Shown: positions 1-64,000 of the stretch, one piece after another
Numbering within the stretch: the stretch's first letter is position 1
How the letters are laid out: the number at the start of each line of letters is the position of its first letter
Source of the DNA: Pseudobdellovibrionaceae bacterium
Lineage (GTDB): Bacteria > Bdellovibrionota > Bdellovibrionia > Bdellovibrionales > Bdellovibrionaceae
Assembly: GCA_947449255.1 (NCBI GenBank)
Contig: CANFQX010000002.1
Span: 1-64,000 of the forward strand
Direction: 5' to 3'
Length of the DNA: 64,000 nt
Notes under the pieces: generated by a model
What the model was told of the DNA's origin: nothing
What the model saw: the letters and a program-made list of their open reading frames with translations, nothing else
The model's database searches: none
Translations under genes and position numbers: made by a program

Positions 1-719
1 GAAGCAGTCACAACGTATTTGCTGTCGGGACTAAATGTGGCGCTCCTGACCGAATCCCTATGCTGAATGATAAATAGTTCTTTTTGGGTTGCTACTTCAT
101 AAATCTTGGCTGTTCCATCATGCGAAGCCGTCACAACGTATTTGCTGTCGGGACTAAAGATGGCGCTATTGACCTGACTACCATGTGCGATAGTAAACTT
201 CTCCTCGGGATTAAATACCTTGGTTTCCTTAATCACTTTATTCTTTTCCCGTTGATCATCCCTTTTTAATTGATCAGCCTTAGCTTGTTTTTTCTTAAAC
301 GACTGACTGATTTCAAAAAATCGATCTTTATAAAGCTGTTGGTAAGATGGATCGAGCTGGATCAATCCTGCTGTTTCGCGCTGGAAAAAATCCAAGGCTT
401 GAATAAATTCGTTTTTGCTATTGAAGCTATTCTTTTGTATTCGCAGTTGAAGCTCTATTAAATTGTCGATGCGGGATACAACTTCTGCTTGTGAAAGAGA
501 AATTGCAGGTTTAGATAAACTAGATCCTGCCCCAGCCAAAGCTTTAGAGTGTATAGCCGCTGCAGAATCCGCCAAAAAAATATTTGAGCATACATTAGAC
601 CCAGCAAATGCAGCAGGAGAGACGAAGATCAGCCCTGAAGTAAGTGCGCTCATTGCGACACCTACCCTATTGGCACTGGATGAGATTTTCCATAAATTCT
701 TAATTTTAAAATTCTTCAT
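1..719 (-). CDS. Exported WD40-repeat protein, copy 1 (C-terminus beyond window)
   Basis: I translated this from the minus strand; the frame is open from an ATG at 719 to the window edge. It starts with a long signal peptide ending in SPAAFAG, then a CSNIF motif, then a helical stretch of about 110 residues rich in Q, K and E. WD40 repeats of about 41 residues follow (AFSPDSKYVVTAS, AKIYEVATQKELF), and the first one and a half are visible. GAGGA lies 8 bases before the ATG. The helical region and repeats are clearly homologous to the complete WD40 protein at 4163-5659, so the two are paralogs on either side of the AAA+ gene. The 31-base gap to the AAA+ gene suggests co-transcription. The role is probably a beta-propeller interaction scaffold outside the cytoplasm; the partner is unknown. 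Confidence 0.85.
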   Translation of the reverse strand, partial: MKNFKIKNLWKISSSANRVGVAMSALTSGLIFVSPAAFAGSNVCSNIFLADSAAAIHSKALAGAGSSLSKPAISLSQAEVVSRIDNLIELQLRIQKNSFNSKNEFIQALDFFQRETAGLIQLDPSYQQLYKDRFFEISQSFKKKQAKADQLKRDDQREKNKVIKETKVFNPEEKFTIAHGSQVNSAIFSPDSKYVVTASHDGTAKIYEVATQKELFIIQHRDSVRSATFSPDSKYVVTA

Positions 720-750
720 GTCAAATTTCCTCATCCAAAAAATCCTTCGC

Positions 751-3700
751 TCAATGACTAGAGCTTATCCACAGCTGGCGTTGAGATGTCGACGCAAACA
801 ATCCGGGGTACAAAGTTGGGTTTGCTTGAATCAGGGACCTTTGCTCTTTCATGAACTGCGACATATTTTTATTCAAAACATTGACCATTTCATCAGCTTC
901 AAATTTAAGATCTTCAAGCGTCTTTTTTTCGCGACTGTCAATTCTATCCATCAATGATCCCATGTCTTTTTCTACGACTTTGTAGAAAATCATTCCTTCA
1001 CTGTTATAGTCATGGGTGATTCTGTAGACCCCATTAAACCCAAGGTACAGTTCACTCAAGGCGACTAAATCTGTGGGATCAAAGCGATTTCCACTTTGAC
1101 GAATTGCCCGTGGCGAGGTTCCCGATAATATTTTATTAAGGAGCACCGTGCCCTTGAACTCCTTAAGGATGGTTGAAATCGCTGAACGATTGCTTTCGCC
1201 TCGTGTATTCATGTAAAAATCAGGAAACGAAGTTGGCTCAGCATTATGCATTTTTCGCTCGGCTTCTGATCTTTTAACTGTCTCAGATAGAAAGCTTTGA
1301 TGGATCTGGGATAAAAGTTTTAATTCTTGCCGTTCTAGGCTGTAAGACTTAGCAAGCTCAGTCAGGGGATAAATAAAGAGTGGACTTTTAAGTTTAACAT
1401 CGACCCCAAGATTCATACGGCGATGAAACTCTGACAAGCTGTCTGGTGTCAGCTTATTCAGCGAGTAGGCCTTCGTCTGAATACGATCAAAGATTGGGAA
1501 AGCTGTAGAAAAATCACCCAACCCGGTCACGAACTCTCCCGGTGTAGAGTTCGTAGCTATAACTACTGCAATCAAATTCGAGGCAATAATTTCATCGCCA
1601 TCCAAGAGTTGCCGTTCGTTAAGCAAAGACAAGAGTGAAGTTTTAACACCAGCTGGTGCTTTTTCAAATTCATCTAGCAAGGCAAAAAGAACATCTTTTG
1701 AAGATAAAGAACCTGTTCGATTATAAACATAGCCCTTGCCATCGCGAATGGCTTTTAAGTCAATACGACCGACGATATCACCTTCATTTGACATTGGATG
1801 AAATTGTTTAATCCAAATTGGACTGTCTGATTTCCCATTTTCAAGCAAGGCCTTGCTCAAAATCGAATTTGTGGCTGCCAGTTGGGCTTCATTCAGGTTT
1901 TTTACCTCAGCCTCAAGCAAGGTTCTTGTGAACAAGGTTTTTGCGGATCCCGGTGGACCAAAGAGCATTACATTCGTTCTGTTCATCATCGCTGAAAAAA
2001 GAGCCTTTACATTCGACTCAGACTCAAGAAAGCGATATTTCAGCTCATCAAAGGCGTTTCGTAATGAGACAGCAGAGGCATCTTCTATTTTCTCTTTGTC
2101 ATTTCGTTTTATTGATTCAGAAAGCAGAGCGTTGGCGCGACGGGCTCTGTTTTCATAATACTGCTCCGAACGGTCATAGGCTTCCCGCGTGGTCAGAGTC
2201 ATTTTTGTATTTTTTAACTGCGCCATCATTGTATTTGAGGCAGCGAGAAATTCAGCGTGCGATTCATCAATCGTTGTTAACTGTTTTCTGGAAGCCTCAC
2301 GCAGTGTGGATTCATTTCCATTGAGAAGCTCATTCATTCGACCCGTGAGTTTGTAATTGAGGGGGACATCATGTTTCGCTGACTTAAGTTGCCCAAGGTG
2401 AATTTGACCGAGTGTTTTATTGAGATCCCCATATTTTTGATACATCGGATGATCTGTGTCCATCAGTAAATTTTCAGTTGAAAATCCTATTTCTTCACGC
2501 ACGTCGGGATCAAGTGTTAATAGTTTACCTGACTTAATGTCAAATTTGACATGACGTTTTTGTCCCGTTCGCGCAGAGACATAAGTCAGCATTTGCAGAT
2601 CCTTATTGTACTCACCTCGCGAAAGATTCAAACTTGATAATTTTTTGTTTTTTGAATTAGAAAGGGGAATTGAAAATGCGCCATTAGAATTGACCTGATA
2701 AAAGCTGACCTTCACCCCTTTATCAGCAACCATAGTGTCAGGTCCCCCTTGCAAAAGTGCAGGCGAGAGATCCACTAAATCTTTTGGTCCCATGGTCAAA
2801 TTGAGGGACTCAAAGGGAACCCCCGCCATCATTTGTCGAACTAAAAATGAAGACTTCCAAAGCACCAATAACTTTGACTGAGTTCGCGTTGATCCAGAAA
2901 AAGGAGGGAAATAATCTGGGGCCGACTGGGTCCCCTGAACGTCAGCTTGAGCTTTCGCTAATTTGTCCGTGTAATACCGATCCATATGCAGCGAAAGTGT
3001 CGTCATGGCCGCCAACATCTGATCGGGAATTTTGACCTGCTTCATGAGTGGACGCAAGCCTCTGACATCAATCACCGTGAACTTGTTTTGGCCTTTTTTA
3101 GATTCAATTTTCTCAAGCATTAAAAAAAGACTGTCGGCATTTTCAGAAGCATTGATCACATGAACTTTTAAGGCAAATCGGTCAATCAAGGCTCTGCGAC
3201 CTCCAATTTCATGAGGCAACGCCTGACTGATCATCTCTCCAAGTGTCGCATTTGTGGTTCCTGCTAAGGACTCAAGGGCTGTTTGCACCACTTTATTGCC
3301 GGCCAAGGCTTGCCGTTCATTTAAGATGGATAGCAATGTCATTTGCAAAGCGACTGGCGCCTTTTCAACTTCATCAAGTATAGCAAAAAGATTCTTATCA
3401 CTGATGAGGGCCTTTGAATAATCGATCTCATATCGACCTTGCTCAGTGAATTTAAATGGATCTGGACCGCCCAAGATTTTGGTCTCGCTTAATGTCGCGT
3501 GAAACTGCTGCGTAAAGATCTGTTTTGATGGATCGTTATTAACTTTATCTTCCCAAATTGTTTTGAGCAACTCCATCTTAAAGGCATCAATATCAGCGCG
3601 AGCCGGAGCCCCATGGACCGCTCTTAATTGAGCTTCAAAGATATTTCGAATCCCAAGAGTCTTTGCGCCACCACCCGGCCCATCGATCAGAATATTTTCC

Positions 3701-4002
3701 TTAGCCATCAAGGCTGTGAGTGTGTAGTAAAAAACATTATCTAAGCCATAGACATCAGCCATCAATTCATTGACGCCGTGGCGAGAGATCTCCCATGAGG
3801 CTGACAACCTATTAAGATGGTTCAAATCATCCGCCATTAGGCCTGCAGGGCCTTTTAGTGCCTCATTTAAAGGTTGGTTGATAATTTGATCAGTAAAAAT
3901 TCCGTCACAGAACGGATGGGTTGTGGCAAAGGAATGACTAGACAGGTTTAACAGTAAAAATCCAAGAGCTGCTGCAGATCTATAATTTCTAGAGAATTTC
4001 AT
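751..4002 (-). CDS. Exported protein with two MoxR-type AAA+ ATPase domains
   Basis: The 1083-residue protein begins with a basic n-region, a hydrophobic core and an SFA-TT cleavage-like site, then CDGIF. Domain 1 has Walker A GPGGGAKT near residue 108 and Walker B FAILDEVEKAP near 205, followed by the MoxR hallmark LLSILNERQ and an arginine-rich IGGRRALIDRF. Domain 2 has Walker A FGPPGSAKT near 680, Walker B FALLDEFEKAP near 776, LLSLLNERQ and a sensor-like VVIATNSTPGEF. MoxR proteins normally remodel partners in the cytoplasm together with VWA proteins. A Sec-type signal on such an ATPase is odd, because the periplasm lacks ATP. The gene lies between two WD40 paralogs and near the exported VWA gene at 5883. 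The domain calls are secure; the export call rests on the N-terminus only. Confidence 0.88.
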   Translation of the reverse strand: MKFSRNYRSAAALGFLLLNLSSHSFATTHPFCDGIFTDQIINQPLNEALKGPAGLMADDLNHLNRLSASWEISRHGVNELMADVYGLDNVFYYTLTALMAKENILIDGPGGGAKTLGIRNIFEAQLRAVHGAPARADIDAFKMELLKTIWEDKVNNDPSKQIFTQQFHATLSETKILGGPDPFKFTEQGRYEIDYSKALISDKNLFAILDEVEKAPVALQMTLLSILNERQALAGNKVVQTALESLAGTTNATLGEMISQALPHEIGGRRALIDRFALKVHVINASENADSLFLMLEKIESKKGQNKFTVIDVRGLRPLMKQVKIPDQMLAAMTTLSLHMDRYYTDKLAKAQADVQGTQSAPDYFPPFSGSTRTQSKLLVLWKSSFLVRQMMAGVPFESLNLTMGPKDLVDLSPALLQGGPDTMVADKGVKVSFYQVNSNGAFSIPLSNSKNKKLSSLNLSRGEYNKDLQMLTYVSARTGQKRHVKFDIKSGKLLTLDPDVREEIGFSTENLLMDTDHPMYQKYGDLNKTLGQIHLGQLKSAKHDVPLNYKLTGRMNELLNGNESTLREASRKQLTTIDESHAEFLAASNTMMAQLKNTKMTLTTREAYDRSEQYYENRARRANALLSESIKRNDKEKIEDASAVSLRNAFDELKYRFLESESNVKALFSAMMNRTNVMLFGPPGSAKTLFTRTLLEAEVKNLNEAQLAATNSILSKALLENGKSDSPIWIKQFHPMSNEGDIVGRIDLKAIRDGKGYVYNRTGSLSSKDVLFALLDEFEKAPAGVKTSLLSLLNERQLLDGDEIIASNLIAVVIATNSTPGEFVTGLGDFSTAFPIFDRIQTKAYSLNKLTPDSLSEFHRRMNLGVDVKLKSPLFIYPLTELAKSYSLERQELKLLSQIHQSFLSETVKRSEAERKMHNAEPTSFPDFYMNTRGESNRSAISTILKEFKGTVLLNKILSGTSPRAIRQSGNRFDPTDLVALSELYLGFNGVYRITHDYNSEGMIFYKVVEKDMGSLMDRIDSREKKTLEDLKFEADEMVNVLNKNMSQFMKEQRSLIQANPTLYPGLFASTSQRQLWISSSH

Positions 4003-4087
4003 TTTTTACCTCAAATCGTTTTCTTTAGATGATTCAAGATTTGGGCCAGGTCTTTGTGACTTAAGTTGAATGGATCCCTCAATAAAG

Positions 4088-4147
4088 CGTCTCTATTTGA
4101 AACAGGAGCCCGAAAGGGCCTTTCGCTGTAAAATCTTTAGGCAGTAT
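4088..4147 (-). promoter_or_regulatory. Conserved leader/promoter element, copy A (upstream of the AAA+ gene)
   Basis: This stretch matches 5732-5792 at about 52 of 61 positions, while the bases around both are diverged. On the plus strand both contain GAAACAGG, a GCCC-GAAA-GGGC-type hairpin whose stem is kept despite base changes, and TGTAAAAT. Copy A lies between the WD40 gene and the AAA+ gene, copy B upstream of the WD40 gene. Both therefore precede minus-strand genes, which suggests a shared promoter or leader. The hairpin could also act as a weak terminator. Confidence 0.5.
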
Positions 4148-4162
4148 ATTTTATAATGGAGA

Positions 4163-5659
4163 TCACTCGTCATCCACGGTTCGATATATCTGGATGATCT
4201 TAGCTGTGTTATCATCTGAAGCAGTCACAACGTATTTGCTGTCGCGACTAAATTCGGCGCTTAAGATATAACCACCATGCGAAATACTAAATAGCTCTTT
4301 CTGCGTTGACACATCATAAACTTTGGCTGATTTATCACTTGAAGCAGTCACAACGTATTGGCCGTCGGGACTAAATGAGGCGCTAATGACCCAACCACCA
4401 TGCTGAATACTAAATACCTCTTTTTTGGTTGCTACATCATAAACCTTGGCTGTCCCATCTTTTGAAGCAGTCACAACGTATTTGCTGTCGGGACTAAGTG
4501 CCACGCTCCAGACCTTATCACCGTGCGGAATACTAAATAGCTCCTTTCGGGTTGCTACCTCATAAATCTTGGCTGTTTTATCACTTGAAGCAGTCGCAAC
4601 GTAGTTGCCGTCGGGACTAAAAGCGGCGCTATTGACATCCTCGCCGTGCGGAATACTAAAAAGTCCCTTTCGGGTTGCTAAATCAGAAACCTTGGCTGAC
4701 TTATCACTTGAAGAAGTCACAATGTATTTGCCGTCAGGACTAAATACAGCGCTATTGACATAGGCCCCATGTCGAATTTTGAATAGCTCTTTTTGAGTTG
4801 TTACATCATAGACCTTGGCTGTGCCATCTCCGGAGGCAGTCACAACGTATTTACTGTTAGGACTAAATACGGTTCCATAGACATATCCACGATGGGAAAT
4901 AAAAAAAAGCTCTTTTTGAGTTGCTACCTCATAAACCTTCGCTGTTCTATCCTCTGAGGCGGTCGCAACGTATTTACCGTCGGGACTAAAGGCGGCGCTC
5001 CTGATCCAATCATCATGCTGAATGCTAAATAGCACTTTTTGAGTTTTTACATCATAAACCTTGGAAGTTTGATCGTATGAAGCGGTTACAATGTATTTGC
5101 CGTCGCGACTAAATGCAGCGCTCCTCACCCCACCACCATGCTGAATGCTAAACTTTTCTATGGGATTAAATATTTTGGCTTCCTTAATCTCTTTATTCCT
5201 TGCCCGTTGATCATCTTTTTTTAGTTGATCATTCTTAGCTTGTTTTTTCTTCAGCGACTGGCTGATTTCAAAAAATCGATCTTTATAAAGTTGTTGATAA
5301 GATGGATCGAGCAGCATCAATCCTTTTGTTTCACGCTCGAAAAAAGCCAGGGCTTGTATAAATTGATTTTCACTCTCGAAGCTTTTCTTCTGTATTTGAA
5401 GTTGTAGCTCTATTAAACTGTCGATTCTGAAAATAAACTCTGCATGGCTAAGAATTAATTTTGGATTGGCGGGACTTAATTCTCTCATGTTAAAAAATTG
5501 ATCTTTCCTGAGCATGACTGAATCGTCTACAAAAATATTTGAGCAAAGATTTGAAAAACTCGAAGCCGAGGCCAAGCCAGAAGCAAGTACACTCAGTGCC
5601 AGACCTACCTTCGCGACGCTACACGAAATTTTATTTATCTTATTCATATCTTTTCCCAT
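4163..5659 (-). CDS. Exported WD40-repeat protein, copy 2
   Basis: The 498-residue protein has a signal peptide (residues 1 to about 33, ending ASGLASA), then CSNIF. A charged helical segment of about 110 residues follows (LDPSYQQLYKDRFFEISQS), then eight WD40-type repeats of 41 residues each up to the C-terminus, for example FSPDGKYVATASEDRTAKVY. Eight repeats would make one closed 7- or 8-bladed propeller. Two starts are possible: ATG 5659, with AGGA 7 bases upstream, or ATG 5647, with GGGA 6 bases upstream. The paralog at 1-719 shares the whole layout. The protein probably serves as an interaction platform for the neighbouring AAA+ and VWA proteins; this is inferred from context only. Confidence 0.9.
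   Translation of the reverse strand: MGKDMNKINKISCSVAKVGLALSVLASGLASASSFSNLCSNIFVDDSVMLRKDQFFNMRELSPANPKLILSHAEFIFRIDSLIELQLQIQKKSFESENQFIQALAFFERETKGLMLLDPSYQQLYKDRFFEISQSLKKKQAKNDQLKKDDQRARNKEIKEAKIFNPIEKFSIQHGGGVRSAAFSRDGKYIVTASYDQTSKVYDVKTQKVLFSIQHDDWIRSAAFSPDGKYVATASEDRTAKVYEVATQKELFFISHRGYVYGTVFSPNSKYVVTASGDGTAKVYDVTTQKELFKIRHGAYVNSAVFSPDGKYIVTSSSDKSAKVSDLATRKGLFSIPHGEDVNSAAFSPDGNYVATASSDKTAKIYEVATRKELFSIPHGDKVWSVALSPDSKYVVTASKDGTAKVYDVATKKEVFSIQHGGWVISASFSPDGQYVVTASSDKSAKVYDVSTQKELFSISHGGYILSAEFSRDSKYVVTASDDNTAKIIQIYRTVDDE
4200..5160 (-). repeat. Tandem WD40 coding repeats, 8 x about 123 bp
   Basis: Each 41-residue blade is encoded by about 123 bp. Blocks such as GCAGTCACAACGTATTTG recur almost unchanged from blade to blade, and the same blocks occur in the paralogous gene at 1-180. 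Such identity permits unequal recombination within the gene and between the paralogs. Confidence 0.85.
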
Positions 5660-5731
5660 TTCATTTTCCTATGACATTTCAAGAATTGTTCCAGGCCCTT
5701 TCTTTTCCAGATGAATATAAAGGTAATTAAA

Positions 5732-5792
5732 CGTCTCAATTTGAAACAGGAAGCCCGAAAAGGCTTCTCGATGTAAAATGTTTAGACAGGAT
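5732..5792 (-). promoter_or_regulatory. Conserved leader/promoter element, copy B (upstream of the WD40 gene)
   Basis: This is the counterpart of 4088-4147. Here the stem is GAAGCC/GGCTTC around CGAAAA. It lies in the divergent region between the WD40 gene (minus) and the VWA gene (plus), so it could affect either. No convincing -35/-10 pair was identified. Confidence 0.45.
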
Positions 5793-5819
5793 TTCAACTG
5801 AAAGCCTCGTTGAATAGAA

Positions 5820-5854
5820 GCCACGTGGCACAAAAAATGCTTACTACTGTAGTA
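5820..5854. promoter_or_regulatory. Two palindromes upstream of the VWA gene
   Basis: GCCACGTGGC (5820-5829) is a perfect 10-base palindrome. TACTAC-T-GTAGTA (5842-5854) has perfect 6-base arms around one base. They lie 29 to 63 bases before the GTG start of the VWA gene, where an operator would be expected. The regulator is unknown. Confidence 0.35.
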
Positions 5855-5882
5855 GGTAAATTAAAAATAACCCGAGGTGCAT

Positions 5883-8800
5883 GTGAAGAATAAAATAATG
5901 CGAAGCCTATCTACATATATGGTCATCTCGTTTTTTATTTTAAACCCAGCCATGGCTGCGGATAGCACGAATAAATGTTCAAATATTTTTAGCTCAACAA
6001 ATGATCATCAGGGTTCTGTTGATCCAAGCGGAAATGACGATCAATCCTTAGAACTTCAAAGCAAGGCGCTTTTAGAAAGCTCTTTGACAAACATTCAAAA
6101 ACAAATCGAGGAGCTTCGCGCAAGGCCTGAGGTCGTTGGTAAGAAACATCCCAGACAGGGTTTTTTGAACTCAATAGATGAACTGGGCAAATTTCAAAAC
6201 AAGCTTTATGACGCTTTCCCCCTCTTAAAAAGGTTTGAGCGGCTTGAAGTTGAGATCGGCCGCCGTGGCCAGCAGATCACACTCGAAAAATTCAATCTTT
6301 ATCACAAAAATTTAAACCGCTACACTTTTCAAAATAACGATAAAAACAAAGTTGAATTACAGTTCTGGGCCAAAATTGAAGCCCTTGAAATCCTCTTACG
6401 TATTAGTCAGAATATTTCGCTGCAGCAAGGACAACAAGGACAACAAGGAAAACAAGGACAACAAGGACAACAAGGACAACAAGGACAACAAGGACAACAA
6501 GGACAACAAGGACAACAAGGACAACAAGGACAACAAGGACAGCAAGGACAACAAGGACAGCAAGGACAAAAGGACCAACAAGGACAAAAGGAAAATAAGT
6601 CTGCTAAAGAATCGCTCCAAAAGTTGGATGAGCAGTCTTTTGATGAATATGACATCCATAATAAAGATTTGCAGAGCTCATCTTCAAAGGAAAGACCTCA
6701 GTTCGCTTACATGTATTTGACTGCGGCTCCAAAAAGACTTTTGCGCGCAAGCTCGTTCGATACTATTGACCAACACATCAAAAAGATTTCTTCAATTCGT
6801 CAACCGCGTTTGCCTCATCTTGGAAACTTGCAGGGCACTGCATTTTCGCAATCGATGCTCATCATTAATCAACAAAAGGCACAAGTTCTTACGATTCCTT
6901 ACCCCTACGGCGTGCATCCAATAGTCGGTGACTATAAGGACTTTACAGTTCGCGAGACTTTTTCAGATGAATTTGTTGTTCAATCTAAAAACCAAAATCC
7001 ACTTCCGAAAAAAATAAAAATTGGAATGGAATCTGAAACTGCAACTCAGTTAACTATGGCACAAAGGATGGAATACACTAAATCGAGTGGTATTCAGCTC
7101 CAGCAATGGCCGGACCATGTCCAATCGGGTGTTGCCGCATCTAAATCAGAAAAAAACTCAATCAGCCAAATTGATGTTCTCAGCAACTGGTTCCAAAAAA
7201 ATGGGCCCTACCTTTACAACTCACGAAACAAGGGAATGGAAGAGGCCTTCGATCAGGTTCAACAGAATATTCAAGCTCAGATGGGTTCTAAGCCCTTTGA
7301 ACTTATCCTAGCCGGTGAAAAAATGTTTAACTGCGATGGGGCCGCCTTGATCGGCGCCCGACTTGTTCGCGATCAATTTGGCTTACCCGCCCGAATTGTT
7401 GGCGGACGAACTATTTCAGCCCAGCTTCAAAATAAGAAAGGCTTCAAAATCCTGGCTTCGAACATCAAAGATCCTCGTCATGCTTGGGTAGAAGTATTTA
7501 TTCAAGGACGATGGATGCCATTTGATTTCACGCCCTCAAAAAATGCTCCACAAAATGACAGCAACGGGGATGCCAGTAAAAATCAGCCACCACAAGATAG
7601 CGATTCAGCCTCAGGTGATCAACAAGGTCAACAAGGTCAGCAGGGTCAACAAGGAGGCCCATCTGGACAAGGGGGCCAAGGCTCCGGTGGAAATTCAGGG
7701 GGCATTGTAAACAAAAGTGCTCGTGGTCATGGTTCAGAGATGAAACCCAATGGAAATCACGATCAGTCAGGTGACAATAAGGATTCGAAAGATTCGAAGG
7801 ACGCCAAAGATTCTAAAGATCAAAAGGGTTCGGATTCAAAAAATGCAACAGAATCAAAGGACAATTCAACTAAAACTCAAGACCCAAATTCTACTTCAAA
7901 GAATGGCGAGCGCAAACGATCCAACAATCGACAAGACTTGAATCAAGAAAATATTCATGAGGTCAGTCGTCTGCCCAAAGACTATGATTCAATTGAGGGT
8001 GCTCTCATCAGACAGATTCTGTCCGATGCACTGACGGACTTTAAAACCAAGGGGCCTTCAAGTCTGGTGACTATCGACGTCGAAGCCAAATTAAGTAACA
8101 TTGGAAAACAAAGTCGATTCAAAGAGAAAGCTAAGCTCGATCTGCGGACTGATCTTGAGCCCTTCTACCGTGACAATGACAAGTCCATATCTGAACTGCT
8201 TGCTGAAATTAAAAGCGGTATTTATCGTGATCCAACGACGAGCTTCCGCAAGCTTTCAGTCATCGTCCATTTCTTTAAGTCAGTGAACCGATACAGAGAA
8301 CTGTCGGATTATGAAAAAGAATTTGTGCGATCAAGCCAGGAAATTTTGCACAAAATGTCCAGCTATCGCCACCGAAATTCTGGTCAGCATGATCTAGTTG
8401 AAAGAATGGTCAAAAATCTTCCCGGCGAATTGATGAAAGAGTACATTTTGAAAAAGTATCCAGAAGGATTAACCATAGGATCGAGGGATCAAAAGGCCCT
8501 TTTCGATGAAATCCAACATGGTGATTGGATGGCGGCTTTTGAGGCTTCCTTGATTAATAAACATTTTAATTTTCTTTTGGATGCAGAAAAAGAATCACGA
8601 GTTCGTCGAATCCAAACTATTTTAAGATCCTATAAACGAGAACGACAAAGCGAAGGGCTGGTCACTGCAACATTAAAGGATATTGCTGACTTTCAACGGT
8701 GGATTTTAGATCCGGAAGTCAGTAACGACACTGCCATGACCTTTCTTTCAAAGCTCATCAAAGATGAACAATATATGATGGGAAATAGAGAAATGATCAA

Positions 8801-9770
8801 TAGCCCAGGGCGGACGCAACCGATCGAGCGCAAACATACAAACGTCTTTTTCGACATCAGCGGCTCAATGAGCGGCGATAAAGCTGAAGTCCAATCCGCA
8901 GCCTTGATTGCGATGGTGGATCGATTCCTTTCAGAAAAAGATCCCTATGGAAAACCTTTGCACACCGTGATGTTATTCCCCTTTGGCGACAGTGTTGGTC
9001 AGGGCATTCTGATTGAGAGTCGTGAACAGGCTTTGTCCTATATAAAAAGCAATTTCAATCGCCCGACAGCGTCCAACGAAGGCACTGCGTTTCAGCCTTG
9101 TTTTGACAAGCACTTTGAAGTCATCCGTAAACTTGCACAGGATAACAACTTAAAGCTTAAAATACGAAAAACAAATATGGTTCTGATTACGGATGGAGCA
9201 GCCGATGTCAATTTAGAAAAGGTCAAAAAGGATCTAAACAGTTTGCCTGAATATATCAGGACCTTTTTCAATTTGGTTACAATGAGCAATGAAGCTAATC
9301 CCGACCTTGAAAAAATAGTTGCAGCAACGAACTCAGAAAAATCTAAGGCAATGATCACCCAGATTTCTGATCAGCAAATGAGTCAATTTAAAAATGAGGC
9401 ACGCAACCCAAAGATTGACCCTGAAGCCTTTGTCTTTGAAAAGACTGAGAACCTCTCAATGGATATCGTACAGCAGGTGCAAAAGCTCCAGATTCCCGCT
9501 TCGCCAGCTATCGATTACCATTCAGTTCTTTTAAAAAATAAAGATCGAATCAAGGGTGTTCAAAATATGGAGCCCAATACGTCTGCATTGACTGAACTGG
9601 TGAGATTGAGAGAGCAAATGAAGGACTCTAAATTGCCAAAAGAATTAATGATTAGACATCTTGCGACTGTACTAGAAAATTATCCACGTTGGTTTAATCG
9701 AAATCTCAGCCAATTAAGTTATGCCGAAGAAAAAGTACTGCATGATATTATTGATAAGTTGGTGCAATAA
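5883..9770 (+). CDS. Exported transglutaminase-like / von Willebrand A fusion protein
   Basis: About 1295 residues. I chose GTG 5883 because GAGG lies 5 bases upstream; GTG 5877 would overlap that site, and ATG 5898 lacks one. Order (numbered from 5877): signal peptide ending NPAMAA, CSNIF motif, helical region, a GQQ tract (about 185-238), a middle region, a transglutaminase-like core with Cys in NCDGAAL near 485, His in DPRHAWVEV near 535 and Asp in MPFDFTPS near 548. Then come a long Q/G- and D/S/K-rich linker (about 560-690), a helical region, and a VWA domain from about 985 with MIDAS motif DISGSMS. MoxR gene clusters commonly encode a transglutaminase-fold protein and a VWA protein separately; here both are one exported chain next to an exported MoxR protein. 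Confidence 0.88.
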   Translation: MKNKIMRSLSTYMVISFFILNPAMAADSTNKCSNIFSSTNDHQGSVDPSGNDDQSLELQSKALLESSLTNIQKQIEELRARPEVVGKKHPRQGFLNSIDELGKFQNKLYDAFPLLKRFERLEVEIGRRGQQITLEKFNLYHKNLNRYTFQNNDKNKVELQFWAKIEALEILLRISQNISLQQGQQGQQGKQGQQGQQGQQGQQGQQGQQGQQGQQGQQGQQGQQGQQGQKDQQGQKENKSAKESLQKLDEQSFDEYDIHNKDLQSSSSKERPQFAYMYLTAAPKRLLRASSFDTIDQHIKKISSIRQPRLPHLGNLQGTAFSQSMLIINQQKAQVLTIPYPYGVHPIVGDYKDFTVRETFSDEFVVQSKNQNPLPKKIKIGMESETATQLTMAQRMEYTKSSGIQLQQWPDHVQSGVAASKSEKNSISQIDVLSNWFQKNGPYLYNSRNKGMEEAFDQVQQNIQAQMGSKPFELILAGEKMFNCDGAALIGARLVRDQFGLPARIVGGRTISAQLQNKKGFKILASNIKDPRHAWVEVFIQGRWMPFDFTPSKNAPQNDSNGDASKNQPPQDSDSASGDQQGQQGQQGQQGGPSGQGGQGSGGNSGGIVNKSARGHGSEMKPNGNHDQSGDNKDSKDSKDAKDSKDQKGSDSKNATESKDNSTKTQDPNSTSKNGERKRSNNRQDLNQENIHEVSRLPKDYDSIEGALIRQILSDALTDFKTKGPSSLVTIDVEAKLSNIGKQSRFKEKAKLDLRTDLEPFYRDNDKSISELLAEIKSGIYRDPTTSFRKLSVIVHFFKSVNRYRELSDYEKEFVRSSQEILHKMSSYRHRNSGQHDLVERMVKNLPGELMKEYILKKYPEGLTIGSRDQKALFDEIQHGDWMAAFEASLINKHFNFLLDAEKESRVRRIQTILRSYKRERQSEGLVTATLKDIADFQRWILDPEVSNDTAMTFLSKLIKDEQYMMGNREMINSPGRTQPIERKHTNVFFDISGSMSGDKAEVQSAALIAMVDRFLSEKDPYGKPLHTVMLFPFGDSVGQGILIESREQALSYIKSNFNRPTASNEGTAFQPCFDKHFEVIRKLAQDNNLKLKIRKTNMVLITDGAADVNLEKVKKDLNSLPEYIRTFFNLVTMSNEANPDLEKIVAATNSEKSKAMITQISDQQMSQFKNEARNPKIDPEAFVFEKTENLSMDIVQQVQKLQIPASPAIDYHSVLLKNKDRIKGVQNMEPNTSALTELVRLREQMKDSKLPKELMIRHLATVLENYPRWFNRNLSQLSYAEEKVLHDIIDKLVQ
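6429..6572 (+). repeat. Nine-base minisatellite GGACAACAA, 16 units
   Basis: Sixteen consecutive 9-base units code for GQQ (variants GKQ and GQK), with degenerate continuation to about 6593. Because the unit is a multiple of three, gain or loss changes the linker length but not the frame. A shorter GQQ run recurs near 7620-7660 in the same gene. Confidence 0.95.
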
Positions 9771-9774
9771 GATT

Positions 9775-9799
9775 CAGAGGGTTAACGCTAAACCCTCTG
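9775..9799 (+). terminator. Hairpin after the VWA gene
   Basis: Five bases after the stop codon, CAGAGGGTT and AACCCTCTG form a perfect 9-bp stem around a 7-base loop. The following TATTTT is a weak T run, so termination efficiency is uncertain. Confidence 0.6.
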
Positions 9800-9914
9800 T
9801 ATTTTGGCAATTCGTCAATGTTTCACAAAGGCAATCCTAACTTCAACCTAGGCTATCGTTGAGGTCGCGAAATTCAGCTCACTTATTTATTGATTGTTCA
9901 CTATACTAAAACCA

Positions 9915-10301
9915 ATGAAAATTCGCTTTATTGTTGTAGATGATGCTGCCTTTTTAAGGGAAGTCATAAAAGATATTATGACCGCCGTGGATAGCATTTG
10001 TATTGGCGAAGCTGATAATGGCGAAGATGCTATTCTTTTGGCAAGTGCAACTCTGCCAGACTTGGTTTTTTTAGATATGGTTTTGCCGAAACAGAATGGA
10101 ATTGATGTGGCTAGAAACATTAAAAGCTTCTCCCCTAATTCGCAAATAATTGCCTGCTCAACCATAGACAATCCCACCTTAATACAAAATGCCCTGGATG
10201 TTGGTTGTGATAAATATATAAAAAAACCGTTCACCAGAGAACATATTTTAGCAACTGTTTCACAGCTTTTTCCGCATGAGGGAGGCCTAGCCCATGGATG
10301 A
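9915..10301 (+). CDS. CheY-like single-domain response regulator
   Basis: The 128-residue protein is one receiver domain. The acidic pair is in IVVDDAAFLREV, the phospho-acceptor Asp in LVFLDMVLPKQNG, the switch Ser/Thr in ACSTI, and the Lys in IKKPFT. There is no output domain. The start is ATG 9915; an upstream TTG at 9894 would add seven unconserved residues. It overlaps the next gene by 8 bases, so the two are probably translated together. No kinase is nearby, and whether it acts on motility or on the adjacent membrane protein is unknown. Confidence 0.9.
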   Translation: MKIRFIVVDDAAFLREVIKDIMTAVDSICIGEADNGEDAILLASATLPDLVFLDMVLPKQNGIDVARNIKSFSPNSQIIACSTIDNPTLIQNALDVGCDKYIKKPFTREHILATVSQLFPHEGGLAHG

Positions 10302-10554
10302 AATTAAATTTGTCGTTAAAACCTTTTTATTTTCGTGCCTGCTTATTGTGTTCATGCAAGTCAAAGTGGGTGGGGGATCTATAGAAGGCTATTCTTATCG
10401 GTGGTTGCGACACTCGCCAGTCTCGCTTTGGATTCAAAGTGCTGCTGCTGGTGGTGCTTTAGCCATTAGAAACTTAGGATCGCAAGTTAAAGAGGGCTTA
10501 TCTGGCACAATGGATGACTACCAAAAGGTGTCCCCAGAGAAAGCTTCTAAATAA
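10294..10554 (+). CDS. Small membrane protein of unknown function
   Basis: The 86-residue protein has one N-terminal hydrophobic segment (VVKTFLFSCLLIVFMQV) and a second weaker one near SAAAGGALAI, then a charged C-terminal tail. Its ATGGATGA start overlaps the end of the response-regulator gene, which ties it to that gene. I do not recognise a family. It could be a membrane partner or anchor for the receiver, which is inferred only from the overlap. Confidence 0.7.
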   Translation: MDEIKFVVKTFLFSCLLIVFMQVKVGGGSIEGYSYRWLRHSPVSLWIQSAAAGGALAIRNLGSQVKEGLSGTMDDYQKVSPEKASK

Positions 10555-10624
10555 AAAAAGCCACCCTTTCATATCCGTGATCAGGCAGCAAAAAATAATT
10601 TAAATTTTAAATCTCATTTCGAAC

Positions 10625-10819
10625 TTATCGAACAGCACCATTTGATTGTGACTGATTCACAACTGAATCAACGGATTTAGCTTTTCTTAAATGGACTGGT
10701 GCACTTGTGGCCGCAAAAAGAGAACTTTTTGATTGATGAGCACACTTTGGTTGAGCTTTAGCCATTGTGCCGATTGATACCATCATTACTGTCGCTATAA
10801 CAAACTTAGTGATCTTCAT
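10625..10819 (-). CDS. Small exported protein of unknown function
   Basis: The 64-residue reading frame has an AGGAG site 6 bases before the ATG and a clear signal peptide (KITKFVIATVMMVSIG, then MAKAQ). The mature part is about 42 residues, rich in Ser, Ala and Lys, with a single Cys. It is monocistronic on the minus strand and convergent with the response-regulator pair. The site and signal peptide argue it is real, but no family is recognised. Confidence 0.6.
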   Translation of the reverse strand: MKITKFVIATVMMVSIGTMAKAQPKCAHQSKSSLFAATSAPVHLRKAKSVDSVVNQSQSNGAVR

Positions 10820-10971
10820 GGGAACTCCTTTGTTTTTATAAAAATCGTTGTGACCTTATACATGAAGGTATAGCAGTGAACGTGCCAACCAACCTGTCTC
10901 AGAATGAGAAAAACACCAAATTTCAGGACCTGATTTCAACGAGTTAGGTCTAGATAAAGACCCTTAGGAGT

Positions 10972-10991
10972 GGCCTCCACCGAGGGAGGCC
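10972..10991 (-). terminator. Hairpin downstream of the hit-like operon
   Basis: GGCCTCC and GGAGGCC form a perfect 7-bp stem around a 6-base loop, 25 bases after the stop codon of the small exported gene at 11016. A second small stem, GGTCT/AGACC, lies just beyond. There is no strong T run, so this is a possible end of the Tad/hit transcript. Confidence 0.4.
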
Positions 10992-11015
10992 GAATTATGT
11001 CGCCAGGGTGTTAGA

Positions 11016-11309
11016 TTATTCTACGCCGCCGTTGGCTTTAGACTTTCCTGGCTCCTTAGAGTCATTAGTTCTTGATCCACCCACACCTAAGCGAGCCGCT
11101 GAAGTGGAGTCCTGAAGTCTGCCACCTTTAAGTCGCGCAAGACATTCTTTACAACCAGTTCCATGGGCAGCCACGTCAGCTCCTTGAGATGTCATAGCCA
11201 AATTTGGATCTTCACCAGGATTAATGGATCTATCTGCTTCCTGAGCAAAAGTAAGACTGCTCAAGCACAAAGAGAAAATAACTGCTATAAATACAAAAAT
11301 TTGTTTCAT
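11016..11309 (-). CDS. Small exported protein, candidate Bd0108-like host-interaction (hit) protein
   Basis: The 97-residue protein has a signal peptide (MKQIFVFIAVIFSLC... ending TFAQ) and a mature part rich in Gly, Ser, Asp and Lys, including a CKEC pair and RLGVGGSR. It follows the RHS/YD gene by 13 bases on the same strand, and that gene follows the Tad pilus operon. In Bdellovibrio bacteriovorus the host-interaction protein Bd0108 is an exported protein of about 100 residues next to Bd0109 and the flp pilus genes, and mutations there allow prey-independent growth. I match by position, size and signal peptide, not by alignment. Confidence 0.7.
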   Translation of the reverse strand: MKQIFVFIAVIFSLCLSSLTFAQEADRSINPGEDPNLAMTSQGADVAAHGTGCKECLARLKGGRLQDSTSAARLGVGGSRTNDSKEPGKSKANGGVE

Positions 11310-11322
11310 AATTTCACTTCCC

Positions 11323-12975
11323 TTAGAGATAGAGTTCTGCAGTTGCAGGCGCTATGATATCCAATAAATTATTAAATGTACTTGCAACTTGCATCGCTAC
11401 AGAGGGGCCTTCTTTGCTATCCACTTTATTGATTTCGCCATTTTTCTTATACGAGACTTGGATTGTTCCAAGACCAGGACGACTTACAACTGAAGGTTTA
11501 CCATAGCGCTCTTCATAATCAATCTTAACAACTTTTTTGGCCTGATCAATGATTGTCGCAATTCGACCTCTATTGTCGTAAGTCATGGATATTTTTTGGC
11601 CATCACTGTTTTGCGCAGAAGAGAGGTTGCCTTTCGCATCATAATTGAATGATGTTTTTTTCGTCGCAACTTTGACTCCTTTTGCATTTACAAAAGTAGA
11701 GCTGACCTCATTGACCTTTTTAAATTTCTGATCATAGGCATAAGCCATTCGCACATTCGCATTCGATTTAGTCTTTACCAAACCATCTGGATAGTATTCG
11801 AAAGTCACACGGTCCGTATTTTTTCTGATTGAAATCGGCTTGCCGAACACCTCATGATAACTAATATCCGTGACATTTCCTGTGATATTAGTCAAAACAC
11901 GCTGAAGAAAGACTTGGCCATCGGGTCTTTGCTGATGCCAGAATTCATACCTATTGTCAGCGATGACTTCTTTACCACAAGTTCGTTTAACCGTAGACCA
12001 ATAGTGATTTTTTGGATCATTCGGAGAAAACTCATAAGTGTAAGATTCAATACACTTATCCCTGTCCGTGAAAGCCAGAACCCAATCATTTTTTTTGTCA
12101 TATTTCAAAGCAACAAAAGTATTATCCGGCCAGTTTGCCTTGGTTAAGTTGTGAAGCTCATCGTACTCATAGGTATAGGTCTTTAACCAAGCATTCTTCA
12201 CCGAAGACAAATCATCGAGGTTTGCAAAAGTATATTCGGCCATCAAGCCATTTGGACCCGTAATCGATTTCACTTTCTTATTTTGAAAGTATTTAAAAGT
12301 GAGTCGACGTCCTACGTTGTCTTCTATTTGTGAGATCAAATCTTTATCATAAGCAAATTTTAGAACATTTGAATTTTTGTCATAGATGTGGGTCAACTTG
12401 CCTTGCAAATTGTAGCGTTGCGAACTTCCATCTGGCAAATTTCGAGTGTAATAGGTTTTATTGAATACAAAATGTTCAACCTCTCGGCCGTTGGCATAGA
12501 ATGTCGCCCCCTCACGAACGGGTGGGGTTAATCCATATTTTGTGGCGTATTCAGTTCTTACATTATCGTCTTCAATCAACTGACTTTTTAAAGTAACAAA
12601 AAAAGCTTCGGTATTTCCGACTTTCTTTTCTGCTTTAATTTTTGCTATGATCGAATCCACAGTTTTTTCCACATCTTTTCGACCGACTTCGCGCTGTGAA
12701 TAGGTGACTTCCAGCCCCCCACCACATTCTTTAACTTTGATATTTCCCTCAGCATTTATTTCCATGCTTGTTTCAAAGTCTGAACACCATCCGAAACCAA
12801 ACATTCCATTAAAAAGAGATCGGCTGTTGTAGGTTCTAGTGATTTTCAAATCATAGCCAGTCCCCGGTACATCCATATCAACCCAGGTGTTGGAATAATT
12901 TGCATTCTTCATGTCTACAAGTGCATAGGCTTGCGCCGACAAAAATAGGGCTGCTGCCAAAAGTATCTTATTCAT
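11323..12975 (-). CDS. Exported RHS/YD-repeat protein, candidate Bd0109-like
   Basis: The 550-residue protein has a short signal peptide (residues 1-18, ending AQAYA). Near residue 50 it has the RHS-type N-terminal signature YNSRSLFNGMFGFGW, and many YD-type repeats follow to about 500 (for example YDKNSNVLKFAYDKD, YDAKGNLSSA, YDNRGRIATI). It lacks the long shell and variable toxin tip of polymorphic RHS toxins, so it is more likely a wall- or surface-associated structural protein. The position between the Tad operon and a small exported protein matches Bd0109 of the Bdellovibrio hit locus. That equivalence is inferred from synteny. Confidence 0.82.
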   Translation of the reverse strand: MNKILLAAALFLSAQAYALVDMKNANYSNTWVDMDVPGTGYDLKITRTYNSRSLFNGMFGFGWCSDFETSMEINAEGNIKVKECGGGLEVTYSQREVGRKDVEKTVDSIIAKIKAEKKVGNTEAFFVTLKSQLIEDDNVRTEYATKYGLTPPVREGATFYANGREVEHFVFNKTYYTRNLPDGSSQRYNLQGKLTHIYDKNSNVLKFAYDKDLISQIEDNVGRRLTFKYFQNKKVKSITGPNGLMAEYTFANLDDLSSVKNAWLKTYTYEYDELHNLTKANWPDNTFVALKYDKKNDWVLAFTDRDKCIESYTYEFSPNDPKNHYWSTVKRTCGKEVIADNRYEFWHQQRPDGQVFLQRVLTNITGNVTDISYHEVFGKPISIRKNTDRVTFEYYPDGLVKTKSNANVRMAYAYDQKFKKVNEVSSTFVNAKGVKVATKKTSFNYDAKGNLSSAQNSDGQKISMTYDNRGRIATIIDQAKKVVKIDYEERYGKPSVVSRPGLGTIQVSYKKNGEINKVDSKEGPSVAMQVASTFNNLLDIIAPATAELYL

Positions 12976-13007
12976 TATTACTTACCTCATGTAAGAAACT
13001 TAAAAAT

Positions 13008-13883
13008 TTACACTTTTATAGTAACAAGCTTTTTGATGACGATGCCACCGATTATTTGAAGGGCTAGCATCACAAACAGTAACACTAGACCAAGGGTTGT
13101 ATTAAACATGGGTTTAATAAAGTTTGGATCCACCAATAAAAAAACGCCCATCAAAATAAATGGGATCAAGGTGACTATAATTCCTTGGGTTAATCCCTGG
13201 GCAGTCAGTGCTTGAATTTTTTTCTCGACCTTCTGGCGTTCCCGGATCACATTCACTATCGTTGCAAAAGTTTCCGCTAAATTTCCGCCAGTTTCCTTAA
13301 GAATATTTATGGATGTCACAAACATTTGTACATCGGGCCTGGGGATGCGATTTCCCAGATCATTCAAAGCACTTTCAAAACTATCACCCACTTGCATTTG
13401 AAAGAGCACCTGACCAAATTCTCTGCTCATGGGATTTCCCATAATTTCAACAACACGCCTCATGGACTCTTGGGGATTAGATCCAGCTTTGATTCCATTC
13501 GCCATGATCGTCAGTCCATCAACCATTTGATTTGTAAACGCTGTGCATTTGCGATCATAAGCCATTTTTACTAAGAGCAATGGCAATTGCCAGCCTGCGA
13601 TGGTCACTGATGCCCCGAAAAAAAGACCCATCAAAACTTTAGGCCAAAACAGCAAGAAAACCAGGCCTCCCAGTCCAAAACTCAACAACAGAATCATGAT
13701 CGTGACACGCTTTTCATCCACATCGTCTGCCATTAGCCTTAAAAGTTTAATAACCTCAGCACGCTGTCCTAGGCTGCGCTTTTGCAGCCAGGCAATCACC
13801 CTGTCAGACCAGAAATATGTGATAAAAAAAACGCAAATTCCAAACAGAGGAATCATGATCCATTCATTAAAAAGAAAATGCAT
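13008..13883 (-). CDS. tadB: Tad pilus inner-membrane platform protein (T2SF family)
   Basis: The 291-residue protein carries the type II secretion F domain: ANGIKAGSNPQESM, then FESALNDLGNRIPRPDV and LKETGGNLAETFATI. It has N-terminal membrane helices and two at the C-terminus. TadB and TadC form the platform on which the TadA ATPase acts. Only one such protein is encoded in this cluster. It starts 3 bases after the stop of the TadZ-TadA gene, so the two are probably coupled. I cannot tell TadB from TadC with certainty. Confidence 0.85.
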   Translation of the reverse strand: MHFLFNEWIMIPLFGICVFFITYFWSDRVIAWLQKRSLGQRAEVIKLLRLMADDVDEKRVTIMILLLSFGLGGLVFLLFWPKVLMGLFFGASVTIAGWQLPLLLVKMAYDRKCTAFTNQMVDGLTIMANGIKAGSNPQESMRRVVEIMGNPMSREFGQVLFQMQVGDSFESALNDLGNRIPRPDVQMFVTSINILKETGGNLAETFATIVNVIRERQKVEKKIQALTAQGLTQGIIVTLIPFILMGVFLLVDPNFIKPMFNTTLGLVLLFVMLALQIIGGIVIKKLVTIKV

Positions 13884-13886
13884 AAA

Positions 13887-16139
13887 TCACCCTATCTTCT
13901 TTGTTGGTGCTATCATCCCGGGCATTTTTGGACTGGCAATATTTGAAGGACCTGGAGGTTTTACCGTCGCCAGATTTTGTGGATTTGCCACACCTGGATC
14001 ATTAGAAAATATCTCGCGCGGAATAATAACGCCCTTGTCGCTTAATTTTTGAATAAAACTTGGAATTGTACCCGTTGCTTGAAAAACCCCCTGGATTTTT
14101 CTATTCTTGTCATAACCAGTTTCTTTAAACCTAAATATTTCTGCAAGAGTAACGATCTCTCCCTGCATGCCAGCCACTTCGGTCACGCTCAAGATCTTAC
14201 GAGTCCCATCAGACAGACGTGAGATTTGCACAATCAGGTTAACGGCACCTGCAATTTGTTCTCTGATCGCTCGAATTGGTAAATCCATTCCAGACATCAA
14301 GCACAGGGTTTCTAAACGGGCGATGCATTCCCTAGCGCTGTTGGCATGAGTTGTTGTCATTGAACCATCATGGCCGGTGTTCATGGCCTGCAGCATATCT
14401 AGGGCAGCACCATCTCGACACTCTCCAACGATGATTCGGTCTGGTCGCATCCGCAATGCATTTTTAATAAGATCGCGAATCGTGACAGAGTTTGAGCCCT
14501 CCATGGAAGAGGGACGAGTTTCTAGACGTACAACATGCTCTTGTTGCAGCTGCAATTCGGCCGCATCCTCAACAGTAATGACTCGCTCATTGCTGGGAAT
14601 AAATGTTGAAAGCATATTTAACAGGGAAGTTTTACCTGAACCCGTGCCACCTGAAATGACAATATTTAAACCGTTTTCAGAACATATTCGCAAAAACTCA
14701 ACAATATTTTTATTGATACTGCCGTATTCAATATATTTTTCAGGAGAAATTCCACCCTTTTTAAATTTTCGAATCGTCAATGCCGGGCCATCAATAGCAA
14801 GGGGTTCAATAACCGCATTCACCCGTGATCCATCTTTCAAGCGGGCATCCACGTAAGGAACGGATTCGTTGATCTGACGTCCCAACGGAGTCACAATTCT
14901 TTCAATAATTCGCCGAAGATGATCATTTGAAGTGAAATGAACGGGACTCAGCATAACTTTTCCGCTTTTTTCAACGAAAATTTTCTTATACCCATTCACC
15001 ATGATCTCAGACACTGATGGATCTGCCAGAAGATCTTCCAAGGGACCCAAACCAAGGGCTTCTTCGAGGACCTCTTTAATTATTTTAGATCGCTCCTCGC
15101 GAGCGAGGTCAGGGGCCTCTTTGTCCACGATTAAAGTGATCTCACGCTTGGTTTTTTCTCTGATTTCCTTTTCTTTATTTTCATCTTTTGTATCCATCAA
15201 CAACTTCTTAAGGTCGACAGTTCTGATCAGCTCATTGTGCAATCGTATTTTTAAAATAGTCCGAGAGTCCATGCCGTTGGCAGACACTGAAGCTGGCGAA
15301 GATCCTCCACCGGCCAAGCTGCTGGCACCATCTGCAGCTCCAGATGTATTCAAAGCATTTGGCTTTGGACGAGTTAGATTTTTAAGTCTTTGCAGGACTC
15401 CGCCCGTTAATTTTCGTACCACATCATAATATGCTGCGGTCACTGGAGCTTTGGGAGAGGACAATACAAAGGGCGTCAACTTTTGCAACGACATCATCGA
15501 AGTGATTTCATCTTGAGGTATAATTCCAAGATAGGGCAATTGCAGTTGATTAGATATGGCCTGTGGTGAAAGTCCGTTGTTAGAAGCTTTATTAATTACA
15601 AGCTGAAGCATATCTTTGGGAAATGTTGCAGAGAGCAGTTCATTCACCAGGCGTTGGGTTTGCGCCACAACGAGGACTTCGGGAGTCGCAACCATGATGA
15701 TGGCCGTAGATTCCTGCAGAATGGCCATTTGCGCCGGGCCCAAGTCATTACCTACATCGATAACGATATATTTAAAAGCGCGACTAAAAAAATCCGTCAA
15801 CTTTCCAATCATTTCCGATGATATATTCATGCTTTCTTCTGGACCACGAACGGCTCCGACATAGGCAAGCCCCGAACTGTGCATTGAGACAAGAGTATTC
15901 ATAGGTTGAGAATTTAATGACCCTTGAAAACCCGCAAGTTCCTTTAAAGTTTTAGTTGGTTTAAGTCCCATAATAACATTTTGATCGCCGATGCTTTTGG
16001 AATCTGCATCGATCAAGAGGACCTGCGTGCGAAGCTCCATCATAAGTGCACATGCAAAATTTGCTGCAAATACACTTTTGCCGACGCCACCTTTGCCGCC
16101 GACCACTGCGATCACATTACAATTTGTGTTGATAGCCAA
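13887..16139 (-). CDS. Fused TadZ/CpaE-like and TadA/CpaF pilus ATPase
   Basis: The 750-residue chain is read from a TTG at 16139 with GGAGGT upstream. Residues 1 to about 260 are a MinD/ParA-type ATPase with deviant Walker A VVGGKGGVGKS, as in TadZ/CpaE, which localises the Tad machine. A low-complexity G/S/A linker (about 265-300) follows. The rest is a CpaF/TadA secretion ATPase: EIMVNGYKKIFVE, Walker A ISGGTGSGKT near 495, RMRPDRIIVGECRDG, and the His-containing TTTHANSA. TadZ and TadA are usually separate genes. The C-terminus adds a Pro/Ala-rich tail. No stop or frameshift separates the halves. Confidence 0.92.
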   Translation of the reverse strand: MAINTNCNVIAVVGGKGGVGKSVFAANFACALMMELRTQVLLIDADSKSIGDQNVIMGLKPTKTLKELAGFQGSLNSQPMNTLVSMHSSGLAYVGAVRGPEESMNISSEMIGKLTDFFSRAFKYIVIDVGNDLGPAQMAILQESTAIIMVATPEVLVVAQTQRLVNELLSATFPKDMLQLVINKASNNGLSPQAISNQLQLPYLGIIPQDEITSMMSLQKLTPFVLSSPKAPVTAAYYDVVRKLTGGVLQRLKNLTRPKPNALNTSGAADGASSLAGGGSSPASVSANGMDSRTILKIRLHNELIRTVDLKKLLMDTKDENKEKEIREKTKREITLIVDKEAPDLAREERSKIIKEVLEEALGLGPLEDLLADPSVSEIMVNGYKKIFVEKSGKVMLSPVHFTSNDHLRRIIERIVTPLGRQINESVPYVDARLKDGSRVNAVIEPLAIDGPALTIRKFKKGGISPEKYIEYGSINKNIVEFLRICSENGLNIVISGGTGSGKTSLLNMLSTFIPSNERVITVEDAAELQLQQEHVVRLETRPSSMEGSNSVTIRDLIKNALRMRPDRIIVGECRDGAALDMLQAMNTGHDGSMTTTHANSARECIARLETLCLMSGMDLPIRAIREQIAGAVNLIVQISRLSDGTRKILSVTEVAGMQGEIVTLAEIFRFKETGYDKNRKIQGVFQATGTIPSFIQKLSDKGVIIPREIFSNDPGVANPQNLATVKPPGPSNIASPKMPGMIAPTKKIG

Positions 16140-16225
16140 TGCAGACCTCCAGATTACCTTTCGGTATTCTAGGTTGTTTTTTGAACAAGACTTTAGTTGA
16201 GTCTTTACAAGGTACTGAAGCGTTA

Positions 16226-16250
16226 CCTCAGAGGAGTAACCCCTCTAAGG
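16226..16250 (-). terminator. Intercistronic hairpin between cpaC and tadZ-tadA
   Basis: CCTCAGAGG and CCTCTAAGG form a 9-position stem with one mismatch around a 7-base loop, 12 bases after the secretin stop codon. No T run follows. It may act as a partial terminator or mRNA stabiliser that sets secretin above ATPase levels. Confidence 0.35.
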
Positions 16251-16261
16251 CTTTATACAAA

Positions 16262-17794
16262 CTACTCTCGCAATCGGAATTTCTTTTTGATCTGTTCAGA
16301 TCCAGTGCTAGCCGAAGTCTTTACGACGGGCGTAACAAAAACCACAAATTGGCTCTGATCTTTGGAAAATTCCTTTGAGGCATAGAGACTTATAATAGGA
16401 TTCTTTTGGCCCGACGGCCTGTTGTAGCCCGTGTTTGAGGAACTTCGAATAAGTCCACCGACAGCCGCACTTTGCCGATCTCTAACCACCACTGAGCTAG
16501 ACATTTCATTTGAGCTTGTGATTGGCGCACCAGTCGAAGTGGCTCCTATCATACTGCTGACTTTAAATGACATCACCATTTGAACACTCCCTGATTTTTC
16601 ACCAGTCAGAGTCGGGGTGATCGCAGAGACGATACCAACTTCTGCAAAAGCTGTTCCCTGTGTGCCATTCTGACCAATAACCGCATAGGGTTGATTGGTC
16701 ACTTGTTTAATTTCGCCTTTTTTTCCATCTTCAACAATCAGACTCGTACTCTGTAAAATACGCGCATGACCATGTTGTTTTGCCCAATTCAATTTAGGCA
16801 ATAAGTTTGAAACAGTGGAAGTTAACGAAGTTAAAATTCCACCTGGTGAATTGCCACCCCCAGAAACCGTCATTTGCGATTGGTCACTTAGCTCTGGCGT
16901 AAACTGAAATTTAAAAGCCTTCGAATAATCTTTATTGAGCTCCACATAGTGCACCACCATCTGGATCATTTTTGCTGGCGGTTTTGCCGCAGCTTCTTTA
17001 ATTTGAATTAAATTGATAACCCCATCATTAGCGGGTTTGCGTTTCTTAATAACGCCCTTTTCTTCGGCAGCCTCAACCACGATGTCGGGCAGATAGGTCT
17101 TGGCGATGATTTCAGCTCTGATTTTTTCTTCTTCATTGGCAGCCATGCCTTGCAAAATAATTTTATCATTGACGGCCCGAACTTCGATTTCTGGATTATT
17201 GATATCTCTGGCAATGAACTCAGCGATTTTCTTTTGAGCTAATGGGCTTAGCGTAACCAAAGACGACGCCTGATCCCCGAACTGTTGCACGACATTATAG
17301 ATGCGCGCTAAATCCTTGGGCAGTAAGATCTGACCATCAACGACAACTTTGTTATTAACAATTTTTATATTGATACCTTCGACATCACCTAATAAGGCCC
17401 GCATTTCTCGAACGACTTTATCAAGTTTGCTTTTCTTAATATCAATTCGGTACTCAACCACAATTCGACCGTTGCGTTTATCGTGGATTGTCAGTGTAGC
17501 AAAGCCCTCATGATTGGGCGTAAACCTGATGACGTTCAACTCTTTGGCGAAAGAGGCTGTCACAAGTCTACGAAAATCACCCTTAAATTCAACATCAGCT
17601 GGAATCGGAGGCAGTTTTTCGTCATGCTCTATACCCAGTGTCAGATTGATAAATTTTCGCGAACGAAAAACACCAAATCCACTCGTCGAGGGCTCTGATG
17701 CCGTTGGATCACTTGCTGTCAAATCATCCTCAGCAAAAACAACACCACCACAAAGACTGAAAATCAGACTTAAAGTGAGAAGTTTACAATTCAT
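16262..17794 (-). CDS. cpaC: Tad pilus secretin
   Basis: The 510-residue protein has a signal peptide ending GVVFAE, an N-terminal pilus-assembly domain, a BON-like region (NNKVVVDGQILLPKD, then VNDKIILQGMAANEEEK) and a C-terminal secretin domain (MVVHYVELNKDY, LVTNQPYAVIG-like segment, VGIVSAITPTL, SSSVVVRDRQSAAVGGLI). It should form the outer-membrane pore through which the Flp pilus passes. GGGGGA lies before the ATG. It is followed by cpaE/F-like and preceded by cpaB in the same direction, the usual order. Confidence 0.92.
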   Translation of the reverse strand: MNCKLLTLSLIFSLCGGVVFAEDDLTASDPTASEPSTSGFGVFRSRKFINLTLGIEHDEKLPPIPADVEFKGDFRRLVTASFAKELNVIRFTPNHEGFATLTIHDKRNGRIVVEYRIDIKKSKLDKVVREMRALLGDVEGINIKIVNNKVVVDGQILLPKDLARIYNVVQQFGDQASSLVTLSPLAQKKIAEFIARDINNPEIEVRAVNDKIILQGMAANEEEKIRAEIIAKTYLPDIVVEAAEEKGVIKKRKPANDGVINLIQIKEAAAKPPAKMIQMVVHYVELNKDYSKAFKFQFTPELSDQSQMTVSGGGNSPGGILTSLTSTVSNLLPKLNWAKQHGHARILQSTSLIVEDGKKGEIKQVTNQPYAVIGQNGTQGTAFAEVGIVSAITPTLTGEKSGSVQMVMSFKVSSMIGATSTGAPITSSNEMSSSVVVRDRQSAAVGGLIRSSSNTGYNRPSGQKNPIISLYASKEFSKDQSQFVVFVTPVVKTSASTGSEQIKKKFRLRE

Positions 17795-17857
17795 AAATCC
17801 CCCTAATTGAACATGGGCCTTCAGTTCCGAACAAAAAAATAATCATGACAACATTAA

Positions 17858-18790
17858 CTACAATCTATGGAAACCGTTCTTACGACCTTGCGGAGGCGGA
17901 GCCACACGCTGTTGCGGTTGTGGGTTTGGCATCATATTTGGTCGCGCTGGAGAAGGAGCCGCAAACGAAGGAGTTCCCACGGATCCCATCGCAGCACTGT
18001 CCAAGGTCACCACGGGTTTACCCAAGACTGAATCCGATGTAGAGCTTGGCAAGCGCACAGGAATAGTTCTGTCACTTGGATTCCTGAGCGCGAAAAAAAT
18101 ATTTCCTGGCGAAGTGGACAAAATATAAATTAAATCTTGCGCCTCTTTAGGTGTCGCTTCGACCGTAATCGTTGTGTATTTCGTATCGCCCGTGAGGGCA
18201 ATTTGGCTTAAGTTTTTACCGGATGAATCAAGCTCAAACATGCGCGGAATATTATTCACGATACTTAGTCCCGTGGCCAATATCACCACATCACTCATCA
18301 TCGCAAACACTTCACGTTTTTGATTCACACCTTTACCGCTGTCGACCGCAGCATAGATGTCCACGCGATCTCCAGGGCGGATTAATTTAGCAACAGCGCG
18401 AACCTCATCGACAGGAATGGTGATGGCCCTTTTACTGGGAGCCACCTGAAGGGAAATCCCTGTGTCAGGTCCTGGAGTCAATAGATTGTTTTTTAAAATC
18501 ATTTGCCCTTTTTTGATTGGAACAGCAGCCACATTCCCGATGATTTCATCTGGAATCGTCACCGCATCAGGTTGAATAAAATCACCTGGCATTTCTTTGG
18601 TGTCGACAACGGTGTCATAAATGGTCTGCATTTCAGCAATATCTTCTTTGGCAATGACGACCCGTTTTGTAGAGCCGTATCTTTTATCGTACTCGGCTTT
18701 TTTTTCTTGGGAATAACTGTACAGCAGAAAGGTAGCAAAAATTCCTGCTGACACGGATATAATAAAATTTCTTGTCTCGTTAGATCCCAT
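17858..18790 (-). CDS. cpaB: Tad pilus assembly protein CpaB/RcpC
   Basis: From ATG 18790 (AAGGAG 4 bases upstream) the protein has 310 residues; a longer reading to 18826 would overlap the preceding gene. It has one N-terminal membrane helix (FIISVSAGIFATFLLYSY), a SAF-like domain (VVIAKEDIAEMQTI) and an RcpC-type segment (RPGDRVDIYAAV, TTITVEATPKEAQDLIYIL). The C-terminus is rich in Pro, Gln and Ala. CpaB helps assemble or stabilise the secretin. The gene starts 8 bases after the TadE-like gene. Confidence 0.9.
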   Translation of the reverse strand: MGSNETRNFIISVSAGIFATFLLYSYSQEKKAEYDKRYGSTKRVVIAKEDIAEMQTIYDTVVDTKEMPGDFIQPDAVTIPDEIIGNVAAVPIKKGQMILKNNLLTPGPDTGISLQVAPSKRAITIPVDEVRAVAKLIRPGDRVDIYAAVDSGKGVNQKREVFAMMSDVVILATGLSIVNNIPRMFELDSSGKNLSQIALTGDTKYTTITVEATPKEAQDLIYILSTSPGNIFFALRNPSDRTIPVRLPSSTSDSVLGKPVVTLDSAAMGSVGTPSFAAPSPARPNMMPNPQPQQRVAPPPQGRKNGFHRL

Positions 18791-18798
18791 GATGCTCC

Positions 18799-19320
18799 TT
18801 AAATTCCACAGTTTGAATCCAGACAAATTCCGTAAGACACCTTAATCCAAACAGGATTCGCTCCCACTTTTTGATTGCGTTGTGAATCGACGATAGTTTT
18901 GATCTGTTCATTATGAATAGTAACGCTGCCGTCTGCGACGGTTTCCGCGGCTTCTTTGCCTGAGTTGCTTTGGAAGAAATCGATGGGTCTGGTGGAGGCT
19001 GTAAAGTTCTCACCATTTAGCTTTTTTTCGGATGTAACTCCATGAAAACGCAATTTTATTTTCTCATAATGGATATCTTTCCGCTCAGATTGGTTATTCC
19101 GAAAATAGGTTAAGTTCGCCCGGTGATTGAAAGTGCTAAAGGCATAATTTCTGGCCGCAATGGAATTCATAATCCCACTGTGAATAGTTCCAAAGAAACC
19201 CAATGAAAAATTAACCAAAAGAATAATCACTATTATAATAGGAATCATTTCAAAAATAGCCATTCCATTTTGATTATTTAAAGGACAAAAATAATTAGGG
19301 GGATTTTTTGGAATCAGCAT
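18799..19320 (-). CDS. TadE-like pseudopilin
   Basis: The 173-residue protein has a prepilin-type leader: QNG followed by MAIFEM, with Glu at +5 after the putative cleavage, then a hydrophobic helix (IPIIIVIILLVNFSLG). The C-terminal part is soluble and contains two cysteines in the last dozen residues (SYGICLDSNCGI). TadE and TadF are minor pseudopilins of the Tad system. The gene overlaps the preceding gene by 7 bases. Confidence 0.75.
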   Translation of the reverse strand: MLIPKNPPNYFCPLNNQNGMAIFEMIPIIIVIILLVNFSLGFFGTIHSGIMNSIAARNYAFSTFNHRANLTYFRNNQSERKDIHYEKIKLRFHGVTSEKKLNGENFTASTRPIDFFQSNSGKEAAETVADGSVTIHNEQIKTIVDSQRNQKVGANPVWIKVSYGICLDSNCGI

Positions 19321-19958
19321 CCATTGTCCTCCAGGGGTATATATTTATCTGAAGCGGCTCGACCTAGTTCAGAGTATCTATTTGATAGACCTAAAATAGA
19401 AGTATTGCGCTCTTTGACTTGGTCTAAGCACTCTACCTGTGATGGCTCACGAAAAATAAAACTTGTCAGATAGGCACTAAATCCCTCGTCTGGATTTTCC
19501 GAGGTACTTCCTAAAAAAGGTATTTTTTTATTCAAGATAGTTGGCTTAAATAAAATTTTGACACCTGAAAATGGCGGGGCATGTGGTGCTAAATTTATCG
19601 GATACTCTGAACTAAAATCGGACCCGTCTTTTCCGCTTTTAATTACGGGGCGCTCTAAGACAAACCAACTGCTGCCTGAACCAGTTGTGATAAAATTTTT
19701 AAAGGCTGTATAACTTAGAATTTCTTTGTATTTATCCATACCCATTTGATTTTGCTTGTCGGGATCAATGTGTCCAGCGGCATGGGCTCGTGCTACTGAA
19801 AATGCAATATACTGAGCGACTTCTGACATGGAAAGAGTGAAAGTTAAAGAAAAAAAGACAATACAAAGCCCCGCGCACAAAGTGAGTGAAAAAATAAAAT
19901 CAGCAGAGATCATTCCGCTTGTATTTCTAATAAATTTTTTCTTTTCCTGTACTTTCAT
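19314..19958 (-). CDS. TadF/TadE-like pseudopilin with Asp at +5
   Basis: The 214-residue protein has the leader NTSG followed by MISADF. The position normally held by Glu5 of the mature prepilin is Asp. A hydrophobic helix follows (FSLTLCAGLCIVFFSL), then a soluble domain with two cysteines. It lies within the Tad operon between two other leader-bearing proteins. The Asp substitution could alter N-methylation or pilus incorporation. Confidence 0.7.
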   Translation of the reverse strand: MKVQEKKKFIRNTSGMISADFIFSLTLCAGLCIVFFSLTFTLSMSEVAQYIAFSVARAHAAGHIDPDKQNQMGMDKYKEILSYTAFKNFITTGSGSSWFVLERPVIKSGKDGSDFSSEYPINLAPHAPPFSGVKILFKPTILNKKIPFLGSTSENPDEGFSAYLTSFIFREPSQVECLDQVKERNTSILGLSNRYSELGRAASDKYIPLEDNGC

Positions 19959-19978
19959 ATTCGGTATTCTTTCAGGTT

Positions 19979-20245
19979 TCAGTAATTCCTAGAGTCTAAA
20001 CTGTTGCTTCGCTGTGTTTGCCCCGGCAGCAGTTTACAAGCTGCCTGCGGTGGTCCCCAAACTCCACACTCGATCATGCCCTGAACTCGCCCCCACGGCT
20101 TTTCAACCAGCTTCGCTAAAAAATGGCTGTCTTTCAGGGCATTGGTGCTAGCAATGAAAATGCTCAACATCACAATCATGAGAAGAACACTTTCAATTAA
20201 AAACTGACCGCGTTGATTGTTTCCGCTTATTGATCCGCTTGCCAT
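19979..20245 (-). CDS. Short TadE-like pseudopilin
   Basis: The 88-residue protein has NNQRG followed by QFLIES, with Glu at +5, then the hydrophobic helix VLLMIVMLSIFIAS. Two cysteines lie in the short soluble part (ECGVWGPPQAAC) and may form a disulfide. It overlaps the upstream gene by 19 bases, indicating tight translational coupling. It is shorter than ordinary TadE. Confidence 0.65.
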   Translation of the reverse strand: MASGSISGNNQRGQFLIESVLLMIVMLSIFIASTNALKDSHFLAKLVEKPWGRVQGMIECGVWGPPQAACKLLPGQTQRSNSLDSRNY

Positions 20246-20415
20246 TGATTGGGACTCCCATTCGGCTTAAATCCTGCTCCTGTTTCCAGCTGTCTTTCAA
20301 CTCTGGCACCCATTTTTGGGCCAGCATTACGAAAGGCTTCCGTGGGCGCCGAAATAAAAACTTTCAGCACCAACATCGTCATGGCTGTAAGTAGCAGGAC
20401 GTATTCAATGGTCAT
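20227..20415 (-). CDS. Leaderless Flp-like pilin protein
   Basis: The 62-residue protein starts directly at MTIEYVLLLTAMTMLVLKV, which resembles the mature N-terminus of Flp (TEYILLL) without any prepilin leader. The preceding in-frame codons include the flp stop region, so no longer start exists. It begins 3 bases after the flp stop and has no clear ribosome site, so it may be coupled to flp translation. It could be a membrane pilin-like subunit that bypasses prepilin peptidase. Confidence 0.65.
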   Translation of the reverse strand: MTIEYVLLLTAMTMLVLKVFISAPTEAFRNAGPKMGARVERQLETGAGFKPNGSPNQWQADQ

Positions 20416-20418
20416 AAA

Positions 20419-20607
20419 TTAATTTACTGTGATTCCGGCCATGCCCTGTTTGACTTTTTCGATTTGGTCATTCAAGGCATCTGTGATTGGCTTCTTAAAC
20501 ATCAAAACTAATCCCACAACCACAACCAGCAACAAAATATACTCTGTCGCTCCTTGACCGGATTCACTCTTAAATAGCTTCCTCGAAAATTTTTTCAAAT
20601 TTTTCAT
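20419..20607 (-). CDS. flp: Flp major pilin
   Basis: From ATG 20607 (GGAGG 8 bases upstream) the pilin has 62 residues. A positively charged leader ends in KSESG, cleaved before QGATEYILLL, which places Glu at +5 and Tyr at +6 as in Flp pilins. The hydrophobic helix and a short amphipathic tail follow. It is the first gene of the minus-strand Tad operon, so the promoter should lie between 20608 and about 20890. Confidence 0.93.
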   Translation of the reverse strand: MKNLKKFSRKLFKSESGQGATEYILLLVVVVGLVLMFKKPITDALNDQIEKVKQGMAGITVN

Positions 20608-20896
20608 AATATGCACCTCCATTTAAAGACCCTATCGGAAATTTAAAGGACGTTCTAAAGTGGAATAGAGTTTTAGTTTATTAAGAATGCTTGAAGAACT
20701 TGCTGGTTGAATCAGTCTAGCACAAGGTCCAGGTGAATTCCCAAAACGAAAATCAAACCTCAGAAAATCCGATTCATTTTGAGACAGATAGGATAGTTGA
20801 TACTGAGCCTTCCTTAAAAAACGAATGACAGTTTTTTTAAGAACTGATTGACCCCATAAAAGACAGGCCCTAGTCTTATGACCTAGGAGCCTTACA
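20608..20896. other. Intergenic region upstream of flp
   Basis: About 290 bases without a convincing gene. A minus-strand reading frame at 20632-20904 has no ribosome site and an unprotein-like composition, so I discount it. The Tad operon promoter should be here. On the plus strand TTGACC, a 17-base spacer and TAGTCT (from about 20849) form a plausible promoter for the small peptide at 20897. Confidence 0.4.
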
Positions 20897-20971
20897 ATGC
20901 CCAAACAAGTTGTCTTTTTATATGCTTTTTGTGTCGTTATTCTTTTTATTGTGAATGTCGTCGTTTCCTAG
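20897..20971 (+). CDS. 24-residue single-helix membrane peptide
   Basis: AGGAG lies 7 bases before an ATG that opens a 24-codon frame: MPKQ, then an uninterrupted hydrophobic stretch (VVFLYAFCVVILFIVNVVV) and Ser. The frame is too short for usual gene calling. It is divergent from flp and convergent with hpt. The combination of site, spacing and one membrane helix suggests a real small membrane peptide, comparable in build to type I toxins or small regulatory membrane proteins. There is no direct evidence for function. Confidence 0.45.
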   Translation: MPKQVVFLYAFCVVILFIVNVVVS

Positions 20972-20989
20972 ACCCACAACTTTAAGAAT

Positions 20990-21511
20990 TTAATTCTTCA
21001 TCGTGTAGATGTTGGGGTAGTTTCGACCTACCTCTTCAGAGTCCATTCCATAGCCAACCACGTAACGATCATCAATAGTCTTACCAATGTAATCAGCTTT
21101 AATTGGAAGCTCACGACGAGCTGGCTTATCAAGCAGAGTCGCAATTTTTAGAGACGCTGGTGCTGAAGCAAAAAGTCGGCTTCTTAAAAAACTTAAAGTG
21201 CGTCCGGTATCAATGATTTCTTCAACAATGATGACATGCTTGCCGGCAATGTTGACGGAGATGTCTTTGACGATCTTAATGGCGCCACCTTTTTCAACGG
21301 CCTGGAGATAGACAAAGTCAACTTGCTGAAGCAAGTCCACTTTTCTCATTAAATCAGCCGTGATATGCATCGAACCCCGAAGTGGACAGATAAAGATGAC
21401 CTCTTTACCATGGTAATCACTTTCAATTTGCTGAGCCAATTCTTCCACTAAAGTGGCGATTTCTTCCTGTGTAAGAAAGGTAACCATCTGTTCTTTAAGT
21501 TGCCCTGCCAT
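20990..21511 (-). CDS. hpt: Hypoxanthine phosphoribosyltransferase
   Basis: The start is ATG 21511, with AGGGG 6 bases upstream; the frame is open to a TTG at 21529. The 173-residue protein has the PRPP-binding motif VEEIIDTGRTL, the early FICPLRGSMHITADL region and the late KPARRELPIKADYIG and DRYVVGYGMD segments of the family. It salvages hypoxanthine and guanine to nucleotides, which suits a predator that takes up prey purines. The genes upstream on the same strand are TPR and BamD-like. Confidence 0.93.
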   Translation of the reverse strand: MAGQLKEQMVTFLTQEEIATLVEELAQQIESDYHGKEVIFICPLRGSMHITADLMRKVDLLQQVDFVYLQAVEKGGAIKIVKDISVNIAGKHVIIVEEIIDTGRTLSFLRSRLFASAPASLKIATLLDKPARRELPIKADYIGKTIDDRYVVGYGMDSEEVGRNYPNIYTMKN

Positions 21512-21582
21512 TCGATACCCCTGTTCCAAAAAAGTCTTAGAGTAGTTCCAAATATTCGATACCCAGGCCCCGTAAGGATTAC

Positions 21583-22305
21583 CTAGAGATCAATCGAAGT
21601 AATTCCAGCGGCCTGTGCCATTTTTAAATATCGAAGTGCTTCGGGATGTTGTGGATCCCGAATAAGAATATTCTCCCACTGTTCGGTGGCTTCAGCAATA
21701 TTGTTTGAGTTGTAATATATCGCCCCCAGCTTTAGGCGAGCTGGTATAAGGTGTGGATAATCACGAATCAAGGTTCGAAGATCCTTGATCGCCCGATCAG
21801 TTTGACCCAGCTGCACATAAACTTCGGAAATCCTAAGCGTGATCTCAGCTTTTCTGCTGGAAAGTTTCTGAGCCTTCAACAATTGATCTAAGGCTTCATT
21901 GTAACGTTTGTATTGATAGTAAAGATCTGCAAGCTCTTCGTGCTTGGACGCCAATTTTTCATCAACAAAAGGGTCCTGTTTGCCAGTTTTCTTTTCTAAT
22001 TGCATTTGTGCATCTAAGAAAATCTGTTTTCCCTCTTCGTATTTACCCAAGTCATTCAAGATAATTGAAAGTCCTACGCTGGCATCCGTGTAGGTTGGGT
22101 CAATTTCCAAAGCACGCTTAAAAGTTTTAATGGCTTTGCTGAACTGCCCCTTGTCGTAATACATGGTGGCCAGCATCTGATAGACTTCAGGATTGCGGGT
22201 GTTTTTTAACAACAATTGATTCAAAATGGGCTCGGCCATTTTATAGTTTCCGTTAATAAAGTAACCGCGACCTTCTGAAAGCATATCGTCTTGGAGTGAC
22301 CTCAT
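21583..22305 (-). CDS. Tetratricopeptide-repeat protein
   Basis: The 240-residue protein consists almost wholly of TPR units, for example AIKTFKRALEIDPTYTDASVGL, EALDQLLKAQKLS and AIKDLRTLIRDYPHLIPARLKLG. It has no signal peptide or membrane helix. Its ATG overlaps the end of the BamD-like gene by 4 bases, so the two are co-translated. It is probably a cytoplasmic or peripheral scaffold; the partner is unknown. Confidence 0.8.
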   Translation of the reverse strand: MRSLQDDMLSEGRGYFINGNYKMAEPILNQLLLKNTRNPEVYQMLATMYYDKGQFSKAIKTFKRALEIDPTYTDASVGLSIILNDLGKYEEGKQIFLDAQMQLEKKTGKQDPFVDEKLASKHEELADLYYQYKRYNEALDQLLKAQKLSSRKAEITLRISEVYVQLGQTDRAIKDLRTLIRDYPHLIPARLKLGAIYYNSNNIAEATEQWENILIRDPQHPEALRYLKMAQAAGITSIDL

Positions 22306-23045
22306 TCAATCGTCCCCTTTTCAGCAGCTCGAAATTCAGGAGTTCCAGGGAAATCTTTGGCTAATATTTTAAAATACTTGGTTGCCTTGGCGGCGTCATT
22401 GCTCTTTTTCGCAGAAATCACCATGCGAGAAAGTGCCTTTTTATCAAAACCCAAGCCGCTGTAGTTGCTATAAAGTGCTTCGTACCGCGACAAGGCGCTG
22501 TCAAAGATTTCGCGCTTAAAATAAAAGTCTGCAATGTATTCTTCTTTTTCTGCCAACATCCGAATAGTGGCTGTTTTTTTCACTTTAGCCTCTGCTACAT
22601 ACTGAGAGCTTGGATACTTTTTTATCAGATCGCTGAAGCTCAGAATTGCGTCGTTTGCCTGTGAAAGGTCTCTGTCGATCGCATCGGGCAGTTGCTGAAA
22701 GTAGCTCATTCCCAATCTGAATTGAACATAATCTGCCTGGGCATAGGAAGGATGCAGATCCTTAAATATTTGATAAGCCACCTGAGCCTCGGCATAGGAT
22801 TCCTGCTTATAATAGACGTCAGCAATCGCCAGCTCAGATTTGATGGCTAAATTGCTGTATGGAAATTTATTTTTGATTTCAGTAAAACGACGAATGGCCT
22901 CTTCAAATCGCTCACCCTTTTCAAAGTCTTCAGCGATCGCATACAAACCTTCCGGAGTGTTGGAGTTTTTTTCCATGGTCGAGCAACCTGAGATTAACAA
23001 GTTGCCTGCACAAATAAGCATTATAATTTGAAACGTTTTTAGCAT
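22302..23045 (-). CDS. bamD: BamD-like outer-membrane lipoprotein
   Basis: The 247-residue protein has a lipobox (LLISGC) at residues 16-21 and an array of TPR-like helices with the BamD pattern: YAIAEDFEKGERFEEAIRRF, then FPYSNLAIKSELAIADVYY, AQADYVQFRLGMSYF and DLIKKYPSSQYVAEAK. BamD is an essential lipoprotein of the BAM machine that inserts outer-membrane proteins. The length fits the family. Its operon partners are a TPR protein and, 44 bases upstream, a BatE-like protein. Confidence 0.85.
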   Translation of the reverse strand: MLKTFQIIMLICAGNLLISGCSTMEKNSNTPEGLYAIAEDFEKGERFEEAIRRFTEIKNKFPYSNLAIKSELAIADVYYKQESYAEAQVAYQIFKDLHPSYAQADYVQFRLGMSYFQQLPDAIDRDLSQANDAILSFSDLIKKYPSSQYVAEAKVKKTATIRMLAEKEEYIADFYFKREIFDSALSRYEALYSNYSGLGFDKKALSRMVISAKKSNDAAKATKYFKILAKDFPGTPEFRAAEKGTIE

Positions 23046-23089
23046 AGACCTAGATCATATTTTGGTCTGGGACTGACTGTCAATAACGA

Positions 23090-23878
23090 CTATCTGATAA
23101 GGTTCTCGGATTTTACCCAACCCGTCCCTGCTCCTGGATAGGTGACCTGCGTCCATTCTTTTACGACTGACACTACAATGACTTCCATTCCGCCGTACAG
23201 GTCCAGAACAGCTGCTTGGTTATCACCTGGAGCTGTTTGCAGGGCCACTTTATCTTTTATTATCGTAGCGCGTGGAATGCTCGAGTCATATATTTTTATT
23301 CCTACCAAGGCGACTGAAAGCAGGAAAAAAAAGGAAAATAAAATCCCCATCACCGGCGCTGGCGGCATGGATTTTTCAGAAAGTGTAGCCTGGCGGCGCC
23401 GGTCCAGATAAGACAGCACAGACCATCCAGAAACCAACAAAAACAGCGCTGTCATGCCTAACAAGGTCGTTAATGCCACTGGCGTCAAAAACCGTTCTCT
23501 GAAGCTTTCATAGGTTTCAATTTCGTGGGGAATCTCTTTCACGTCTAGCTTGGAAATCGCAAATTGCAATCCCAATTTGGCGGTCTGAAGATTAGGATCG
23601 GCCTTCAAGGCATTGCGTAAAATACCGACGGCTAGAGCTTTATTTCCAAGTTGAAATTGCGTCAGACCCAAGTTTGCTAAGGCGGTGGCATTCTGTGGAT
23701 CTTGTTGTAAGGCTTTTGTGAAAGCATCCCGCGCATTTTCGAATTTTTTTTGGACATAAAAATCCGTCCCTTGCTTAAATAAAACAGCAAAGTTTGGCTG
23801 GTCTTGAGTCCAGGCCAACGAGGGACAAAACTGGATGATGATAAGAACTAATTCTAAAAAAATGATTCGCTTAATCAT
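23090..23878 (-). CDS. BatE-like TPR/SH3 membrane protein
   Basis: The 262-residue protein has an N-terminal signal peptide or helix, then TPR units (residues about 30-100, ARDAFTKALQQDPQNATALANLG). Two membrane helices follow (LTTLLGMTALFLLVSGWSVL and VMGILFSFFFLLSVALVGI), then a C-terminal SH3-like domain (DKVALQTAPGDNQAAVLDLYGGMEVIVVS, split here only by loops). This order is that of BatE, which is usually encoded with MoxR and BatA-D; here those partners are absent. Confidence 0.75.
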   Translation of the reverse strand: MIKRIIFLELVLIIIQFCPSLAWTQDQPNFAVLFKQGTDFYVQKKFENARDAFTKALQQDPQNATALANLGLTQFQLGNKALAVGILRNALKADPNLQTAKLGLQFAISKLDVKEIPHEIETYESFRERFLTPVALTTLLGMTALFLLVSGWSVLSYLDRRRQATLSEKSMPPAPVMGILFSFFFLLSVALVGIKIYDSSIPRATIIKDKVALQTAPGDNQAAVLDLYGGMEVIVVSVVKEWTQVTYPGAGTGWVKSENLIR

Positions 23879-24068
23879 AAGGCCTCAGTCTACAAATAAA
23901 ATGAACCTGATGTCCAGAATTTAGAAGGCCATTTATTTTTCAACTTATTTCTTAACCTCTACACTAGGCACCTTGTCTTCAACTTTGTCCAAGAGTAGAC
24001 TGTACAAGAATATTTTAAGATAGCTGAGGTCTAGGTCTAATTCATGCTCTGACTTCGTGAAAGGTATT

Positions 24069-25445
24069 ATGAAAACTCTTGTTGGTCATCAAATTCAAAG
24101 CTCTGAAAAAGTACAATCAATCTTAACAGATCTAGTCAGCGAAGTCGCAAAATTGAATTCTCAACTTCATGGCATTCACCCAGCCAATCCTGATTTTCAA
24201 GAGGCTGCTAAACAAAAAATGGATGCCATCAGTGCCTCTCGAGGTCGTCCTCTGCATTATACCTATATTGGAACAGGCGCAGGCCGAGGTCCCTATGTGG
24301 AACTTGAAGACGGCAGTGTTAAATTAGATTTAATTAATGGAATCGGCATTCACCTTATGGGCCATGCTCACCCTCGCGTAATGGCCGCAGCTGTCCGAGG
24401 GTCTTTGGCTGACATTGTGACTCAAGGCAACCTTCAGCCCAACAACGAATACAGACTTTTCACCCAAAAAATCGTTGAATTGGCCGGGCGAAAAAGTCGT
24501 ATGAAGCATGCCTGGCTGTCGACCTGTGGAACAATGGCAAATGAAAATGCTTTAAAGATTTCGCGCCAAAAAAACAGTCCAGCCAGATTAGTCCTTGGAT
24601 TTAAAGATGCCTTTGCCGGGCGATCTACAATGATGGCTGAAGTCACAGACAATCCAGCTTACCGTCAGGGACTGCCTGAATACAATGAAGTCCTGCGCAT
24701 TCCCTTTTATGACAAAAAAGATCCTCAATCTGGTGATAAAACATTAAGGGCTTTAAAAGAGTACGTCGCCAATAATGAAAAAAATATTTCTGTGTTCGGC
24801 TTTGAGCCAATGCTAGGGGAAGGCGGATACCAAGCAGCGCCCCGAGAATTCTTTATTCCCTTGCTTGATTTTTGTAAATCAAAGGGTATCGCTATTTGGG
24901 CTGACGAAGTGCAAACTTTTTCGCGAACTGGCGAGTATTTTGCCTATGAAACTTTAGATATCGGCCAGTACGTTGATATTTGTTCCATTGCAAAAACAGC
25001 GCAAGTTGGGGCCACAATTTACACTGAAGAATACAATCCAAAACCGGGTTTGATCGCTGGAACATTTTCTGGCTCAACACCCTCTCTGGCTGCCGGATTA
25101 GAAATTCTTGAAATGCTTTCAGAAGGTTATTTGGGGCCTCAAGGTCGCATTCAAGATATTCACCAACGATTTATTGGAGGCCTGAACCTGCTTAATCAAT
25201 CGAGCTGCAAAGGCAATGCGTCTGACGCTGGAGGAATGGGACTGATGGTTGCATTCACCCCGTTTGATGGCAAAAAAGAAAGCACCAATTCATTTTTGAA
25301 TAAGCTTTTTGCCAACGGTGTGATTGGATTTCCGTGTGGAAAAGACCCCGTCCGAGCAAGATTTTTAATTCCTGCCATAATTCAAGATCAAGATATCAAT
25401 ATCGCTCTGAAGTTGATCGAAAAAACTCTGCTCGAAGGGGTGTAG
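24069..25445 (+). CDS. Class III aminotransferase, AstC-like
   Basis: The start is ATG 24069 with AAAGG 4 bases upstream. The 458-residue protein is a fold-type I PLP enzyme: INGIGIHLMGHAHPRV near the N-terminus, STCGTMANENALK, the cofactor Asp in IWADEVQTFSRTG, and the Schiff-base Lys in CSIAKTAQ. The next gene starts at once, and astA and astD follow, so the likely substrate is N-succinylornithine. Ornithine or lysine aminotransferase activity is an alternative. It is the first gene of a seven-kilobase plus-strand operon. Confidence 0.82.
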   Translation: MKTLVGHQIQSSEKVQSILTDLVSEVAKLNSQLHGIHPANPDFQEAAKQKMDAISASRGRPLHYTYIGTGAGRGPYVELEDGSVKLDLINGIGIHLMGHAHPRVMAAAVRGSLADIVTQGNLQPNNEYRLFTQKIVELAGRKSRMKHAWLSTCGTMANENALKISRQKNSPARLVLGFKDAFAGRSTMMAEVTDNPAYRQGLPEYNEVLRIPFYDKKDPQSGDKTLRALKEYVANNEKNISVFGFEPMLGEGGYQAAPREFFIPLLDFCKSKGIAIWADEVQTFSRTGEYFAYETLDIGQYVDICSIAKTAQVGATIYTEEYNPKPGLIAGTFSGSTPSLAAGLEILEMLSEGYLGPQGRIQDIHQRFIGGLNLLNQSSCKGNASDAGGMGLMVAFTPFDGKKESTNSFLNKLFANGVIGFPCGKDPVRARFLIPAIIQDQDINIALKLIEKTLLEGV

Positions 25446-26792
25446 TTGGATTTTATTGAGGCATGCCGACAATTAATTTCGATCGAAAGCACACCTAAAC
25501 TTGGCAACAGAGACATTGCCAAGTGGGCTGCTGCTTATTGCCGCCAAAAGGGCTTGCATGTCGAAGAGCAAGAAGAAATTTTCGGCGACTTAGAGCAAGT
25601 CAATATCATTGCCCGATTAAACAATGAACGTCCAAAAACAGAGTTTCTTTTTCAAAATCATTTAGACACTGTCGATCCGGGCCCTTTCCCTTTGTGGAAG
25701 GCCACTGATAGCAATCCCTTTGATGCCCATATTATCGACGGGCGAATTCATGGCCTTGGGGCTGCAGATGTAAAGCTTGATTTTCTTTGTAAGCTTTGGG
25801 CCATTGCTTCTTTTGGCAAGAGAGACGACTGGAAAAATCCACCCGTTTTAGTGGGTACCTTTGGCGAAGAATCTGGCATGCAGGGCGCATTGAAACTTAT
25901 TCGCAAAAATAAAATTTCAGCAAAAATGGCCTTGGTTGGAGAGCCCAGCGATTTACAAATCATCAATGCGGCTAAGGGTTTCGCAAGCGTTGAAATCAGA
26001 ATTCCTTTTTCAGACGAAGAGTTGCAATACAGAGAGCAACACAACCTTAGGGAAAGTGCCTCAACTCAATCAAAGCTATTTAGGGGAAAAGCGGCACACT
26101 CCTCGACACCTCACCTGGGTGAAAGTGCTATCATCAAGATGCTTGAGTATCTGATGATGCTTCCTGATTACGTAAATATCATGGAAATTGAAGGCGGAAT
26201 CAATTTCAACACAGTCCCCAGCAACGCCTTTTTAGAAATTGATCTGGCATCCACCGTGAAAGAACCTATTTCAAAGAAAATTGCAAATATTTATCTTGTC
26301 GTCAAAGCACTGGAGCTGCAGTTTTTAGAGTACAAGGACAATGAATTTCATCCGAGCACTCCGACTCTGAATATCGGAATTATTAGAACTAGCGAAGAAG
26401 ACATTCAAATTTCTGGCAGCTGCCGAATCCCACCCTTGATCACCCAAGAGGTCTATGAAGGCTGGATGGATCGCCTGCGAGAAGTTTGTCAAAAAAATGG
26501 AGCCAGCTTTCGAATAAATGATTACAAAAAATCATTTCGGACTGATCAAAACTCGACCTTAGTTCGTGGTTGTTTGGAAGAGCTTCACAAGCTCGGACTC
26601 AAAGACAAACCCATCACTCAATCGTCAACAAATGAAGCCAGTATATTCTCAAGACTTGGCATTGAATGTGTTTGCTTTGGCCCAGGAAAACGAGAAGATA
26701 ATGTTCATACTCCTCAAGAGCATGTGGAGCTTGCTGATCTACAGTTGGCAATCGAGTTCTATAAAAAAATAATCGAAAGGTTCTGCTTATGA
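25446..26792 (+). CDS. M20-family metallopeptidase, probable deacylase of acyl-amino acids
   Basis: The 448-residue protein starts at TTG 25446 directly after the preceding stop, with AAGGGG upstream. Metal and catalytic residues of the M20 family are visible: HLDTVD, then GAADVK, GEESG, GEPSD and the C-terminal His in NVHTPQEH. Family members include ArgE and DapE. In the classical AST pathway the last step is done by AstE, an M14-type enzyme. With no astE here, this protein probably removes the succinyl group, which is inference. Confidence 0.82.
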   Translation: MDFIEACRQLISIESTPKLGNRDIAKWAAAYCRQKGLHVEEQEEIFGDLEQVNIIARLNNERPKTEFLFQNHLDTVDPGPFPLWKATDSNPFDAHIIDGRIHGLGAADVKLDFLCKLWAIASFGKRDDWKNPPVLVGTFGEESGMQGALKLIRKNKISAKMALVGEPSDLQIINAAKGFASVEIRIPFSDEELQYREQHNLRESASTQSKLFRGKAAHSSTPHLGESAIIKMLEYLMMLPDYVNIMEIEGGINFNTVPSNAFLEIDLASTVKEPISKKIANIYLVVKALELQFLEYKDNEFHPSTPTLNIGIIRTSEEDIQISGSCRIPPLITQEVYEGWMDRLREVCQKNGASFRINDYKKSFRTDQNSTLVRGCLEELHKLGLKDKPITQSSTNEASIFSRLGIECVCFGPGKREDNVHTPQEHVELADLQLAIEFYKKIIERFCL

Positions 26793-27826
26793 GCTTTATA
26801 ATTCGACCAGTCAGTCATGAAGACTTAAATCAGCTGTTTGATTTAGCAAAGCAATTCAATCTTTTAAACCTACCTGGTGACAAAAAGATTTTAAGCGAAA
26901 AAATTGAGCGCAGCGAGCAGTCCTTCGCAAAAAAATTAGACAAATTAAAAGCAGAATATCTTTTTGTTTTAGAGGATCTGGAAGAAAAGCTCATTATTGG
27001 CAGCTCACTTGTCATTGCCAAGCATGGCAATGAGGATGTTCCTCACACGGCTTTTAAGGTCATTAAGCGCGATCATTTTTCGCAGGATTTGGGAATTGGT
27101 TTTATCCATCAAGTCCTGCGCTTTCAGCTTGATTTTGATGGTCCTACTGAAATTGGTGGGCTGCTTATCGATAGATCCTATCGCCGCCGCCCCGAAAAAC
27201 TGGGCAAGCAAATAAGTCTTTCGCGTTTTTTATATATGGCCTTACATCCTGAGCGGTTTGAGCACCGTATATTGTGTGAGCTCACTCCCCCTTTGACTGA
27301 CGAAGGGCGAAGTGAATTTTGGGAGGCCCTGGGACGAAGGTTCACAGGCTTGCCTTATCAAGAAGCTGATTTATTAAGCCAATCCCACAAGGAATTCATT
27401 GAAAGCCTTTTTCCGCAAGAAGACATTTATTTGTCGCTTTTAGATTCAAAGGCCCGATTGGTTTTGGGACGAGTGGGCCAAGAGACCAAGCCCGCACAAC
27501 ATCTTTTGGAGAGCATTGGTTTTAAATACCTCGATGAAGTGGATCCCTTCGATGGCGGACCCCACTACGGAGCAGAGCTTGCTGAGATTTTGCCCGTGAA
27601 ATTAGGAAAACACCTGCAAGTTGCAGAGTTCAGTGATGCTTCTTATAGAAATCAAATGCTTGTTGCCACCACTGGCGATGAGTTTTTAGCGACCTTATGT
27701 TCAGTTGATTTGCGTGATGGTGAAGTCGCCATAGCTCCAAAAGCTAGAGCCATCTTGGGCCTGGAAAATGGAGATCAAGTTTTTGTAGCCCCCTTTAATT
27801 ACAACAGAGGAAAACTATATTCATGA
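26789..27826 (+). CDS. astA: Arginine/ornithine N-succinyltransferase
   Basis: The 345-residue protein has the AstA layout: IIRPVSHEDLNQLFDLA at the N-terminus, SSLVIAKHGNEDVPHTAF, then GLLIDRSYRRRPEKLGKQ, HRILCELTPPLTDEGRSEFWEALG, FPQEDIYLSLL, and the GFKYLDEVDPFDGGPHY C-terminal motif. It transfers succinyl from succinyl-CoA to the alpha-amino group of arginine or ornithine. It overlaps both neighbours by 4 bases (ATGA). It is of normal length. Confidence 0.92.
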   Translation: MSFIIRPVSHEDLNQLFDLAKQFNLLNLPGDKKILSEKIERSEQSFAKKLDKLKAEYLFVLEDLEEKLIIGSSLVIAKHGNEDVPHTAFKVIKRDHFSQDLGIGFIHQVLRFQLDFDGPTEIGGLLIDRSYRRRPEKLGKQISLSRFLYMALHPERFEHRILCELTPPLTDEGRSEFWEALGRRFTGLPYQEADLLSQSHKEFIESLFPQEDIYLSLLDSKARLVLGRVGQETKPAQHLLESIGFKYLDEVDPFDGGPHYGAELAEILPVKLGKHLQVAEFSDASYRNQMLVATTGDEFLATLCSVDLRDGEVAIAPKARAILGLENGDQVFVAPFNYNRGKLYS

Positions 27827-29343
27827 GCAGCATCGAAATTTTACCATTAAGTTATAAAGGTGACTTCATTCAAGGCAAATTCATCCCTGTCATCAAAGGC
27901 GATGGAGAAATCAAAGACATCAGTCCTGCTAATCTTGATGATGTCCTCATGAATGTTCCCTTTAAACATGAACATATCGATGAGGCTTGCGTTGCTGCAA
28001 AAAAAGCCTACCCAACTTGGGCGGCTCTTCCTTTTGAAACAAGAAAATCCTATCTCTTACGCCTTAAAGAACTTTTTGATTCCCATGCTGACCACATGGC
28101 ACAAATTATTTCAAGGGACACAGGCAAGCCACTCTGGGAAGCTCTAACAGAAGCTAAAGCTCTCGGTGCAAAAATTGACATCACTCTAAATCATTCTATA
28201 AAATTAATTGCTGAGGAAAGAGTTTTAAATGCTCTGCCCCAAGTGGATGGTGTCATTCGTTTTAAATCCAGAGGTGTAATGGCGGTCATTGGACCCTTTA
28301 ACTTCCCTGCACATCTGCCCAATGGACATATCATTCCGGCACTTATTGCTGGGAACACAGTTGTCTTTAAGGCCTCTGAACAAACACCGGCTGTCGGTCA
28401 ATTTATGGCTGAACTTTTTGAAAAGGCCGAATTCCCTGCTGGAGTTTTTAATCTTGTTCAAGGTGATGGTGCTGCCGGTGGTCGACTGGTGGCCAACGAA
28501 TTTGTTGATGGGATTTTATTCACGGGATCTTATGAAGTCGGTTTAAAAATAAAACAAGAAACGCTGACTCACTACTGGAAAATCCTGGCTCTTGAAATGG
28601 GTGGAAAAAATGCGACTGTTGTGTGGGAGGATGCCGATCTCGACAAAGCCATTTATGAAAGCTTAATTGGGGCTTACATGTCGGCAGGTCAACGCTGCTC
28701 TGGAACCAGCCGAATTATTGTCCATCCTAAATTGGCTGATGAATTTACTGAAAGATTCTATCAGGCGGCAAAAAAGCTTTCCATAGGACATTGGCAAGAC
28801 AACACCTTCATGGGAACTTTAATCAATGCCTCGGCCGTAGAAAAATACATTCGCTTCCAAGAAATTGCCAACCGTGAGGGTGCTGAAAGCCTCATGCGTG
28901 GAAAGTCTTTGGATTTGAAGCACAAAGGCTACTACGTCACGCCATCCATTCATCTGGTAAAAAAGTTTGATGCCAATAGCGTCTATCAAAAAAGTGAAAT
29001 TTTTGGACCCAATGTTGCGATTTACCAAAGTGCTGATTTTAATGAAACAATGGATATTGTTAATTCTTCGGGATATGGATTGGCGATGGCTCTGTTCTCT
29101 AAGGACAAGAACCTCTATCAGCAAGCTCTGATCCAAGCTCGAGTTGGAATCCTGAATTGGAATAGGACGACCAATGGAGCCAGTTCCAAACTGCCCTTCG
29201 GTGGCATGGGAAAATCTGGAAATGACAGACCCTCAGGACATTTTGCAATTCAATACTGCACAGTCCCTGTTGCCAGCCTGGAGGACACGACTCCGTTTGA
29301 TATTACCAAAATTTTACCCGGCATGAATTTGGATAAAATATAA
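27823..29343 (+). CDS. astD: N-succinylglutamate 5-semialdehyde dehydrogenase
   Basis: The 506-residue aldehyde dehydrogenase shows the catalytic Glu in LALEMGGKN near residue 260 and the catalytic Cys in SAGQRCSGTSR near 293. Asn in GPFNFPAHLPNGH and the NAD-binding FTGSYEVG are also present. It oxidises succinylglutamate semialdehyde to succinylglutamate. It overlaps astA by 4 bases and mltG by 1 base. There is no astB (succinylarginine dihydrolase) in the operon. Confidence 0.92.
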   Translation: MSSIEILPLSYKGDFIQGKFIPVIKGDGEIKDISPANLDDVLMNVPFKHEHIDEACVAAKKAYPTWAALPFETRKSYLLRLKELFDSHADHMAQIISRDTGKPLWEALTEAKALGAKIDITLNHSIKLIAEERVLNALPQVDGVIRFKSRGVMAVIGPFNFPAHLPNGHIIPALIAGNTVVFKASEQTPAVGQFMAELFEKAEFPAGVFNLVQGDGAAGGRLVANEFVDGILFTGSYEVGLKIKQETLTHYWKILALEMGGKNATVVWEDADLDKAIYESLIGAYMSAGQRCSGTSRIIVHPKLADEFTERFYQAAKKLSIGHWQDNTFMGTLINASAVEKYIRFQEIANREGAESLMRGKSLDLKHKGYYVTPSIHLVKKFDANSVYQKSEIFGPNVAIYQSADFNETMDIVNSSGYGLAMALFSKDKNLYQQALIQARVGILNWNRTTNGASSKLPFGGMGKSGNDRPSGHFAIQYCTVPVASLEDTTPFDITKILPGMNLDKI

Positions 29344-30413
29344 TGAAAAAAACAATTTTAATCTTAGTCTCAGCTTTGATTGTTTTGCTAGCCGCTATCG
29401 CTGGTGGCATCGGTTACCTCGGCTATGAATTTTCTAGGACTAGGCCCAGTGAGTCTGAACAAGAAGTCGTCTACGAAGTTGTCTCGGGGAAAGCCTTTAA
29501 TACTATAGCTAAAGACTTAGAAAGTAAGGGCTTGGTTAGAAATGCAAATTTCTTTTCTTGGTATGCAAAAATCACAGGCCAAAGATCCAAAATTAAAGTC
29601 GGTGAATATCTTTTTAAAACAACCATGCTGCCTGATGAAGTCTTGCAGGTGCTCATTTCAGGCAAAAGTATTACACGGACTTTCACTATCAGTGAAGGCT
29701 TAAGTATTTATGAAATTGCAGAGCGTTTTGAAAACGAAGAATTTGGTAAAGCTGCAGATTTTATGAAACTGGTTCACGACAAAGAATTAATCCAAAGTCT
29801 TTTAGGAGAAAACCTAGAAAGCCTAGAAGGTTACCTTTTTCCTGAGACCTATATGATGACCAAGTACACTGATGCCAAGGGGTTAATTACAAATATGGTC
29901 AAAAGGTTTTTGGTGGTCTACAACCAAGTCCTACCATCATCGCAAATTCAGGGCTTGGATCGCAACCAGATTGTCACCTTAGCTAGCATCGTTGAAAAAG
30001 AAACCGGAGCCCCTGAAGAGCGCCCCCTGATTGCCTCCATTTTTCACAACCGCTTAGCAAAAAAGATGAAATTGCAAACAGACCCCACAATTATCTATGG
30101 CAAAGCCGAAAAGCTCCAAAAAATAGTGGTTAATATTACCCATGCGGATCTTCTAGAGCCCACAAGGTACAACACCTATGTGATCGATGGACTTCCACCG
30201 ACACCGATTTGCAACCCCGGCAAAGAAGCCTTGCTGGCCACAGTCAAACCAGCACATTCAAATTATTTTTATTTTGTAAGTAAGAATGATGGGACTCATG
30301 TTTTCTCTGAAGAATACAAAGATCACCAGAAGGCGGTTCAAGACTTTCAAGTCAATGCCAAAGCCCGTGAAGGACATTCTTGGAGAGAATTAAACGAAAA
30401 GCCAAAAAAATAG
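29343..30413 (+). CDS. mltG: Endolytic murein transglycosylase MltG
   Basis: The 356-residue protein has one N-terminal membrane helix (ILILVSALIVLLAAIAGG), a LysM-like region, and the YceG core with catalytic Glu in ASIVEKETGAPEERP, then FHNRLAKKMKLQTDPTI and GLPPTPICNPG. The C-terminus has the typical YFYFVSKNDGTHVFS. It cleaves nascent glycan strands in the periplasm. Its ATG overlaps the astD stop by one base, so it is transcribed with the catabolic operon. Confidence 0.93.
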   Translation: MKKTILILVSALIVLLAAIAGGIGYLGYEFSRTRPSESEQEVVYEVVSGKAFNTIAKDLESKGLVRNANFFSWYAKITGQRSKIKVGEYLFKTTMLPDEVLQVLISGKSITRTFTISEGLSIYEIAERFENEEFGKAADFMKLVHDKELIQSLLGENLESLEGYLFPETYMMTKYTDAKGLITNMVKRFLVVYNQVLPSSQIQGLDRNQIVTLASIVEKETGAPEERPLIASIFHNRLAKKMKLQTDPTIIYGKAEKLQKIVVNITHADLLEPTRYNTYVIDGLPPTPICNPGKEALLATVKPAHSNYFYFVSKNDGTHVFSEEYKDHQKAVQDFQVNAKAREGHSWRELNEKPKK

Positions 30414-30497
30414 AAAAGCATGTCATACTATGAAGAAGCTCCTGTGGATAACTCATGGGAAAAACCCGATAGATAAATTAAGTGATGGACAAGTTAA

Positions 30498-31040
30498 GTG
30501 AATAACGAAATTTCAGAAGGACTAAATATCGAAGTTCAAAAGAGAAAAAATGAAACGAACTCAGCCTTCACTCAAAAAGAAATGATTGGAATGGCAGCCT
30601 TAACAGTCCTCCTGATGCTGTTAATCACCATTGCTGCGATCCCATCTTTGCGGGAAAAATTCAGAGCCGCCCTTATTCCTGAAGGTCGTCAGATCTTAGC
30701 TAAAGTCTCTGGCAATATTTCAGCACAGGGCCCACATATTACAGTCCTTAAGTTGAAAACAAAAAATGCAATCAGCCTTGAAGTCTATGACTCTTCCAAT
30801 AAAGATGAAATGCTTCTCTTAGAGAAAATCCCCTTAGAAGAAATAAGGGACGGCTATGTTTCTATCAAGGGCAATGCCACAAATTTAGGACTGGCTGATG
30901 TCGACAACGATGGCAATGCAGAGATTGTAACTCCCACCTTTGATGACCAGATGATTCCTAGGCTTAACGTATTTAAATATATCGAAACGACCAAAAGTTT
31001 TGAGCGGGTCAATGCACCCAACGAAGGCATTGGAAACTGA
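30498..31040 (+). CDS. Small membrane-anchored protein with an FG-GAP-like segment
   Basis: The 180-residue protein starts at a GTG without a strong site. It has one N-terminal membrane helix (MAALTVLLMLLITIAAI) and a C-terminal segment LADVDNDGNAEIVTPTFDD, which is the calcium-binding-loop pattern of FG-GAP/VCBS repeats. Only one such repeat is present, so a full propeller cannot form. It follows mltG by 84 bases. I do not recognise a family. Confidence 0.65.
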   Translation: MNNEISEGLNIEVQKRKNETNSAFTQKEMIGMAALTVLLMLLITIAAIPSLREKFRAALIPEGRQILAKVSGNISAQGPHITVLKLKTKNAISLEVYDSSNKDEMLLLEKIPLEEIRDGYVSIKGNATNLGLADVDNDGNAEIVTPTFDDQMIPRLNVFKYIETTKSFERVNAPNEGIGN

Positions 31041-31096
31041 ACAGAAAGTGCGAGCTCTTGGAAATCGGTGAATAAGGATTTCCGCAACGAATAGTC

Positions 31097-31411
31097 TTAA
31101 GTGAACTGAACCTTCGGCATCGACTCTGCGTAATAGAGCGGTAAATTTGTCACTCGCAGAATTTCATCCTTTGAAATTTAAAAAAGTTACTCGCCCCACT
31201 GGAAATGAAATTTCCATCTCGTCCAGATAAAGATCTAATATTGAAGTTGGTTTTTTTCGAGGTTCACTTCAAGGAGGTCAAGTCCCTTTGACTTGGCAAA
31301 TTTTCGCACCAAAGTGGACTTACCGACCTGCCTTGCACCCCGAATAATGAGAGGACGACGATCTTTGGACTTCAACCAATCTTCAAGCTGAATTTCTGCA
31401 AATCTTTTCAT
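31097..31411 (-). pseudogene. Decayed AAA_14/DUF4143 ATPase
   Basis: From ATG 31411 (AAGGGGG upstream) a 58-codon frame encodes the N-terminus of this family: MKRFAEIQLEDWL, Walker A GARQVGKSTL and DLLEVNLEKN, then a stop at 31235. About 100 bases further, the minus strand encodes ILRVTNLPLYYAESMPK before a stop at 31097, which resembles the typical C-terminal end of DUF4143 proteins. The roughly 300 residues expected between are missing, and stops and a frameshift lie in the join. A related intact gene is at 31637. Confidence 0.75.
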
Positions 31412-31452
31412 TTTCGTCCCCCTTAAGAGCCACATTGAGCTCTTATTTGAGA

Positions 31453-31534
31453 TTTTACCCTTATTTTAAGCTAAAATTAATTAATTTTACCCCTATTTTA
31501 GTACTTTAGAATGACTTTTTTACCCCTGTTTTAG
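31453..31534. repeat. Three 17-base direct repeats upstream of the decayed ATPase
   Basis: Copies near TTTTACCCCTATTTTAG start at 31453, 31485 and 31518, i.e. 32 and 33 bases apart, about three helical turns. They lie 42 to 123 bases upstream of the ATG at 31411, where an operator for that gene would sit. The phased spacing suggests cooperative binding of a repressor on one DNA face. Confidence 0.6.
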
Positions 31535-31636
31535 CCTGTTTAAGGTAAAAAAAGGGCTAAGCTTAAGAAAACTGAGAAGATTGGATGACCATGGATTCTA
31601 GTTTTTCAATTTTTTTTCTGACTCAAATTCAGAAAA

Positions 31637-32854
31637 TCAATTTTCTATTTTAAATAACTCCAAAAGCGCTTGATCCCAGGGAAGAATTCTAATCCCGTCT
31701 TCAGTTTTTCTTGGTGTTTTTTCTGAGCATATGATCCATTTTTGTTTATGATCGATATCGCGAGAAAGACTTCTCAAGTGGGTCATATGCGAATCCATAA
31801 CGTGGTCAGTTGATTTAATTTCTATCAGAATTTTTGCTTTAGCACTGGTCTTCACAATGAGATCAATTTCAGCCCCATCTTTAGTTCTTAGAAAATAAAA
31901 CCTAAAGTCCCTCTCAAAATAGTCGTTCAAACGAATGCATTCACAAATAATAAATTGCTCAAAAATTTTTCCAAAATCGCTGGAGCCAAAAATAAGCTTG
32001 CTCCCAGCCTGCTGGGAAAGGTATCGATAAATACCTGTATCAAATAGGTAAAATTTTGGTTTTTGGCTTTGACGCTCCCGAACCGATTCATCAAAAGGTT
32101 CTAAAAAGTGGCCAATCATTGTGTCTGACATAATTTCAAAATAACGTTCAATGGTCTTTTCATCCAATTGGCTTTGTTTAGCTATATTGGCATAATTGAC
32201 AATTTCCCCGTTGCACTGAGATGAAAGTTCCAGAAAGTTTCTAAAGCGCTGAATATTTCGAGTTAGCTGTTCAAGTTGGATTTCTTCCTTGAGATACGTC
32301 TGAGTGTATGTCCGCAAAAACCTCAATCGGTCTTCATTAGTTTGATATTCATAAATTTTAGGAAGAGTCCCCCAACTTAACATCTCCATAAGATTGAGGC
32401 GATTAGGGGCCTCTAAAAACGTATACGGATGAAGATGCAATGAAAAGGCACGGCCACCTAATAAATTTGCACCACCACGCTTTAATTTTCGAGCACTAGA
32501 GCCCGTCATTATAAACTGAATAGTCTTATGCTTTTCAATAAGTTGATGAATAACATCCAGGAGTTTTGGGTTTTTCTGTATCTCGTCAAGAACAACCCTC
32601 TTAACCCCTGGTCTTTCAGCGATCATTTCTTTGAGCAAATTAGGATTTTTATGAAAATCTTCATCTTGAGATGGATCCAAGAGATCAATATAAAGAGTCC
32701 CAGGATGATTTGATTTTTCAATATCGTATAAGGTATCCAAAAGTGTTGATTTTCCGGTCCCTCTGGCTCCGAATAGAAAATAGCTGTTTTTAGCAGGAGG
32801 CTTCAATAACCTTTTTATTCTAGAAAACGATGTCATTCCGGAAATGTACGCCAT
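31637..32854 (-). CDS. AAA_14/DUF4143 ATP-binding protein
   Basis: The 405-residue protein has Walker A FGARGTGKST near residue 30, Walker B KRVVLDEIQKNPKLL, FIMTGSSARKLKRGGANLLGGRA, a winged-helix-like middle (YANIAKQSQLDEKTIERYF) and the DUF4143 C-terminal nuclease-fold pattern (KFYLFDTGIYRYL, GAEIDLIVK, ILIEIKS). The D-x(n)-E-x-K spacing resembles a PD-(D/E)xK fold. The function of the family is not established. ATG 32854 lies inside a palindrome; ATG 32836 just downstream is an alternative start. The gene stands alone on the minus strand. Confidence 0.85.
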   Translation of the reverse strand: MAYISGMTSFSRIKRLLKPPAKNSYFLFGARGTGKSTLLDTLYDIEKSNHPGTLYIDLLDPSQDEDFHKNPNLLKEMIAERPGVKRVVLDEIQKNPKLLDVIHQLIEKHKTIQFIMTGSSARKLKRGGANLLGGRAFSLHLHPYTFLEAPNRLNLMEMLSWGTLPKIYEYQTNEDRLRFLRTYTQTYLKEEIQLEQLTRNIQRFRNFLELSSQCNGEIVNYANIAKQSQLDEKTIERYFEIMSDTMIGHFLEPFDESVRERQSQKPKFYLFDTGIYRYLSQQAGSKLIFGSSDFGKIFEQFIICECIRLNDYFERDFRFYFLRTKDGAEIDLIVKTSAKAKILIEIKSTDHVMDSHMTHLRSLSRDIDHKQKWIICSEKTPRKTEDGIRILPWDQALLELFKIEN

Positions 32855-32861
32855 TTCCGGA
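32837..32861. repeat. 25-base palindrome over the ATPase start codon (copy 1)
   Basis: Arms TCCGGAAATG and CATTTCCGGA are perfect 10-base inverted repeats around TACGC. The copy covers ATG 32854, so a bound protein would block both transcription and initiation there. An identical copy lies 61 bases upstream. Confidence 0.75.
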
Positions 32862-32897
32862 GCCTACTCAAGCACAGTTTTTAGCTCCAGACCTAGC

Positions 32898-32922
32898 TCC
32901 GGAAATGTACGCCATTTCCGGA
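32898..32922. repeat. 25-base palindrome (copy 2)
   Basis: This copy is identical over all 25 bases to 32837-32861, offset by 61 bases (about six helical turns). Two identical operators on the same DNA face suggest looping or cooperative autoregulation of the ATPase gene. Confidence 0.75.
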
Positions 32923-33226
32923 CCAATATCCGGCTGAATAAACCAATCAATCCAAGGTCAGCTCGCTCGAAGGTTTGTGCTTTTAAATCGCGCTGCGATT
33001 TAAAAGCACGTCAGGCGACTGCCTTCAACTCAGTATATAGTACACAGAGTTGCACTGGCGAATGTTACGGAGAATTTGCGAAAAATCCATTGAAGAAAAA
33101 TACAGAAAAGATAATATAGGGCCCAATGAACGCCTCGACCATGGTCGTGGCGCCTTGGATGATTCAAATCCATTTTCAGAGAAAATTCAGAAATATATTT
33201 AAAATAGATAAAATTGGAGGAGTTCA
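32923..33226. other. Intergenic region with inverted repeats before lysC
   Basis: About 300 bases without a credible gene. A perfect 15-base inverted repeat with loop GCT lies at 32977-33009 (arm GTGCTTTTAAATCGC). A 22-base palindrome at 33131-33152 is centred on CGACCATGGTCG and has a single mismatched pair. Short plus- and minus-strand frames here lack ribosome sites. The lysC promoter should be in the last 100 bases. Confidence 0.6.
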
Positions 33227-34591
33227 GTGGCACAACTCATAGTTTCAAAATTCGGCGGAACCTCAATGGGCGATGCAGAATGTATGATTCGCAGTGCTGA
33301 AGTCGCTCTCAGACAAGGCTCAAGTATGGTTTTGGTGTCGGCAACTTCCGGGACAACCAACGAACTGATTTCCCTCGGCAAAACTGCAGAAACAAAATCT
33401 TGGGAAGAGGCAGAGCAAATATTATCTAAAATTCAATCTCGACACGAAACTATTGCTGCTCACTTAGAGCTGAGTGCGGCCAGAATGACGGCGCTAAAAG
33501 CTCTTTTCGATGAGATGGCCTCTTTAACAAAAGGCGTGCACCTGTTAAAAGATTGTTCTGTAAAAGCTCTTGATGCCATCATGAGCCTGGGTGAACGAAT
33601 GTCTTCGGTTTTATTCACAGAAGCCATGATCAAAGTTCTACAAAAAAATGGCAGCGCTAAATCAGCAAAATGGTTTGATGTTCGCGATGTTTTACGCACC
33701 GACGACGCCTTTGGAAAAGCTAAACCGATCACCTCTGAAGTTGAGAAGCTTTGCAAAGTGCATCTTGGATTTTTGCAGGATTTTAAAACTGTTGTTTGCA
33801 CGCAAGGTTATATTGGCCGAACAGAAGAGGGCATGACCACCACTCTCGGTCGCGGTGGCAGTGACTACTCAGCAGCGATCGTTGCAGAGGCTGTTAATGC
33901 TGATGTACTCGAAATTTGGACAGACGTGGCAGGGATTGCGACTACAGATCCACGCATTTGCCCAAAAGCAAAACCCATTGATGAAATTTCATTTAAAGAG
34001 GCATCAGAGCTTGCCACTTTTGGTGCGAAAGTTCTGCATCCAGCGACATTACTGCCTGCTATTAGAAAAAATATACCTGTTTTTGTAGGCTCAAGTTTTG
34101 ATATGGAAGCCCGAGGAACCTGGGTTCGCAAAGAAGTCGAACAGTATCCTTTAATTCGCGCGATGGCGATGCGAAAAAAGCAGGTTCTGGTGACCTTTTC
34201 AACACCCGAAATGCTGCACACTCATGGTTTTTTGTTCCAAATTTTCAAGTTGTTTAATGACTATAAAGTCAGTATCGACGCCATCACAACTTCAGAGATT
34301 TCAGTCAGTGTAACGTTGGATGATTCAACACTTTTGAATAAAAAACTACTCGCTGATCTGTCACTTTTCGCTGATGTTCAAGTGGAAGAAAGTCTGACAT
34401 TGATTTCTTTGATTGGAAATAACATCAATCACACTCCGGGCCTTGCTAAGCAGATTTTTGAAACCATTTCAGACATCAACGTTCGCATGATTTGCCTGGG
34501 AGCTAGTAAACACAACTTCTGCTTCTTAGTGAATGAAGACCAAAGCACTGAAGCCATTCAGCGCTTACACAAAAAATTTGTAGAAATGTAG
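33227..34591 (+). CDS. lysC: Aspartate kinase
   Basis: The 454-residue enzyme starts at GTG 33227 with GGAGGAG upstream. It has the family N-terminus VSKFGGTSMGDAE, the substrate region TTLGRGGSDYSAA and DVLEIWTDVAGIATTDPR, and a C-terminal tandem ACT region (ALVTFSTPEMLHTHGFL-like, LIGNNINHTPG, MICLGASKHNFCFLV). It phosphorylates aspartate toward lysine, threonine and methionine. The ACT domains suggest allosteric feedback. The length matches the monofunctional lysine-type enzymes. Confidence 0.93.
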   Translation: MAQLIVSKFGGTSMGDAECMIRSAEVALRQGSSMVLVSATSGTTNELISLGKTAETKSWEEAEQILSKIQSRHETIAAHLELSAARMTALKALFDEMASLTKGVHLLKDCSVKALDAIMSLGERMSSVLFTEAMIKVLQKNGSAKSAKWFDVRDVLRTDDAFGKAKPITSEVEKLCKVHLGFLQDFKTVVCTQGYIGRTEEGMTTTLGRGGSDYSAAIVAEAVNADVLEIWTDVAGIATTDPRICPKAKPIDEISFKEASELATFGAKVLHPATLLPAIRKNIPVFVGSSFDMEARGTWVRKEVEQYPLIRAMAMRKKQVLVTFSTPEMLHTHGFLFQIFKLFNDYKVSIDAITTSEISVSVTLDDSTLLNKKLLADLSLFADVQVEESLTLISLIGNNINHTPGLAKQIFETISDINVRMICLGASKHNFCFLVNEDQSTEAIQRLHKKFVEM

Positions 34592-34597
34592 GCGCCA

Positions 34598-35242
34598 ATG
34601 TCTGACACCAATCCCAACTCAACAGCTAACCCTGCAGTCCATGCCATGGACAAAAATGAGTTCTATAAATTGCTTGAGGCCCGAAAATCCATTCGGAAGT
34701 TCAAGCCAGAATCCATTCCTCGCGAGGTTATTGAACGCATACTTTCAGCAGGAATGCAGGCCCCCTCCGGTAAAAATCGTCAAAACTGGCGATTTTTTGT
34801 CGTGACTGGCAAAAAGCGGGAGGAATACCTAACGTATTCTCAGAAATCCTGGTTGGGTGTAAAAGATATTTTGGCCCAAAAGTTAAAGCCCTCCTTGTAC
34901 GACTTCACTGAAAGATTTTTTTATACTCTGGGCGATGCCCCCGTGATTATATTTGCTTACTCCCATAACAGCAGTGAAGAACGCTATCACACTAGTATTG
35001 GCTCTGTTTATATGGCCGTCGAAAATATGAATCTTGCTTGCGTCGTCGAGGGACTCGGCAGCTGCACCATCGGGGCGCCCCTTGAAATCAAAGCTGAAGT
35101 CGATCACTTTCTTGGATTAGACAACCATGAAGAATTCAAAAAGGGCGAGCTTGAACTTCTCTGTGCCCTCGTCATTGGCATCCCCGATCACAACCCACCC
35201 AAAGCCCCGCGCCAGACCGACGGACGAGTCACTTGGCTTTAA
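34598..35242 (+). CDS. Nitroreductase-family FMN oxidoreductase
   Basis: The 214-residue protein starts 7 bases after lysC. It has the FMN-binding N-terminal motif ARKSIRKFKPESIP, then AGMQAPSGKNRQNWRF, and the C-terminal GLGSCTIGAPLEIK motif typical of the family. The substrate is not predictable; members reduce nitro compounds, quinones or enoates, or assist cofactor synthesis. The first 18 or so residues are not conserved-looking, so ATG 34649-type internal starts are possible. Confidence 0.85.
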   Translation: MSDTNPNSTANPAVHAMDKNEFYKLLEARKSIRKFKPESIPREVIERILSAGMQAPSGKNRQNWRFFVVTGKKREEYLTYSQKSWLGVKDILAQKLKPSLYDFTERFFYTLGDAPVIIFAYSHNSSEERYHTSIGSVYMAVENMNLACVVEGLGSCTIGAPLEIKAEVDHFLGLDNHEEFKKGELELLCALVIGIPDHNPPKAPRQTDGRVTWL

Positions 35243-35292
35243 TTATTTTTTAGCTATCCCCTGGCGTTAGAGTTTGATATACCGCATCCACT

Positions 35293-36306
35293 ATGAGTCC
35301 TACTGATGCAATAAAGTTAAATCCATTTATATTGGCGCCCATGGCTGGTATAACGGATCACGCTTTCCGTTCATTTATGAAAAAGCTTGAAACCAGCGTC
35401 GTTGTGACCGAGCTGGTGAGCGCCAATGGCATCGAGTATAAATCAGAAAGAACAATGAAATTAATGAGTTACGATGAGTCTCAAAGACCCATCGGGGTCC
35501 AACTCTTTGGCGAAGAGCCAGAGATTTTAGCCCGAGCTGCGCAAGTGGCAGAATCAGAGGGTTGTGATTTCATTGACCTCAACTTTGGTTGTCCTGTTCC
35601 CAAAGTTGTAAAAAAGGGTGCTGGATCAGCCATGCTCAAAGATCCCGTTCGTTTGCAGCAAGTCCTCGCTGCGGTGAAGGGGGCTGTAAAAATTCCTGTG
35701 ACAATAAAAATTCGCACAGGCTGGGACGCAAATTCTAGGAATGCCGTTGAAATCACAAATATAGCCTACAATGAAGGCATTTCCTGGGTGGCTATTCACG
35801 GCAGAACAAGGGCTCAGGGATATTCAGGCACTGCGGATTGGAACTTCATCTCTGAAGTTAAATCAAAATCGAAACTTCCTATTATAGGCAATGGCGATAT
35901 TATCACCCCACAACAGGCTGTTTTCAGAATGAAAGAGTCCGGTTGTGACGGAGTCATGATTGGCCGTGGATGCTTAAAAAACCCATTTATATTTATGGAT
36001 GCGCTTTCTCTTTGGAAGAATGAGCCCATTAAAAGTATGAATCGGGACTATGTAAGTATTTTTAATAATTTGAAAAGCGAAATTGTGTCGCATTGTGATG
36101 AGCACATTACGGGGATTCAACTTAGAAAGTTTGCAGCTTGGTTCTCAACAGGGTACTCTGGGGCCGCACAATTCAGAAAAAATCTTTTCCAAACCAAAAG
36201 CAACGAAGAGATCATCCTCCTAGCCAATGAGTTTTTTGCCAATATTAGTAATATTGAGCAGGAAGACACCAGCCAGGAAGACTTTTTAATGGGTGGTCAC
36301 GGTTAA
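35293..36306 (+). CDS. dusB: tRNA-dihydrouridine synthase
   Basis: The 337-residue flavoenzyme shows APMAGITDHAFRSFM, VTELVSANGIEY, the catalytic Cys in DLNFGCPVPKVVKKGAG, KIRTGWD, and the His-containing VAIHGRTRAQGYSG, followed by IGNGDI and DGVMIGRG. It reduces uridines in the tRNA D-loop. The features fit DusB better than DusA or DusC, but the subgroup is not certain. It stands alone, about 50 bases after the nitroreductase gene. Confidence 0.9.
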   Translation: MSPTDAIKLNPFILAPMAGITDHAFRSFMKKLETSVVVTELVSANGIEYKSERTMKLMSYDESQRPIGVQLFGEEPEILARAAQVAESEGCDFIDLNFGCPVPKVVKKGAGSAMLKDPVRLQQVLAAVKGAVKIPVTIKIRTGWDANSRNAVEITNIAYNEGISWVAIHGRTRAQGYSGTADWNFISEVKSKSKLPIIGNGDIITPQQAVFRMKESGCDGVMIGRGCLKNPFIFMDALSLWKNEPIKSMNRDYVSIFNNLKSEIVSHCDEHITGIQLRKFAAWFSTGYSGAAQFRKNLFQTKSNEEIILLANEFFANISNIEQEDTSQEDFLMGGHG

Positions 36307-36492
36307 ATATTTTTGAGGAAAAAACACTTTTATACTAACAGAGCCCTGACAAGCTTTTTATGTGAAGGTGATTTAGAGTTATCGTGTACAATACTCTCGG
36401 AATCTTTTTTTGTAGGGAGCTGACAAGACAGTTTGTATTTGTAGGATCTCTCTTGTTGATTGATTTGTATTTTATGATTTGTGTTTATTAGT

Positions 36493-36498
36493 TATAAT
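36493..36498 (+). promoter_or_regulatory. -10 element (TATAAT) upstream of bipA
   Basis: A perfect TATAAT lies 72 bases before the bipA ATG in a 263-base AT-rich intergenic region. No good -35 hexamer at 16-18 bases was found. Otherwise the region holds nothing I recognise. AAGAAGGG lies 6 bases before the ATG as ribosome site. Confidence 0.4.
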
Positions 36499-36569
36499 GT
36501 ATTGTTTTTATTTAATATTAATTGTCCAGTTTTTGACAGTTTGTGAATTGAATTTAAGAAGGGTTAAAT

Positions 36570-38387
36570 ATGATTCAAGATCCAAAGAATATTCGAAATA
36601 TTGCCATTATCGCCCACGTTGACCATGGTAAGACAACGTTAGTCGATCATTTAATTAAACAGGCCGGAACTTTCCGTGAGAATGAACACGTTGAAGAACG
36701 TCTTATGGATTCTATGGATCTTGAAAAAGAGCGCGGTATCACTATCGCAGCCAAGAATGCCTCTTTCATTTACAAAGATATTAAAGTTAACATCGTCGAT
36801 ACACCGGGACATAGTGACTTTGGTGGCGAAGTTGAGCGTATCTTAAACATGGTTGATGGTTGTATCTTGCTTTGTGATGCTTCCGAAGGTCCACTTCCAC
36901 AAACTCGTTTTGTGTTGAAAAAAGCCCTCGAGCAAAACTTAAAAGTTATTGTTTGTATCAACAAGATTGATCGTGCCGATGCTCGAATTCAAGAAGTTCA
37001 TAATGAACTTTTTGACCTCTTCATCGACCTTGATGCAACTGAAGAACAATGTGATTTCCACACTGTGTATGCTATTGCCCGTGAAGGTATGGCGACATTG
37101 GATCCTGCTGTGAACACTGGAACTTTAGAAGTTCTTTATGATGCAATCGTAAACTTAGTGCCTCCACCAAAAATTGTTGAGAATGCACCACTTCAAGTTA
37201 TGGTTTCTAACATTTCATACAATGACTACGTTGGCCGTTTGGCGATTGGTCGTATTAGAGCTGGATCGATCAAAGTTGGCGATGATGTTCTGTGTATGCA
37301 AGCGAACTCACAAAAGAAAGTGAAAGTATCTGCTTTGTTCCAATACAAAGTGAGCTCTCAAGTTCCAGCACAAGAAGTTGGCGCAGGTGATATCGTTGTT
37401 ATCGCTGGTATGGAAGATTTCACCATTGGTGATACCATCACTTCTGCAACTGAACCAACTCCACTTCCACGTATTCGCGTTGAAGAGCCTACTGTTGGAA
37501 TGATCTTCTCTGTAAATAACGGACCTTTTGCGGGTCTTGACGGTAAAAATGTAACTTCTCGAAAAATTCTAGAAAGACTAGAAAGAGAACTTCTGTACAA
37601 CGTGGCTATTCGGGTTGAAAAAACCGAAAACACGGATGCCTTCAAAGTTATTGGCCGAGGCGAATTGCAGTTGGGCGTTTTAATTGAACAAATGCGCCGT
37701 GAAAATTTTGAACTTCTAGTTTCAAAACCAACCGTTATCTTTAAAGAAGTTAATGGCCAAAAAATGGAACCGATGGAAATCGCCGTGATCGATATCGAAG
37801 ATTCATTTGTTGGAGCAGTAACTGAAAAACTTGGTAAACGTAAAGGCGTTATGATGAATATGGTACAAAAAGGTTCTGGACGTACTCGTCTTGAATTCCG
37901 TATTCCTTCACGTGGTTTGATTGGTTACCGTTCAGAGTTTTTGACTGACACTCGCGGTACCGGTCTATTGAATACTCAATTCGATGGTTGGGATCCGTAC
38001 AAAGGTGAGATTGAACATCGAATGAATGGGGCCATGATTTCTGACCGCAAAGGTCAAGCGACTGCTTACGCTATTTGGAATCTTCAAGAGCGTGGAATCA
38101 TGAACGTTGTCCATGGACAAGAAGTTTACGAAGGTATGATCGTTGGCGAACATGCTAAAGACAATGACCTTGAAGTGAATATTTGCAGAGAGAAAAAATT
38201 GACTAACGTTCGTGCTTCGGGTTCTGATGAAGCTATTCGCCTAGTTCCTGTACGTCCATTGACTTTGGAAAAAGCAATGGAATGGATTAAAGAGTCTGAG
38301 CTGATTGAAGCGACTCCGAAGAATATTCGTCTTCGTTGCCGTGAATTGAGCCCAAATGCAAGAGCTAGAGCAAGCAAGGACAACTAG
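36570..38387 (+). CDS. bipA: Ribosome-associated GTPase BipA/TypA
   Basis: The 605-residue translational GTPase has G1 AHVDHGKTT, the switch region [12 protein letters not shown]3 [11 protein letters not shown], and G4 NKIDR. It has domain II and the EF-G-like domains plus the BipA C-terminal domain ([34 protein letters not shown]). It assists 50S assembly and stress growth. Arginine is often CGT or CGC here, unlike the AGA/CGA-rich neighbours, which fits high expression. Confidence 0.95.
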
Positions 38388-38412
38388 TAACTTCATGGAG
38401 TAAAGAGACCGA

Positions 38413-39339
38413 ATGAGCAGCAACGTCGCTATTGAGATCAAAGATTTAAGAAAAAAGTACGAAGACAAAATTGCAGTCGACGGAATAAATCTAGAAATCT
38501 ATAAAGGCGAATGCTTCGGTCTTTTGGGTCCAAATGGGGCTGGCAAAACGACAGCAATGAAAATGATGTATTGCTCAGCCCTCATCACAAGTGGTGAACT
38601 CTATATTCTTGGCTTGAACGCAAAAAAGAACGCTCGGGAAATAAAATCCCGAATAGGGGTCGTCCCTCAAGAGGACGGCCTTGATCCCGACTTCACTGTT
38701 TTAGAAAATCTCCTCGTCTACGCAACTTATAATAATATCCCAAAAGAAGAAGCCCATCTTAGATCTCAATCCCTGTTGCGATTGATGCGACTTGATGAGT
38801 ATCAGGATCGCTCTGTAGAAACTCTAAGTGGTGGAATGAAGCGACGCTTAGCCATTGCCCGCGGCTTAATTAACTCCCCTGACGTTGTTTTTTTAGATGA
38901 ACCTACCACCGGCTTAGATCCCCAGGCGCGAATCTGGATCTGGGACTTTTTCAAGCATCTCAAATCCGAAAAAAGCACCATTATTTTGACGACACACTAT
39001 ATGGAAGAAGCCGAACAGATGTGTGACCGAGTCGCCATAATGGATGAGGGTAAAATTCTAGTTATTGGTAAACCTCGAGATTTAATTGCTGAATTGATCG
39101 GCAAAGAGGTGGTCGAATTTGACACCAATCCCGTTGATTTGAATTACTACTTGGGACGTTTGCGAGCTGAGGGTTTTGCTTATCAGGTTATCAAAAATAC
39201 CGTTTCGATTTTAGTTAAAGAATCACAAGATGGACGCCAAGCCATCAATCTAATTGCCAGCGATAAAATCTTTATTCGAAAACCAACCCTGAATGACGTC
39301 TTTCTAAAACTTGCAGGACACCAATTGAGGGATGAGTAA
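38413..39339 (+). CDS. ABC-2 type exporter, ATP-binding subunit
   Basis: The 308-residue protein has Walker A LLGPNGAGKTT, Q-loop VVPQEDGLD, signature LSGGMKRRLAIARG, Walker B DVVFLDEPTTGLDPQ and the His switch TTHYMEEAEQM. Its C-terminal extension resembles the DrrA/NodI group. With the permease that overlaps it, it should form an exporter of a lipid, polysaccharide or drug. It begins 26 bases after bipA. Confidence 0.9.
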   Translation: MSSNVAIEIKDLRKKYEDKIAVDGINLEIYKGECFGLLGPNGAGKTTAMKMMYCSALITSGELYILGLNAKKNAREIKSRIGVVPQEDGLDPDFTVLENLLVYATYNNIPKEEAHLRSQSLLRLMRLDEYQDRSVETLSGGMKRRLAIARGLINSPDVVFLDEPTTGLDPQARIWIWDFFKHLKSEKSTIILTTHYMEEAEQMCDRVAIMDEGKILVIGKPRDLIAELIGKEVVEFDTNPVDLNYYLGRLRAEGFAYQVIKNTVSILVKESQDGRQAINLIASDKIFIRKPTLNDVFLKLAGHQLRDE

Positions 39340-40129
39340 TATGAGGATATCGGAGCTTTTTACTGTACCCCGCTTTAACGACGGTGCCATTAAAGTTTGG
39401 CGACGTGATTTTCTTTATTTCAAAAAAACTTGGTTAGTTTCTCTGTTTTGGATTGTCTTAGAGCCTGTTATATATCTGGGCGCTATGGGTTTTGGACTGG
39501 GCGCTTTTGTGAACAACATCAATGGAATGTCCTATATTGAATTCTTTTTCCCAGCCCTGCTTGCAACCACAGCAATGCTCGTGGCCTTTTTTGAATCCAC
39601 TTATGGAAACTACACCAAGCTCACTCACCAAAGAACATACGCTACAATTATGTTAACACGCATTGGGCCTGATGAAATCGTCGCAGGTGAATTGCTATGG
39701 GCTGCCTCGAAGGGCTTTTTTAGTGTTCTTGGTGTTACGGTCGTAGCAATATTTTTTGGTTTAATTGAAAATTATAAAATATTATTAGCCTTGCCAGTGC
39801 TCTTTATAATTTCTTGCCTGTTTTCTTGTATCGGAATGATTTTCACTTCAATTGCTAGAAATTATGATTCATTTATTTATTCGACCTCAGGACTTATTGT
39901 TCCGATGAGCCTTTTGAGTGGGACCTATTTTCCTTTAGACCAGCTTCCAACAGGTCTGCGCTATATAGCCTATTTATCGCCACTCACCCATGGGGTTGCG
40001 GCTGTCAGATATATTCTGCACGAAGGAAGTTTGTCCTTAATTGCCACCCATATCGCAGTGCTGCTTTTGACCACTTGGATCTGTATGAATATTTCTTTCC
40101 TTCGTATCAGAAAAAAACTATTGAAATAA
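39332..40129 (+). CDS. ABC-2 type exporter, permease subunit
   Basis: The 265-residue membrane protein has six predicted helices and the NodJ/DrrB-type pattern: WRRDFLYFKKTWLVSLFW, LVAFFESTYGNYTKLTHQR-like segment, LSGTYFPLDQLP, and YLSPLTHGVAAVRYIL. It overlaps the ATPase gene by 8 bases; ATG 39341 is an alternative start with GAGGG at a longer distance. Its last 12 bases overlap the convergent mtgA gene. Confidence 0.88.
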   Translation: MSNMRISELFTVPRFNDGAIKVWRRDFLYFKKTWLVSLFWIVLEPVIYLGAMGFGLGAFVNNINGMSYIEFFFPALLATTAMLVAFFESTYGNYTKLTHQRTYATIMLTRIGPDEIVAGELLWAASKGFFSVLGVTVVAIFFGLIENYKILLALPVLFIISCLFSCIGMIFTSIARNYDSFIYSTSGLIVPMSLLSGTYFPLDQLPTGLRYIAYLSPLTHGVAAVRYILHEGSLSLIATHIAVLLLTTWICMNISFLRIRKKLLK

Positions 40130-40963
40130 GTTCTCTATATTATCGGACTCTTCTTTGTTTGAATTTTCCTTTTCGGAATTTTCAAGATCTTCAAGTGTCA
40201 AAGTGTCATCCGCTGTAGGTAGATCTGAAAGAGACGGCTCAACGCCAAATAAATTTTGTAACTTGACCATGGCGACTTCGTACTCACCTGTGCCAATTCG
40301 ATTGTATTGATACATATCTCTGACAATCCGGTTCAATCGACGTCGAGCAAAAGGCGTCAGCTCCTTCTTAAAATACGACCGCGAATACTTCACTGGATTC
40401 GGCAAAACCATCGCTAGGAAAGCACTTTCAACGACATCCAATTCTGCTGGAGACTTCTTAAAATAATAGGCCGCAGCTTTTTTAACACCAAAGATGTCTT
40501 TCCCGAATTCAACAACATTCAAATATCTTTCCAAGATTTCTTTTTTTGTGAGAGTCTTTTCAATTCTATCGGTAATTATGGCTTCAAGACCTTTGCGAAG
40601 AAAAGTGCGATCTTTATTCAAAAATAAATTCTTAGCCAATTGCTGAGTGATCGTCGAGCCACCTTTTTTATAAGATCCTTTTTCCCAACCTTCTTTTAGA
40701 TTTTTTTCAATGGTTTCCCATTCGAATCCCTGGTGATTAAAAAAATTAGAATCTTCTGTCAGGACTACAGTTTTCTGAAGGTAAGGTGATATTTGCCTGA
40801 GAGGCGTGTACTCTTTAGATCCAGGGCAAAGATGAACCTGGTACATTGTGGTAACCAAGCAGCCCCTAATTTGTTGAGGTGAAGGCAGCCACAACCACAA
40901 GGAAAGTCCCGCGATCAAAAAAATTGAAAGAATTCCTGAAAAAGTTAAAACAATCCATTTCAT
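40118..40963 (-). CDS. mtgA: Monofunctional peptidoglycan glycosyltransferase
   Basis: The 281-residue GT51 enzyme has an N-terminal membrane helix, the catalytic Glu in VLTEDSNFFNHQGF, GGSTITQQLAKNLFL, RKGLEAIITDRIEKTLTKKEILE and the YLNVVEFGKDIFGV motif. It polymerises lipid II into glycan strands. The C-terminus adds about 40 residues rich in Asp, Glu and Ser not usual in the family. The gene overlaps the ABC permease tail to tail by 12 bases. Confidence 0.92.
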   Translation of the reverse strand: MKWIVLTFSGILSIFLIAGLSLWLWLPSPQQIRGCLVTTMYQVHLCPGSKEYTPLRQISPYLQKTVVLTEDSNFFNHQGFEWETIEKNLKEGWEKGSYKKGGSTITQQLAKNLFLNKDRTFLRKGLEAIITDRIEKTLTKKEILERYLNVVEFGKDIFGVKKAAAYYFKKSPAELDVVESAFLAMVLPNPVKYSRSYFKKELTPFARRRLNRIVRDMYQYNRIGTGEYEVAMVKLQNLFGVEPSLSDLPTADDTLTLEDLENSEKENSNKEESDNIENLFQ

Positions 40964-40964
40964 A

Positions 40965-41951
40965 TTAAGAAAGCAGCCCCTGATCTTTCATCCATTGCAC
41001 ACTGTTGTGTATAGCCTCTTTAGATGGCCTAGGTTTGAAGTCAAGTTCTTTGCGAGCCTTGCTCGAGTCAAACCAATGGTACATCGATGAGGTCCATGCA
41101 TTTTCGCTGGATAGGGGGCCTTTCAATCCGACCTTATCAAGGACGTCTCCGACACCACCAATGATGTGCAGGAGAGGCGTAGGAAGGCAATGGGCTGGAG
41201 GCTTAACACCGGCCTCTGTGGCAATCATATTAAACAAATCTTTTATGAGTATATTTTCTCCGGATAAAATATACCGCTCCCCTTTTTTACCTTTTTTCCA
41301 CGCATTTAGAATGCCCTGAACCACGTCTTCTACGGCGACAATATTTACGCCGCCAATCGGATAAAAATTAAACCGCCCCTGCGCCACTTTGAGCTGAATT
41401 TTGCGGCTGCCTTTTTTGGCATCACCAAATCCATAAATGGTGGTGGGATTTATAATGACCGCATCGATTTCATTTTTATCACAGGCTGTCTTTACGATAA
41501 GTTCGGCTTTATGCTTTGTTTCAAAATATCCAAGATCTAAATCATGGACATTAAATTCTGACTGTTCGTTTAAGACTTCCTCACTGGATTTCCCCGCACC
41601 GATCGCAACAACCGACGACAAATGAACAAGTCGGCGAACCTTACACTCCCGACAGACTTGCACGACATTTTCAGTGCCCTGCACGTTCACCTTTTCCATC
41701 AACGCACGTTCAGATTTTTTGTAGGCGATGACTCCGGCTAAATGAAAAACGGTGTCCATTCCCTTAAAGGCTTCAAGCAGGGAAAGTATGTCAGTGACAT
41801 CACCATAGACAAACTGACAAGCGACTCCTTGCAGTTCGGTGACATCACTATTGCGTCGAACAAGTGCATGGACTTCATGCCCTTCATCAACAAGCGCTTT
41901 TGTCACCCAACTTCCCAAAAATCCATTAGCACCGGTTACTAAAACTTTCAT
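40965..41951 (-). CDS. NAD-dependent epimerase/dehydratase (extended SDR)
   Basis: The 328-residue protein has the Rossmann motif VTGANGFLGSW, the downstream VFHLAGVIAY, the catalytic Ser in HLSSVVAIG, and YFETK as the YxxxK catalytic pair. The C-terminus resembles the dihydroflavonol-reductase and hopanoid-associated sugar epimerase group (GERYILSGENILIKDLF). The substrate is unknown. It starts by overlapping the PAP2 gene by 4 bases and ends 1 base before mtgA. Confidence 0.87.
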   Translation of the reverse strand: MKVLVTGANGFLGSWVTKALVDEGHEVHALVRRNSDVTELQGVACQFVYGDVTDILSLLEAFKGMDTVFHLAGVIAYKKSERALMEKVNVQGTENVVQVCRECKVRRLVHLSSVVAIGAGKSSEEVLNEQSEFNVHDLDLGYFETKHKAELIVKTACDKNEIDAVIINPTTIYGFGDAKKGSRKIQLKVAQGRFNFYPIGGVNIVAVEDVVQGILNAWKKGKKGERYILSGENILIKDLFNMIATEAGVKPPAHCLPTPLLHIIGGVGDVLDKVGLKGPLSSENAWTSSMYHWFDSSKARKELDFKPRPSKEAIHNSVQWMKDQGLLS

Positions 41952-42574
41952 AAATTGGTCCTTTTTTGGGAAGCATTATTTTTGTCAATTCGCACAAGAC
42001 TAGACTTACATAATTTAGCAAAAATGAGTCCCACCAATAAACCCAGCAATCCTCCAACTAAGACATCAGCTGGAAAATGCACACCATTGTATACACGGCT
42101 ATAGGCAATGACAAAGGCCAGAAGATAAGTAGGCAGTGTCGCCACAGGAAAAATGGCTGAGGTGAAGGCTGCAAAATTAAACATGTTGGTTGCATGGTTC
42201 GAAACAAAACTATAGCCCCCAAAAGGGGACCTCACCTGAACTTGCAGACCCTCAGTTTGTGCAGGTCTTGGCCTTTGAATGGTTTTTTTAAACATAAAAT
42301 TTCCGACCCCGTCAGAAACCATGATGCTAGCTGCACAAAAAACAAAAATAATAAGGCCTTTTTTAAGTCCCCGACTCCACATAAAGGAACTTAAAAGAGC
42401 CGGAACCACCAAAAGCTTGAAAGCCATTGTCTTATGGAAATCAGTGATGAAAGGAAAGAAAAAATTTCCCCACCCCGTGCTCCAGCTCGAGTTTATTAAA
42501 ATAAACAATTGCTTATCAATGTTCAAAATAAAATTTAATGCGGCTATAAACATATAGACGGCAGCATACATCAT
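41948..42574 (-). CDS. PAP2-family membrane phosphatase
   Basis: The 208-residue protein has multiple membrane helices and the three phosphatase motifs: KKTIQRPRP, FVSNHA and SRVYNGVHFPADV. Family members dephosphorylate undecaprenyl pyrophosphate, phosphatidate or lipid A. With the adjacent epimerase and mtgA it may work in envelope-lipid or lipid-carrier recycling, which is inferred from context. Confidence 0.87.
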   Translation of the reverse strand: MMYAAVYMFIAALNFILNIDKQLFILINSSWSTGWGNFFFPFITDFHKTMAFKLLVVPALLSSFMWSRGLKKGLIIFVFCAASIMVSDGVGNFMFKKTIQRPRPAQTEGLQVQVRSPFGGYSFVSNHATNMFNFAAFTSAIFPVATLPTYLLAFVIAYSRVYNGVHFPADVLVGGLLGLLVGLIFAKLCKSSLVRIDKNNASQKRTNL

Positions 42575-42650
42575 TTTTTGTCCCGCACAAAGTCTAGGAC
42601 TTTTGTTAGTCTAAGTGTCATCAATAGAATGGTGTGGCATCATTTCAAAT

Positions 42651-43409
42651 ATGGATAAAGCAACTTGGTTTGGACTCATTGTGGGTTTCGGTGGAATAGC
42701 TTTTGGCAATCTTCTTGAGGGGGGCCATATCAGCTCCCTTATGCAAATGACTGCCTTCATTATTGTCATTTGTGGGACGATGGGGGCCGTCATGGTCTCT
42801 AGCTCAGAAAAGGATTTAAGAACTGGCACCCGCCTTGCCCAATCAGCTTTCAATAAAAAAGAAAGCCATTTAAAAAACAGAATTCATGAAATTGTCGAAT
42901 GTTGCAGAATTTCGAAAAAAGAATCTTTACTAGCTTTAGAACCCCGACTCGGTTCAATTTCTGATCCCATGCTAAAAGGGATTTTACGAAACCTGATCGA
43001 TGGTGTTCATGCTGATGTCGTGCGTGATATCTTTGAAACAAAAATTCAAACTGAAGAAGAAGACTTGCTCGCGGGCGCACGAATTTGGACTGATGCTGGT
43101 GGCTTTGCTCCAACGATAGGAATTATTGGTGCTGTTCTGGGTCTTATCCATGTGATGGGCAACCTCTCTGACACCAGCAAGCTGGGCGGTGGCATTGCCG
43201 TCGCCTTTGTAGCCACAGTGTATGGAGTGAGCACAGCCAATTTATTATTTCTGCCTTTGGGAAATAAATTAAAAAGAAATATTTTGTCAGCCAGCCGCGA
43301 AAATCAAATGATCCTTGAAGGCGGGCTGCTGATTGCTACGGAAATGAGCCCCATCGTTCTTGAGCAAAAACTGCAAGCCTTTTTAAGCTCAGAAGAGAAG
43401 TCAGCTTAA
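42651..43409 (+). CDS. motA: Flagellar motor stator protein MotA/PomA
   Basis: From ATG 42651 the 252-residue protein begins MDKATWFGLIVGFGGI, like PomA/MotA; the frame is open to a GTG at 42615. It has four membrane helices, the cytoplasmic loop with charged residues, and the ExbB-type segment GAVLGLIHVMGNLSDTSKLG followed by AFVATVYGVSTANLLFLP. It forms the ion-conducting stator with MotB. motB begins 2 bases after it. Confidence 0.9.
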   Translation: MDKATWFGLIVGFGGIAFGNLLEGGHISSLMQMTAFIIVICGTMGAVMVSSSEKDLRTGTRLAQSAFNKKESHLKNRIHEIVECCRISKKESLLALEPRLGSISDPMLKGILRNLIDGVHADVVRDIFETKIQTEEEDLLAGARIWTDAGGFAPTIGIIGAVLGLIHVMGNLSDTSKLGGGIAVAFVATVYGVSTANLLFLPLGNKLKRNILSASRENQMILEGGLLIATEMSPIVLEQKLQAFLSSEEKSA

Positions 43410-43411
43410 GA

Positions 43412-44200
43412 ATGAAACCCGTAAAAAATAATAGACTAAGAAACAAAAGACAACGCAATGAAGAGCCAGAAAACCATGAGCGGTGGCTGGTTTCCTATGC
43501 CGATTTCATCACCTTGCTTTTCGCTTTTTTTGTGGTGATGTACGCGACCTCAAATTCCAATGAAGACAAACAAAAGGACTTTGAGGAGTCTATCAAATCA
43601 AAATTTCATATTGTAGCTTTAACCAGCAAAGGGTCAGGCGATTCCGGTGAATCCAAAGACATTCTTGAATCCGCACTTGCAGACTTAAGCATGCCCGTCG
43701 GTCAGTTTCCAAAAAAGGGTGGTCCGGCGGAAACGGCAGACTATGTGGAAAGGTCTCTGGATAAGTCGATGGATGCGGATAAAAAGAAAGAAGCCATTCA
43801 GAATATCACTCATGATGCCATTGGCGCCCGAGTGGCACTGGCCTCCTCCTCTTTTTTTGAATCTGGTTCTGCAAAATTAAAAAGCAATGCCCTACCCACT
43901 TTAGATAAGGTGGCGGAAATCCTAAAGTCAAATAATCGACGAATCATCATTGAGGGTCACACGGATGACACGCCAATAGCGGACTCCAAATTTCCAAGCA
44001 ATTGGGAGTTGGCCGGAACCAGGGCTTCCTCAGTTGTTCGCTACCTTGTGAAGGTTCATAAAATTAATCCCAAACGTTTGGTTTCCATTTCTTATGGAGA
44101 TCAAAAACCCATCGTCGAAAATGATTCGGATGAACACAAGTCGATGAATCGCAGGATTGAAATCTTGATTGTGACTGACGACAGTAAAGCGCAGCTATGA
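43412..44200 (+). CDS. motB: Flagellar motor stator protein MotB
   Basis: The 262-residue protein has a basic N-terminus, then RWLVSYADFITLLFAFFVVM with the conserved ion-binding Asp. A linker follows, then an OmpA-type peptidoglycan-binding domain (IIIEGHTDDTPI, WELAGTRASSVVRYL, RLVSISYGDQKP, NRRIEILI). It anchors the stator to the wall. It overlaps the next gene by 4 bases. Confidence 0.93.
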   Translation: MKPVKNNRLRNKRQRNEEPENHERWLVSYADFITLLFAFFVVMYATSNSNEDKQKDFEESIKSKFHIVALTSKGSGDSGESKDILESALADLSMPVGQFPKKGGPAETADYVERSLDKSMDADKKKEAIQNITHDAIGARVALASSSFFESGSAKLKSNALPTLDKVAEILKSNNRRIIIEGHTDDTPIADSKFPSNWELAGTRASSVVRYLVKVHKINPKRLVSISYGDQKPIVENDSDEHKSMNRRIEILIVTDDSKAQL

Positions 44201-44886
44201 AGGTTTTTGAATACATAGACCCGCGAGGAAAATTTGAGCTTCGTGCGTACTCCTTAAGTGCGGGTGAATATGTTCTACCCGGCACTGAGCTTTTTCTATC
44301 TGCTCCAGAGCTTGAAATGCTAGAAAAAATTAAAAATTTTAAACGTAAAAAACAGTTTATTTATTCCAGATTCTTTTTAAAACAACGATTGAGCGAAATC
44401 CTTGCCTTAAATCCCAGCGAAATTAAATTTTCACTTCAGGGTGATGGGAAGCCGGTTCTAGATCTTGAGTCTGTTGCAAAGAAAAAATCCATTGATTTTA
44501 ATATTTCACATACTGGTGATCTTATCCTTATCGGAATCTCCGAATATGGAAAAATCGGGGTCGACATCGAGCATTTTCGACAATCCAAGCATCTGCAAAA
44601 AATAGCTGAGCGTCTTTTCTCTGCTGCTGAAAATGATCATTTGAATTCACTGCAGGATAAATCCGAAACTGTTGTTGCCTTCACAAAAATTTGGTCGGCA
44701 AAGGAAGCCCTTGTGAAAACTTTCGCTGGCGGGGTTTTAAAGCATGCTTCTGAGATTTCGATTAACGCGCAGACTTGGGGAATAGAATCTCTGCCCGCTA
44801 ATTTTGGCGAACCTGGGGATTTGGAATTGCATTTTTTTTCTGATGTTGCTGATCATGTTATTAGTTGTGGGTATTTGGGGGGGTAG
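44197..44886 (+). CDS. 4'-phosphopantetheinyl transferase superfamily protein
   Basis: The 229-residue protein has the Sfp-type motifs: IDFNISHTGDLILIGI, the magnesium-binding GVDIEH, and FTKIWSAKEALVKTF. It should load phosphopantetheine onto acyl or peptidyl carrier proteins. It is coupled to motB by ATGA, although no functional link is evident. An open frame continues in phase after its TAG stop. Confidence 0.85.
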   Translation: MKVFEYIDPRGKFELRAYSLSAGEYVLPGTELFLSAPELEMLEKIKNFKRKKQFIYSRFFLKQRLSEILALNPSEIKFSLQGDGKPVLDLESVAKKKSIDFNISHTGDLILIGISEYGKIGVDIEHFRQSKHLQKIAERLFSAAENDHLNSLQDKSETVVAFTKIWSAKEALVKTFAGGVLKHASEISINAQTWGIESLPANFGEPGDLELHFFSDVADHVISCGYLGG

Positions 44887-45108
44887 GTTGGAGAACTTAT
44901 TCTGAGTAAGAATGGAACATACAACGAAACAATACCATCTTGTGACCGCATTCTGAATTTTATAAAACCTACCCACCAAGTTTTGGATGCAGATTTAAAA
45001 AGTCTGACCACTCTAGGCGGCGAACTGGACAAGAAGTATAAAAAGAAGACACGTAAAATCCTGTTTTCACAAGAGGTCGGAAGCAAAATGGTCGAAAGCA
45101 TTGAGTGA
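44887..45108 (+). other. In-phase open stretch after the phosphopantetheinyl transferase stop
   Basis: The 73 codons directly after the TAG at 44884-44886 stay open and have protein-like content: LSKNGTYNETIPSC, then KPTHQVLDADLKSLTT and KILFSQEVGSKMVESIE, ending in TGA. There is no ATG near its beginning and no ribosome site. It may be the 3' remnant of another gene fused at a deletion point, or a readthrough extension. I favour a remnant. The bases from 45109 to 45280 hold nothing I recognise. Confidence 0.35.
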
Positions 45109-45280
45109 CATCCTTACCATCAGTTGGTTAAAGTTCTTTTTGAATAATCTTTAGCTCGATGCAACTCCGCCTAAAAAACCTTCGAAAAAATTCCCATGCC
45201 CGTAACGGCCGCTAATTTATCTTAAAAGCTAGAAATTTCAGATCGAACCATTGCACTCTGTTAGGGGCCATGGCTCTGAC

Positions 45281-45709
45281 CTATAAGGGGCCTACCAGCT
45301 TAAACTCACGATTCAACTCAAGATCACCCGGCACTGAAACTTTACCGATGTTCATATTTAGTGATTTAGCACCTCTCGCACCTTGCTCACGGCAGTCCTC
45401 CAATGTCTGAAGGCGTGACTCAGAAATCTGCTGACGGATTCCATTGAAAAGCTGATTCTTAGTTTTTACTCCGATCAATAGTGTTGACAAAGAAGAACGT
45501 AGATCTAAAATATTGAGTCATTGTTCGCGGCCCTTCGACATAAGTTGGGTCCAACTGTCAATGTCAATTCATTCCAAACCATAAAGCCCACTTTGAGAGA
45601 CAGCAGCGTCTTTAGCTCTTAAAAGCGACGGTGCTGCTGATGCAAAGACCGGCGCTGCAAGCGTTAAAGTCGTCAAAAGGGATATTGATTTTGAAAAAGT
45701 TTTGGCCAT
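45281..45709 (-). pseudogene. Exported-protein reading frame with two in-frame TGA codons
   Basis: AAGGA lies 5 bases before ATG 45709. A signal peptide (SISLLTTLTLAAPVFASA) is followed by SGLYGLE, TGA (45571-45569), 16 codons, TGA (45520-45518), then about 78 codons ending LNREFKLVGPL and TAG. All three parts are in one frame with no shift. TGA could have arisen from TGG (Trp), giving a young pseudogene. No family is recognised. It precedes no co-directional gene closely and is 24 bases from the start of the next gene's end at 45734. Confidence 0.55.
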
Positions 45710-45733
45710 AAAGGATCCTTTTTAAAATTTCTC

Positions 45734-46450
45734 TTAAACACATTCTTTCAATTTTTTAACTAGCTCCAGGGCTTTTTCTTTATCAACCTTTTTTACATCC
45801 ATAATCGCTTGAACAAGGGCTTCCTCTGAACTTCTTTTAGTTCCCAACTCAATCAATTCATCATGCTTATTGATAATTTGTGTGTAGGAGTCTCTTTCCG
45901 CTTTAGAAAATTTAGTTAAAATAACTTCTGGGAGCTCCTCAAGTTTAGTGAGCGCTGCGGTTGTGTCAGACATTTCATTTTCACTTAACATTTTAACGCC
46001 TCCACGAGATCCGCTGACAGATACATTTGCTCCCGTCAAAGAAGAGTTAGCCAATAGTTTTGCCGAAGCGCTAGCTGCAGCATCAATAGAGCTTCCTTCA
46101 GTTGGATCATTTTGTGAAATCTGGCCAGCCATTTTTTTAGCAGCTATCACAGTTGCTAAGTTTTCAAGGCGTTGTGACGAACGTGCAGAATCCGAAGAAA
46201 TGGCAATCGAAAGCGCATTGGCTTTTCCAGATGGCAAGCCAAGTTCGCTGATCAGTTTATCACGAGCAATTTTTGCCTTTTGATTGGATAAACCCTTGGC
46301 TGATGCCCCTTTTCCAAATGCAAAATCTTTAACTTGGCGAGTGTAGTCAATTAAGCTTTCGCTGACTGACTTAGCTCCTACAGCGTGTGCCGTTGACATT
46401 GAAAATGACGCAGAAATCAGGACCATACCGATAACAAATGCTTTTTTCAC
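45734..46450 (-). CDS. Exported protein of unknown function
   Basis: The 238-residue protein has a signal peptide (AFVIGMVLISASFSMSTAHA) and an otherwise helical, Ala/Ser/Lys-rich sequence, ending in VKKLKECV with a single Cys. It lies 55 bases downstream of the large exported protein at 46506 on the same strand, so the pair may be one operon. I recognise no domain. Confidence 0.72.
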   Translation of the reverse strand: MKKAFVIGMVLISASFSMSTAHAVGAKSVSESLIDYTRQVKDFAFGKGASAKGLSNQKAKIARDKLISELGLPSGKANALSIAISSDSARSSQRLENLATVIAAKKMAGQISQNDPTEGSSIDAAASASAKLLANSSLTGANVSVSGSRGGVKMLSENEMSDTTAALTKLEELPEVILTKFSKAERDSYTQIINKHDELIELGTKRSSEEALVQAIMDVKKVDKEKALELVKKLKECV

Positions 46451-46505
46451 AAGAAACTCCTTTGGTTACAACCTTGGAAACAATTTCCAGGATTGGTTAA
46501 TTAAA

Positions 46506-49304
46506 TTAATTTTTGACGGGCGAAATAAGACTTCTCATTTTTGCCAGTGTTTTTTGTACTTCATTATTAAACTTATTCTGTTGAACATTCACATTCTTAG
46601 TGTTTTGGATTTTATCCCAGCTAACAGCGTTGGCGATTTTACCAAACATGAGCATCTCTGAAGCCACCGCTTCTAAATTTCGCAAACATAAAGTCACAAC
46701 CTCTTTTTGACTGTCTGTCAATTTAAGCACCACTGTCTGCCCCTGTGCTTTATCTCCTAGGCCTAATTTGTTTGCGACGCTTGCCAGTGCTGATTGTACT
46801 TTCTCTAGCTGAGCATCAAGTTGATCATTCTCTAAATCTGAGTCGATCACTTCACGACCCTGCTTTTTAACAACCTTAATCTGTTGAAGCAGGGTTTTAA
46901 TCTGTAAAAACTCTGCTTCAACCGCTTGCAGTTCCTTGTGCGCAGGTGCCTCATTGATTATAGTTCCCAGATTTAAATTGTAGCGAGCACCAGGCTCTAC
47001 AATTTCTTGAAGAATCGAAAGGTAGGCCCGCTCTTCTTGAAACGAAGCTGTCATTACCGCATTTGAAATTGGCCCGCGATTAAATTTTGATTTTTCCACT
47101 CCTTGTGCATTTGGGTTTCCCCATATTTTCTGAACCATTCGAACCACGATGGCATCGTATGATTTAGAGAAACTATCAAAAGACCTTTGCATTTGAGTCT
47201 CTGTGTTTTGTGTCCACCACTTCTGAAAGCCGGATTCACTTTCAGATCCCAGTACGGACATCCGGGTATTATCAACCAGGTAGCTTAAAAAACCTCGGCG
47301 TTCTGTAGGACCTTGTGGATTACTCTGTGGATTGCCCGCTTGATTCTTTGTTGGCCAGATATAAATATTGTCTGGTGTGTATTTTGCGCGGCCCAAAGTA
47401 TCACATACTTGGCTGAAACTTTCAGATTCGGTTTTAAGTTGTGGAGGCAAAAACACCGCAGGAAATCCCAAAGAGGTTTTAATGATTTGCTCCCCTTTTT
47501 CAGCATCAGGTCCGCAAATCATTTGCATCAGTAAATACTCGGTCACATGAGGAGTTTGTATATTACCAACCTGTCTGTAAAAGGGCGTTCCTTTCAGGCT
47601 TGCTGCAGTAGCAGGAGCTTGTTCAAAGGATGCTAGGAATCCACGTCCTGGCTCTATTTTTGGCTCTGGATGACCTAGGTTTTTTCGTATATCAGTCAGC
47701 GCCTTCACATAAGAATTTGAATACACGATCGATTGTTGGGTTTCATTGATAGAGTAATTGAGCCAGTCCAAGCCCTCACCCATCTTCAGGCGGTCTTCTG
47801 AATTCATCAAGGATCTGATTTTAGATAAGCGAACTTTTTCATTTTCGAAAAGATCACGATACTCTTTGGTCTTTGCAAATTGATCGATCTGATCAACAAC
47901 ATCATAAACAGTATCAGCTTGCCAATTTTCAACCATTTTGGGACTTTGAAAAATAAGATCTTGGCGGTCGCTCTGTAGACCCTTGGCAATCACTCCATTC
48001 AATGGATATGACATCATTAAAGGCTTCACCACTTGTTGATTGTAGTGAACATTTCTTACTTCATTGACAAAAGAGTTATAGAACGAATAGCTCGAATTGT
48101 ACATGCTTGTCAGTTGAAAAAGATTTTCTGACCATGCCTGGTTGGCCTCTAAAACATCGGCCATGTTCATCATGCGCCAATCGGACATTTTAGTTTTAAA
48201 GTTTTTGAGCTCAGAGACAAGGGCTGGGTTGCTCGCATTCCAACGACCTGATTTTGATTGGTTCATTTCAGAATTAAGTCGCTCGTTCATTCCATTGAAG
48301 TCATTGCCATCAAAGAAATTCTTCCACGCTGCGGTGACCCTGCGATTAACCCATGAGTCGATGGAAACGAAAACCGCAATCTCCATCCCTTTAACCAGCA
48401 TCAGGCGAAGGGCCTTCAATTCAATTCCACCAGGCAGAATCATAAGTCCAATTTCAAAACCTGTTAATCTAATCACTCCAGAGACTGTGGAGACAAGTGC
48501 TCCGGCTAGTACCGAAGAAACCAACATCGAGGCGATACCAGGCGCAAACTCCCAAATCTTTTTTTGTAAAACGAAATATTCATAGGCTTTTGAGCAGGGA
48601 TCAGCATCTGCTCCAACTTTTTCTAGCTCTTCTGCAGAAACCTTACGGCCCATCATTTGTTTACCACAAGCCATCACATTTGGATCTGAAACAAACTGAG
48701 TTAAATAAGATTGAACGAAGGAGCCCACTGTCATTCCTAAATAAGGAATCATGGCATGCAGGCGGGGATTATTTGAATAGGAAGTCAAAACACTTCTGGT
48801 TACACCCTGGGAAGCCAGGAATGTATAAAAGCCGAAAACACCAACCGGAGACATCTGACTGTCGATGTGTTGTTTCATAGCCACTGGATTCTGCGAATAA
48901 TCCGTGATCAACTGACCTGCTACAACGGCACCCATTGATAAAAAGAAAATCATACTTTCTGAAGGAAGAACCTTAAGAGACTGAGTAAGGGAGCCTTTTG
49001 CCCCATTCTTGGCTTTCATCATCTCATCCACGAGAGTTCTATTTAATGATTTTGGTGAATATTTTTGCAGTTCTGCATCATCTTTGAGGGGAATCTCCAC
49101 GGCTAACTTATTGGTGCCCTTTTCAAAAATAGAAACCTTTTTTTCTGCTTCATTGAGTTTTACTTGAAAGCCCATCGGCTCCAAAGACTCTTTATATTGA
49201 TTTGCTTTGGCAGCTTCCGAAGGGGTCAAGGTACCTGCAAAGGCTGGTCCCACTGCTAAATTTAGCAGAGCTACAGTGCCTAGGATATTCTTGAGCCAAT
49301 TCAT
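46506..49304 (-). CDS. Large exported protein of unknown function
   Basis: From ATG 49304 (GGGGAG upstream) the protein has 932 residues; a longer frame to 49391 lacks a site. It has a signal peptide (ILGTVALLNLAVGPAFA), three or so hydrophobic segments in the first 350 residues (for example MIFFLSMGAVVAGQL, ASMLVSSVLAGALVSTVSG), and a long helical Gln/Asn/Lys-rich remainder. No recognised domain or catalytic motif is visible. It resembles lineage-specific envelope proteins of Bdellovibrio relatives. It is followed by the exported protein at 45734. Confidence 0.75.
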   Translation of the reverse strand: MNWLKNILGTVALLNLAVGPAFAGTLTPSEAAKANQYKESLEPMGFQVKLNEAEKKVSIFEKGTNKLAVEIPLKDDAELQKYSPKSLNRTLVDEMMKAKNGAKGSLTQSLKVLPSESMIFFLSMGAVVAGQLITDYSQNPVAMKQHIDSQMSPVGVFGFYTFLASQGVTRSVLTSYSNNPRLHAMIPYLGMTVGSFVQSYLTQFVSDPNVMACGKQMMGRKVSAEELEKVGADADPCSKAYEYFVLQKKIWEFAPGIASMLVSSVLAGALVSTVSGVIRLTGFEIGLMILPGGIELKALRLMLVKGMEIAVFVSIDSWVNRRVTAAWKNFFDGNDFNGMNERLNSEMNQSKSGRWNASNPALVSELKNFKTKMSDWRMMNMADVLEANQAWSENLFQLTSMYNSSYSFYNSFVNEVRNVHYNQQVVKPLMMSYPLNGVIAKGLQSDRQDLIFQSPKMVENWQADTVYDVVDQIDQFAKTKEYRDLFENEKVRLSKIRSLMNSEDRLKMGEGLDWLNYSINETQQSIVYSNSYVKALTDIRKNLGHPEPKIEPGRGFLASFEQAPATAASLKGTPFYRQVGNIQTPHVTEYLLMQMICGPDAEKGEQIIKTSLGFPAVFLPPQLKTESESFSQVCDTLGRAKYTPDNIYIWPTKNQAGNPQSNPQGPTERRGFLSYLVDNTRMSVLGSESESGFQKWWTQNTETQMQRSFDSFSKSYDAIVVRMVQKIWGNPNAQGVEKSKFNRGPISNAVMTASFQEERAYLSILQEIVEPGARYNLNLGTIINEAPAHKELQAVEAEFLQIKTLLQQIKVVKKQGREVIDSDLENDQLDAQLEKVQSALASVANKLGLGDKAQGQTVVLKLTDSQKEVVTLCLRNLEAVASEMLMFGKIANAVSWDKIQNTKNVNVQQNKFNNEVQKTLAKMRSLISPVKN

Positions 49305-49420
49305 AAATTCTCCCCATCGGTTTGAATCGCAGTTAGTTCTCACAACTAGGTAAAGCAAGCTTGATGCCGATAAGAATTGGCCTGAATACAATATAGATCA
49401 TTTGGCGCGAATCAAATTGA

Positions 49421-50930
49421 GACATTGCCATTTTTGGCTGCGGGGGTGGTTAGAAGTTTGACAGGGTGATCCCTCTTTCTAGAAAAAGTGGGACCTCTAT
49501 GCGTTAGTTTCTTTTTGATACATCCACTGAAGGGCGTATTTGTGGTTTAAATATCCAGATCTCTGCATGATTTTAAGGGCGAAATAGTTCATATCTTTGT
49601 AGCCATAGGCCATCCACTTTAACGTTTTAATTGCTCTATTTATTCCTTCAGACACTCCGCTTGTTAGGCGATGTTCGAAGTAGTTCCAGAACTCGTTTCT
49701 TTCCCTGACCGACATAATCCACTTCAACAAATGAAAGGCTTTAGCTTGCCATGCCCATTCATAACACTCGCTTAACATGATCTGTGCTTCTAATTTATCC
49801 TGACAATGAAACATCTTGTGAAAGTGTTCTTTTATTAATTCCATCTTAGCAATGCGTTCATTTTTCTTCATATCTTCCTCGATATGACGTCGGTCAGTTT
49901 TGCTGCGGTTTGCGGATTTTGTCAGATAAATATACTTATACTTTCCAGCTAAAAGATCGTCTTCTTTCAATGATTGTTCGCCATATTTGTCCCACTCCTT
50001 TTTCCGCTCTTCGTTGAGTGCTTCATTGAATGCCTGTACGAGATGAAACTTATCCCAAACAAGTGATGCATTGGCGCAATACTGCCTAACTCTCTCGGCA
50101 TAGCCTCTGTGCTGGTCGCAAGTGACAACTTTTATTCTTTGACAAGCTTCCTTGCCGATCATTTCAAAGAAGGAATCTAGTGCCTCTTTCCTCCGACTTT
50201 TACTTACCCAGATAACTTTATGAGTTCTTTGATCGACGATGACAGTCAGGAATAAGTCGTCTCGGCTCTCGCCTTTTTTTCGCTGAATAGGTCCTCGTGC
50301 GTAGACTTCATCGACTGAAATTTGAGTGACATCGGGTATTTGATATCCTTGAAGAAGTCTTGTTAGAATGTACTTGTCCACGGCATAACAAGACATTTTA
50401 TCAATACTATCTAATTTTGAAACTTGCAGGACTGCTGAGATTTCACTCATGCGATTGATCCACCAAGCTAGCTCCAACGTCATATGTGGACTGGTTGGAC
50501 AGATAAAGTCGATCCATTCACTTCTGGTTTTCTTGCAATGAGAACAGTGCCTTTTTTCTCGCCAAAAATTAATTGTTACAGACCAATTAAAGACCCTTAA
50601 GTGCCTTGCTCGCACCCAGTATCGATCTTTCATAATGCCAAGCTTATGAACACAGCAGGTGCAAAGCCTTATTCGGTCATCATGGGATTCTAAAATCACT
50701 TCCATATGCTCTGTGCTAAAATGTTCTTTGATATCTTTTACGGAAAATCCTTGAAATGAATTGAAACTGCGAGGAATGTATAACTGAACCTTTGCATCCA
50801 TGCTGTGAGTCCTTGTTGATTTTTTCTAGTAACTAAATCCAACCAGACTTTTTGCGGAAAATGCAGAGGTTTTTTCATTTTTAAACTCAAAATATTATTC
50901 GAAGCAAATTGAAGCTAAGGACTTTACAGG
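49421..50930. mobile_element. ISL3-family insertion sequence (ends provisional)
   Basis: A single transposase gene is bounded by the 10-base direct repeat ATCAAATTGA at 49411-49420 and 50931-50940, which would fit a target duplication although ISL3 elements usually make 8. Clear terminal inverted repeats were not found. A possible imperfect pair shares AAAAAGT (49483-49489) and ACTTTTT (50847-50853), which would place the ends further inside. The ends are therefore uncertain. Confidence 0.5.
49497..50801 (-). CDS. ISL3-family transposase
   Basis: The 434-residue protein has a Cys-rich N-terminal zinc-binding part (CTCCVHK, CSHCKKTRSEW), a helix-turn-helix region and a DDE core: SVDEVYARG, then VVTCDQHRGY, WDKFHLVQAFNEALN and the late FEHRLTSGVSEGINRAIK, which holds the Glu. 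The length and motifs fit ISL3. The frame is intact, so it could be active. It sits between exported-protein genes and the cyclophilin gene. Confidence 0.92.
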   Translation of the reverse strand: MDAKVQLYIPRSFNSFQGFSVKDIKEHFSTEHMEVILESHDDRIRLCTCCVHKLGIMKDRYWVRARHLRVFNWSVTINFWREKRHCSHCKKTRSEWIDFICPTSPHMTLELAWWINRMSEISAVLQVSKLDSIDKMSCYAVDKYILTRLLQGYQIPDVTQISVDEVYARGPIQRKKGESRDDLFLTVIVDQRTHKVIWVSKSRRKEALDSFFEMIGKEACQRIKVVTCDQHRGYAERVRQYCANASLVWDKFHLVQAFNEALNEERKKEWDKYGEQSLKEDDLLAGKYKYIYLTKSANRSKTDRRHIEEDMKKNERIAKMELIKEHFHKMFHCQDKLEAQIMLSECYEWAWQAKAFHLLKWIMSVRERNEFWNYFEHRLTSGVSEGINRAIKTLKWMAYGYKDMNYFALKIMQRSGYLNHKYALQWMYQKETNA

Positions 50931-51011
50931 ATCAAATTGAATCATCTCGATTCGGAGCGGGACTCGTCCAAGGAGGAGCTAAACTGATGGACTCATTATG
51001 AGCCGTTCAAT

Positions 51012-51044
51012 AAAAAAAGCCGTCCTTTATCCGGACGGCTTTTT
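51012..51044 (-). terminator. Bidirectional rho-independent terminator
   Basis: GCCGTCC and GGACGGC form a perfect 7-bp stem around TTTATCC, with seven A before and five T after on the plus strand. It is thus a terminator in both directions. It lies 50 bases after the cyclophilin stop codon and also isolates the insertion sequence. Confidence 0.9.
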
Positions 51045-51093
51045 ACAGCTCAAATGAAATTTAATTAAAAAGTGGGTTGTTAGATTAAAAAAT

Positions 51094-51801
51094 CTATCTC
51101 ACGATTTTAACGTGATTCACTATGATTGGCTCAGAAGGTTTGTCTTGTGAACCCGTTTTTGAATTTTCGATTGCATGAACTACGTCCATACCCTCTACAA
51201 CTTCACCAAAAACTGTGTGACGTCCATCCAACCAAGGAGTTGCAACCGTTGTTACAAAGAATTGTGAGCCATTGGTGTTTGGACCCGCATTAGCCATAGA
51301 CAAAATTCCTGGTTTATCATGCTTAGGAGCACCAGCAGTGAACTCATCTTCAAAACGGTAGCCTGGACCACCAGTGCCTGTTCCAAGTGGGCATCCACCT
51401 TGAATCATGAAATTTTTAATTACGCGATGAAATGTCAAACCATCATAAAAAGGTTTTTTTACCTTTTCTCCAGTTTTAGGCTCGGTCCATTCTTTTGTTC
51501 CTTCGGCAAGGCTAACAAAATTTTCAACCGTTTTTGTTGCTGTCTCATTGAAAAACTTAACTTTGAAATTGCCTTTATTAGTCTCGAAAATTGCAAACAT
51601 TGCAGGTCCCTTCTTAGCTTCGATAGCTTTTTTAATTTCTTTTGATTTTGTGACTTGAACAGATTTTTTGGAATCAGCCGTTGTTATTTTTGCTGCACCT
51701 TTTGTATTCTCTTCTGCATCGGCGCGGAAACTAAACGCTGCCAATAAAAAAGCAAAAAGGTAAATCCATAACACCTTTTTGATGTTGATATCTTTTGACA
51801 C
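51094..51801 (-). CDS. ppiA: Exported cyclophilin-type peptidyl-prolyl isomerase
   Basis: The 235-residue protein has an N-terminal signal ([20 protein letters not shown]), a Lys-rich linker of about 40 residues, and a cyclophilin domain with [24 protein letters not shown] and [12 protein letters not shown]. It catalyses prolyl cis-trans isomerisation of envelope or secreted proteins. The domain is of the short bacterial type. It ends before a strong terminator. PpiA naming is by location and domain only. Confidence 0.9.
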
Positions 51802-51845
51802 TTGGAACTCCTAATCTATCGTAATCTCATTGAAGAGAGACACTT

Positions 51846-54209
51846 TTAGTTAGACTGTCTTCGCGGGTCAAGTGACTTCAGAATTTCTATGTTATTAGAA
51901 AGATTCAATTCAACTTCTTTGACAAGACTTTCAGAGTCCTGCCCAAGCACCAGTCCAAGAGCCTGAAATGACTGATGATTTCTGTTCAACTCCACAGTAT
52001 TTTCTGAGGCAACCAATTGGAACATCTGCTCAATCTGACGCAGTCTTACGTAGTTATGCATTAGTTGCAGAGCAGAATCACCCCATTCAGAAATAAAACT
52101 TTCAGTTTCAGTGCGCTGAAAAATTTCATTTCGAGAATTAAGCAAGAAGGTTTGCGCTGCAAACTCGATGTCAATCAAGCCACCTTCACTTAATTTTAAA
52201 TTTGGAAAATTAGATTTCGAAATCAACTCAAGTCGAATTCTATCCAGTTCCTGAAGCTCTGTATTTTTCAGACCGCGCGATAAAAAACTCAGTTTCAGGT
52301 TTGGCCCTGAGTACCCAATCCAGCGGCCTTTTAAATAAGCCTGGCGCTCCCAAGCTTGAGCTTCTGAGGCCAAATAGTCTTGAAGATCATGCAATGGAAT
52401 AACTAGGGGCCCGGCCATGCCAGAGGGGCTCAATCTCATGTCGACTGAAAATATATTCCCGCCTCGATGCGACTCAGTGATCCGAGATATAAATCGCTTT
52501 GCGACTTTGTAATCATTTTCAACGGGCTCACCAGTGATGACAAAAATAAAATCTAAATCAGAGCGAAAACCAAGCTCCTGTCCACCCCATTTGCCAAGAG
52601 CTAAAATTTCGATTGAGGATGGAAAATCTTTTTTAATTGCTGCTAATAATATACTCGCAATCGAGTCTGCTGTGTCCGTCAAATTTCTCATCAATTCATG
52701 CAAGTTCTTATCTTCCAAAAACTGACTTCCACTGATCAATTCAGACAAAAGCTTCTTTTCAGCCAACTCTTCAAGAAGTTGCCCCATATCTGCCGAATGA
52801 TCATGCTGAGAGCGATAAATAAAACTATCCAAAAGCTCCGGACGATTGCAAAGAATCTTTGAAAGATAAGCTGAGTGACCAAAGAGCCAAGCCAGTTTTT
52901 TCATCAAGGCTTTTTCGCGCAATAACATCGAAAAAAAAGTGGCCTTGGCACGTGTACCACGAACGAAGTCCCTCAAAAACAACAATCCCCGATGCCTGTC
53001 TCCGCCTTGTTCTTTAAGAAATATCATGAACTCATTCAAAAACGCTTTTCTAGCCGATTCATCCCGGGTGCGATGATGAGACAGAACTTCTTGGCTTAAA
53101 ATTTCCTGCCAAAGCTCTTCGATCTCTTGCTGATCCATGCCAATGTCAGTGAGCTCATTTTCGATGATATTATCTAGACTTTGCTCGATCGGGGACTCGC
53201 CCAAAAGAGTTCTGACGATTTGATCGCACTGTTTCATATCCGTGGTAATATTTCGCAATGAATCTGATATGAAATCGGGATAAGTTTCGTCAATTTTTAT
53301 TAAGTGGGTTTGCTGATCATCTTGCGCCTGCACAAAATTTTCAAGCATCCGCAAATTCCAATAGTGCTTTTCTAAAAAAGCAGCCTCTTCTAGTGGCAGC
53401 AGGTTCTTTTGCTGCAATTGAAAAAGAGCCTCAGAGGTGCTTCTCAGCTGAAGCCCTTGATCTTTTCCTCCGTGCACAACTTGTAAGGCGTGGGCAAAGA
53501 GTTCAACATCGCGGATGCCACCAACTCCGAGCTTCAGATCAATAATATTAGCCTGACTGCGTGCCCAGTAATGATCTTGAATCTTTGCGCGTAAATTCTT
53601 AAGATCCTCAAAGAGCGTGAAATCCAAATGGCGTCGATACGAAAACTTTTTAGAAAAACCCATGACATCATTTATAATATTTTGATCACCGCATATTGGT
53701 CTTAGGCGCACAAAGGCCAACCGCTCCCAGGTCTCTCCATAATTTCCGTAATAGTCCCTTAATTGTTCAAGACTAGGAATAAGCGGTCCTTGCTTCCCAC
53801 CGGGCCGAAGATCAAAATCCAATCGAAATACATAGCCCAGGTGAGTTCGATCATTAAGTAATTTTTGAAATTTTCGCAAAGAGACCAGTAAATCTTCAGA
53901 TGTCTCTTCGGCGACCAATAATAAATCAACGTCAGAACTTAAATTCAATTCCATGGCGCCTAGTTTGCCAAAAGCAAAAAGTGCTATCTTTTTTTCATGA
54001 TTCTTTGCAGATTCTAAATCTTCAACATCGAGATCAAGAAATTCACCAAAACACTGAATAAAAGCTTTGGCTAAAATAATGTTTGCTGCTTCACTCCAAC
54101 TAAAACAAATTTCAAGTGGCGATGCTGAATTGCACTTAGCAGCAGCAGCTAAGCGATTCCAAATTTGATTTCTTTCATTACGAAGGTCTTCTGAAAACCT
54201 ATTCCACAT
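51846..54209 (-). CDS. glnE: Bifunctional glutamine synthetase adenylyltransferase-like protein
   Basis: From ATG 54209 the protein has 787 residues, shorter than the usual 930 to 950 of GlnE. Two nucleotidyltransferase domains are visible: [19 protein letters not shown] near residue 80 and [19 protein letters not shown] near 536, each followed by an [10 protein letters not shown] or DMRLSPSG segment and the [11 protein letters not shown] and [11 protein letters not shown] motifs. GlnE adds and removes AMP on glutamine synthetase. Its start overlaps the tolB stop by 11 bases; a longer frame to 54275 would overlap more. The N-terminal domain is truncated. Confidence 0.88.
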
Positions 54210-55584
54210 TCTTAGACCACTTAGGCTTAAAATAGTTGTAGTCATCTTTAGTGATGGGGCGTTCTTCACTGCCATCCACTGTTGAAATATAAATTTGATT
54301 TTTTCCCGTTCTGTTGCTTGTGTACATCACAAAGCGCCCGTCAGGGGAAAAACTTGGATCCTCATTGCTAGCCCATTTCCCATTGCTTTTTTTAGCTGAA
54401 GTTAGACGAATCATATCGCTTCCATCTGAATCCATCACAAAAATGTCGAAATGGTCTTCGCTTTGCCCTGCAAAGGCGATTTTCTTTCCATCTGGCGACC
54501 AAGAGGGGGATGAGTTAAACACTCCAGCCAAAGTGAGTCTCTTAATATCAGAACCATCAACATCCATAGTATAGATCATGGGCTTGCCCGCTCGATCTGA
54601 TGAAAAAACCATTTTTTCCCCGTCAGAACTAATGTTTGGCTCAACATTCATTGCGCCCGCTGGTCCATTGGTAATTTTCGCAGCTAAGCTGCCGTCGTAA
54701 TTAATTTTGTAAATATCGGGATTTGTTCCCTGAGAGATCGTTAAAAATATACTCTTTCCATCAGGAGAAAAGGAAGCTCCTGAATTAATCCCCTGCCTAT
54801 AAGAAATCAGGGATCGTTGCCCGGTAGGCAAATCCAACAAAAGGACGTCTGCATTTCTAAATTTTGAACCCACTCGTTTAACATAGGCGGTGTAAGCTAT
54901 TTTTTTTCCATCAAAAGACCATGCTGGTGAAAGAGCAATACTTCTGTGGTTTGAGACCTGAGAGATATTGGCTCCGTCCCAATCCAGGACAAAAATCTCT
55001 TTGCCCTTTGACATACCCCTATCGGAGGACACTACAACTCTAGATAAAAACATACCCTCTTTGCCAGTCAATGATTTCAAAATGTCATTAGCAAAAGTAT
55101 GCGCCAAACGCCGCGCTATGCTTGCTTTACCTTTATATTTTTTCCCCAAGATCAATTTACCCAAGGTCACCTGGTAGGTGTAGGTCTCTAATGTGATCTC
55201 GTCTCCAACGATCGAAAACCCAGCCTTGATAAGAAAGTCAGCTCCGATAGCTGTCCAATTTTGAAACTTAAACCCAGAGGCTTGACCCGAGGCAGGCAAC
55301 AGACTTCTATTGCCTGCAGCTTCCAAAAATGCGCTGGGCTTAATAAATTGAAAATAGGATGAAACAGTCAGGTCATTTGTAACGATATTAAATATTTCTG
55401 CACCGACGGATTGATTGTGCGAAGCCGAAGTTGGGGATCCGAAATATTGCAATGCTGGAAAGGCCATAAGACTTTTTTTTGTCCGGGCCTCACCAAGTTT
55501 AATATAAATTCCTGAATCCTCAGCAAAACCCACAGATCCTACACAAAGACTAATGACAGTCAGAATTAATCCCACAATTTTCAT
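54199..55584 (-). CDS. tolB: Tol-Pal system periplasmic beta-propeller protein TolB
   Basis: The start is ATG 55584, with AGGAG 9 bases upstream; TTG 55587 is in frame. The 461-residue protein has a signal peptide, an N-terminal domain ([20 protein letters not shown]) and WD40-like PD40 repeats ([59 protein letters not shown]). It couples Pal to the TolAQR motor for envelope constriction. Pal is usually next but is absent; glnE follows. Confidence 0.93.
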
Positions 55585-55622
55585 CAAATTTTTCTCCTGT
55601 CAAATTTTCCAGTAATTTTAAC

Positions 55623-56420
55623 TTACTCTGGAAATCCAATCAAAATACCATCAGTTTCAACAATTGAAACAAATTTTTCTGGCGGCGAAGGAAAGGGTGC
55701 TGAACGATCTATTGTCGCCAAAACCTCTTCGTCATAGTTTGGATTGCCGCTGGATTTTACAATCTTACGTCGAATGATATTTCCGTGCTCATCAAAAAAG
55801 ACCTTCACCTGCGCCTTCAAGTCACGATTCGCCAACCACTCCGGCAAGGCCCAGTGCTCTTTAATATGACGATCTAAATCTGAGGCATAAGTTTCATGCT
55901 GTAGCTTTGCTAATCCAGTGAGTGAACTACCTGGTGATAAAACATTACCCCTGATCTTGGGGTTGGCGGCATTTGCTTTTCCATTTCCCTGAAGCTGCTT
56001 AATTTTTTCCTTATCAACATCTTCTTGAATTTTTTCAAGGGCGGCCATGGACTTCAATTTTTCAAAGGCATTTTGCTGTTGGTTTTTTGATTTCTCTAAT
56101 TTTATGCCATCATTGTTTTTTGAAACCTTTGGCTCAACTCTAGCAATGTTTTCCAGATGTTTAGGTTCGGAGACATTTTTTGCCGTTGATGCGCTATTTT
56201 TTGATTCAGGCTTTTTCAGCAGAGCTGTCTTAGTATCTAACTTAGAAGGCAGACCAACAACATCGACGCGAATGGCCTGTGAAAAATCTATTGCTGGCGA
56301 ATCAAAAAATGCTGCTTTTAAAACAAAAAAAGAAATGAACATTGCATGCAGGGCCAGGGAAATACTGACTCCACGTGAAAATTTATCATCATTTTTTGTT
56401 TCTATTTCCAAATAATCCAC
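55623..56420 (-). CDS. tolA: TolA/TonB-type energy-transducing protein
   Basis: The 265-residue protein has one N-terminal membrane helix (ISLALHAMFISFFVLKAAF), a Lys/Glu-rich helical middle, and a C-terminal TonB-like domain (LKAQVKVFFDEHGNIIRRKIVKS, split here by no gap, then NPNYDEEVLATI, PFPSPPEKF). It lies between tolB and tolR, so TolA is the natural call. It is shorter than enteric TolA. Confidence 0.82.
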   Translation of the reverse strand: MDYLEIETKNDDKFSRGVSISLALHAMFISFFVLKAAFFDSPAIDFSQAIRVDVVGLPSKLDTKTALLKKPESKNSASTAKNVSEPKHLENIARVEPKVSKNNDGIKLEKSKNQQQNAFEKLKSMAALEKIQEDVDKEKIKQLQGNGKANAANPKIRGNVLSPGSSLTGLAKLQHETYASDLDRHIKEHWALPEWLANRDLKAQVKVFFDEHGNIIRRKIVKSSGNPNYDEEVLATIDRSAPFPSPPEKFVSIVETDGILIGFPE

Positions 56421-56498
56421 TTATTCCATTCACTCGCTTTATTAAATTACACAGTTAACTTAAAATCCGCTCGCATTCCAAAAAAACTGAGTTTCTAA

Positions 56499-56915
56499 TC
56501 ATTGATCTTTTGGAACTGTAAGCAACCCAATATTAAATATTCCGGCGGCCCTGATCTCCGCCATCGCCTCAGCAACAAAGCCGTAATCGACTTTTCTATC
56601 TGCTTGAATATATATCTGTTTATTTTTTTTATGTTCAAATATCGCCTTCAATTTTGTGCGAAGCTCAGCCATCGCGATTTTATTTTTCACGATGGTCATT
56701 TTTTGATCGGGGCCGATAACAAGAACAAAAGGCTCTTCACTCAGGTCAACGCCAGAGGCCGAGGTCTTCGGCAGATCAACTTCGATCCCCTGCTGCATCA
56801 ACGGGGTAGTCACCATAAACATAATTAACAAAACCAACATCACATCAACCAGTGGCGTCACGTTGATTTCGCTCAATGTGGCTCGACCTTTACTTCCGCC
56901 AGGACTCATTCCCAT
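56499..56915 (-). CDS. tolR: TolR/ExbD biopolymer transport protein
   Basis: The 138-residue protein has the family N-terminus SEINVTPLVDVMLVLLIMFM with the proton-relay Asp in the helix, followed by PLMQQGIEVDLPKT and the C-terminal IYIQADRKVDYGFVAEAM. It starts 2 bases after tolQ and precedes tolA. It works with TolQ in the proton-driven motor of the inner membrane. Confidence 0.92.
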   Translation of the reverse strand: MGMSPGGSKGRATLSEINVTPLVDVMLVLLIMFMVTTPLMQQGIEVDLPKTSASGVDLSEEPFVLVIGPDQKMTIVKNKIAMAELRTKLKAIFEHKKNKQIYIQADRKVDYGFVAEAMAEIRAAGIFNIGLLTVPKDQ

Positions 56916-56917
56916 TA

Positions 56918-57655
56918 TTAATTTCCTTGAAAGAAGTTTCTCTTAACTATATTCAAAAAATCAGCATTAAAGTTATTCAAGGCAATTTCTTGTTTTCGAA
57001 TCTTACTAATAAAATTATTATATAAAACGACGGCCGGAATCGCAGCAGCAAGTCCCACAGCAGTTGAAATCAGGGCTTCAGAAATACCAGGTGCCACAAC
57101 CGCTAAACTCGCAGAGCCTGTTAGCCCAATCTTATGAAATGAGCCCATGATTCCCCATACGGTCCCAAACAGACCAATAAAGGGGCCAGTGCTGCCTGTT
57201 GTCGCCAAAAGGGTTAGCCGAGATTCCATTTTTGCTATTTCATTTCCAGAAGCTTTGTTTAAAATGCGTTCAAGATTATCTATTCCAGTCAGAACAGATT
57301 TATCCCCAGTCACTTTAGTCATTAAAGGCGACTCAGAAATCTTTTTCATTTCAAGATAAGCAGCCTTAAAAACCCCCGCTAATGACGAGTCTTTGTAAAG
57401 ATCGATGTCTTCAAACAAAATATCGAAAGAATTAGCTTTCCAAAATTTGGCTAAAAATAATTCATCGGATTCTGATATTTTTTTGAAGCTAATGTATTTT
57501 GTAATACCAATGGCCCAGCAAAAAACTGAGAGGACAATCAATATAACCAAAGTCATCTGCACCAAAGGGCTTGCTTGAGATATCGCATCCATCGAACTTG
57601 TATTAACGGCCACAGAGGGCGCAGCCTGAGCAAAATTAACAAATATTGGAAACAT
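56918..57655 (-). CDS. tolQ: TolQ/ExbB proton channel protein
   Basis: From ATG 57655 (GGAGG 10 bases upstream) the protein has 246 residues; the frame is open to 57718. It has three membrane helices and the MotA/ExbB motif: ESRLTLLATTGSTGPFIGLF, GTVWGIMGSF, then APGISEALISTAVGLAAAIP. The N-terminal stretch FAQAAPSVAV looks like an exported leader, which is common in ExbB-type proteins. It is the first gene of the tol operon. Confidence 0.9.
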   Translation of the reverse strand: MFPIFVNFAQAAPSVAVNTSSMDAISQASPLVQMTLVILIVLSVFCWAIGITKYISFKKISESDELFLAKFWKANSFDILFEDIDLYKDSSLAGVFKAAYLEMKKISESPLMTKVTGDKSVLTGIDNLERILNKASGNEIAKMESRLTLLATTGSTGPFIGLFGTVWGIMGSFHKIGLTGSASLAVVAPGISEALISTAVGLAAAIPAVVLYNNFISKIRKQEIALNNFNADFLNIVKRNFFQGN

Positions 57656-57985
57656 AATAACAATTCCTCCACGCTCGACATTAATCCCAAATAGAATTGA
57701 GATCAACCGTTGGCACAAGGCCTTCGTCTAGTTGCACCACTCAATCTTTAATCAAGCGACCAGCGAAATTCGAAAGCAAGGAGGAAAGCCTAAGGCTTTT
57801 TTGGATTGAAGAACTTTTAGACAAAGAGCCCATTTTTGCGCTTTTACCAAACGAAAATAAAAATATCTATGCCACAAATCAAAGGGAATGAATTGAGGCA
57901 GACAATTGATGGCACAAAGATTGAACATGAAATTCTATCTTAAAATTTTAAGAATTATGCTTATTTTGAGGGAAGGTTCGTTTGC
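57656..57985. other. Divergent intergenic region between tolQ and the L,D-transpeptidase gene
   Basis: About 330 bases. A plus-strand frame open to 57891 ends in EELLDKEPIFALLPNENKN, protein-like but without an initiation site, so it may be a gene remnant. Promoters for both divergent operons should be here; none is clear enough to place. Confidence 0.3.
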
Positions 57986-58828
57986 ATGTTTAAATTTATA
58001 GCCATAATTTCAATTTTCTTGGTCAGCGCCAACAGTTTTGCAGCGAGCCTCTATGATGTAAAGGTCAACAACGAAAGACTTTATGATACATTTATCAAAA
58101 ATGGCATCCCAGCATTGGCCCTTCAGAGAGCTTTTGAATTTTTAGACATAAATTCCGGCAAAACCATCAGTGCTCAGGCCAAATTTCGCGGCAAAGATGA
58201 CACCTATTTGGGCAAGAAAGAAGTCACTGTTCAACAAAATTCCCTCGCGATCATAGATTATACAAAGCCTTCCACTGAACGCAGACTTTATCTACTGGAC
58301 TTAAAAACGGGCGAAGTTTCAAAACATTTCGTAGCCCACGGAAAAGGCTCTGGCGGGCTGATTCCTAAAAAATTCTCGAACACGGACGATTCAAAAATGT
58401 CCTCTGTTGGCCTTTTCCTAGGGGGCGGGACTTACTATGGAAAGCATGGCGAGTCCCTTGATCTTTATGGAATGGAGTCCACAAACTCAAAGGCCGCTGA
58501 TCGTGATATTGTTTTGCATGCTGCCGCCTATGTCTCTGAGGATTTTATAAAAGATCGCGGAATGCTTGGCCGAAGTTGGGGTTGCCCTGCCGTCTCAAAA
58601 AGCGATATTGCCACTATGATATCTCACTTAAAGGAAGGCAATGTGATCTATGCCTACCAAAAAGACATGTTCAACAGTGATGGCACTGTGAATCCAGACT
58701 ACAAGATTGCACAAACTGAAAAGGACTTACAAGAGTCGACAGAAAATACTGACAAATCCAAATTAGAAAATACCTCTGCCAAATTAGCTAGCGACGAAAA
58801 AGAATTAAGCCTGCCAGGGGAAGAGTAA
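57986..58828 (+). CDS. Murein L,D-transpeptidase catalytic-domain protein (YkuD_2 type)
   Basis: The 280-residue protein has a signal peptide (AIISIFLVSANSFAA) and a YkuD_2-like catalytic part: KHFVAHGKGSGG, SSVGLFLGGGTYYGKHG, DIVLHAAAYVSE, and the Cys-containing GRSWGCPAVSKSD. Such enzymes cross-link or edit peptidoglycan. In predators, several modify prey and self wall during invasion. The C-terminal 45 residues are charged, with Lys/Glu/Ser. It converges with the next gene, one base apart. Confidence 0.87.
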   Translation: MFKFIAIISIFLVSANSFAASLYDVKVNNERLYDTFIKNGIPALALQRAFEFLDINSGKTISAQAKFRGKDDTYLGKKEVTVQQNSLAIIDYTKPSTERRLYLLDLKTGEVSKHFVAHGKGSGGLIPKKFSNTDDSKMSSVGLFLGGGTYYGKHGESLDLYGMESTNSKAADRDIVLHAAAYVSEDFIKDRGMLGRSWGCPAVSKSDIATMISHLKEGNVIYAYQKDMFNSDGTVNPDYKIAQTEKDLQESTENTDKSKLENTSAKLASDEKELSLPGEE

Positions 58829-58829
58829 A

Positions 58830-59693
58830 TTATTTCTGTCCTTCAGCAATCAATTCTAACAATTGCTGTAAGTCCTCAGTGATCAAACCCTCTGCTTTGA
58901 TATTGTTGGCCTCTTGCAACTGTTGTGCATTTGCTATTGGACCAAGATAAATTCGCTTATGTCGCCGTCTCATTTCTGCAATAATCTCATCATTAAAAGC
59001 TTTGCGCTTCATAATCACAAATGGAGCAACAAAAACATCCCCTTTAAACTGAGTGGCCGGAAGTACTAGCATCGAATCAAAACTCAAAAACCGCATCAAG
59101 TCAGGAACACTGGTCCCATACACCCACTCTGGCTTTAAATCTTTAATTGCTTTTATGAGGACAAGACCATCGCTTTGAATAAAGGTGCGCTTGTCTGGGT
59201 GCAATGCCTTAATGGTATCAACAATAACAGTATCAACATCAGAGACATTGTCGATGATATTTAAAATAAACCGGGTGTCAGGAAAACTTGAATAAAAATC
59301 CTTCAGGGTGGGCGCGCCACTATAAAAATCTTTGATTTGATCCCACGGATAGTCAGACAATTTTCCGCCCAGCAAAACTTTTTGGGTCGGATTCAACTTT
59401 TGCTGGTCGGTTTTACTTTTTAAAAATTCGATATCTCGAGCTGAAGGCAGTATAAAGGGAACATTTCCTACAGAAAGTCTAACATCCAGCCAAATAACAA
59501 CGTCGCGCTTCAATTGAATAGCGGCAAAAGCCTTAGCTACAGTGTCTGCTTTTAAAATCAACTGAGGTGTTTGACCCTCAAAAAATGGATTATTAAATTC
59601 GGCAAATTGCTGCCCTAAACCCCAAATGCGCGTCGTTAAAATAAGAATACCCGTCACAAAAAATGTCAGTAGAGTCGCCAAAAATATTCGCAT
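58830..59693 (-). CDS. GDPD-fold protein lacking usual catalytic residues
   Basis: From ATG 59693 the protein has 287 residues; the frame is open to a TTG at 59753. One N-terminal membrane helix is followed by a sequence with the outline of glycerophosphodiester phosphodiesterases: AFAAIQLKRDVVIWLDVRLS, GNVPFILPS, PTLKDFYSSFPDTRFILNII, and the C-terminal AEGLITEDLQQL. The usual HRG is replaced by LKAD and the HD by PS, so catalysis is doubtful. Membrane anchoring suggests a binding role. Confidence 0.65.
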   Translation of the reverse strand: MRIFLATLLTFFVTGILILTTRIWGLGQQFAEFNNPFFEGQTPQLILKADTVAKAFAAIQLKRDVVIWLDVRLSVGNVPFILPSARDIEFLKSKTDQQKLNPTQKVLLGGKLSDYPWDQIKDFYSGAPTLKDFYSSFPDTRFILNIIDNVSDVDTVIVDTIKALHPDKRTFIQSDGLVLIKAIKDLKPEWVYGTSVPDLMRFLSFDSMLVLPATQFKGDVFVAPFVIMKRKAFNDEIIAEMRRRHKRIYLGPIANAQQLQEANNIKAEGLITEDLQQLLELIAEGQK

Positions 59694-59735
59694 AGGGGCT
59701 GTATAGCACCCTGAGATTTTGAATTCAGCTCCTTT

Positions 59736-59754
59736 TTTGATAACTTTTATCAAA
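59736..59754. promoter_or_regulatory. 19-base palindrome TTTGATAA-CTT-TTATCAAA
   Basis: Perfect 8-base arms around three bases, in the divergent region between the GDPD-like gene and the Rrf2 regulator. It is the kind of site a dimeric regulator binds. It does not match the IscR consensus I know, so its regulator is open. Confidence 0.5.
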
Positions 59755-59781
59755 TATGCCCAATAAATATTAAAAGAACTT

Positions 59782-59806
59782 AAATACGCTAAAAATAGGC
59801 GTATTT
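59782..59806. promoter_or_regulatory. 25-base inverted repeat AAATACGC-N9-GCGTATTT
   Basis: Perfect 8-base arms around nine bases, 65 bases upstream of the Rrf2 ATG. The position is right for an operator of the regulator and suf genes. Autoregulation by Rrf2 proteins is common. Confidence 0.5.
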
Positions 59807-59870
59807 GAACTTGTTTTTCAATTGGCTTTCTATTAGAACCCCGGATAGGTGATGCCGTAACGGGGAAAAA

Positions 59871-60347
59871 ATGAACAAAATCAATCGAAAACTTGAATAT
59901 GCCTTAATTGCACTAAAGCATATGAGCCAAAAGATACCAGGAGAACTCACTTCTGCCAAAGAGGTCTCCGATTCCTTTCATACTCCATTTGACGCAACAG
60001 CCAGAGTTATGCAGCAAATGGCTCAACAAAAGGGCGGCCTGCTTCGCTCAGAACATGGGGCCACTGGCGGGTATCAAATCACCAGAGATCTTGCCAAAGT
60101 TTCAATTCATGATCTGTTAGAGGTCATTGAAGGCCCTACGGCTTTGGTGAAATGCCTTCACAAGCCCCTCTCAAAAGAAATCTCTTGTGATCTCCAGGAG
60201 ACTTGCAACATCGTCTCCCCCCTCACTCAATTGAATCATAGGCTTATGGAGTTTTATAAAAGTGTCAGCTTGAAAGAGCTTTTGATCGAAAAAGCTCCCA
60301 CCTTAAATCCGACCAAGAAACAAACCGAGGCTGAGCTGCATGGATAA
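59871..60347 (+). CDS. Rrf2-family transcriptional regulator of the suf operon
   Basis: The 158-residue protein has the Rrf2 winged helix ([48 protein letters not shown]) and three cysteines in the cluster-binding region ([16 protein letters not shown]), as in IscR/SufR. It probably senses Fe-S status and controls the suf genes. It overlaps sufB by 8 bases. GGGGAAAA precedes the ATG. Confidence 0.9.
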
Positions 60348-61815
60348 TTCAAAAAACAATGCGAATTCAAATTTAAACCCTGCCCCAAACACCGAGAGCT
60401 ATGAATATAAATATGGTTTTTCAACAGCCATAGAGTCCGATGAAGCTCCTTTGGGATTAAACGAAGATATTATTCGTCTGATCTCGGCAAAGAAAAATGA
60501 GCCCACCTGGATGCTAGATTACCGACTCAAAGCCTATCACCACTGGCTGACATTGACTGAGCCAAAATGGGCCCATGTTTCTTACCCAGCCATTGATTTT
60601 CAAGCAATTCGTTATTATTCAGCTCCCAAGAAAAAAAGCGAAAACGACAAACCGAAATCTATCGAAGATCTTGATCCTGAATTGATCAAAACCTTTGAAA
60701 AATTAGGTATTCCCCTGACAGAGCAAAAGCGTATTTCTGGAATCGCAGTTGATGTGGTCTTTGACTCTGTTTCAGTAGGCACCACACAAAATGATGTCTT
60801 AGATAAAGCGGGAGTCATATTTTGCTCCATCTCTGAAGCGGTCAAAAGCCACCCTGAACTGGTTAAAAAATATTTGGGCTCCGTAGTTCCTTATACTGAC
60901 AACTACTATGCAGCTTTGAATGCGGCCGTATTTACGGATGGCTCTTTCTGTTACATTCCTAAAGGTGTACGATGTCCCATCGACCTTTCGACTTATTTCC
61001 GAATCAATGCCAAAGATACGGGACAATTTGAAAGAACCCTTTTGGTTTGCGAAGAGGGTGGCTATGTCAATTACCTCGAAGGCTGCACAGCCCCGCAACG
61101 CGATGAAAATCAACTTCATGCAGCTGTTGTTGAATTGATTGCCTTAGATAATGCTGAAATCAAATATTCAACTGTTCAAAACTGGTACACTGGCGACAAA
61201 GAAGGGCGCGGCGGAATTTATAACTTCGTCACAAAGCGCGGCAAGGCTGCCGGGAAGAATTCAAAAATATCTTGGACTCAAGTAGAGTCTGGATCTGCGA
61301 TAACTTGGAAGTATCCTTCCTGCATCCTTCAAGGCGATGGCAGCGAAGGAGCTTTTTATTCTGTGGCCTTAACTCACGATCTCATGCAAGCCGATACGGG
61401 CAGTAAAATGATTCATATCGGAAAGAATACAAAAAGCACAATCATCTCCAAGGGCATTTCCACCGATAGATCTTCGAACACCTATCGAGGCCAAGTCAAA
61501 ATTATGCCTTCTGCTGAAAATGCACGGAATTATTCACAGTGTGATTCAATGCTTGTTGGAGATAAATGCAGTGCCAGCACTTTCCCCTATATTGAAGTTA
61601 AAAATAAAACAGCAACACTCGAACATGAAGCCACCACATCTCGGATCAGCGAAGATCAAATCTTTTATTTGCAATCACGAGGCCTTGATATGGAAAAATC
61701 AATATCAATGCTCGTCAATGGGTTCTGTAAAGAAGTTTTCAAAGAACTTCCTTTAGAGTTCGCCGTTGAAGCCGTTAAATTAATTGAAATGAAACTAGAA
61801 AACAGTGTGGGTTAG
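60340..61815 (+). CDS. sufB: Fe-S cluster assembly scaffold SufB
   Basis: The 491-residue protein shows the SufB layout: an N-terminal [17 protein letters not shown] segment, then [59 protein letters not shown], and late [20 protein letters not shown] and [20 protein letters not shown]. SufB builds clusters with SufC and SufD. It starts with the regulator gene's stop and slightly overlaps the open frame of sufC. Confidence 0.95.
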
Positions 61816-61846
61816 TTCTGTGACTTTAGAAAATGAAAGCAAAAAT

Positions 61847-62608
61847 ATGAATAATTTATTAGAGATAAAAAACCTCCATGCAAAAGTACAAGAAAAAGAA
61901 ATTTTGAAAGGCCTTGATTTAGTCATTAAGCCCGGGGAAATTCATGCGATCATGGGCCCCAATGGCGCTGGCAAATCCACACTTTCAAAAATCCTCGCCG
62001 GCCACCCTGCCTATGAAGTGACTGAGGGTGAAGTTAAATATGAGATCAATTTCCAAATGCAAAATCTGTTGGATTTGAGTCCTGACCTCAGGGCTAAAGA
62101 AGGCATTTTTCTTGGCTTTCAATATCCTATTGAAGTTCCTGGTGTTTCCAATCTGACCTTTCTTCACACAGCTTTTAATTCTATTTTAGAACACCAAGGA
62201 TCTGAGCCGATGCCTGAGGGCGAATTCCGGGAATTCCTAGTGCAAAAATTAAAACTGGTCGGAATGAAGCCGGAATACTTGGAGCGTCCAGTGAACACTG
62301 GATTTTCAGGTGGAGAAAAAAAGAAAAATGAGATCTTACAAATGGCAGTCCTTGCACCAAGATTGGCTTTGCTCGATGAAACTGATTCTGGCTTAGACAT
62401 CGATGCCTTGCGAGTTGTTGCTGATGGTGTCAATAAACTTCGTCGCAAAGACAATGCGATCGTTTTGATCACCCATTATCAGCGCCTATTGGATTATATC
62501 AAACCAGACTTTGTGCATGTTTTACTTAATGGCAAAATTGTGGAAACCGGCGACAGTTCCTTAGCTCATAAACTTGAAGAGCAAGGTTACGATTGGCTGA
62601 TTAAATAA
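61847..62608 (+). CDS. sufC: Fe-S cluster assembly ATPase SufC
   Basis: The start is ATG 61847, giving 253 residues; an open frame extends upstream into sufB. It has Walker A IMGPNGAGKST, the SufC-specific FLGFQYPIEVPGV, signature FSGGEKKKNEI and Walker B LALLDETDSGLD, then VLITHYQRLLDYI. It is a soluble ABC-type ATPase that works on the SufB-SufD scaffold. Confidence 0.94.
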   Translation: MNNLLEIKNLHAKVQEKEILKGLDLVIKPGEIHAIMGPNGAGKSTLSKILAGHPAYEVTEGEVKYEINFQMQNLLDLSPDLRAKEGIFLGFQYPIEVPGVSNLTFLHTAFNSILEHQGSEPMPEGEFREFLVQKLKLVGMKPEYLERPVNTGFSGGEKKKNEILQMAVLAPRLALLDETDSGLDIDALRVVADGVNKLRRKDNAIVLITHYQRLLDYIKPDFVHVLLNGKIVETGDSSLAHKLEEQGYDWLIK

Positions 62609-62660
62609 TTTTACTGGTCCAATTCTCTGGAAAAGATTTCGTTATGAAGGGTTATTTACG

Positions 62661-63950
62661 ATGAACTTACTGACAACCTACGACAGCTTCAATCGAGCTC
62701 ATCCTGCTAGTGATATTTTGGCTGAGGGAAAGCTGGCTCAATTCCGTCAGGCAGCCTTTAATTATGCTACCACTCATGGCTTACCGACACGCCAAAATGA
62801 AGATTGGCACTACACCAGCGTCAAAGTCCTCAATGAAATTCAATTCATGCCGAGCGTATTCAATCTCATGGAGCCTTGCTCTGAAACAGCACTTCAGATC
62901 AAGGACAATTTAAATTCTGCTTTTACAAATCTGGTCTTTTTCAATGGCACCTTAAATAAGTCCCTTTCATCTGATTTGCCTTTGGGCATTTCTATTCACG
63001 AAAATTTAAATGCTTCTGAAATCACATCGACTTTCCATGATACTTTCGAAGCCCTCAATGCCGCCTACATGATCAAACCCTTCATTATTAAGGTCGCCAA
63101 AGAAACCATTGTGGATAAACCTGTGAATATCATGTTTTTCACTTCCGTTGAAGGTGGTCCGGCGTTGATGGTTCATCCCCATGTTCGGTTTGTTGTCGGC
63201 GAACGCTCTTCAGTAAAAATTCTGGAAAGTCATTATGGCAAAAACGGCGTTTCTTATTTTGTAAATTCATTTTTTGATTTGCAACTCAACGATAATTCCA
63301 AGGCAACTTATTCGCGAATTCAATCTGACAGTGAAAATGCTATTAATATCGGCCGAACACAAATTTCATTGCAAAAAATGGCACACCTGGAAAGCCTATC
63401 TTTTGCCACTGGGGCTGGTCTTTCGCGTCACAGCCTTGAAGTCACCTTAAAGGGACAAGGGGCCTACGCCGACGTCCTTGGTGTCTACGTCGCAAGAGAC
63501 TCTCAACATATTGATAACACCACGGTGATTGACCATCAGGTTGGCGATTGCAACACGAATCAATTGTATAAGGGCCTCATCGATGGCCAAGCCAAGGCTG
63601 TTTTTTGTGGCAAGGTCATCATTCGCAAAGACGCTCAAAAAGCCAATTCAAGCCAACTCAATAACAATCTGCTCTTAAGTTCCAAAGCAGAGGCAGACAG
63701 CAAACCTAGTTTAGAAATTTATGCTGATGATGTTAAAGCCTCCCATGGCTCAACAGTCGGCCAAATGAATTCTGAAGAGCTTTTTTACCTTCTCTCCAGA
63801 GCCATTCCAAAACCCAAAGCCATCACCATGTTAAGCTACGGATTCCTGTCCGAGGTCATCTATAAAATCTCTAATCCTGAAATACAAAGTTGGCTTTCAA
63901 AACATTTGGAAGCGGCCTTTGCAAAAATTCAGCTGGAGTCTGCGAAATGA
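62661..63950 (+). CDS. sufD: Fe-S cluster assembly protein SufD
   Basis: The 429-residue protein has the N-terminal GLPTRQNEDWHYTSVKVL segment and the SUF beta-helix core with VTLKGQGAYADVLGVYVA, DNTTVIDHQVGDCNTNQLYKG-like segment, VFCGKVIIRKDAQ and the late KASHGSTVGQMNSEELFYL. It pairs with SufB. Its stop overlaps the next start by 4 bases (ATGA). Confidence 0.94.
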   Translation: MNLLTTYDSFNRAHPASDILAEGKLAQFRQAAFNYATTHGLPTRQNEDWHYTSVKVLNEIQFMPSVFNLMEPCSETALQIKDNLNSAFTNLVFFNGTLNKSLSSDLPLGISIHENLNASEITSTFHDTFEALNAAYMIKPFIIKVAKETIVDKPVNIMFFTSVEGGPALMVHPHVRFVVGERSSVKILESHYGKNGVSYFVNSFFDLQLNDNSKATYSRIQSDSENAINIGRTQISLQKMAHLESLSFATGAGLSRHSLEVTLKGQGAYADVLGVYVARDSQHIDNTTVIDHQVGDCNTNQLYKGLIDGQAKAVFCGKVIIRKDAQKANSSQLNNNLLLSSKAEADSKPSLEIYADDVKASHGSTVGQMNSEELFYLLSRAIPKPKAITMLSYGFLSEVIYKISNPEIQSWLSKHLEAAFAKIQLESAK

Positions 63951-64000
63951 TTTCAACAGACCTCCATTTATTATTTTCAAATATTAGAAAAGAATTTCCG
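63947..64000 (+). CDS. sufS: Start of a cysteine desulfurase gene (cut by window end)
   Basis: The 18 codons visible begin MISTDLHLLFSNIRKEFP, which resembles the N-terminus of SufS. Position directly after sufD, with an ATGA overlap, supports cysteine desulfurase. The catalytic parts are beyond the window. Confidence 0.75.
   Translation, partial: MISTDLHLLFSNIRKEFP

Follow-up and report, generated by a model that had tools for sequence, protein, structure and literature searches.

We analyzed a window of 64,000 nucleotides of a Pseudobdellovibrionaceae genome and found that four neighboring exported proteins share a short cysteine-containing tag, which recurs across Bdellovibrionota on exported proteins of unrelated folds. 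We think it probable that the tag, C-x-x-[hydrophobic]-[F/Y/L] with a free thiol, is a second-stage sorting or attachment signal that acts after Sec export and is recognized by one genome-encoded reader. Scans against Pfam, NCBIfam and PADLOC returned no sorting signal of this form, and searches of the open-access literature found no matching Bdellovibrio motif; the tag has no described counterpart in these sources, while the gene cluster is an exported form of a known kind of system. If real, the tag would be a sequence handle on which Bdellovibrionota proteins enter prey, and by what route. It would predict the clients of each genome, with the residue four positions after the cysteine (C+4) telling which they are, and point to the machine, a factor whose pocket varies with F, Y or L.

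Four Tagged Proteins at a Contig Edge

Position 1 of the window is the edge of contig C2, in a genome totaling 3.21 Mb. The features of the tagged proteins are as follows.

3–734, minus strand: exported WD40 protein (Pfam WD40 and open reading frame), truncated at the contig edge; signal peptide 603–734
576–590, minus strand: tag CSNIF of the truncated WD40 protein (motif position)
751–4002, minus strand: exported tandem MoxR AAA+ ATPase, 1083 aa; signal peptide 3925–4002
3895–3909, minus strand: tag CDGIF of the AAA+ protein (motif position); Cys invariant among orthologues
4163–5659, minus strand: exported WD40 beta-propeller protein, 498 aa (Pfam WD40, E 2e-70); signal peptide 5564–5659
5531–5545, minus strand: tag CSNIF of the 498-aa WD40 protein (motif position)
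5898–9770, plus strand: exported transglutaminase-VWA protein, ATG at 5898; signal peptide 5898–5957
5976–5990, plus strand: tag CSNIF of the VWA protein (motif position)

The start of the VWA protein was taken as the ATG at 5898; the listed reading frame begins at GTG 5877. Each tag is preceded by a convincing Sec signal peptide with an A-x-A end. A sequence-only reading of the window had described a C-x-x-I-F tag after the signal peptide in four proteins, and we located all four, CSNIF three times and CDGIF once. Its placement of the cysteine just after the signal peptide also stood, while its distance of 5 to 8 residues past cleavage had to be revised: in coordinate order, 4, 5, 6 and 6 residues lie between the predicted signal peptidase I site and the cysteine. 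As the same reading had it, other exported proteins in the window lack the tag, the sole formal match, CIVFF (19314–19958, minus strand), sitting in a hydrophobic helix. An exported protein at 11323–12975, likewise without the tag, reads like an RHS/YD-repeat protein.

The AAA+ protein matches Pfam bpMoxR (PF20030, E 2.9e-24) and AAA_5 (E 5e-18), both above the cut-off, and the only solved structure that it matches is RavA (E 1.7e-10). Walker A and B are intact in both of its AAA domains, and the catalytic residues are invariant among orthologues. The tag cysteine, Cys32, whose conservation the sequence-only reading had made a check of its proposal, is invariant as well, in ortholog alignments of 6 and 7 sequences at ∼27–45% identity. 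The VWA protein matches Transglut_core (E 1e-5) and carries a D-I-S-G-S-M metal-site motif, read directly in the sequence; its orthologues match VWA_2 and Transglut_core, and Pfam gave no propeller match in it. It also contains a G-Q-Q collagen-like low-complexity repeat with a Pfam Collagen match (window 6426–6591; residues 184–238 of the GTG-start reading frame). The tag cysteine is the sole cysteine of the 1083-residue AAA+ protein and of both mature WD40 proteins. The VWA protein has two others, one of which (C-D-G) we read as a putative transglutaminase nucleophile.

Two more tagged WD40 paralogues, with CSRVF and CANIF, lie on contig C26. The WD40 paralogues around the system, spread over C2 and C26 (window 1–734; L038:1–3825), number at least four and probably five, and stretches of them are 72–85% alike in DNA. 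A recent WD40 expansion is probably the cause of the assembly break at the edge of C2; no end overlap joins the two contigs.

An Exported MoxR/VWA System across Bdellovibrionota

The tagged window proteins form an exported MoxR AAA+/VWA-transglutaminase/beta-propeller system. ATP is not known to be present in the periplasm, which makes it surprising that AAA+ ATPases whose catalytic residues are conserved should be exported. Searches among 79 near relatives found orthologous loci in 8 with the AAA+ protein and in 12 with the VWA protein, a few of the latter matches being low-complexity, and an AAA+ profile matched 18 of the 368 genomes of the phylum. The named records carrying the system are Bdellovibrionota metagenome-assembled genomes. 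Its distribution is patchy, as no other sampled genome of the same genus has it.

The third component differs by cluster, being a WD40 protein, a PQQ-type propeller, a leucine-rich repeat (LRR) protein or an FGE-sulfatase/lectin-like protein; such variation among components is characteristic of ternary conflict systems (Kaur et al. 2020, PMC7159879). In ∼20 clusters, nearly all exported members, of whatever fold (AAA+, VWA, WD40, LRR and FGE/lectin-like), carry C-x-x-x-[F/Y/L] shortly past the signal peptide. Three exported WD40 proteins from outside these clusters have no tag, and on that ground we rejected the idea that the tag is inherent to the WD40 fold.

Two loci show unusual arrangements of the sensor-like component. 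In genome G040 (L082:11045–15199), an AAA+ protein is fused to a C-terminal FGE-sulfatase/lectin-like part, with one tag per polypeptide. Genome G099 (L194:102–11360) has a tandem array of ten exported FGE-like genes that are almost identical and all bear C-[N/H]-F-S-F; the array lies on a different contig from the MoxR cluster of G099, is homologous to the FGE-like gene of that cluster and looks like an amplified sensor repertoire.

Rarity of the Tag

From elsewhere in the same genome we sampled 780 kb, holding 659 genes, 260 of them with signal peptide-like N termini, and searched for a loose pattern, C-x-x-h-[FYL] no more than 15 residues from the cleavage point. Signal peptides were called by a home-made rule rather than SignalP, and the counts refer to this sample and not to whole proteomes. 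Only 4 of the 260 fitted the pattern, so that the genome-wide commonness which the sequence-only reading had named as a refuting result did not appear, and 3 of these look spurious; the one convincing tag is CSKVF of a protein that we call P0001 (L045:13794–14876), with a weak DUF3626 match below the cut-off. The tag is thus rare, on about 1–2% of exported proteins, and the sample led us to reject the possibility that it is common to the whole secretome. At ∼1.5% per exported protein, the chance of three unrelated folds in a row being tagged is ∼4e-6.

Tagged Proteins outside the Clusters

Searching by sequence alone for relatives of P0001, we found eight tagged ones, in genomes G009, G035, G039, G044, G046 (two), G221 and G224, with no MoxR cluster nearby within the DNA fetched around them. 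Their C+4 residue is that of their own genus or nearest relatives, Y in one genus (G046, G221, G224) and F in the others. A tag on every exported DUF3626-like relative was considered and rejected, as the paralogue in the window's own genome (L158) and L143, L157 and L161 are without it.

Other unlinked proteins are tagged as well. Genome G002, of the same genus as the window, has three: CEYVF on a Fic-domain protein, CEAIF on a protein of 520 residues that reads like a putative methyltransferase, and CRNVF. Pfam assigns no function to the tagged exported proteins at L181:12686–14248 and L182:11890–12885 of this genome; the L181 protein reads as if it had two domains of methyltransferase type, an odd thing to find beyond the cytoplasm. 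PDB searches with the P0001 and L181 proteins gave no significant match. Genome G024 has an exported Fic protein tagged CEAVF with H-P-F-V-D-G-N-G intact. Most Fic proteins have neither signal peptide nor tag, while the clear cases with a signal peptide and no lipobox, in G002 and G024, are both tagged; the Fic protein of G021 looks like a lipoprotein.

Single-protein searches at E 1e-3 found neither an AAA+ nor a VWA relative in G002, G009, G024 and G044, and in G035 only a weak VWA match over a low-complexity repeat. The sequence-only reading had suggested a tag for one complex. The shared tag and the placement of three protein types in one conserved system agree with this, but the restriction to a single complex does not hold: because unlinked exported proteins are tagged too, some in genomes without a detected AAA+ or VWA protein, the tag is not the anchor of one complex.

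The C+4 Residue Covaries within Genomes

Over the 86 tags listed, a list compiled partly by eye, C+4 is F in 40, L in 22 and Y in 21. The same residue was found at C+4 in 178 of 190 within-genome pairs, against 63 expected from shuffles (0 of 5,000 shuffles reached the observed value), and the AAA+ and VWA proteins of a cluster, though not homologous to each other, share it in 15 of 18 cases where 5.6 were expected (4 in 1e6 shuffles), or in 13 of 16 with one cluster per genus (60 in 1e6 shuffles); these figures are optimistic, as phylogeny inflates them and independent C+4 switches are few, in a handful of lineages. Within-genome agreement at C+1 to C+3 is far weaker, with C+2 and C+3 mildly coherent.

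The tags thus read as if the C+4 residue were set per genome rather than per locus. In G046, two clusters and three unlinked proteins all have Y, and the unlinked tags of two congeneric genomes are also Y, matching the clusters of G046 and G224. Exceptions are the mixtures of F and Y in G065 and of L and F in G052, and single deviants in G047 (T), G056 (V) and UBA6502 (A). As C+4 switches jointly in unrelated families, we take it for the signature of a shared reader.

Other Cysteines Are Removed

The tag cysteine is the sole cysteine in 62 of 88 tagged proteins, 13 of them at least 900 aa long, while exactly one cysteine is found in 12% of exported controls of at least 200 aa (P ∼4e-23, only indicative, as related proteins are treated as independent). 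Many of the remainder are VWA proteins with a transglutaminase. Per residue, non-tag cysteines amount to 0.0006 in tagged proteins against 0.0088 in exported controls, a 14-fold difference, and the canonical lipoproteins of these genomes have 0.0080. With the partner missing in 62 of 88, an intramolecular disulfide was rejected for most tagged proteins, and for these the thiol-linking proposed by the sequence-only reading fails as a link within the protein. A canonical lipoprotein reading was also rejected: the lipobox [LVI][ASTVI][GAS]C is found in 0 of 88, and the residue preceding the cysteine is mostly L, S, K, Q, T or R. The C+4 agreement, the sole cysteine and the absent lipobox had played no part in selecting the proteins.

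Exported proteins chosen solely for a single cysteine close to the N terminus have F or Y at C+4 in 6 of 10 cases (the tandem array counted once), compared with 6 of 50 with a single cysteine elsewhere (Fisher P 0.003). A natural negative control is an exported bpMoxR-WD40 protein of G138 (L128:249–3227) with six cysteines and no tag, which means that export of the ATPase is not tag-dependent in every lineage. This fusion adjoins a protein kinase and a DHH-family protein, both with signal-like N termini, and the locus (L128:249–6017) is a different exported NTP-dependent cluster.

A Proposed Second-Stage Signal and Its Alternatives

In the mechanism that we propose, the first step, which the sequences support, is export by Sec and cleavage at A-x-A by signal peptidase I, after which the mature protein begins with a short tail that has a single free cysteine. 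One genome-encoded factor, as the covariation suggests, would then recognize the cysteine together with the C+4 residue; its pocket would favor F, Y or L by lineage, giving one C+4 residue for all clients of a genome. The loss of other cysteines suggests a chemical role for the thiol, in mixed-disulfide capture, thiol ligation or noncanonical acylation, with which other thiols would interfere. In the last and weakest step, the clients, comprising the MoxR AAA+/VWA-transglutaminase/propeller-type conflict complex and stand-alone effector-like proteins, might be sent to a specific site, whether on the cell surface or beyond it, perhaps inside prey, where ATP is available.

The destination is the more doubtful part. 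Fic enzymes use ATP and the AAA+ catalytic residues are invariant, so the clients would make sense where ATP is present; this suggests an ATP-containing destination of the cargo, perhaps the prey cytoplasm. It is conceivable, though on balance we doubt it, that the tag is a delivery signal for an undescribed route by which Sec-exported single-cysteine effectors cross the predator outer membrane into the prey or host cytoplasm. The cargo of such a route may include a complete ATP-driven AAA+/VWA/propeller conflict machine, as well as Fic and other apparently cofactor-dependent enzymes. If true, this would give bacteria an equivalent of the PEXEL and RxLR motifs of eukaryotic parasites. Surface display or anchoring may take the place of delivery into prey, and in G138 such an ATPase is exported without the tag.

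Two alternatives keep a role for the cysteine, and both seem unlikely. The tails could be system-specific assembly tags that dock on one complex member or link to it by disulfides: all cluster members have the tag and a common C+4 residue, and the sensor-AAA+ fusion of G040 has a single tag per polypeptide, but tagged unlinked proteins occur in genomes without a detected complex, and Y is shared by both clusters and the three unlinked proteins of G046. We give a similarly small chance to the proteins being noncanonical lipoproteins, membrane-anchored by an unusual enzyme that acylates the cysteine, a chemical version of our preferred explanation. The single cysteine near the mature N terminus does occupy a position comparable to that of a lipoprotein cysteine; an A-x-A site, however, lies a few residues upstream, no lipobox is present, and the canonical lipoproteins of the same genomes are not depleted of other cysteines to this extent.

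It is very unlikely that the tag regions are functionless copies of a 5′ module, spread by duplication or recombination and kept by descent. Near-identical tag pairs (CEDLF twice in G210, CEDFY twice in G224) and the mild coherence at C+2 and C+3 would fit such copying, but the flanks and positions C+1 and C+2 are free to vary, unlike C and C+4, Cys32 stays invariant at ∼27–45% identity, and the purge of cysteines requires selection over the entire protein. We find it hardly credible that these are ordinary structural or redox cysteines of exported proteins with a chance resemblance. Loose matches do arise by chance in ∼1.5% of exported proteins, yet the different folds, the lack of a partner cysteine, the constant position after the signal peptide and the covariation speak against it, and both the C+4 shuffles and the cysteine census disfavor it. 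A second-stage signal with a shared reader remains the explanation that we prefer.

Comparison with Known Systems

The gene cluster resembles the MoxR-vWA ternary conflict systems, beta-propeller type, in which a MoxR AAA+ protein and a VWA protein are combined with a propeller or FGE/C-type-lectin-like parts (PMC7159879): the window AAA+ protein matches bpMoxR, and the third component is variable. It differs in that each core component has a signal peptide and a tag, and the AAA domains are often tandem; in a text search of that paper, neither signal peptides nor Bdellovibrio came up. In the beta-propeller subtype, the VWA domain is fused to a propeller, while in the window it is fused to a transglutaminase; as the VWA protein has no propeller match, we did not file the system as that exact subtype.

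The pairing of a MoxR ATPase with a VWA partner is also that of RavA-ViaA and NorQ-NorD. These chaperone pairs act in the cytoplasm, whereas the tagged MoxR and VWA proteins are exported. Bacterial lipoproteins are marked by a lipobox, and the Bacteroidetes lipoprotein export signal is a short motif after the near-N-terminal cysteine. The tag similarly consists of a cysteine near the mature N terminus followed by a short motif, but it has no lipobox (0 of 88), its cysteine lies beyond the A-x-A site and other cysteines are purged. PEXEL and RxLR, the effector-export motifs of eukaryotic parasites, are short, lie just past a Sec-type signal peptide and occur on proteins of unrelated folds. The residues, the domain of life and the machinery differ and we claim no homology, but by analogy the tag may work as they do, as a short motif behind the signal peptide of effector-like proteins of unrelated folds.

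What the first reader, a model, noticed from the sequence alone, without database searches (positions are those of the whole stretch)
751..4002. MoxR-type double AAA+ ATPase with a signal peptide
The sequence shows two complete AAA+ domains with Walker A and B motifs behind an N-terminus with basic residues, a hydrophobic core and a cleavage-like site. MoxR ATPases are known as cytoplasmic. The periplasm has no ATP, so either the N-terminus is a membrane anchor of unusual topology, or the protein acts after delivery into another compartment. For a predator, the prey cytoplasm would supply ATP; that is speculation. It is part of the locus at 1-9.8 kb.
Basis: partly seen in the sequence, partly recalled or inferred. 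Interest (0 to 1): 0.85.

Follow-up and report, generated by a model that had tools for sequence, protein, structure and literature searches.

The report
Exported MoxR ATPase–VWA machine
A rare gene island in a bacterium of the predatory Bdellovibrionota carries an ATP-driven protein-remodelling motor and its partners, all marked for export out of the cell and all bearing the same single-cysteine tag at the front end, although the space outside the cytoplasm should hold no ATP to drive it.

Summary
The 1083-aa ORF at 751-4002 (-) starts at a Shine-Dalgarno-backed ATG with a Sec-type signal peptide, followed by two complete MoxR-type AAA+ domains. It is not an isolated oddity. In 24 Bdellovibrionota genomes I found 28 tagged MoxR homologues with signal peptides (28 of 28 by a start-blind test; canonical short MoxRs 2 of 21, both false). 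Most sit beside an exported VWA protein, usually with a transglutaminase-like domain, and often beside exported beta-propeller or FGE-sulfatase-fold proteins.

Nearly all components share a tag just after the signal peptide, C-x3-[L/F/Y]. In 21 MoxRs that cysteine is as invariant as the Walker residues, and only 3 other cysteines occur in 19,227 residues. MoxR and VWA have or lack the tag together. The ATP-site residues are invariant, so ATP use appears selected in a protein that leaves the cytoplasm.

Best reading: an exported variant of the MoxR-vWA ternary conflict systems, held together through the tag and powered by ATP from prey or lysed cells. Export is well supported; ATP source, target and tag chemistry are inferred. 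The island is strain-specific: 1 of 24 genomes in its genus.

The parts
751..4002 (-). exported tandem MoxR AAA+ ATPase, 1083 aa (stop codon 751-753)
3925..4002 (-). Sec-type signal peptide, residues 1-26 (predicted cleavage SFA|TT)
   Evidence: own heuristic, not SignalP
3895..3909 (-). cysteine tag C-D-G-I-F (C32 to F36); the only cysteine of the protein
3658..3681 (-). Walker A of AAA+ domain 1 (GPGGGAKT)
   Evidence: invariant G108 G111 K114 in 21 homologues
3370..3387 (-). Walker B of AAA+ domain 1 (FAILDE)
   Evidence: invariant D210 E211
1936..1959 (-). Walker A of AAA+ domain 2 (GPPGSAKT)
   Evidence: G682 G685 K688 T689 invariant in the 10 tandem homologues
1669..1686 (-). Walker B of AAA+ domain 2 (FALLDE)
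4163..5659 (-). exported WD40 beta-propeller protein, 498 aa, signal peptide then tag CSNIF; 160 bp upstream of the MoxR gene, same strand
   Evidence: (WD40 E 2.4e-70, 8 stretches)
3..734 (-). second exported WD40 protein with tag CSNIF, cut by the contig end
5877..9770 (+). divergent partner: exported protein with transglutaminase-like and VWA/MIDAS domains, 1297 aa (start GTG 5877 or 5883), tag CSNIF
6426..6592 (+). collagen-like 9-bp repeat (CAAGGACAA) inside the VWA gene
7332..7526 (+). transglutaminase-like triad C484, H533, D548
   Evidence: C and H nearly invariant, D invariant in 14
8853..9194 (+). VWA MIDAS: DISGSM (D991), T1068, D1104
   Evidence: invariant in 14
9775..9799 (.). bidirectional terminator-like hairpin at the right edge of the island
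   Evidence: the scan finds no more terminators than shuffles
9800..9893 (.). right boundary: genes from 9894 on are syntenic in congeners, the island is not

Best explanation
This is an exported, extracytoplasmic variant of a MoxR-vWA ternary system. Sec exports every component: a tandem-AAA+ MoxR motor, a VWA/MIDAS protein that also carries a transglutaminase-like cysteine-hydrolase domain, and separate recognition modules (WD40 propellers here, FGE-sulfatase folds elsewhere). After signal-peptide cleavage each component shows one cysteine in a C-x3-[LFY] tag. I infer that this tag joins the components to each other or to one shared anchor, most likely by disulfide. The recognition module binds a target on or in another cell; the VWA domain couples target and motor; the MoxR ring uses ATP to remodel the target or to unleash the transglutaminase-like domain. 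ATP would come from the other cell: prey cytoplasm leaking into the bdelloplast, or a lysing neighbour. Shown: export signals, tag, intact ATP, MIDAS and hydrolase residues, gene linkage, patchy presence. Inferred: complex assembly, tag chemistry, ATP source, target.
For: Signal peptides in 28 of 28 tagged and 5 of 5 untagged homologues against 2 of 21 canonical. Invariant in 21 MoxRs: C32, G108, G111, K114, D210, E211, N251, R275. Body cysteines 3 in 19,227 residues, 162 expected at the exported-protein rate of the same genome. Tag position +4 is L/F/Y in 45 of 48 MoxR and VWA proteins against 17.7% background. Tag as the only cysteine: 0 of 149 signal-peptide calls in a sample of about 474 kb of the same genome outside the island. 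MoxR and VWA tags co-occur in 24 loci; both are absent in L170 and in genome G202; no discordant pair. VWA partner: MIDAS invariant and triad nearly invariant in 14. Propeller or FGE modules separate and tagged, or fused to MoxR; the helical module before the FGE domain of MoxR in L034-L036 is homologous to the N-terminus of separate tagged proteins in L033. Patchy: 27 of 357 genomes, 24 of 177 genera, 0 of 23 other genomes of the genus for the MoxR protein; inserted beside a conserved gene.
Against: No experiment. Periplasm is thought to lack ATP, so an intact ATPase outside is hard to power. The named hosts are metagenome assemblies of unknown lifestyle, so prey supply is not shown for them. 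No route from periplasm to another cell is recognised in the island. The tag's chemistry is unknown, and untagged lineages exist. The structure models were too poor to use (pLDDT 57 and 40). The related sequences are not independent, so P values overstate.
Confidence: 0.5

Rival explanations
1. Envelope defence: the complex sits in the cell's own periplasm or on its surface and is gated by extracellular ATP. ATP spilt by lysed neighbours, or by phage or predator attack, switches the MoxR-VWA machine on.
For: Same component logic as the intracellular conflict systems of Kaur et al.; patchy, strain-specific presence; exchangeable recognition modules.
Against: No known effector besides the transglutaminase-like domain; PADLOC gave no relevant match for the four locus proteins scanned.
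Confidence: 0.22
2. House-keeping chaperone of the envelope: the AAA+ ring hydrolyses little or no ATP outside and serves as a nucleotide-free or ADP-locked scaffold that assembles an adhesin or a surface complex.
For: Known MoxR-VWA pairs are assembly chaperones (NorQD, RavA-ViaA; search listings and abstract starts).
Against: Walker A lysine, Walker B acids, sensor N and arginine finger are invariant in 21 homologues; a dead scaffold would drift. Absence from 23 congeners argues against house-keeping.
Confidence: 0.18
3. The signal peptides are misleading: the proteins stay in the cytoplasm or are anchored with the body inside.
For: Cytoplasmic ATP would solve the energy problem; SignalP not run.
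Against: 33 of 33 start-blind calls against 2 of 21 controls; positive n-regions; AXA-like sites; partners with the same signals; cysteine loss.
Confidence: 0.06
4. On the tag only: it is a sorting or attachment signal (a lipid, wall or secretion handle) rather than a bond between components. This can be true alongside the best explanation.
For: It is present on nearly all components and absent together in two lineages, which a shared receptor explains as well as a mutual bond. One tagged protein outside the island, L125 13794-14876, carries TLTCSKVF.
Against: No lipobox in most; spacing from the predicted cleavage site varies from 1 to 19 residues.
Confidence: 0.4

Closest known systems
Beta-propeller MoxR-vWA ternary conflict systems (Kaur et al. 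2020, PMC7159879; Pfam PF20030 bpMoxR)
   Same: MoxR plus vWA pair, beta-propellers, variable accessory proteins; PF20030 is the best Pfam match
   Different: Here all components are exported and nearly all tagged; propellers are separate or on MoxR, not C-terminal to vWA; P-loops in the window are GPGGGAKT and GPPGSAKT, not GXXXTAKS (seen only in some relatives); the paper's text has no occurrence of 'signal peptide' or 'Bdellovibrio'
VMAP ternary systems with FGS/C-type-lectin sensors (Kaur 2020; PMC10907252)
   Same: MoxR, vWA and FGE-sulfatase-fold sensors; one sensor in PMC10907252 has a signal peptide
   Different: No VMAP protein identified; in the passages seen the signal peptide is on a sensor, not on the MoxR motor
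RavA-ViaA of E. coli
   Same: Closest solved MoxR by sequence (RavA, E 3e-9); MoxR-VWA pairing
   Different: RavA model far below its cut-off (35.9 of 681 bits); cytoplasmic, single AAA+, no tag (recalled)
Plasmodium HSP101 of PTEX (PMC6550532)
   Same: Works like: an AAA+ ATPase working outside the parasite, at the vacuole membrane in a host cell (passages)
   Different: Clp/HSP100 family, different architecture, no VWA; analogy only
Bdellovibrio MIDAS adhesin Bd0875 (PMC11003981)
   Same: Exported VWA/MIDAS protein of a predator, with proteins secreted into prey (passages)
   Different: Lipobox adhesin, no MoxR partner described in the passages seen

Membership tests
MoxR AAA+ ATPases | MoxR/AAA_5-type domain match | tested here: met
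   PF20030 E 2.9e-24, AAA_5 E 5.4e-18 with 2 stretches
MoxR AAA+ ATPases | intact Walker A, Walker B, sensor 1, arginine finger | tested here: met
MoxR AAA+ ATPases | helix-2 insert of the MoxR clade | not tested
   structure model too weak
MoxR AAA+ ATPases | VWA partner encoded next to it | tested here: met
   MIDAS protein at 5877-9770
MoxR AAA+ ATPases | cytoplasmic location (usual, not strictly defining) | tested here: not met
   signal peptide, (prediction)
Beta-propeller MoxR-vWA ternary systems | propeller fused C-terminal to vWA | tested here: not met
   no propeller match in the 5877-9770 protein; propellers are separate proteins
Beta-propeller MoxR-vWA ternary systems | third component with variable N-terminus, TPR and propeller | tested here: inconclusive
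   third components have propellers; no TPR match in the proteins scanned
Beta-propeller MoxR-vWA ternary systems | P-loop GXXXTAKS ('often') | tested here: not met
   window GPGGGAKT, GPPGSAKT; L039 and L046 GPPGTAKS, L041 GPAGTAKS
VMAP ternary systems | VMAP protein as third gene | tested here: not met
   no VMAP match in the locus proteins scanned
RavA | NF010054 equivalog cut-off | tested here: not met
   35.9 of 681 bits
Lipoprotein | lipobox [LVI][ASTVI][GAS]C at the cleavage site (recalled motif) | tested here: not met
   window C32 is preceded by HPF; spacing from the predicted cleavage site varies
Tat substrate | twin arginine in the n-region (recalled motif) | tested here: not met
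   MKFSRNYRSAAALG

The most novel reading that the evidence does not exclude
A categorically new kind of molecular machine: a modular AAA+ motor complex that a predator exports, knits together outside its own cytoplasm through a shared N-terminal cysteine tag, and runs on the ATP of the cell it attacks, with exchangeable propeller or FGE-fold modules that choose the target.
Probability: 0.35. Interest if true: 0.95.

Novelty: new variant of a known kind. Interest (0 to 1): 0.82.

Why it matters
An ATPase under clear selection to keep its ATP site, yet carrying a Sec signal in every tagged relative found, breaks the rule that ATP-driven remodelling stays in the cytoplasm. If it runs on prey ATP, it would be a bacterial counterpart of the exported AAA+ unfoldase of the malaria parasite and a testable handle on how predatory bacteria work inside prey. 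The shared cysteine tag is a simple sequence signature that can find further members and points to a way of assembling complexes outside the cytoplasm.

Tried and rejected
Rejected: false start (next starts at codons 56, 60 and 66 would lose the invariant C32). Rejected: Tat or lipoprotein export. Not supported: phage origin; the viral scan with A1 found none, with A3 only a hit on the collagen-like repeat (L169). Rejected as evidence: AlphaFold models of MoxR (pLDDT 57) and of a third component (pLDDT 40); no fold search was run on them. The loose form of my signal-peptide caller gave false calls on canonical MoxRs when internal starts were allowed, hence the start-blind test. The 19 'other' components were picked partly because they bear a signal peptide and a cysteine, so the counts that include them (55 of 55 against 19 of 74 with a cysteine in the first 20 mature residues; 41 of 55 against 2 of 74 for the stricter motif) are biased; the main counts use MoxR and VWA proteins chosen by homology. 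The N-terminal module of the window's WD40 proteins did not match the MoxR C-terminal module significantly (E about 0.4 to 1.1 where listed). Left out of the pair count: L041 (VWA N-terminus in repeats, no signal called), L016 (contig end), L044 (VWA in pieces). L037 MoxR is truncated (747 aa) with a long ORF downstream, taken by eye for a transposase. VWA-profile hits without a readable tagged N-terminus or MoxR neighbour in the stretch taken (L176, L177, L179-L182) were not counted either way. The genome-contig scan with the window protein alone found nothing; with A1 it gave 8 loci, one of them a weak Streptomyces match.

Full report
What is there. The window begins at the start of contig C2 of its genome. 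Four genes form an island at 1-9.8 kb. On the minus strand lie a WD40 protein (4163-5659), the MoxR protein (751-4002) and a second WD40 protein cut by the contig end (3-734); on the plus strand, divergent, lies a 1297-aa protein (5877-9770) with a transglutaminase-like domain, a VWA domain with MIDAS and a collagen-like repeat. The MoxR protein has two full AAA+ domains with intact Walker A, Walker B and arginine-finger residues.

Signal peptide. The ATG start has a good ribosome site and is followed by a Sec-type signal peptide with an S-F-A cleavage site. SignalP was not available, so I wrote a simple caller and tested it. With the start chosen by ribosome site and codon alone, 28 of 28 tagged homologues and 5 of 5 untagged exported homologues are called, against 2 of 21 canonical short MoxRs from the same phylum; those two calls fall on the Walker A region and are false. 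In the looser form the caller takes 149 of 412 ORFs of a sample of about 474 kb of the same genome, so single calls mean little; the family-wide pattern is the evidence.

The family. The protein search in relatives found 3 of 59 genomes including its own, and 0 of 23 other genomes of the genus; in the class 18 of 143. I took wide regions and found MoxR homologues in tandem form (two AAA+ domains) or single form, 489 to 1394 aa. The 28 tagged MoxRs come from 24 genomes (my tally of the keys). In 24 loci both the MoxR and the VWA N-terminus can be read and both are exported and tagged; the VWA of L040 is counted although my caller misses its signal-like start. Named relatives of the tandem form are all metagenome assemblies of Bdellovibrionota.

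The tag. Within the first 20 residues after the predicted cleavage site, each tagged MoxR and VWA protein has a cysteine, followed four residues on by L, F or Y in 24 of 26 MoxRs and 21 of 22 VWA proteins, against a background of 17.7% for these residues. In 21 MoxRs this cysteine is invariant together with Walker, sensor and arginine-finger residues. In the MoxR bodies other cysteines are almost absent: 3 in 19,227 residues; 162 would be expected at the rate of signal-peptide proteins of the same genome, 42 at the rate of canonical MoxRs. In the own-genome sample, 36 of 149 signal-peptide calls have a cysteine in the first 20 residues and 9 have C-x3-[LFY] in the first 24, but none has it as the only cysteine. 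The tag co-varies: in L170 (genome G340) and in genome G202 both MoxR and VWA lack it (in G202 they lie on different contigs), and no discordant pair was seen; a naive P is 0.003, ignoring kinship. Four untagged G202 MoxRs have 5 to 10 cysteines. I read this as selection for one reactive cysteine per component, most simply for bonds between components or to one shared anchor.

Partners. In 14 aligned VWA proteins the tag cysteine and the MIDAS residues are invariant, and the transglutaminase-like C-H-D triad is invariant or nearly so. Third components, chosen partly by eye, are WD40 or other propellers (window, L032, L033, L114, L184; L030 weakly) or FGE-sulfatase folds (L114, L178; L112 weakly), with several lacking a Pfam match. 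In L034 an FGE domain is fused to the MoxR C-terminus (L035 and L036 align with it), and in G202 a WD40-like or an FGE/lectin-like tail follows the AAA+ domain (sequence read, no family search). A helical module before the FGE domain in L034-L036 is homologous to the N-terminus of three separate tagged proteins in L033 (phmmer E 5e-11, 3e-6 and 8e-4). Fusion in one place and separation in another argues that these parts work together; for the window's own WD40 proteins that module match is not significant.

Distribution. The VWA profile is found in 27 of 357 genomes and 24 of 177 genera of the phylum; some of the weaker hits may be VWA proteins outside this system. In four congeners the genes from window 9894 on are syntenic, while to the left they have groEL and other genes. 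The island is therefore strain-specific and probably gained laterally. This resembles conflict or predation accessory genes more than house-keeping.

Mechanism. Shown by sequence: export signals, tag, intact ATP, MIDAS and hydrolase sites, linkage, patchiness. Inferred: one complex; tag chemistry; ATP hydrolysis outside; target. An invariant ATP site implies use, so ATP must be met somewhere after export. For a predator living in prey periplasm, leaking prey ATP is the simplest source; extracellular ATP from lysed cells is the other. Bdellovibrio proteins are reported to be secreted into prey (PMC11003981, passages), and an exported AAA+ motor at a parasite vacuole is known in Plasmodium (PMC6550532, passages); both are analogies.

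Literature. The closest described systems are the MoxR-vWA ternary systems (PMC7159879; section 22 read, passages), where 'signal peptide' and 'Bdellovibrio' do not occur in the text, and PMC10907252 (passages), where one sensor has a signal peptide. Searches brought up no exported MoxR in the titles and abstract starts listed; PMC9980616 reports a mycobacterial MoxR1 acting on host cells but no signal peptide (passages). The library holds only open-licence papers, so absence from print is not shown.

Noticed in passing
L125 13794-14876 (own genome, contig C3): An exported protein outside the island has a tag-like start TLTCSKVF; weak DUF3626 match. The tag may be used more widely.
   Followed up: partly
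4199-5152: About eight 123-bp blade repeats (75% matches) in the WD40 gene: blade duplication, possibly a diversifying recognition surface.
   Followed up: no
L110, L111, L172-L175 (genome G202): Several exported, untagged MoxR copies, P-loop GGPGGSKT in the four read, some with a WD40-like or FGE/lectin-like tail: a lineage-specific expansion.
   Followed up: partly
L042 (genome G121): Two separate single-AAA+ exported MoxRs in one locus, with large tagged paralogues including a 2110-aa one.
   Followed up: no
11323-12975: Exported RHS-repeat/DUF6531 protein conserved in four congeners beside pilus-type ATPase genes.
   Followed up: no
6426-6592: Collagen-like repeat inside the VWA partner, a length-variable type of sequence.
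   Followed up: no

Follow-up and report, generated by a model that had tools for sequence, protein, structure and literature searches.

To our knowledge, all bacterial MoxR-vWA machines investigated to date are cytoplasmic. AAA+ motors need ATP, which is normally available inside the cell, and we know of no source of ATP outside the bacterial cytoplasm. A locus at the start of a contig from a Pseudobdellovibrionaceae bacterium (the window, a stretch of 64,000 nucleotides that was analysed as a whole) raises the question of what a MoxR-type ATPase and its partners may do when all of them carry export signals. The initial annotation had proposed that an exported chain containing both a transglutaminase (TG)-like and a vWA domain, encoded beside an exported AAA+ protein and two WD40 proteins, belongs to a MoxR/vWA machine relocated to the envelope or secreted. 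The features of the locus are listed in Table 1.

Table 1. Features of the locus, with positions in the window and the evidence for each.
Feature	Position	Strand	Evidence or remark
Exported-type TG-vWA protein, 1297 aa	5877..9770	+	ORF, profile matches, alignment, structure comparison
Predicted signal peptide of TG-vWA protein, ~residues 1-27 (cut NPAMA/AD)	5877..5957	+	Sequence; heuristic
(GQQ)n collagen-like run, TG-vWA residues 185-232	6429..6572	+	Absent as a conserved feature in relatives
TgpA-periplasmic-domain-like region (beta-rich part and transglutaminase fold), residues 255-557	6639..7547	+	Profile, alignment, Foldseek, structure comparison
Candidate catalytic residues of the TG region: C486, H535, D550	7332-7334, 7479-7481, 7524-7526	+	
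vWA domain, residues ~984-1172, MIDAS D993/S995/S997, T1070, D1106	8826..9392	+	Alignment, AlphaFold model, structure comparison
Exported-type tandem-AAA+ MoxR protein, 1083 aa	751..4002	-	Single mature Cys (FCDGIF)
MoxR AAA+ domain 1	2878..3801	-	GPGGGAKT; AILDE
MoxR AAA+ domain 2	1183..2079	-	GPPGSAKT; ALLDE
Exported-type WD40 protein, 498 aa	4163..5659	-	Seven full blades of 41 aa; signal peptide followed by LCSNIF
Second exported-type WD40 protein, N-terminal 244 aa	3..734	-	Gene runs off contig start

That TG and vWA folds occur in a single chain linked to MoxR is nearly certain, as profile and structure comparison bear out; its export is a prediction. The Transglut_core model of Pfam matches residues 486-550 at 1.2e-5, which is above the curated cut-off, and homologues reach up to 1e-12, while the Pfam VWA models match homologues at 1e-7 to 1e-9 and give no match to the window protein itself. 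A search of PDB sequences with the TG-vWA profile retrieved TgpA (9.5e-5) and no vWA chain; the vWA fold was recognised by structure comparison, in which residues ~984-1172 of the AlphaFold model fit many vWA domains with Z values of ~15-16. This model has a mean pLDDT of 68, with values mostly between 70 and 90 in the TG and vWA domains, and contains a long disordered linker. Foldseek also found TgpA (1e-7), and residues 6-308 of the model, corresponding to 255-557 of the window protein, align with the TgpA periplasmic domain with a Z value of 16.0 (251 aligned residues, rmsd 5.2 Å). The catalytic-type Cys, His and Asp and the intact MIDAS described initially are highly conserved: in an alignment of 16 sequences C486, H535 and all five MIDAS residues show no variation, and 15 of the sequences retain D550. 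The protein therefore has the vWA fold with the MIDAS pattern D-x-S-x-S…T…D as well as the fold and the Cys-His-Asp triad of the transglutaminase-like superfamily, and its TG-like region is a putative protease or transglutaminase. The ~125 residues C-terminal of the vWA domain are predicted to be helical, and hydropathy reveals no TM-like segment in the mature protein. Its N-terminus is a signal-peptide-like segment, MHVKNKIMRSLSTYMVISFFILNPAMA, followed by the predicted cut and the sequence ADSTNKCSNIF, in which Cys34 (5976-5978) is at least 90% conserved in the alignment. Note that the ORF has alternative in-frame starts at 5883, as used in the initial annotation, and at an ATG at 5898. Matches to the Pfam Collagen and NCBIfam Scl models correspond to the (GQQ)n run, which is not kept in relatives, and an identity as collagen adhesin was rejected.

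The neighbouring AAA+ and WD40 genes are arranged as previously described, all on the minus strand. The best Pfam family of the MoxR protein is bpMoxR (PF20030, 2.9e-24), a name derived from the MoxR-vWA-beta-propeller ternary systems (PMC7159879), and bpMoxR is also the best family for every exported-type MoxR homologue scanned. Because the same profile matches ordinary cytoplasmic MoxR in nearly every genome of the class, such a match alone is not specific. An ordinary MoxR locus is also present in the same genome, on contig C15, and its MoxR protein contains no signal-peptide-like segment. Of the 33 loci compared, the window among them, 7 are incomplete because the contig stops within the vWA gene. 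Among the 26 informative loci that remain, MoxR is adjacent to the vWA gene or one gene away from it in 25. Walker A GK(S/T) and Walker B DE are kept in 26 of 26 MoxR proteins, over 37 P-loops. Distances within the MoxR family correlate with those within the vWA family (Mantel r 0.89, p 0.0001, 22 loci), which is no proof of contact, since co-inherited neighbours would show the same. With the TG-vWA profile, members of the family were detected in 20 of 141 genomes within the order and in 30 of 369 within the phylum. We also scanned 84,980 species for the joint presence of two short peptide patterns, an approach that may have missed distant relatives, and obtained 19 loci; almost all of them bear the labels Bdellovibrionales, Bdellovibrionota, Bacteriovoracia or Oligoflexia, and a few are labelled 'Deltaproteobacteria' or 'Proteobacteria'. 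One subgroup (L016, L076, L078, L096, L097) has a vWA protein without detectable TG region. Neither a description of an exported MoxR in Bdellovibrio nor a report of an exported MoxR combined with a TG-vWA protein and a sensor array was found in the open-access papers searched.

The system is larger than the initial annotation saw. Across the assembly gap, at least three more WD40 paralogues with 60-65% identity are encoded at the start of contig C26 (locus L033, 1-3825), so that the island spans at least 13.6 kb and comprises the genes for MoxR, TG-vWA and five or more exported-type WD40 proteins, a lower bound given that the assembly breaks inside the WD40 array. In all 23 congeners examined, which lack the TG-vWA family, the gene for the response regulator located 3' of TG-vWA (9894 in the window) lies ~1.4 kb from the homologue of C26:5090-6946, and in the one congener read in detail it lies 44 bp from the homologue of C26:3837-5012. 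Since the flanking genes adjoin in the congeners, the window contig (C2) and C26 flank one insertion, whose site is empty in these 23 genomes. A plasmid origin was rejected, with no match obtained, and so was a phage origin, the only match being weak and covering 17% of MoxR. A motif scan showed no DGR reverse transcriptase nearby.

Most loci encode one to six or more exported-type array proteins of ~390-550 aa in tandem genes, while a separate array protein is missing from some. At the C-terminus, the array proteins carry WD40 repeats (window, G060, G087), another beta-propeller (G040, G212), an FGE-sulfatase domain (G352, G133, G212 and, weakly, G161), LRR (G044) or a region with an ankyrin-like match (G273), and the model of one array protein (pLDDT 87) consists of a helical N-terminal domain and a propeller. 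The exchange of modules is apparent at locus L092, where a common N-terminal domain is followed by FGE (8e-29) in one array protein and by a propeller (3e-48) in its sibling. This N-terminal domain belongs to a single family with members in six genomes (HHalign, 81-99.8% over a chain of links), which is undetectable in the WD40 proteins of the window, G060 or G087; a single N-terminal domain for all array proteins was rejected, as the G000, G060 and G087 types have no HHalign match to the main family. A second family connects the N-terminal domain of the G060 WD40 proteins (HHalign, 97.4%, 1.2e-11) with the MoxR C-terminus of G070 and its relatives, which also carries FGE (4e-29), and this fusion ties the array proteins to MoxR. 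Beta-propellers fused to MoxR were considered for G054, G061, G140, G270 and G341 as well, where the tails are strand-rich, and were discarded as unconfirmed by Pfam. Identity among the 18 complete WD40 blades from the window genome amounts to 62%, to the same degree within and between proteins, and five of the 41 blade columns are notably variable (H+3, +21, +5, +23 and +2; entropy 2.5-3.2 bits versus a median of 0.9). These columns fall on the ligand-binding face of WD40 propellers. It is highly probable that the loci represent a three-part system with swappable array proteins in which all parts carry export signals, and the swapping suggests recognition of changing targets.

A role in conflict may be proposed by analogy. 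The initial annotation had seen a likeness to vWA-MoxR conflict modules 'only in outline'; the likeness holds and was understated, considering that the AAA+ protein is closest to bpMoxR and has partners with FGE and beta-propeller domains. The system may then defend the carrier cell against phages or competitors at the level of its envelope, as an exported relative of the MoxR-vWA conflict systems and not as a tool of predation. The sporadic island with its empty site and the swappable sensor modules agree with this, as do the relatives of the parts in proposed conflict systems (PMC7159879, PMC10907252). However, PADLOC matched known defence systems in a generic or marginal manner at most, a nuclease or pore effector was not found, and the system has so far been detected in only one phylum, among predators and their relatives. 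We consider such a defensive function rather unlikely.

Signal-peptide-like N-termini occur in nearly all parts of the system throughout the family, as called by a crude heuristic and motifs. A Cys is located within the first 20 mature residues of 74 of the 75 system proteins with a signal-peptide call and without lipobox, versus 24 of 92 other signal-peptide-bearing proteins encoded by neighbouring genes in the same loci (Fisher p 7e-25, with paralogues that are not independent). It is the sole mature cysteine in most MoxR proteins, and the feature is not universal, being absent at loci L113 and L114. The overall Cys contents per 100 aa are 0.15 (MoxR), 0.19 (vWA) and 0.39 (array proteins), compared to 1.05 in the other signal-peptide-bearing proteins of the same loci. 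The charge before the hydrophobic segment exceeds that after it in 64 of 87 proteins, with a positive mean before and a mean near zero or negative after the segment, as would be expected if the bulk of the proteins lies outside. Together with the linkage of MoxR and vWA and their correlated distances, these N-termini, the Cys depletion and the mostly positive-inside charge support the proposed relocation of the machine to the envelope or the exterior at the level of sequence, and export via Sec is predicted. Neither of the two outcomes named in the initial annotation as counter-evidence, a lack of the transglutaminase or VWA fold and a gene unlinked from the AAA+ gene in relatives, was obtained.

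The coexistence of export signals and intact ATPase motifs poses a real puzzle. That ATP is used outside the cytoplasm of the producing cell appears doubtful, and it is no more than a tentative proposal that a complete AAA+ machine with swappable sensor arrays hydrolyses ATP there, possibly within prey and with prey ATP. The exported parts might form a complex with a structural or adhesive role that turns over no ATP, with the AAA+ fold kept as scaffold and a surface coat of WD40, FGE or LRR adhesins cross-linked by the transglutaminase-like domain. Such a complex would accord with the lack of known extracytoplasmic ATP, the collagen-like and low-complexity linkers, the arrays of adhesin-like repeats and the retained single Cys, which fits disulfide assembly, but it is unlikely in view of the Walker motifs, whose conservation in all MoxR proteins, including both AAA domains of the window, would hardly persist under relaxed selection, and of the invariant vWA MIDAS. 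Alternatively, the parts might leave the predator, assemble in the prey cytoplasm and run on prey ATP. The phylum of the carriers is known for bacteria with a prey-invading lifestyle, and delivery into prey would explain why intact ATPase motifs occur alongside export signals; yet no translocation route into prey was identified and most carrier MAGs need not be predators, and we consider this improbable. Finally, uncleaved N-terminal anchors on an ordinary membrane-bound, cytoplasmic MoxR-vWA chaperone would restore the ATP supply and could be invoked because the signal-peptide call is crude and 23 of the 87 proteins break the charge rule, but the mean charges, AxA-type sites, strong Cys depletion, the closeness of the TG region to a periplasmic domain and the ordinary C15 MoxR without such a segment make this quite improbable.

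Our preferred reading is that the island encodes an exported, recognition-armed three-part relative of the MoxR-vWA ternary systems, and the chances that it works from sensor to TG domain as outlined below appear evenly balanced. The components and their linkage, the catalytic and MIDAS motifs, the module swapping, the MoxR fusion and the empty site come from sequence or structure comparison. Each array protein would act as a sensor that docks to the machine by its helical N-terminal domain and uses its C-terminal module, of the repeat or lectin-like type and in the window WD40, to bind a target located outside the predator cytoplasm, possibly prey or phage. Together with the vWA domain of the TG-vWA protein, the tandem AAA+ MoxR would form a remodelling couple, which pulls on or releases a bound peptide once a sensor engages its target. 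This step may present the target to the TgpA-like Cys-His-Asp domain on its long flexible tether, or activate that domain, which would then cleave or cross-link the target. The conserved Cys after the signal peptide may provide a disulfide tether from part to part or to an envelope partner, and the most likely place of action would be the predator envelope or the entered prey compartment, where ATP may be available. That the system recognises an extracytoplasmic target and hands it over to the TG-like domain is a proposition we would neither favour nor disfavour. A family in which motor, co-chaperone and sensors all bear export signals while the ATPase motifs are intact poses a testable question about ATP supply: if exported, it would amount either to a new mode of running an AAA+ motor extracellularly or to the delivery of a motor into prey, and sensors of proposed conflict systems (FGE, WD40) would thereby be linked to an extracytoplasmic setting.

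A view on known systems places the parts in context. TgpA is a membrane protein and separate from any vWA domain. The TG region of the window protein and the beta part preceding it match the periplasmic domain of this transglutaminase-domain protein (6g49/6g4h), whereas here the region resides in a soluble chain fused to vWA, without N-terminal transmembrane helices as judged by hydropathy. The WD40 sensors of fungal NLRs (HET-D/E; PMC4986451, PMC12222747) likewise consist of repeated blades with variation concentrated in few columns, in the fungal case at few face positions (PMC4986451), but no NACHT linkage exists here, and the blade identity of the window proteins is below the 85% by which high internal conservation is defined in fungi. 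The VMAP ternary systems with FGE/CLec sensors (PMC7159879, PMC10907252) also combine MoxR, vWA, a peptidase-type domain and FGE-type modules in one locus. In contrast to these, Pfam scans of the system proteins gave no VMAP family and no VMAP-C, the gene order differs from VMAP-MoxR-vWA, the peptidase-like domain is located on the vWA protein, the MoxR carries an export signal, and no reverse transcriptase was seen nearby by motif scan; one DGR-diversified sensor adjoining a MoxR ATPase does carry a signal peptide, with no exported MoxR noted there (PMC10907252). The beta-propeller MoxR-vWA ternary systems (subsystem 4; Kaur et al., 2020, PMC7159879) resemble the locus in their bpMoxR-type AAA+ protein, vWA partner and propeller proteins, and also in the Ala preceding the P-loop Lys, found here in 33 of 37 P-loops; their frequent variant GXXXTAKS occurs in full in only a few relatives and not in the two window P-loops. 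Their vWA component strictly contains a beta-propeller C-terminal to vWA, which is absent from the window TG-vWA protein with its TgpA-like region, and their third component has a variable N-terminus with C-terminal TPR and propeller. The array proteins here have an N-terminus common to paralogues and a variable C-terminus; a propeller is present and TPR is not. Export signals on all parts, the tandem AAA+ protein and the arrays of separate sensors are further differences. As the propeller after vWA is absent and VMAP-C was not found, we assign the system to neither of the published subtypes, but by its shared parts it would work like a MoxR-vWA ternary system.

Two loci (L113 and L114) encode MoxR and TG-vWA proteins that carry signal peptides but are devoid of the conserved N-terminal cysteine. 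In genome G044, an ORF at the contig end matches FGE-sulfatase (1.1e-18), and the exported MoxR includes, in its N-terminal part, a brief segment resembling FGE, SNRVIRGGSWYGNASNLRSAAQG. Locus L072 encodes an exported-type protein that is over 2000 aa long, matches no Pfam family and resembles the array proteins at its N-terminus.

Coordinates of the features discussed
Feature	Location	Components
Exported-type protein (over 2000 aa)	L072, 12953-19000	
FGE-sulfatase ORF	L014 (G044), 14600-16105	
Exported RHS-repeat/DUF6531 protein	window, 11323-12975	
Tad/Flp pilus locus	window, 13008-19958	TadB-like, secretin, RcpC-like, TadE/F-like; CpaF-type ATPase with ParA-like part at its N-terminus
nadA-mglA-recR-like block	L065 (G087), 16027-18971	
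nadA-mglA-recR-like block	L033 (window genome), 11349-14111	

In the window, the RHS-repeat/DUF6531 protein adjoins the pilus genes. A comparison of G087 with the window genome indicates that the neighbourhood of the system is shared, whereas the insertion point differs. The nadA-mglA-recR-like block adjoins the system in G087, and in the window genome this block and the array are some 7 kb apart; its neighbourhood is perhaps a hotspot for insertion of the system.
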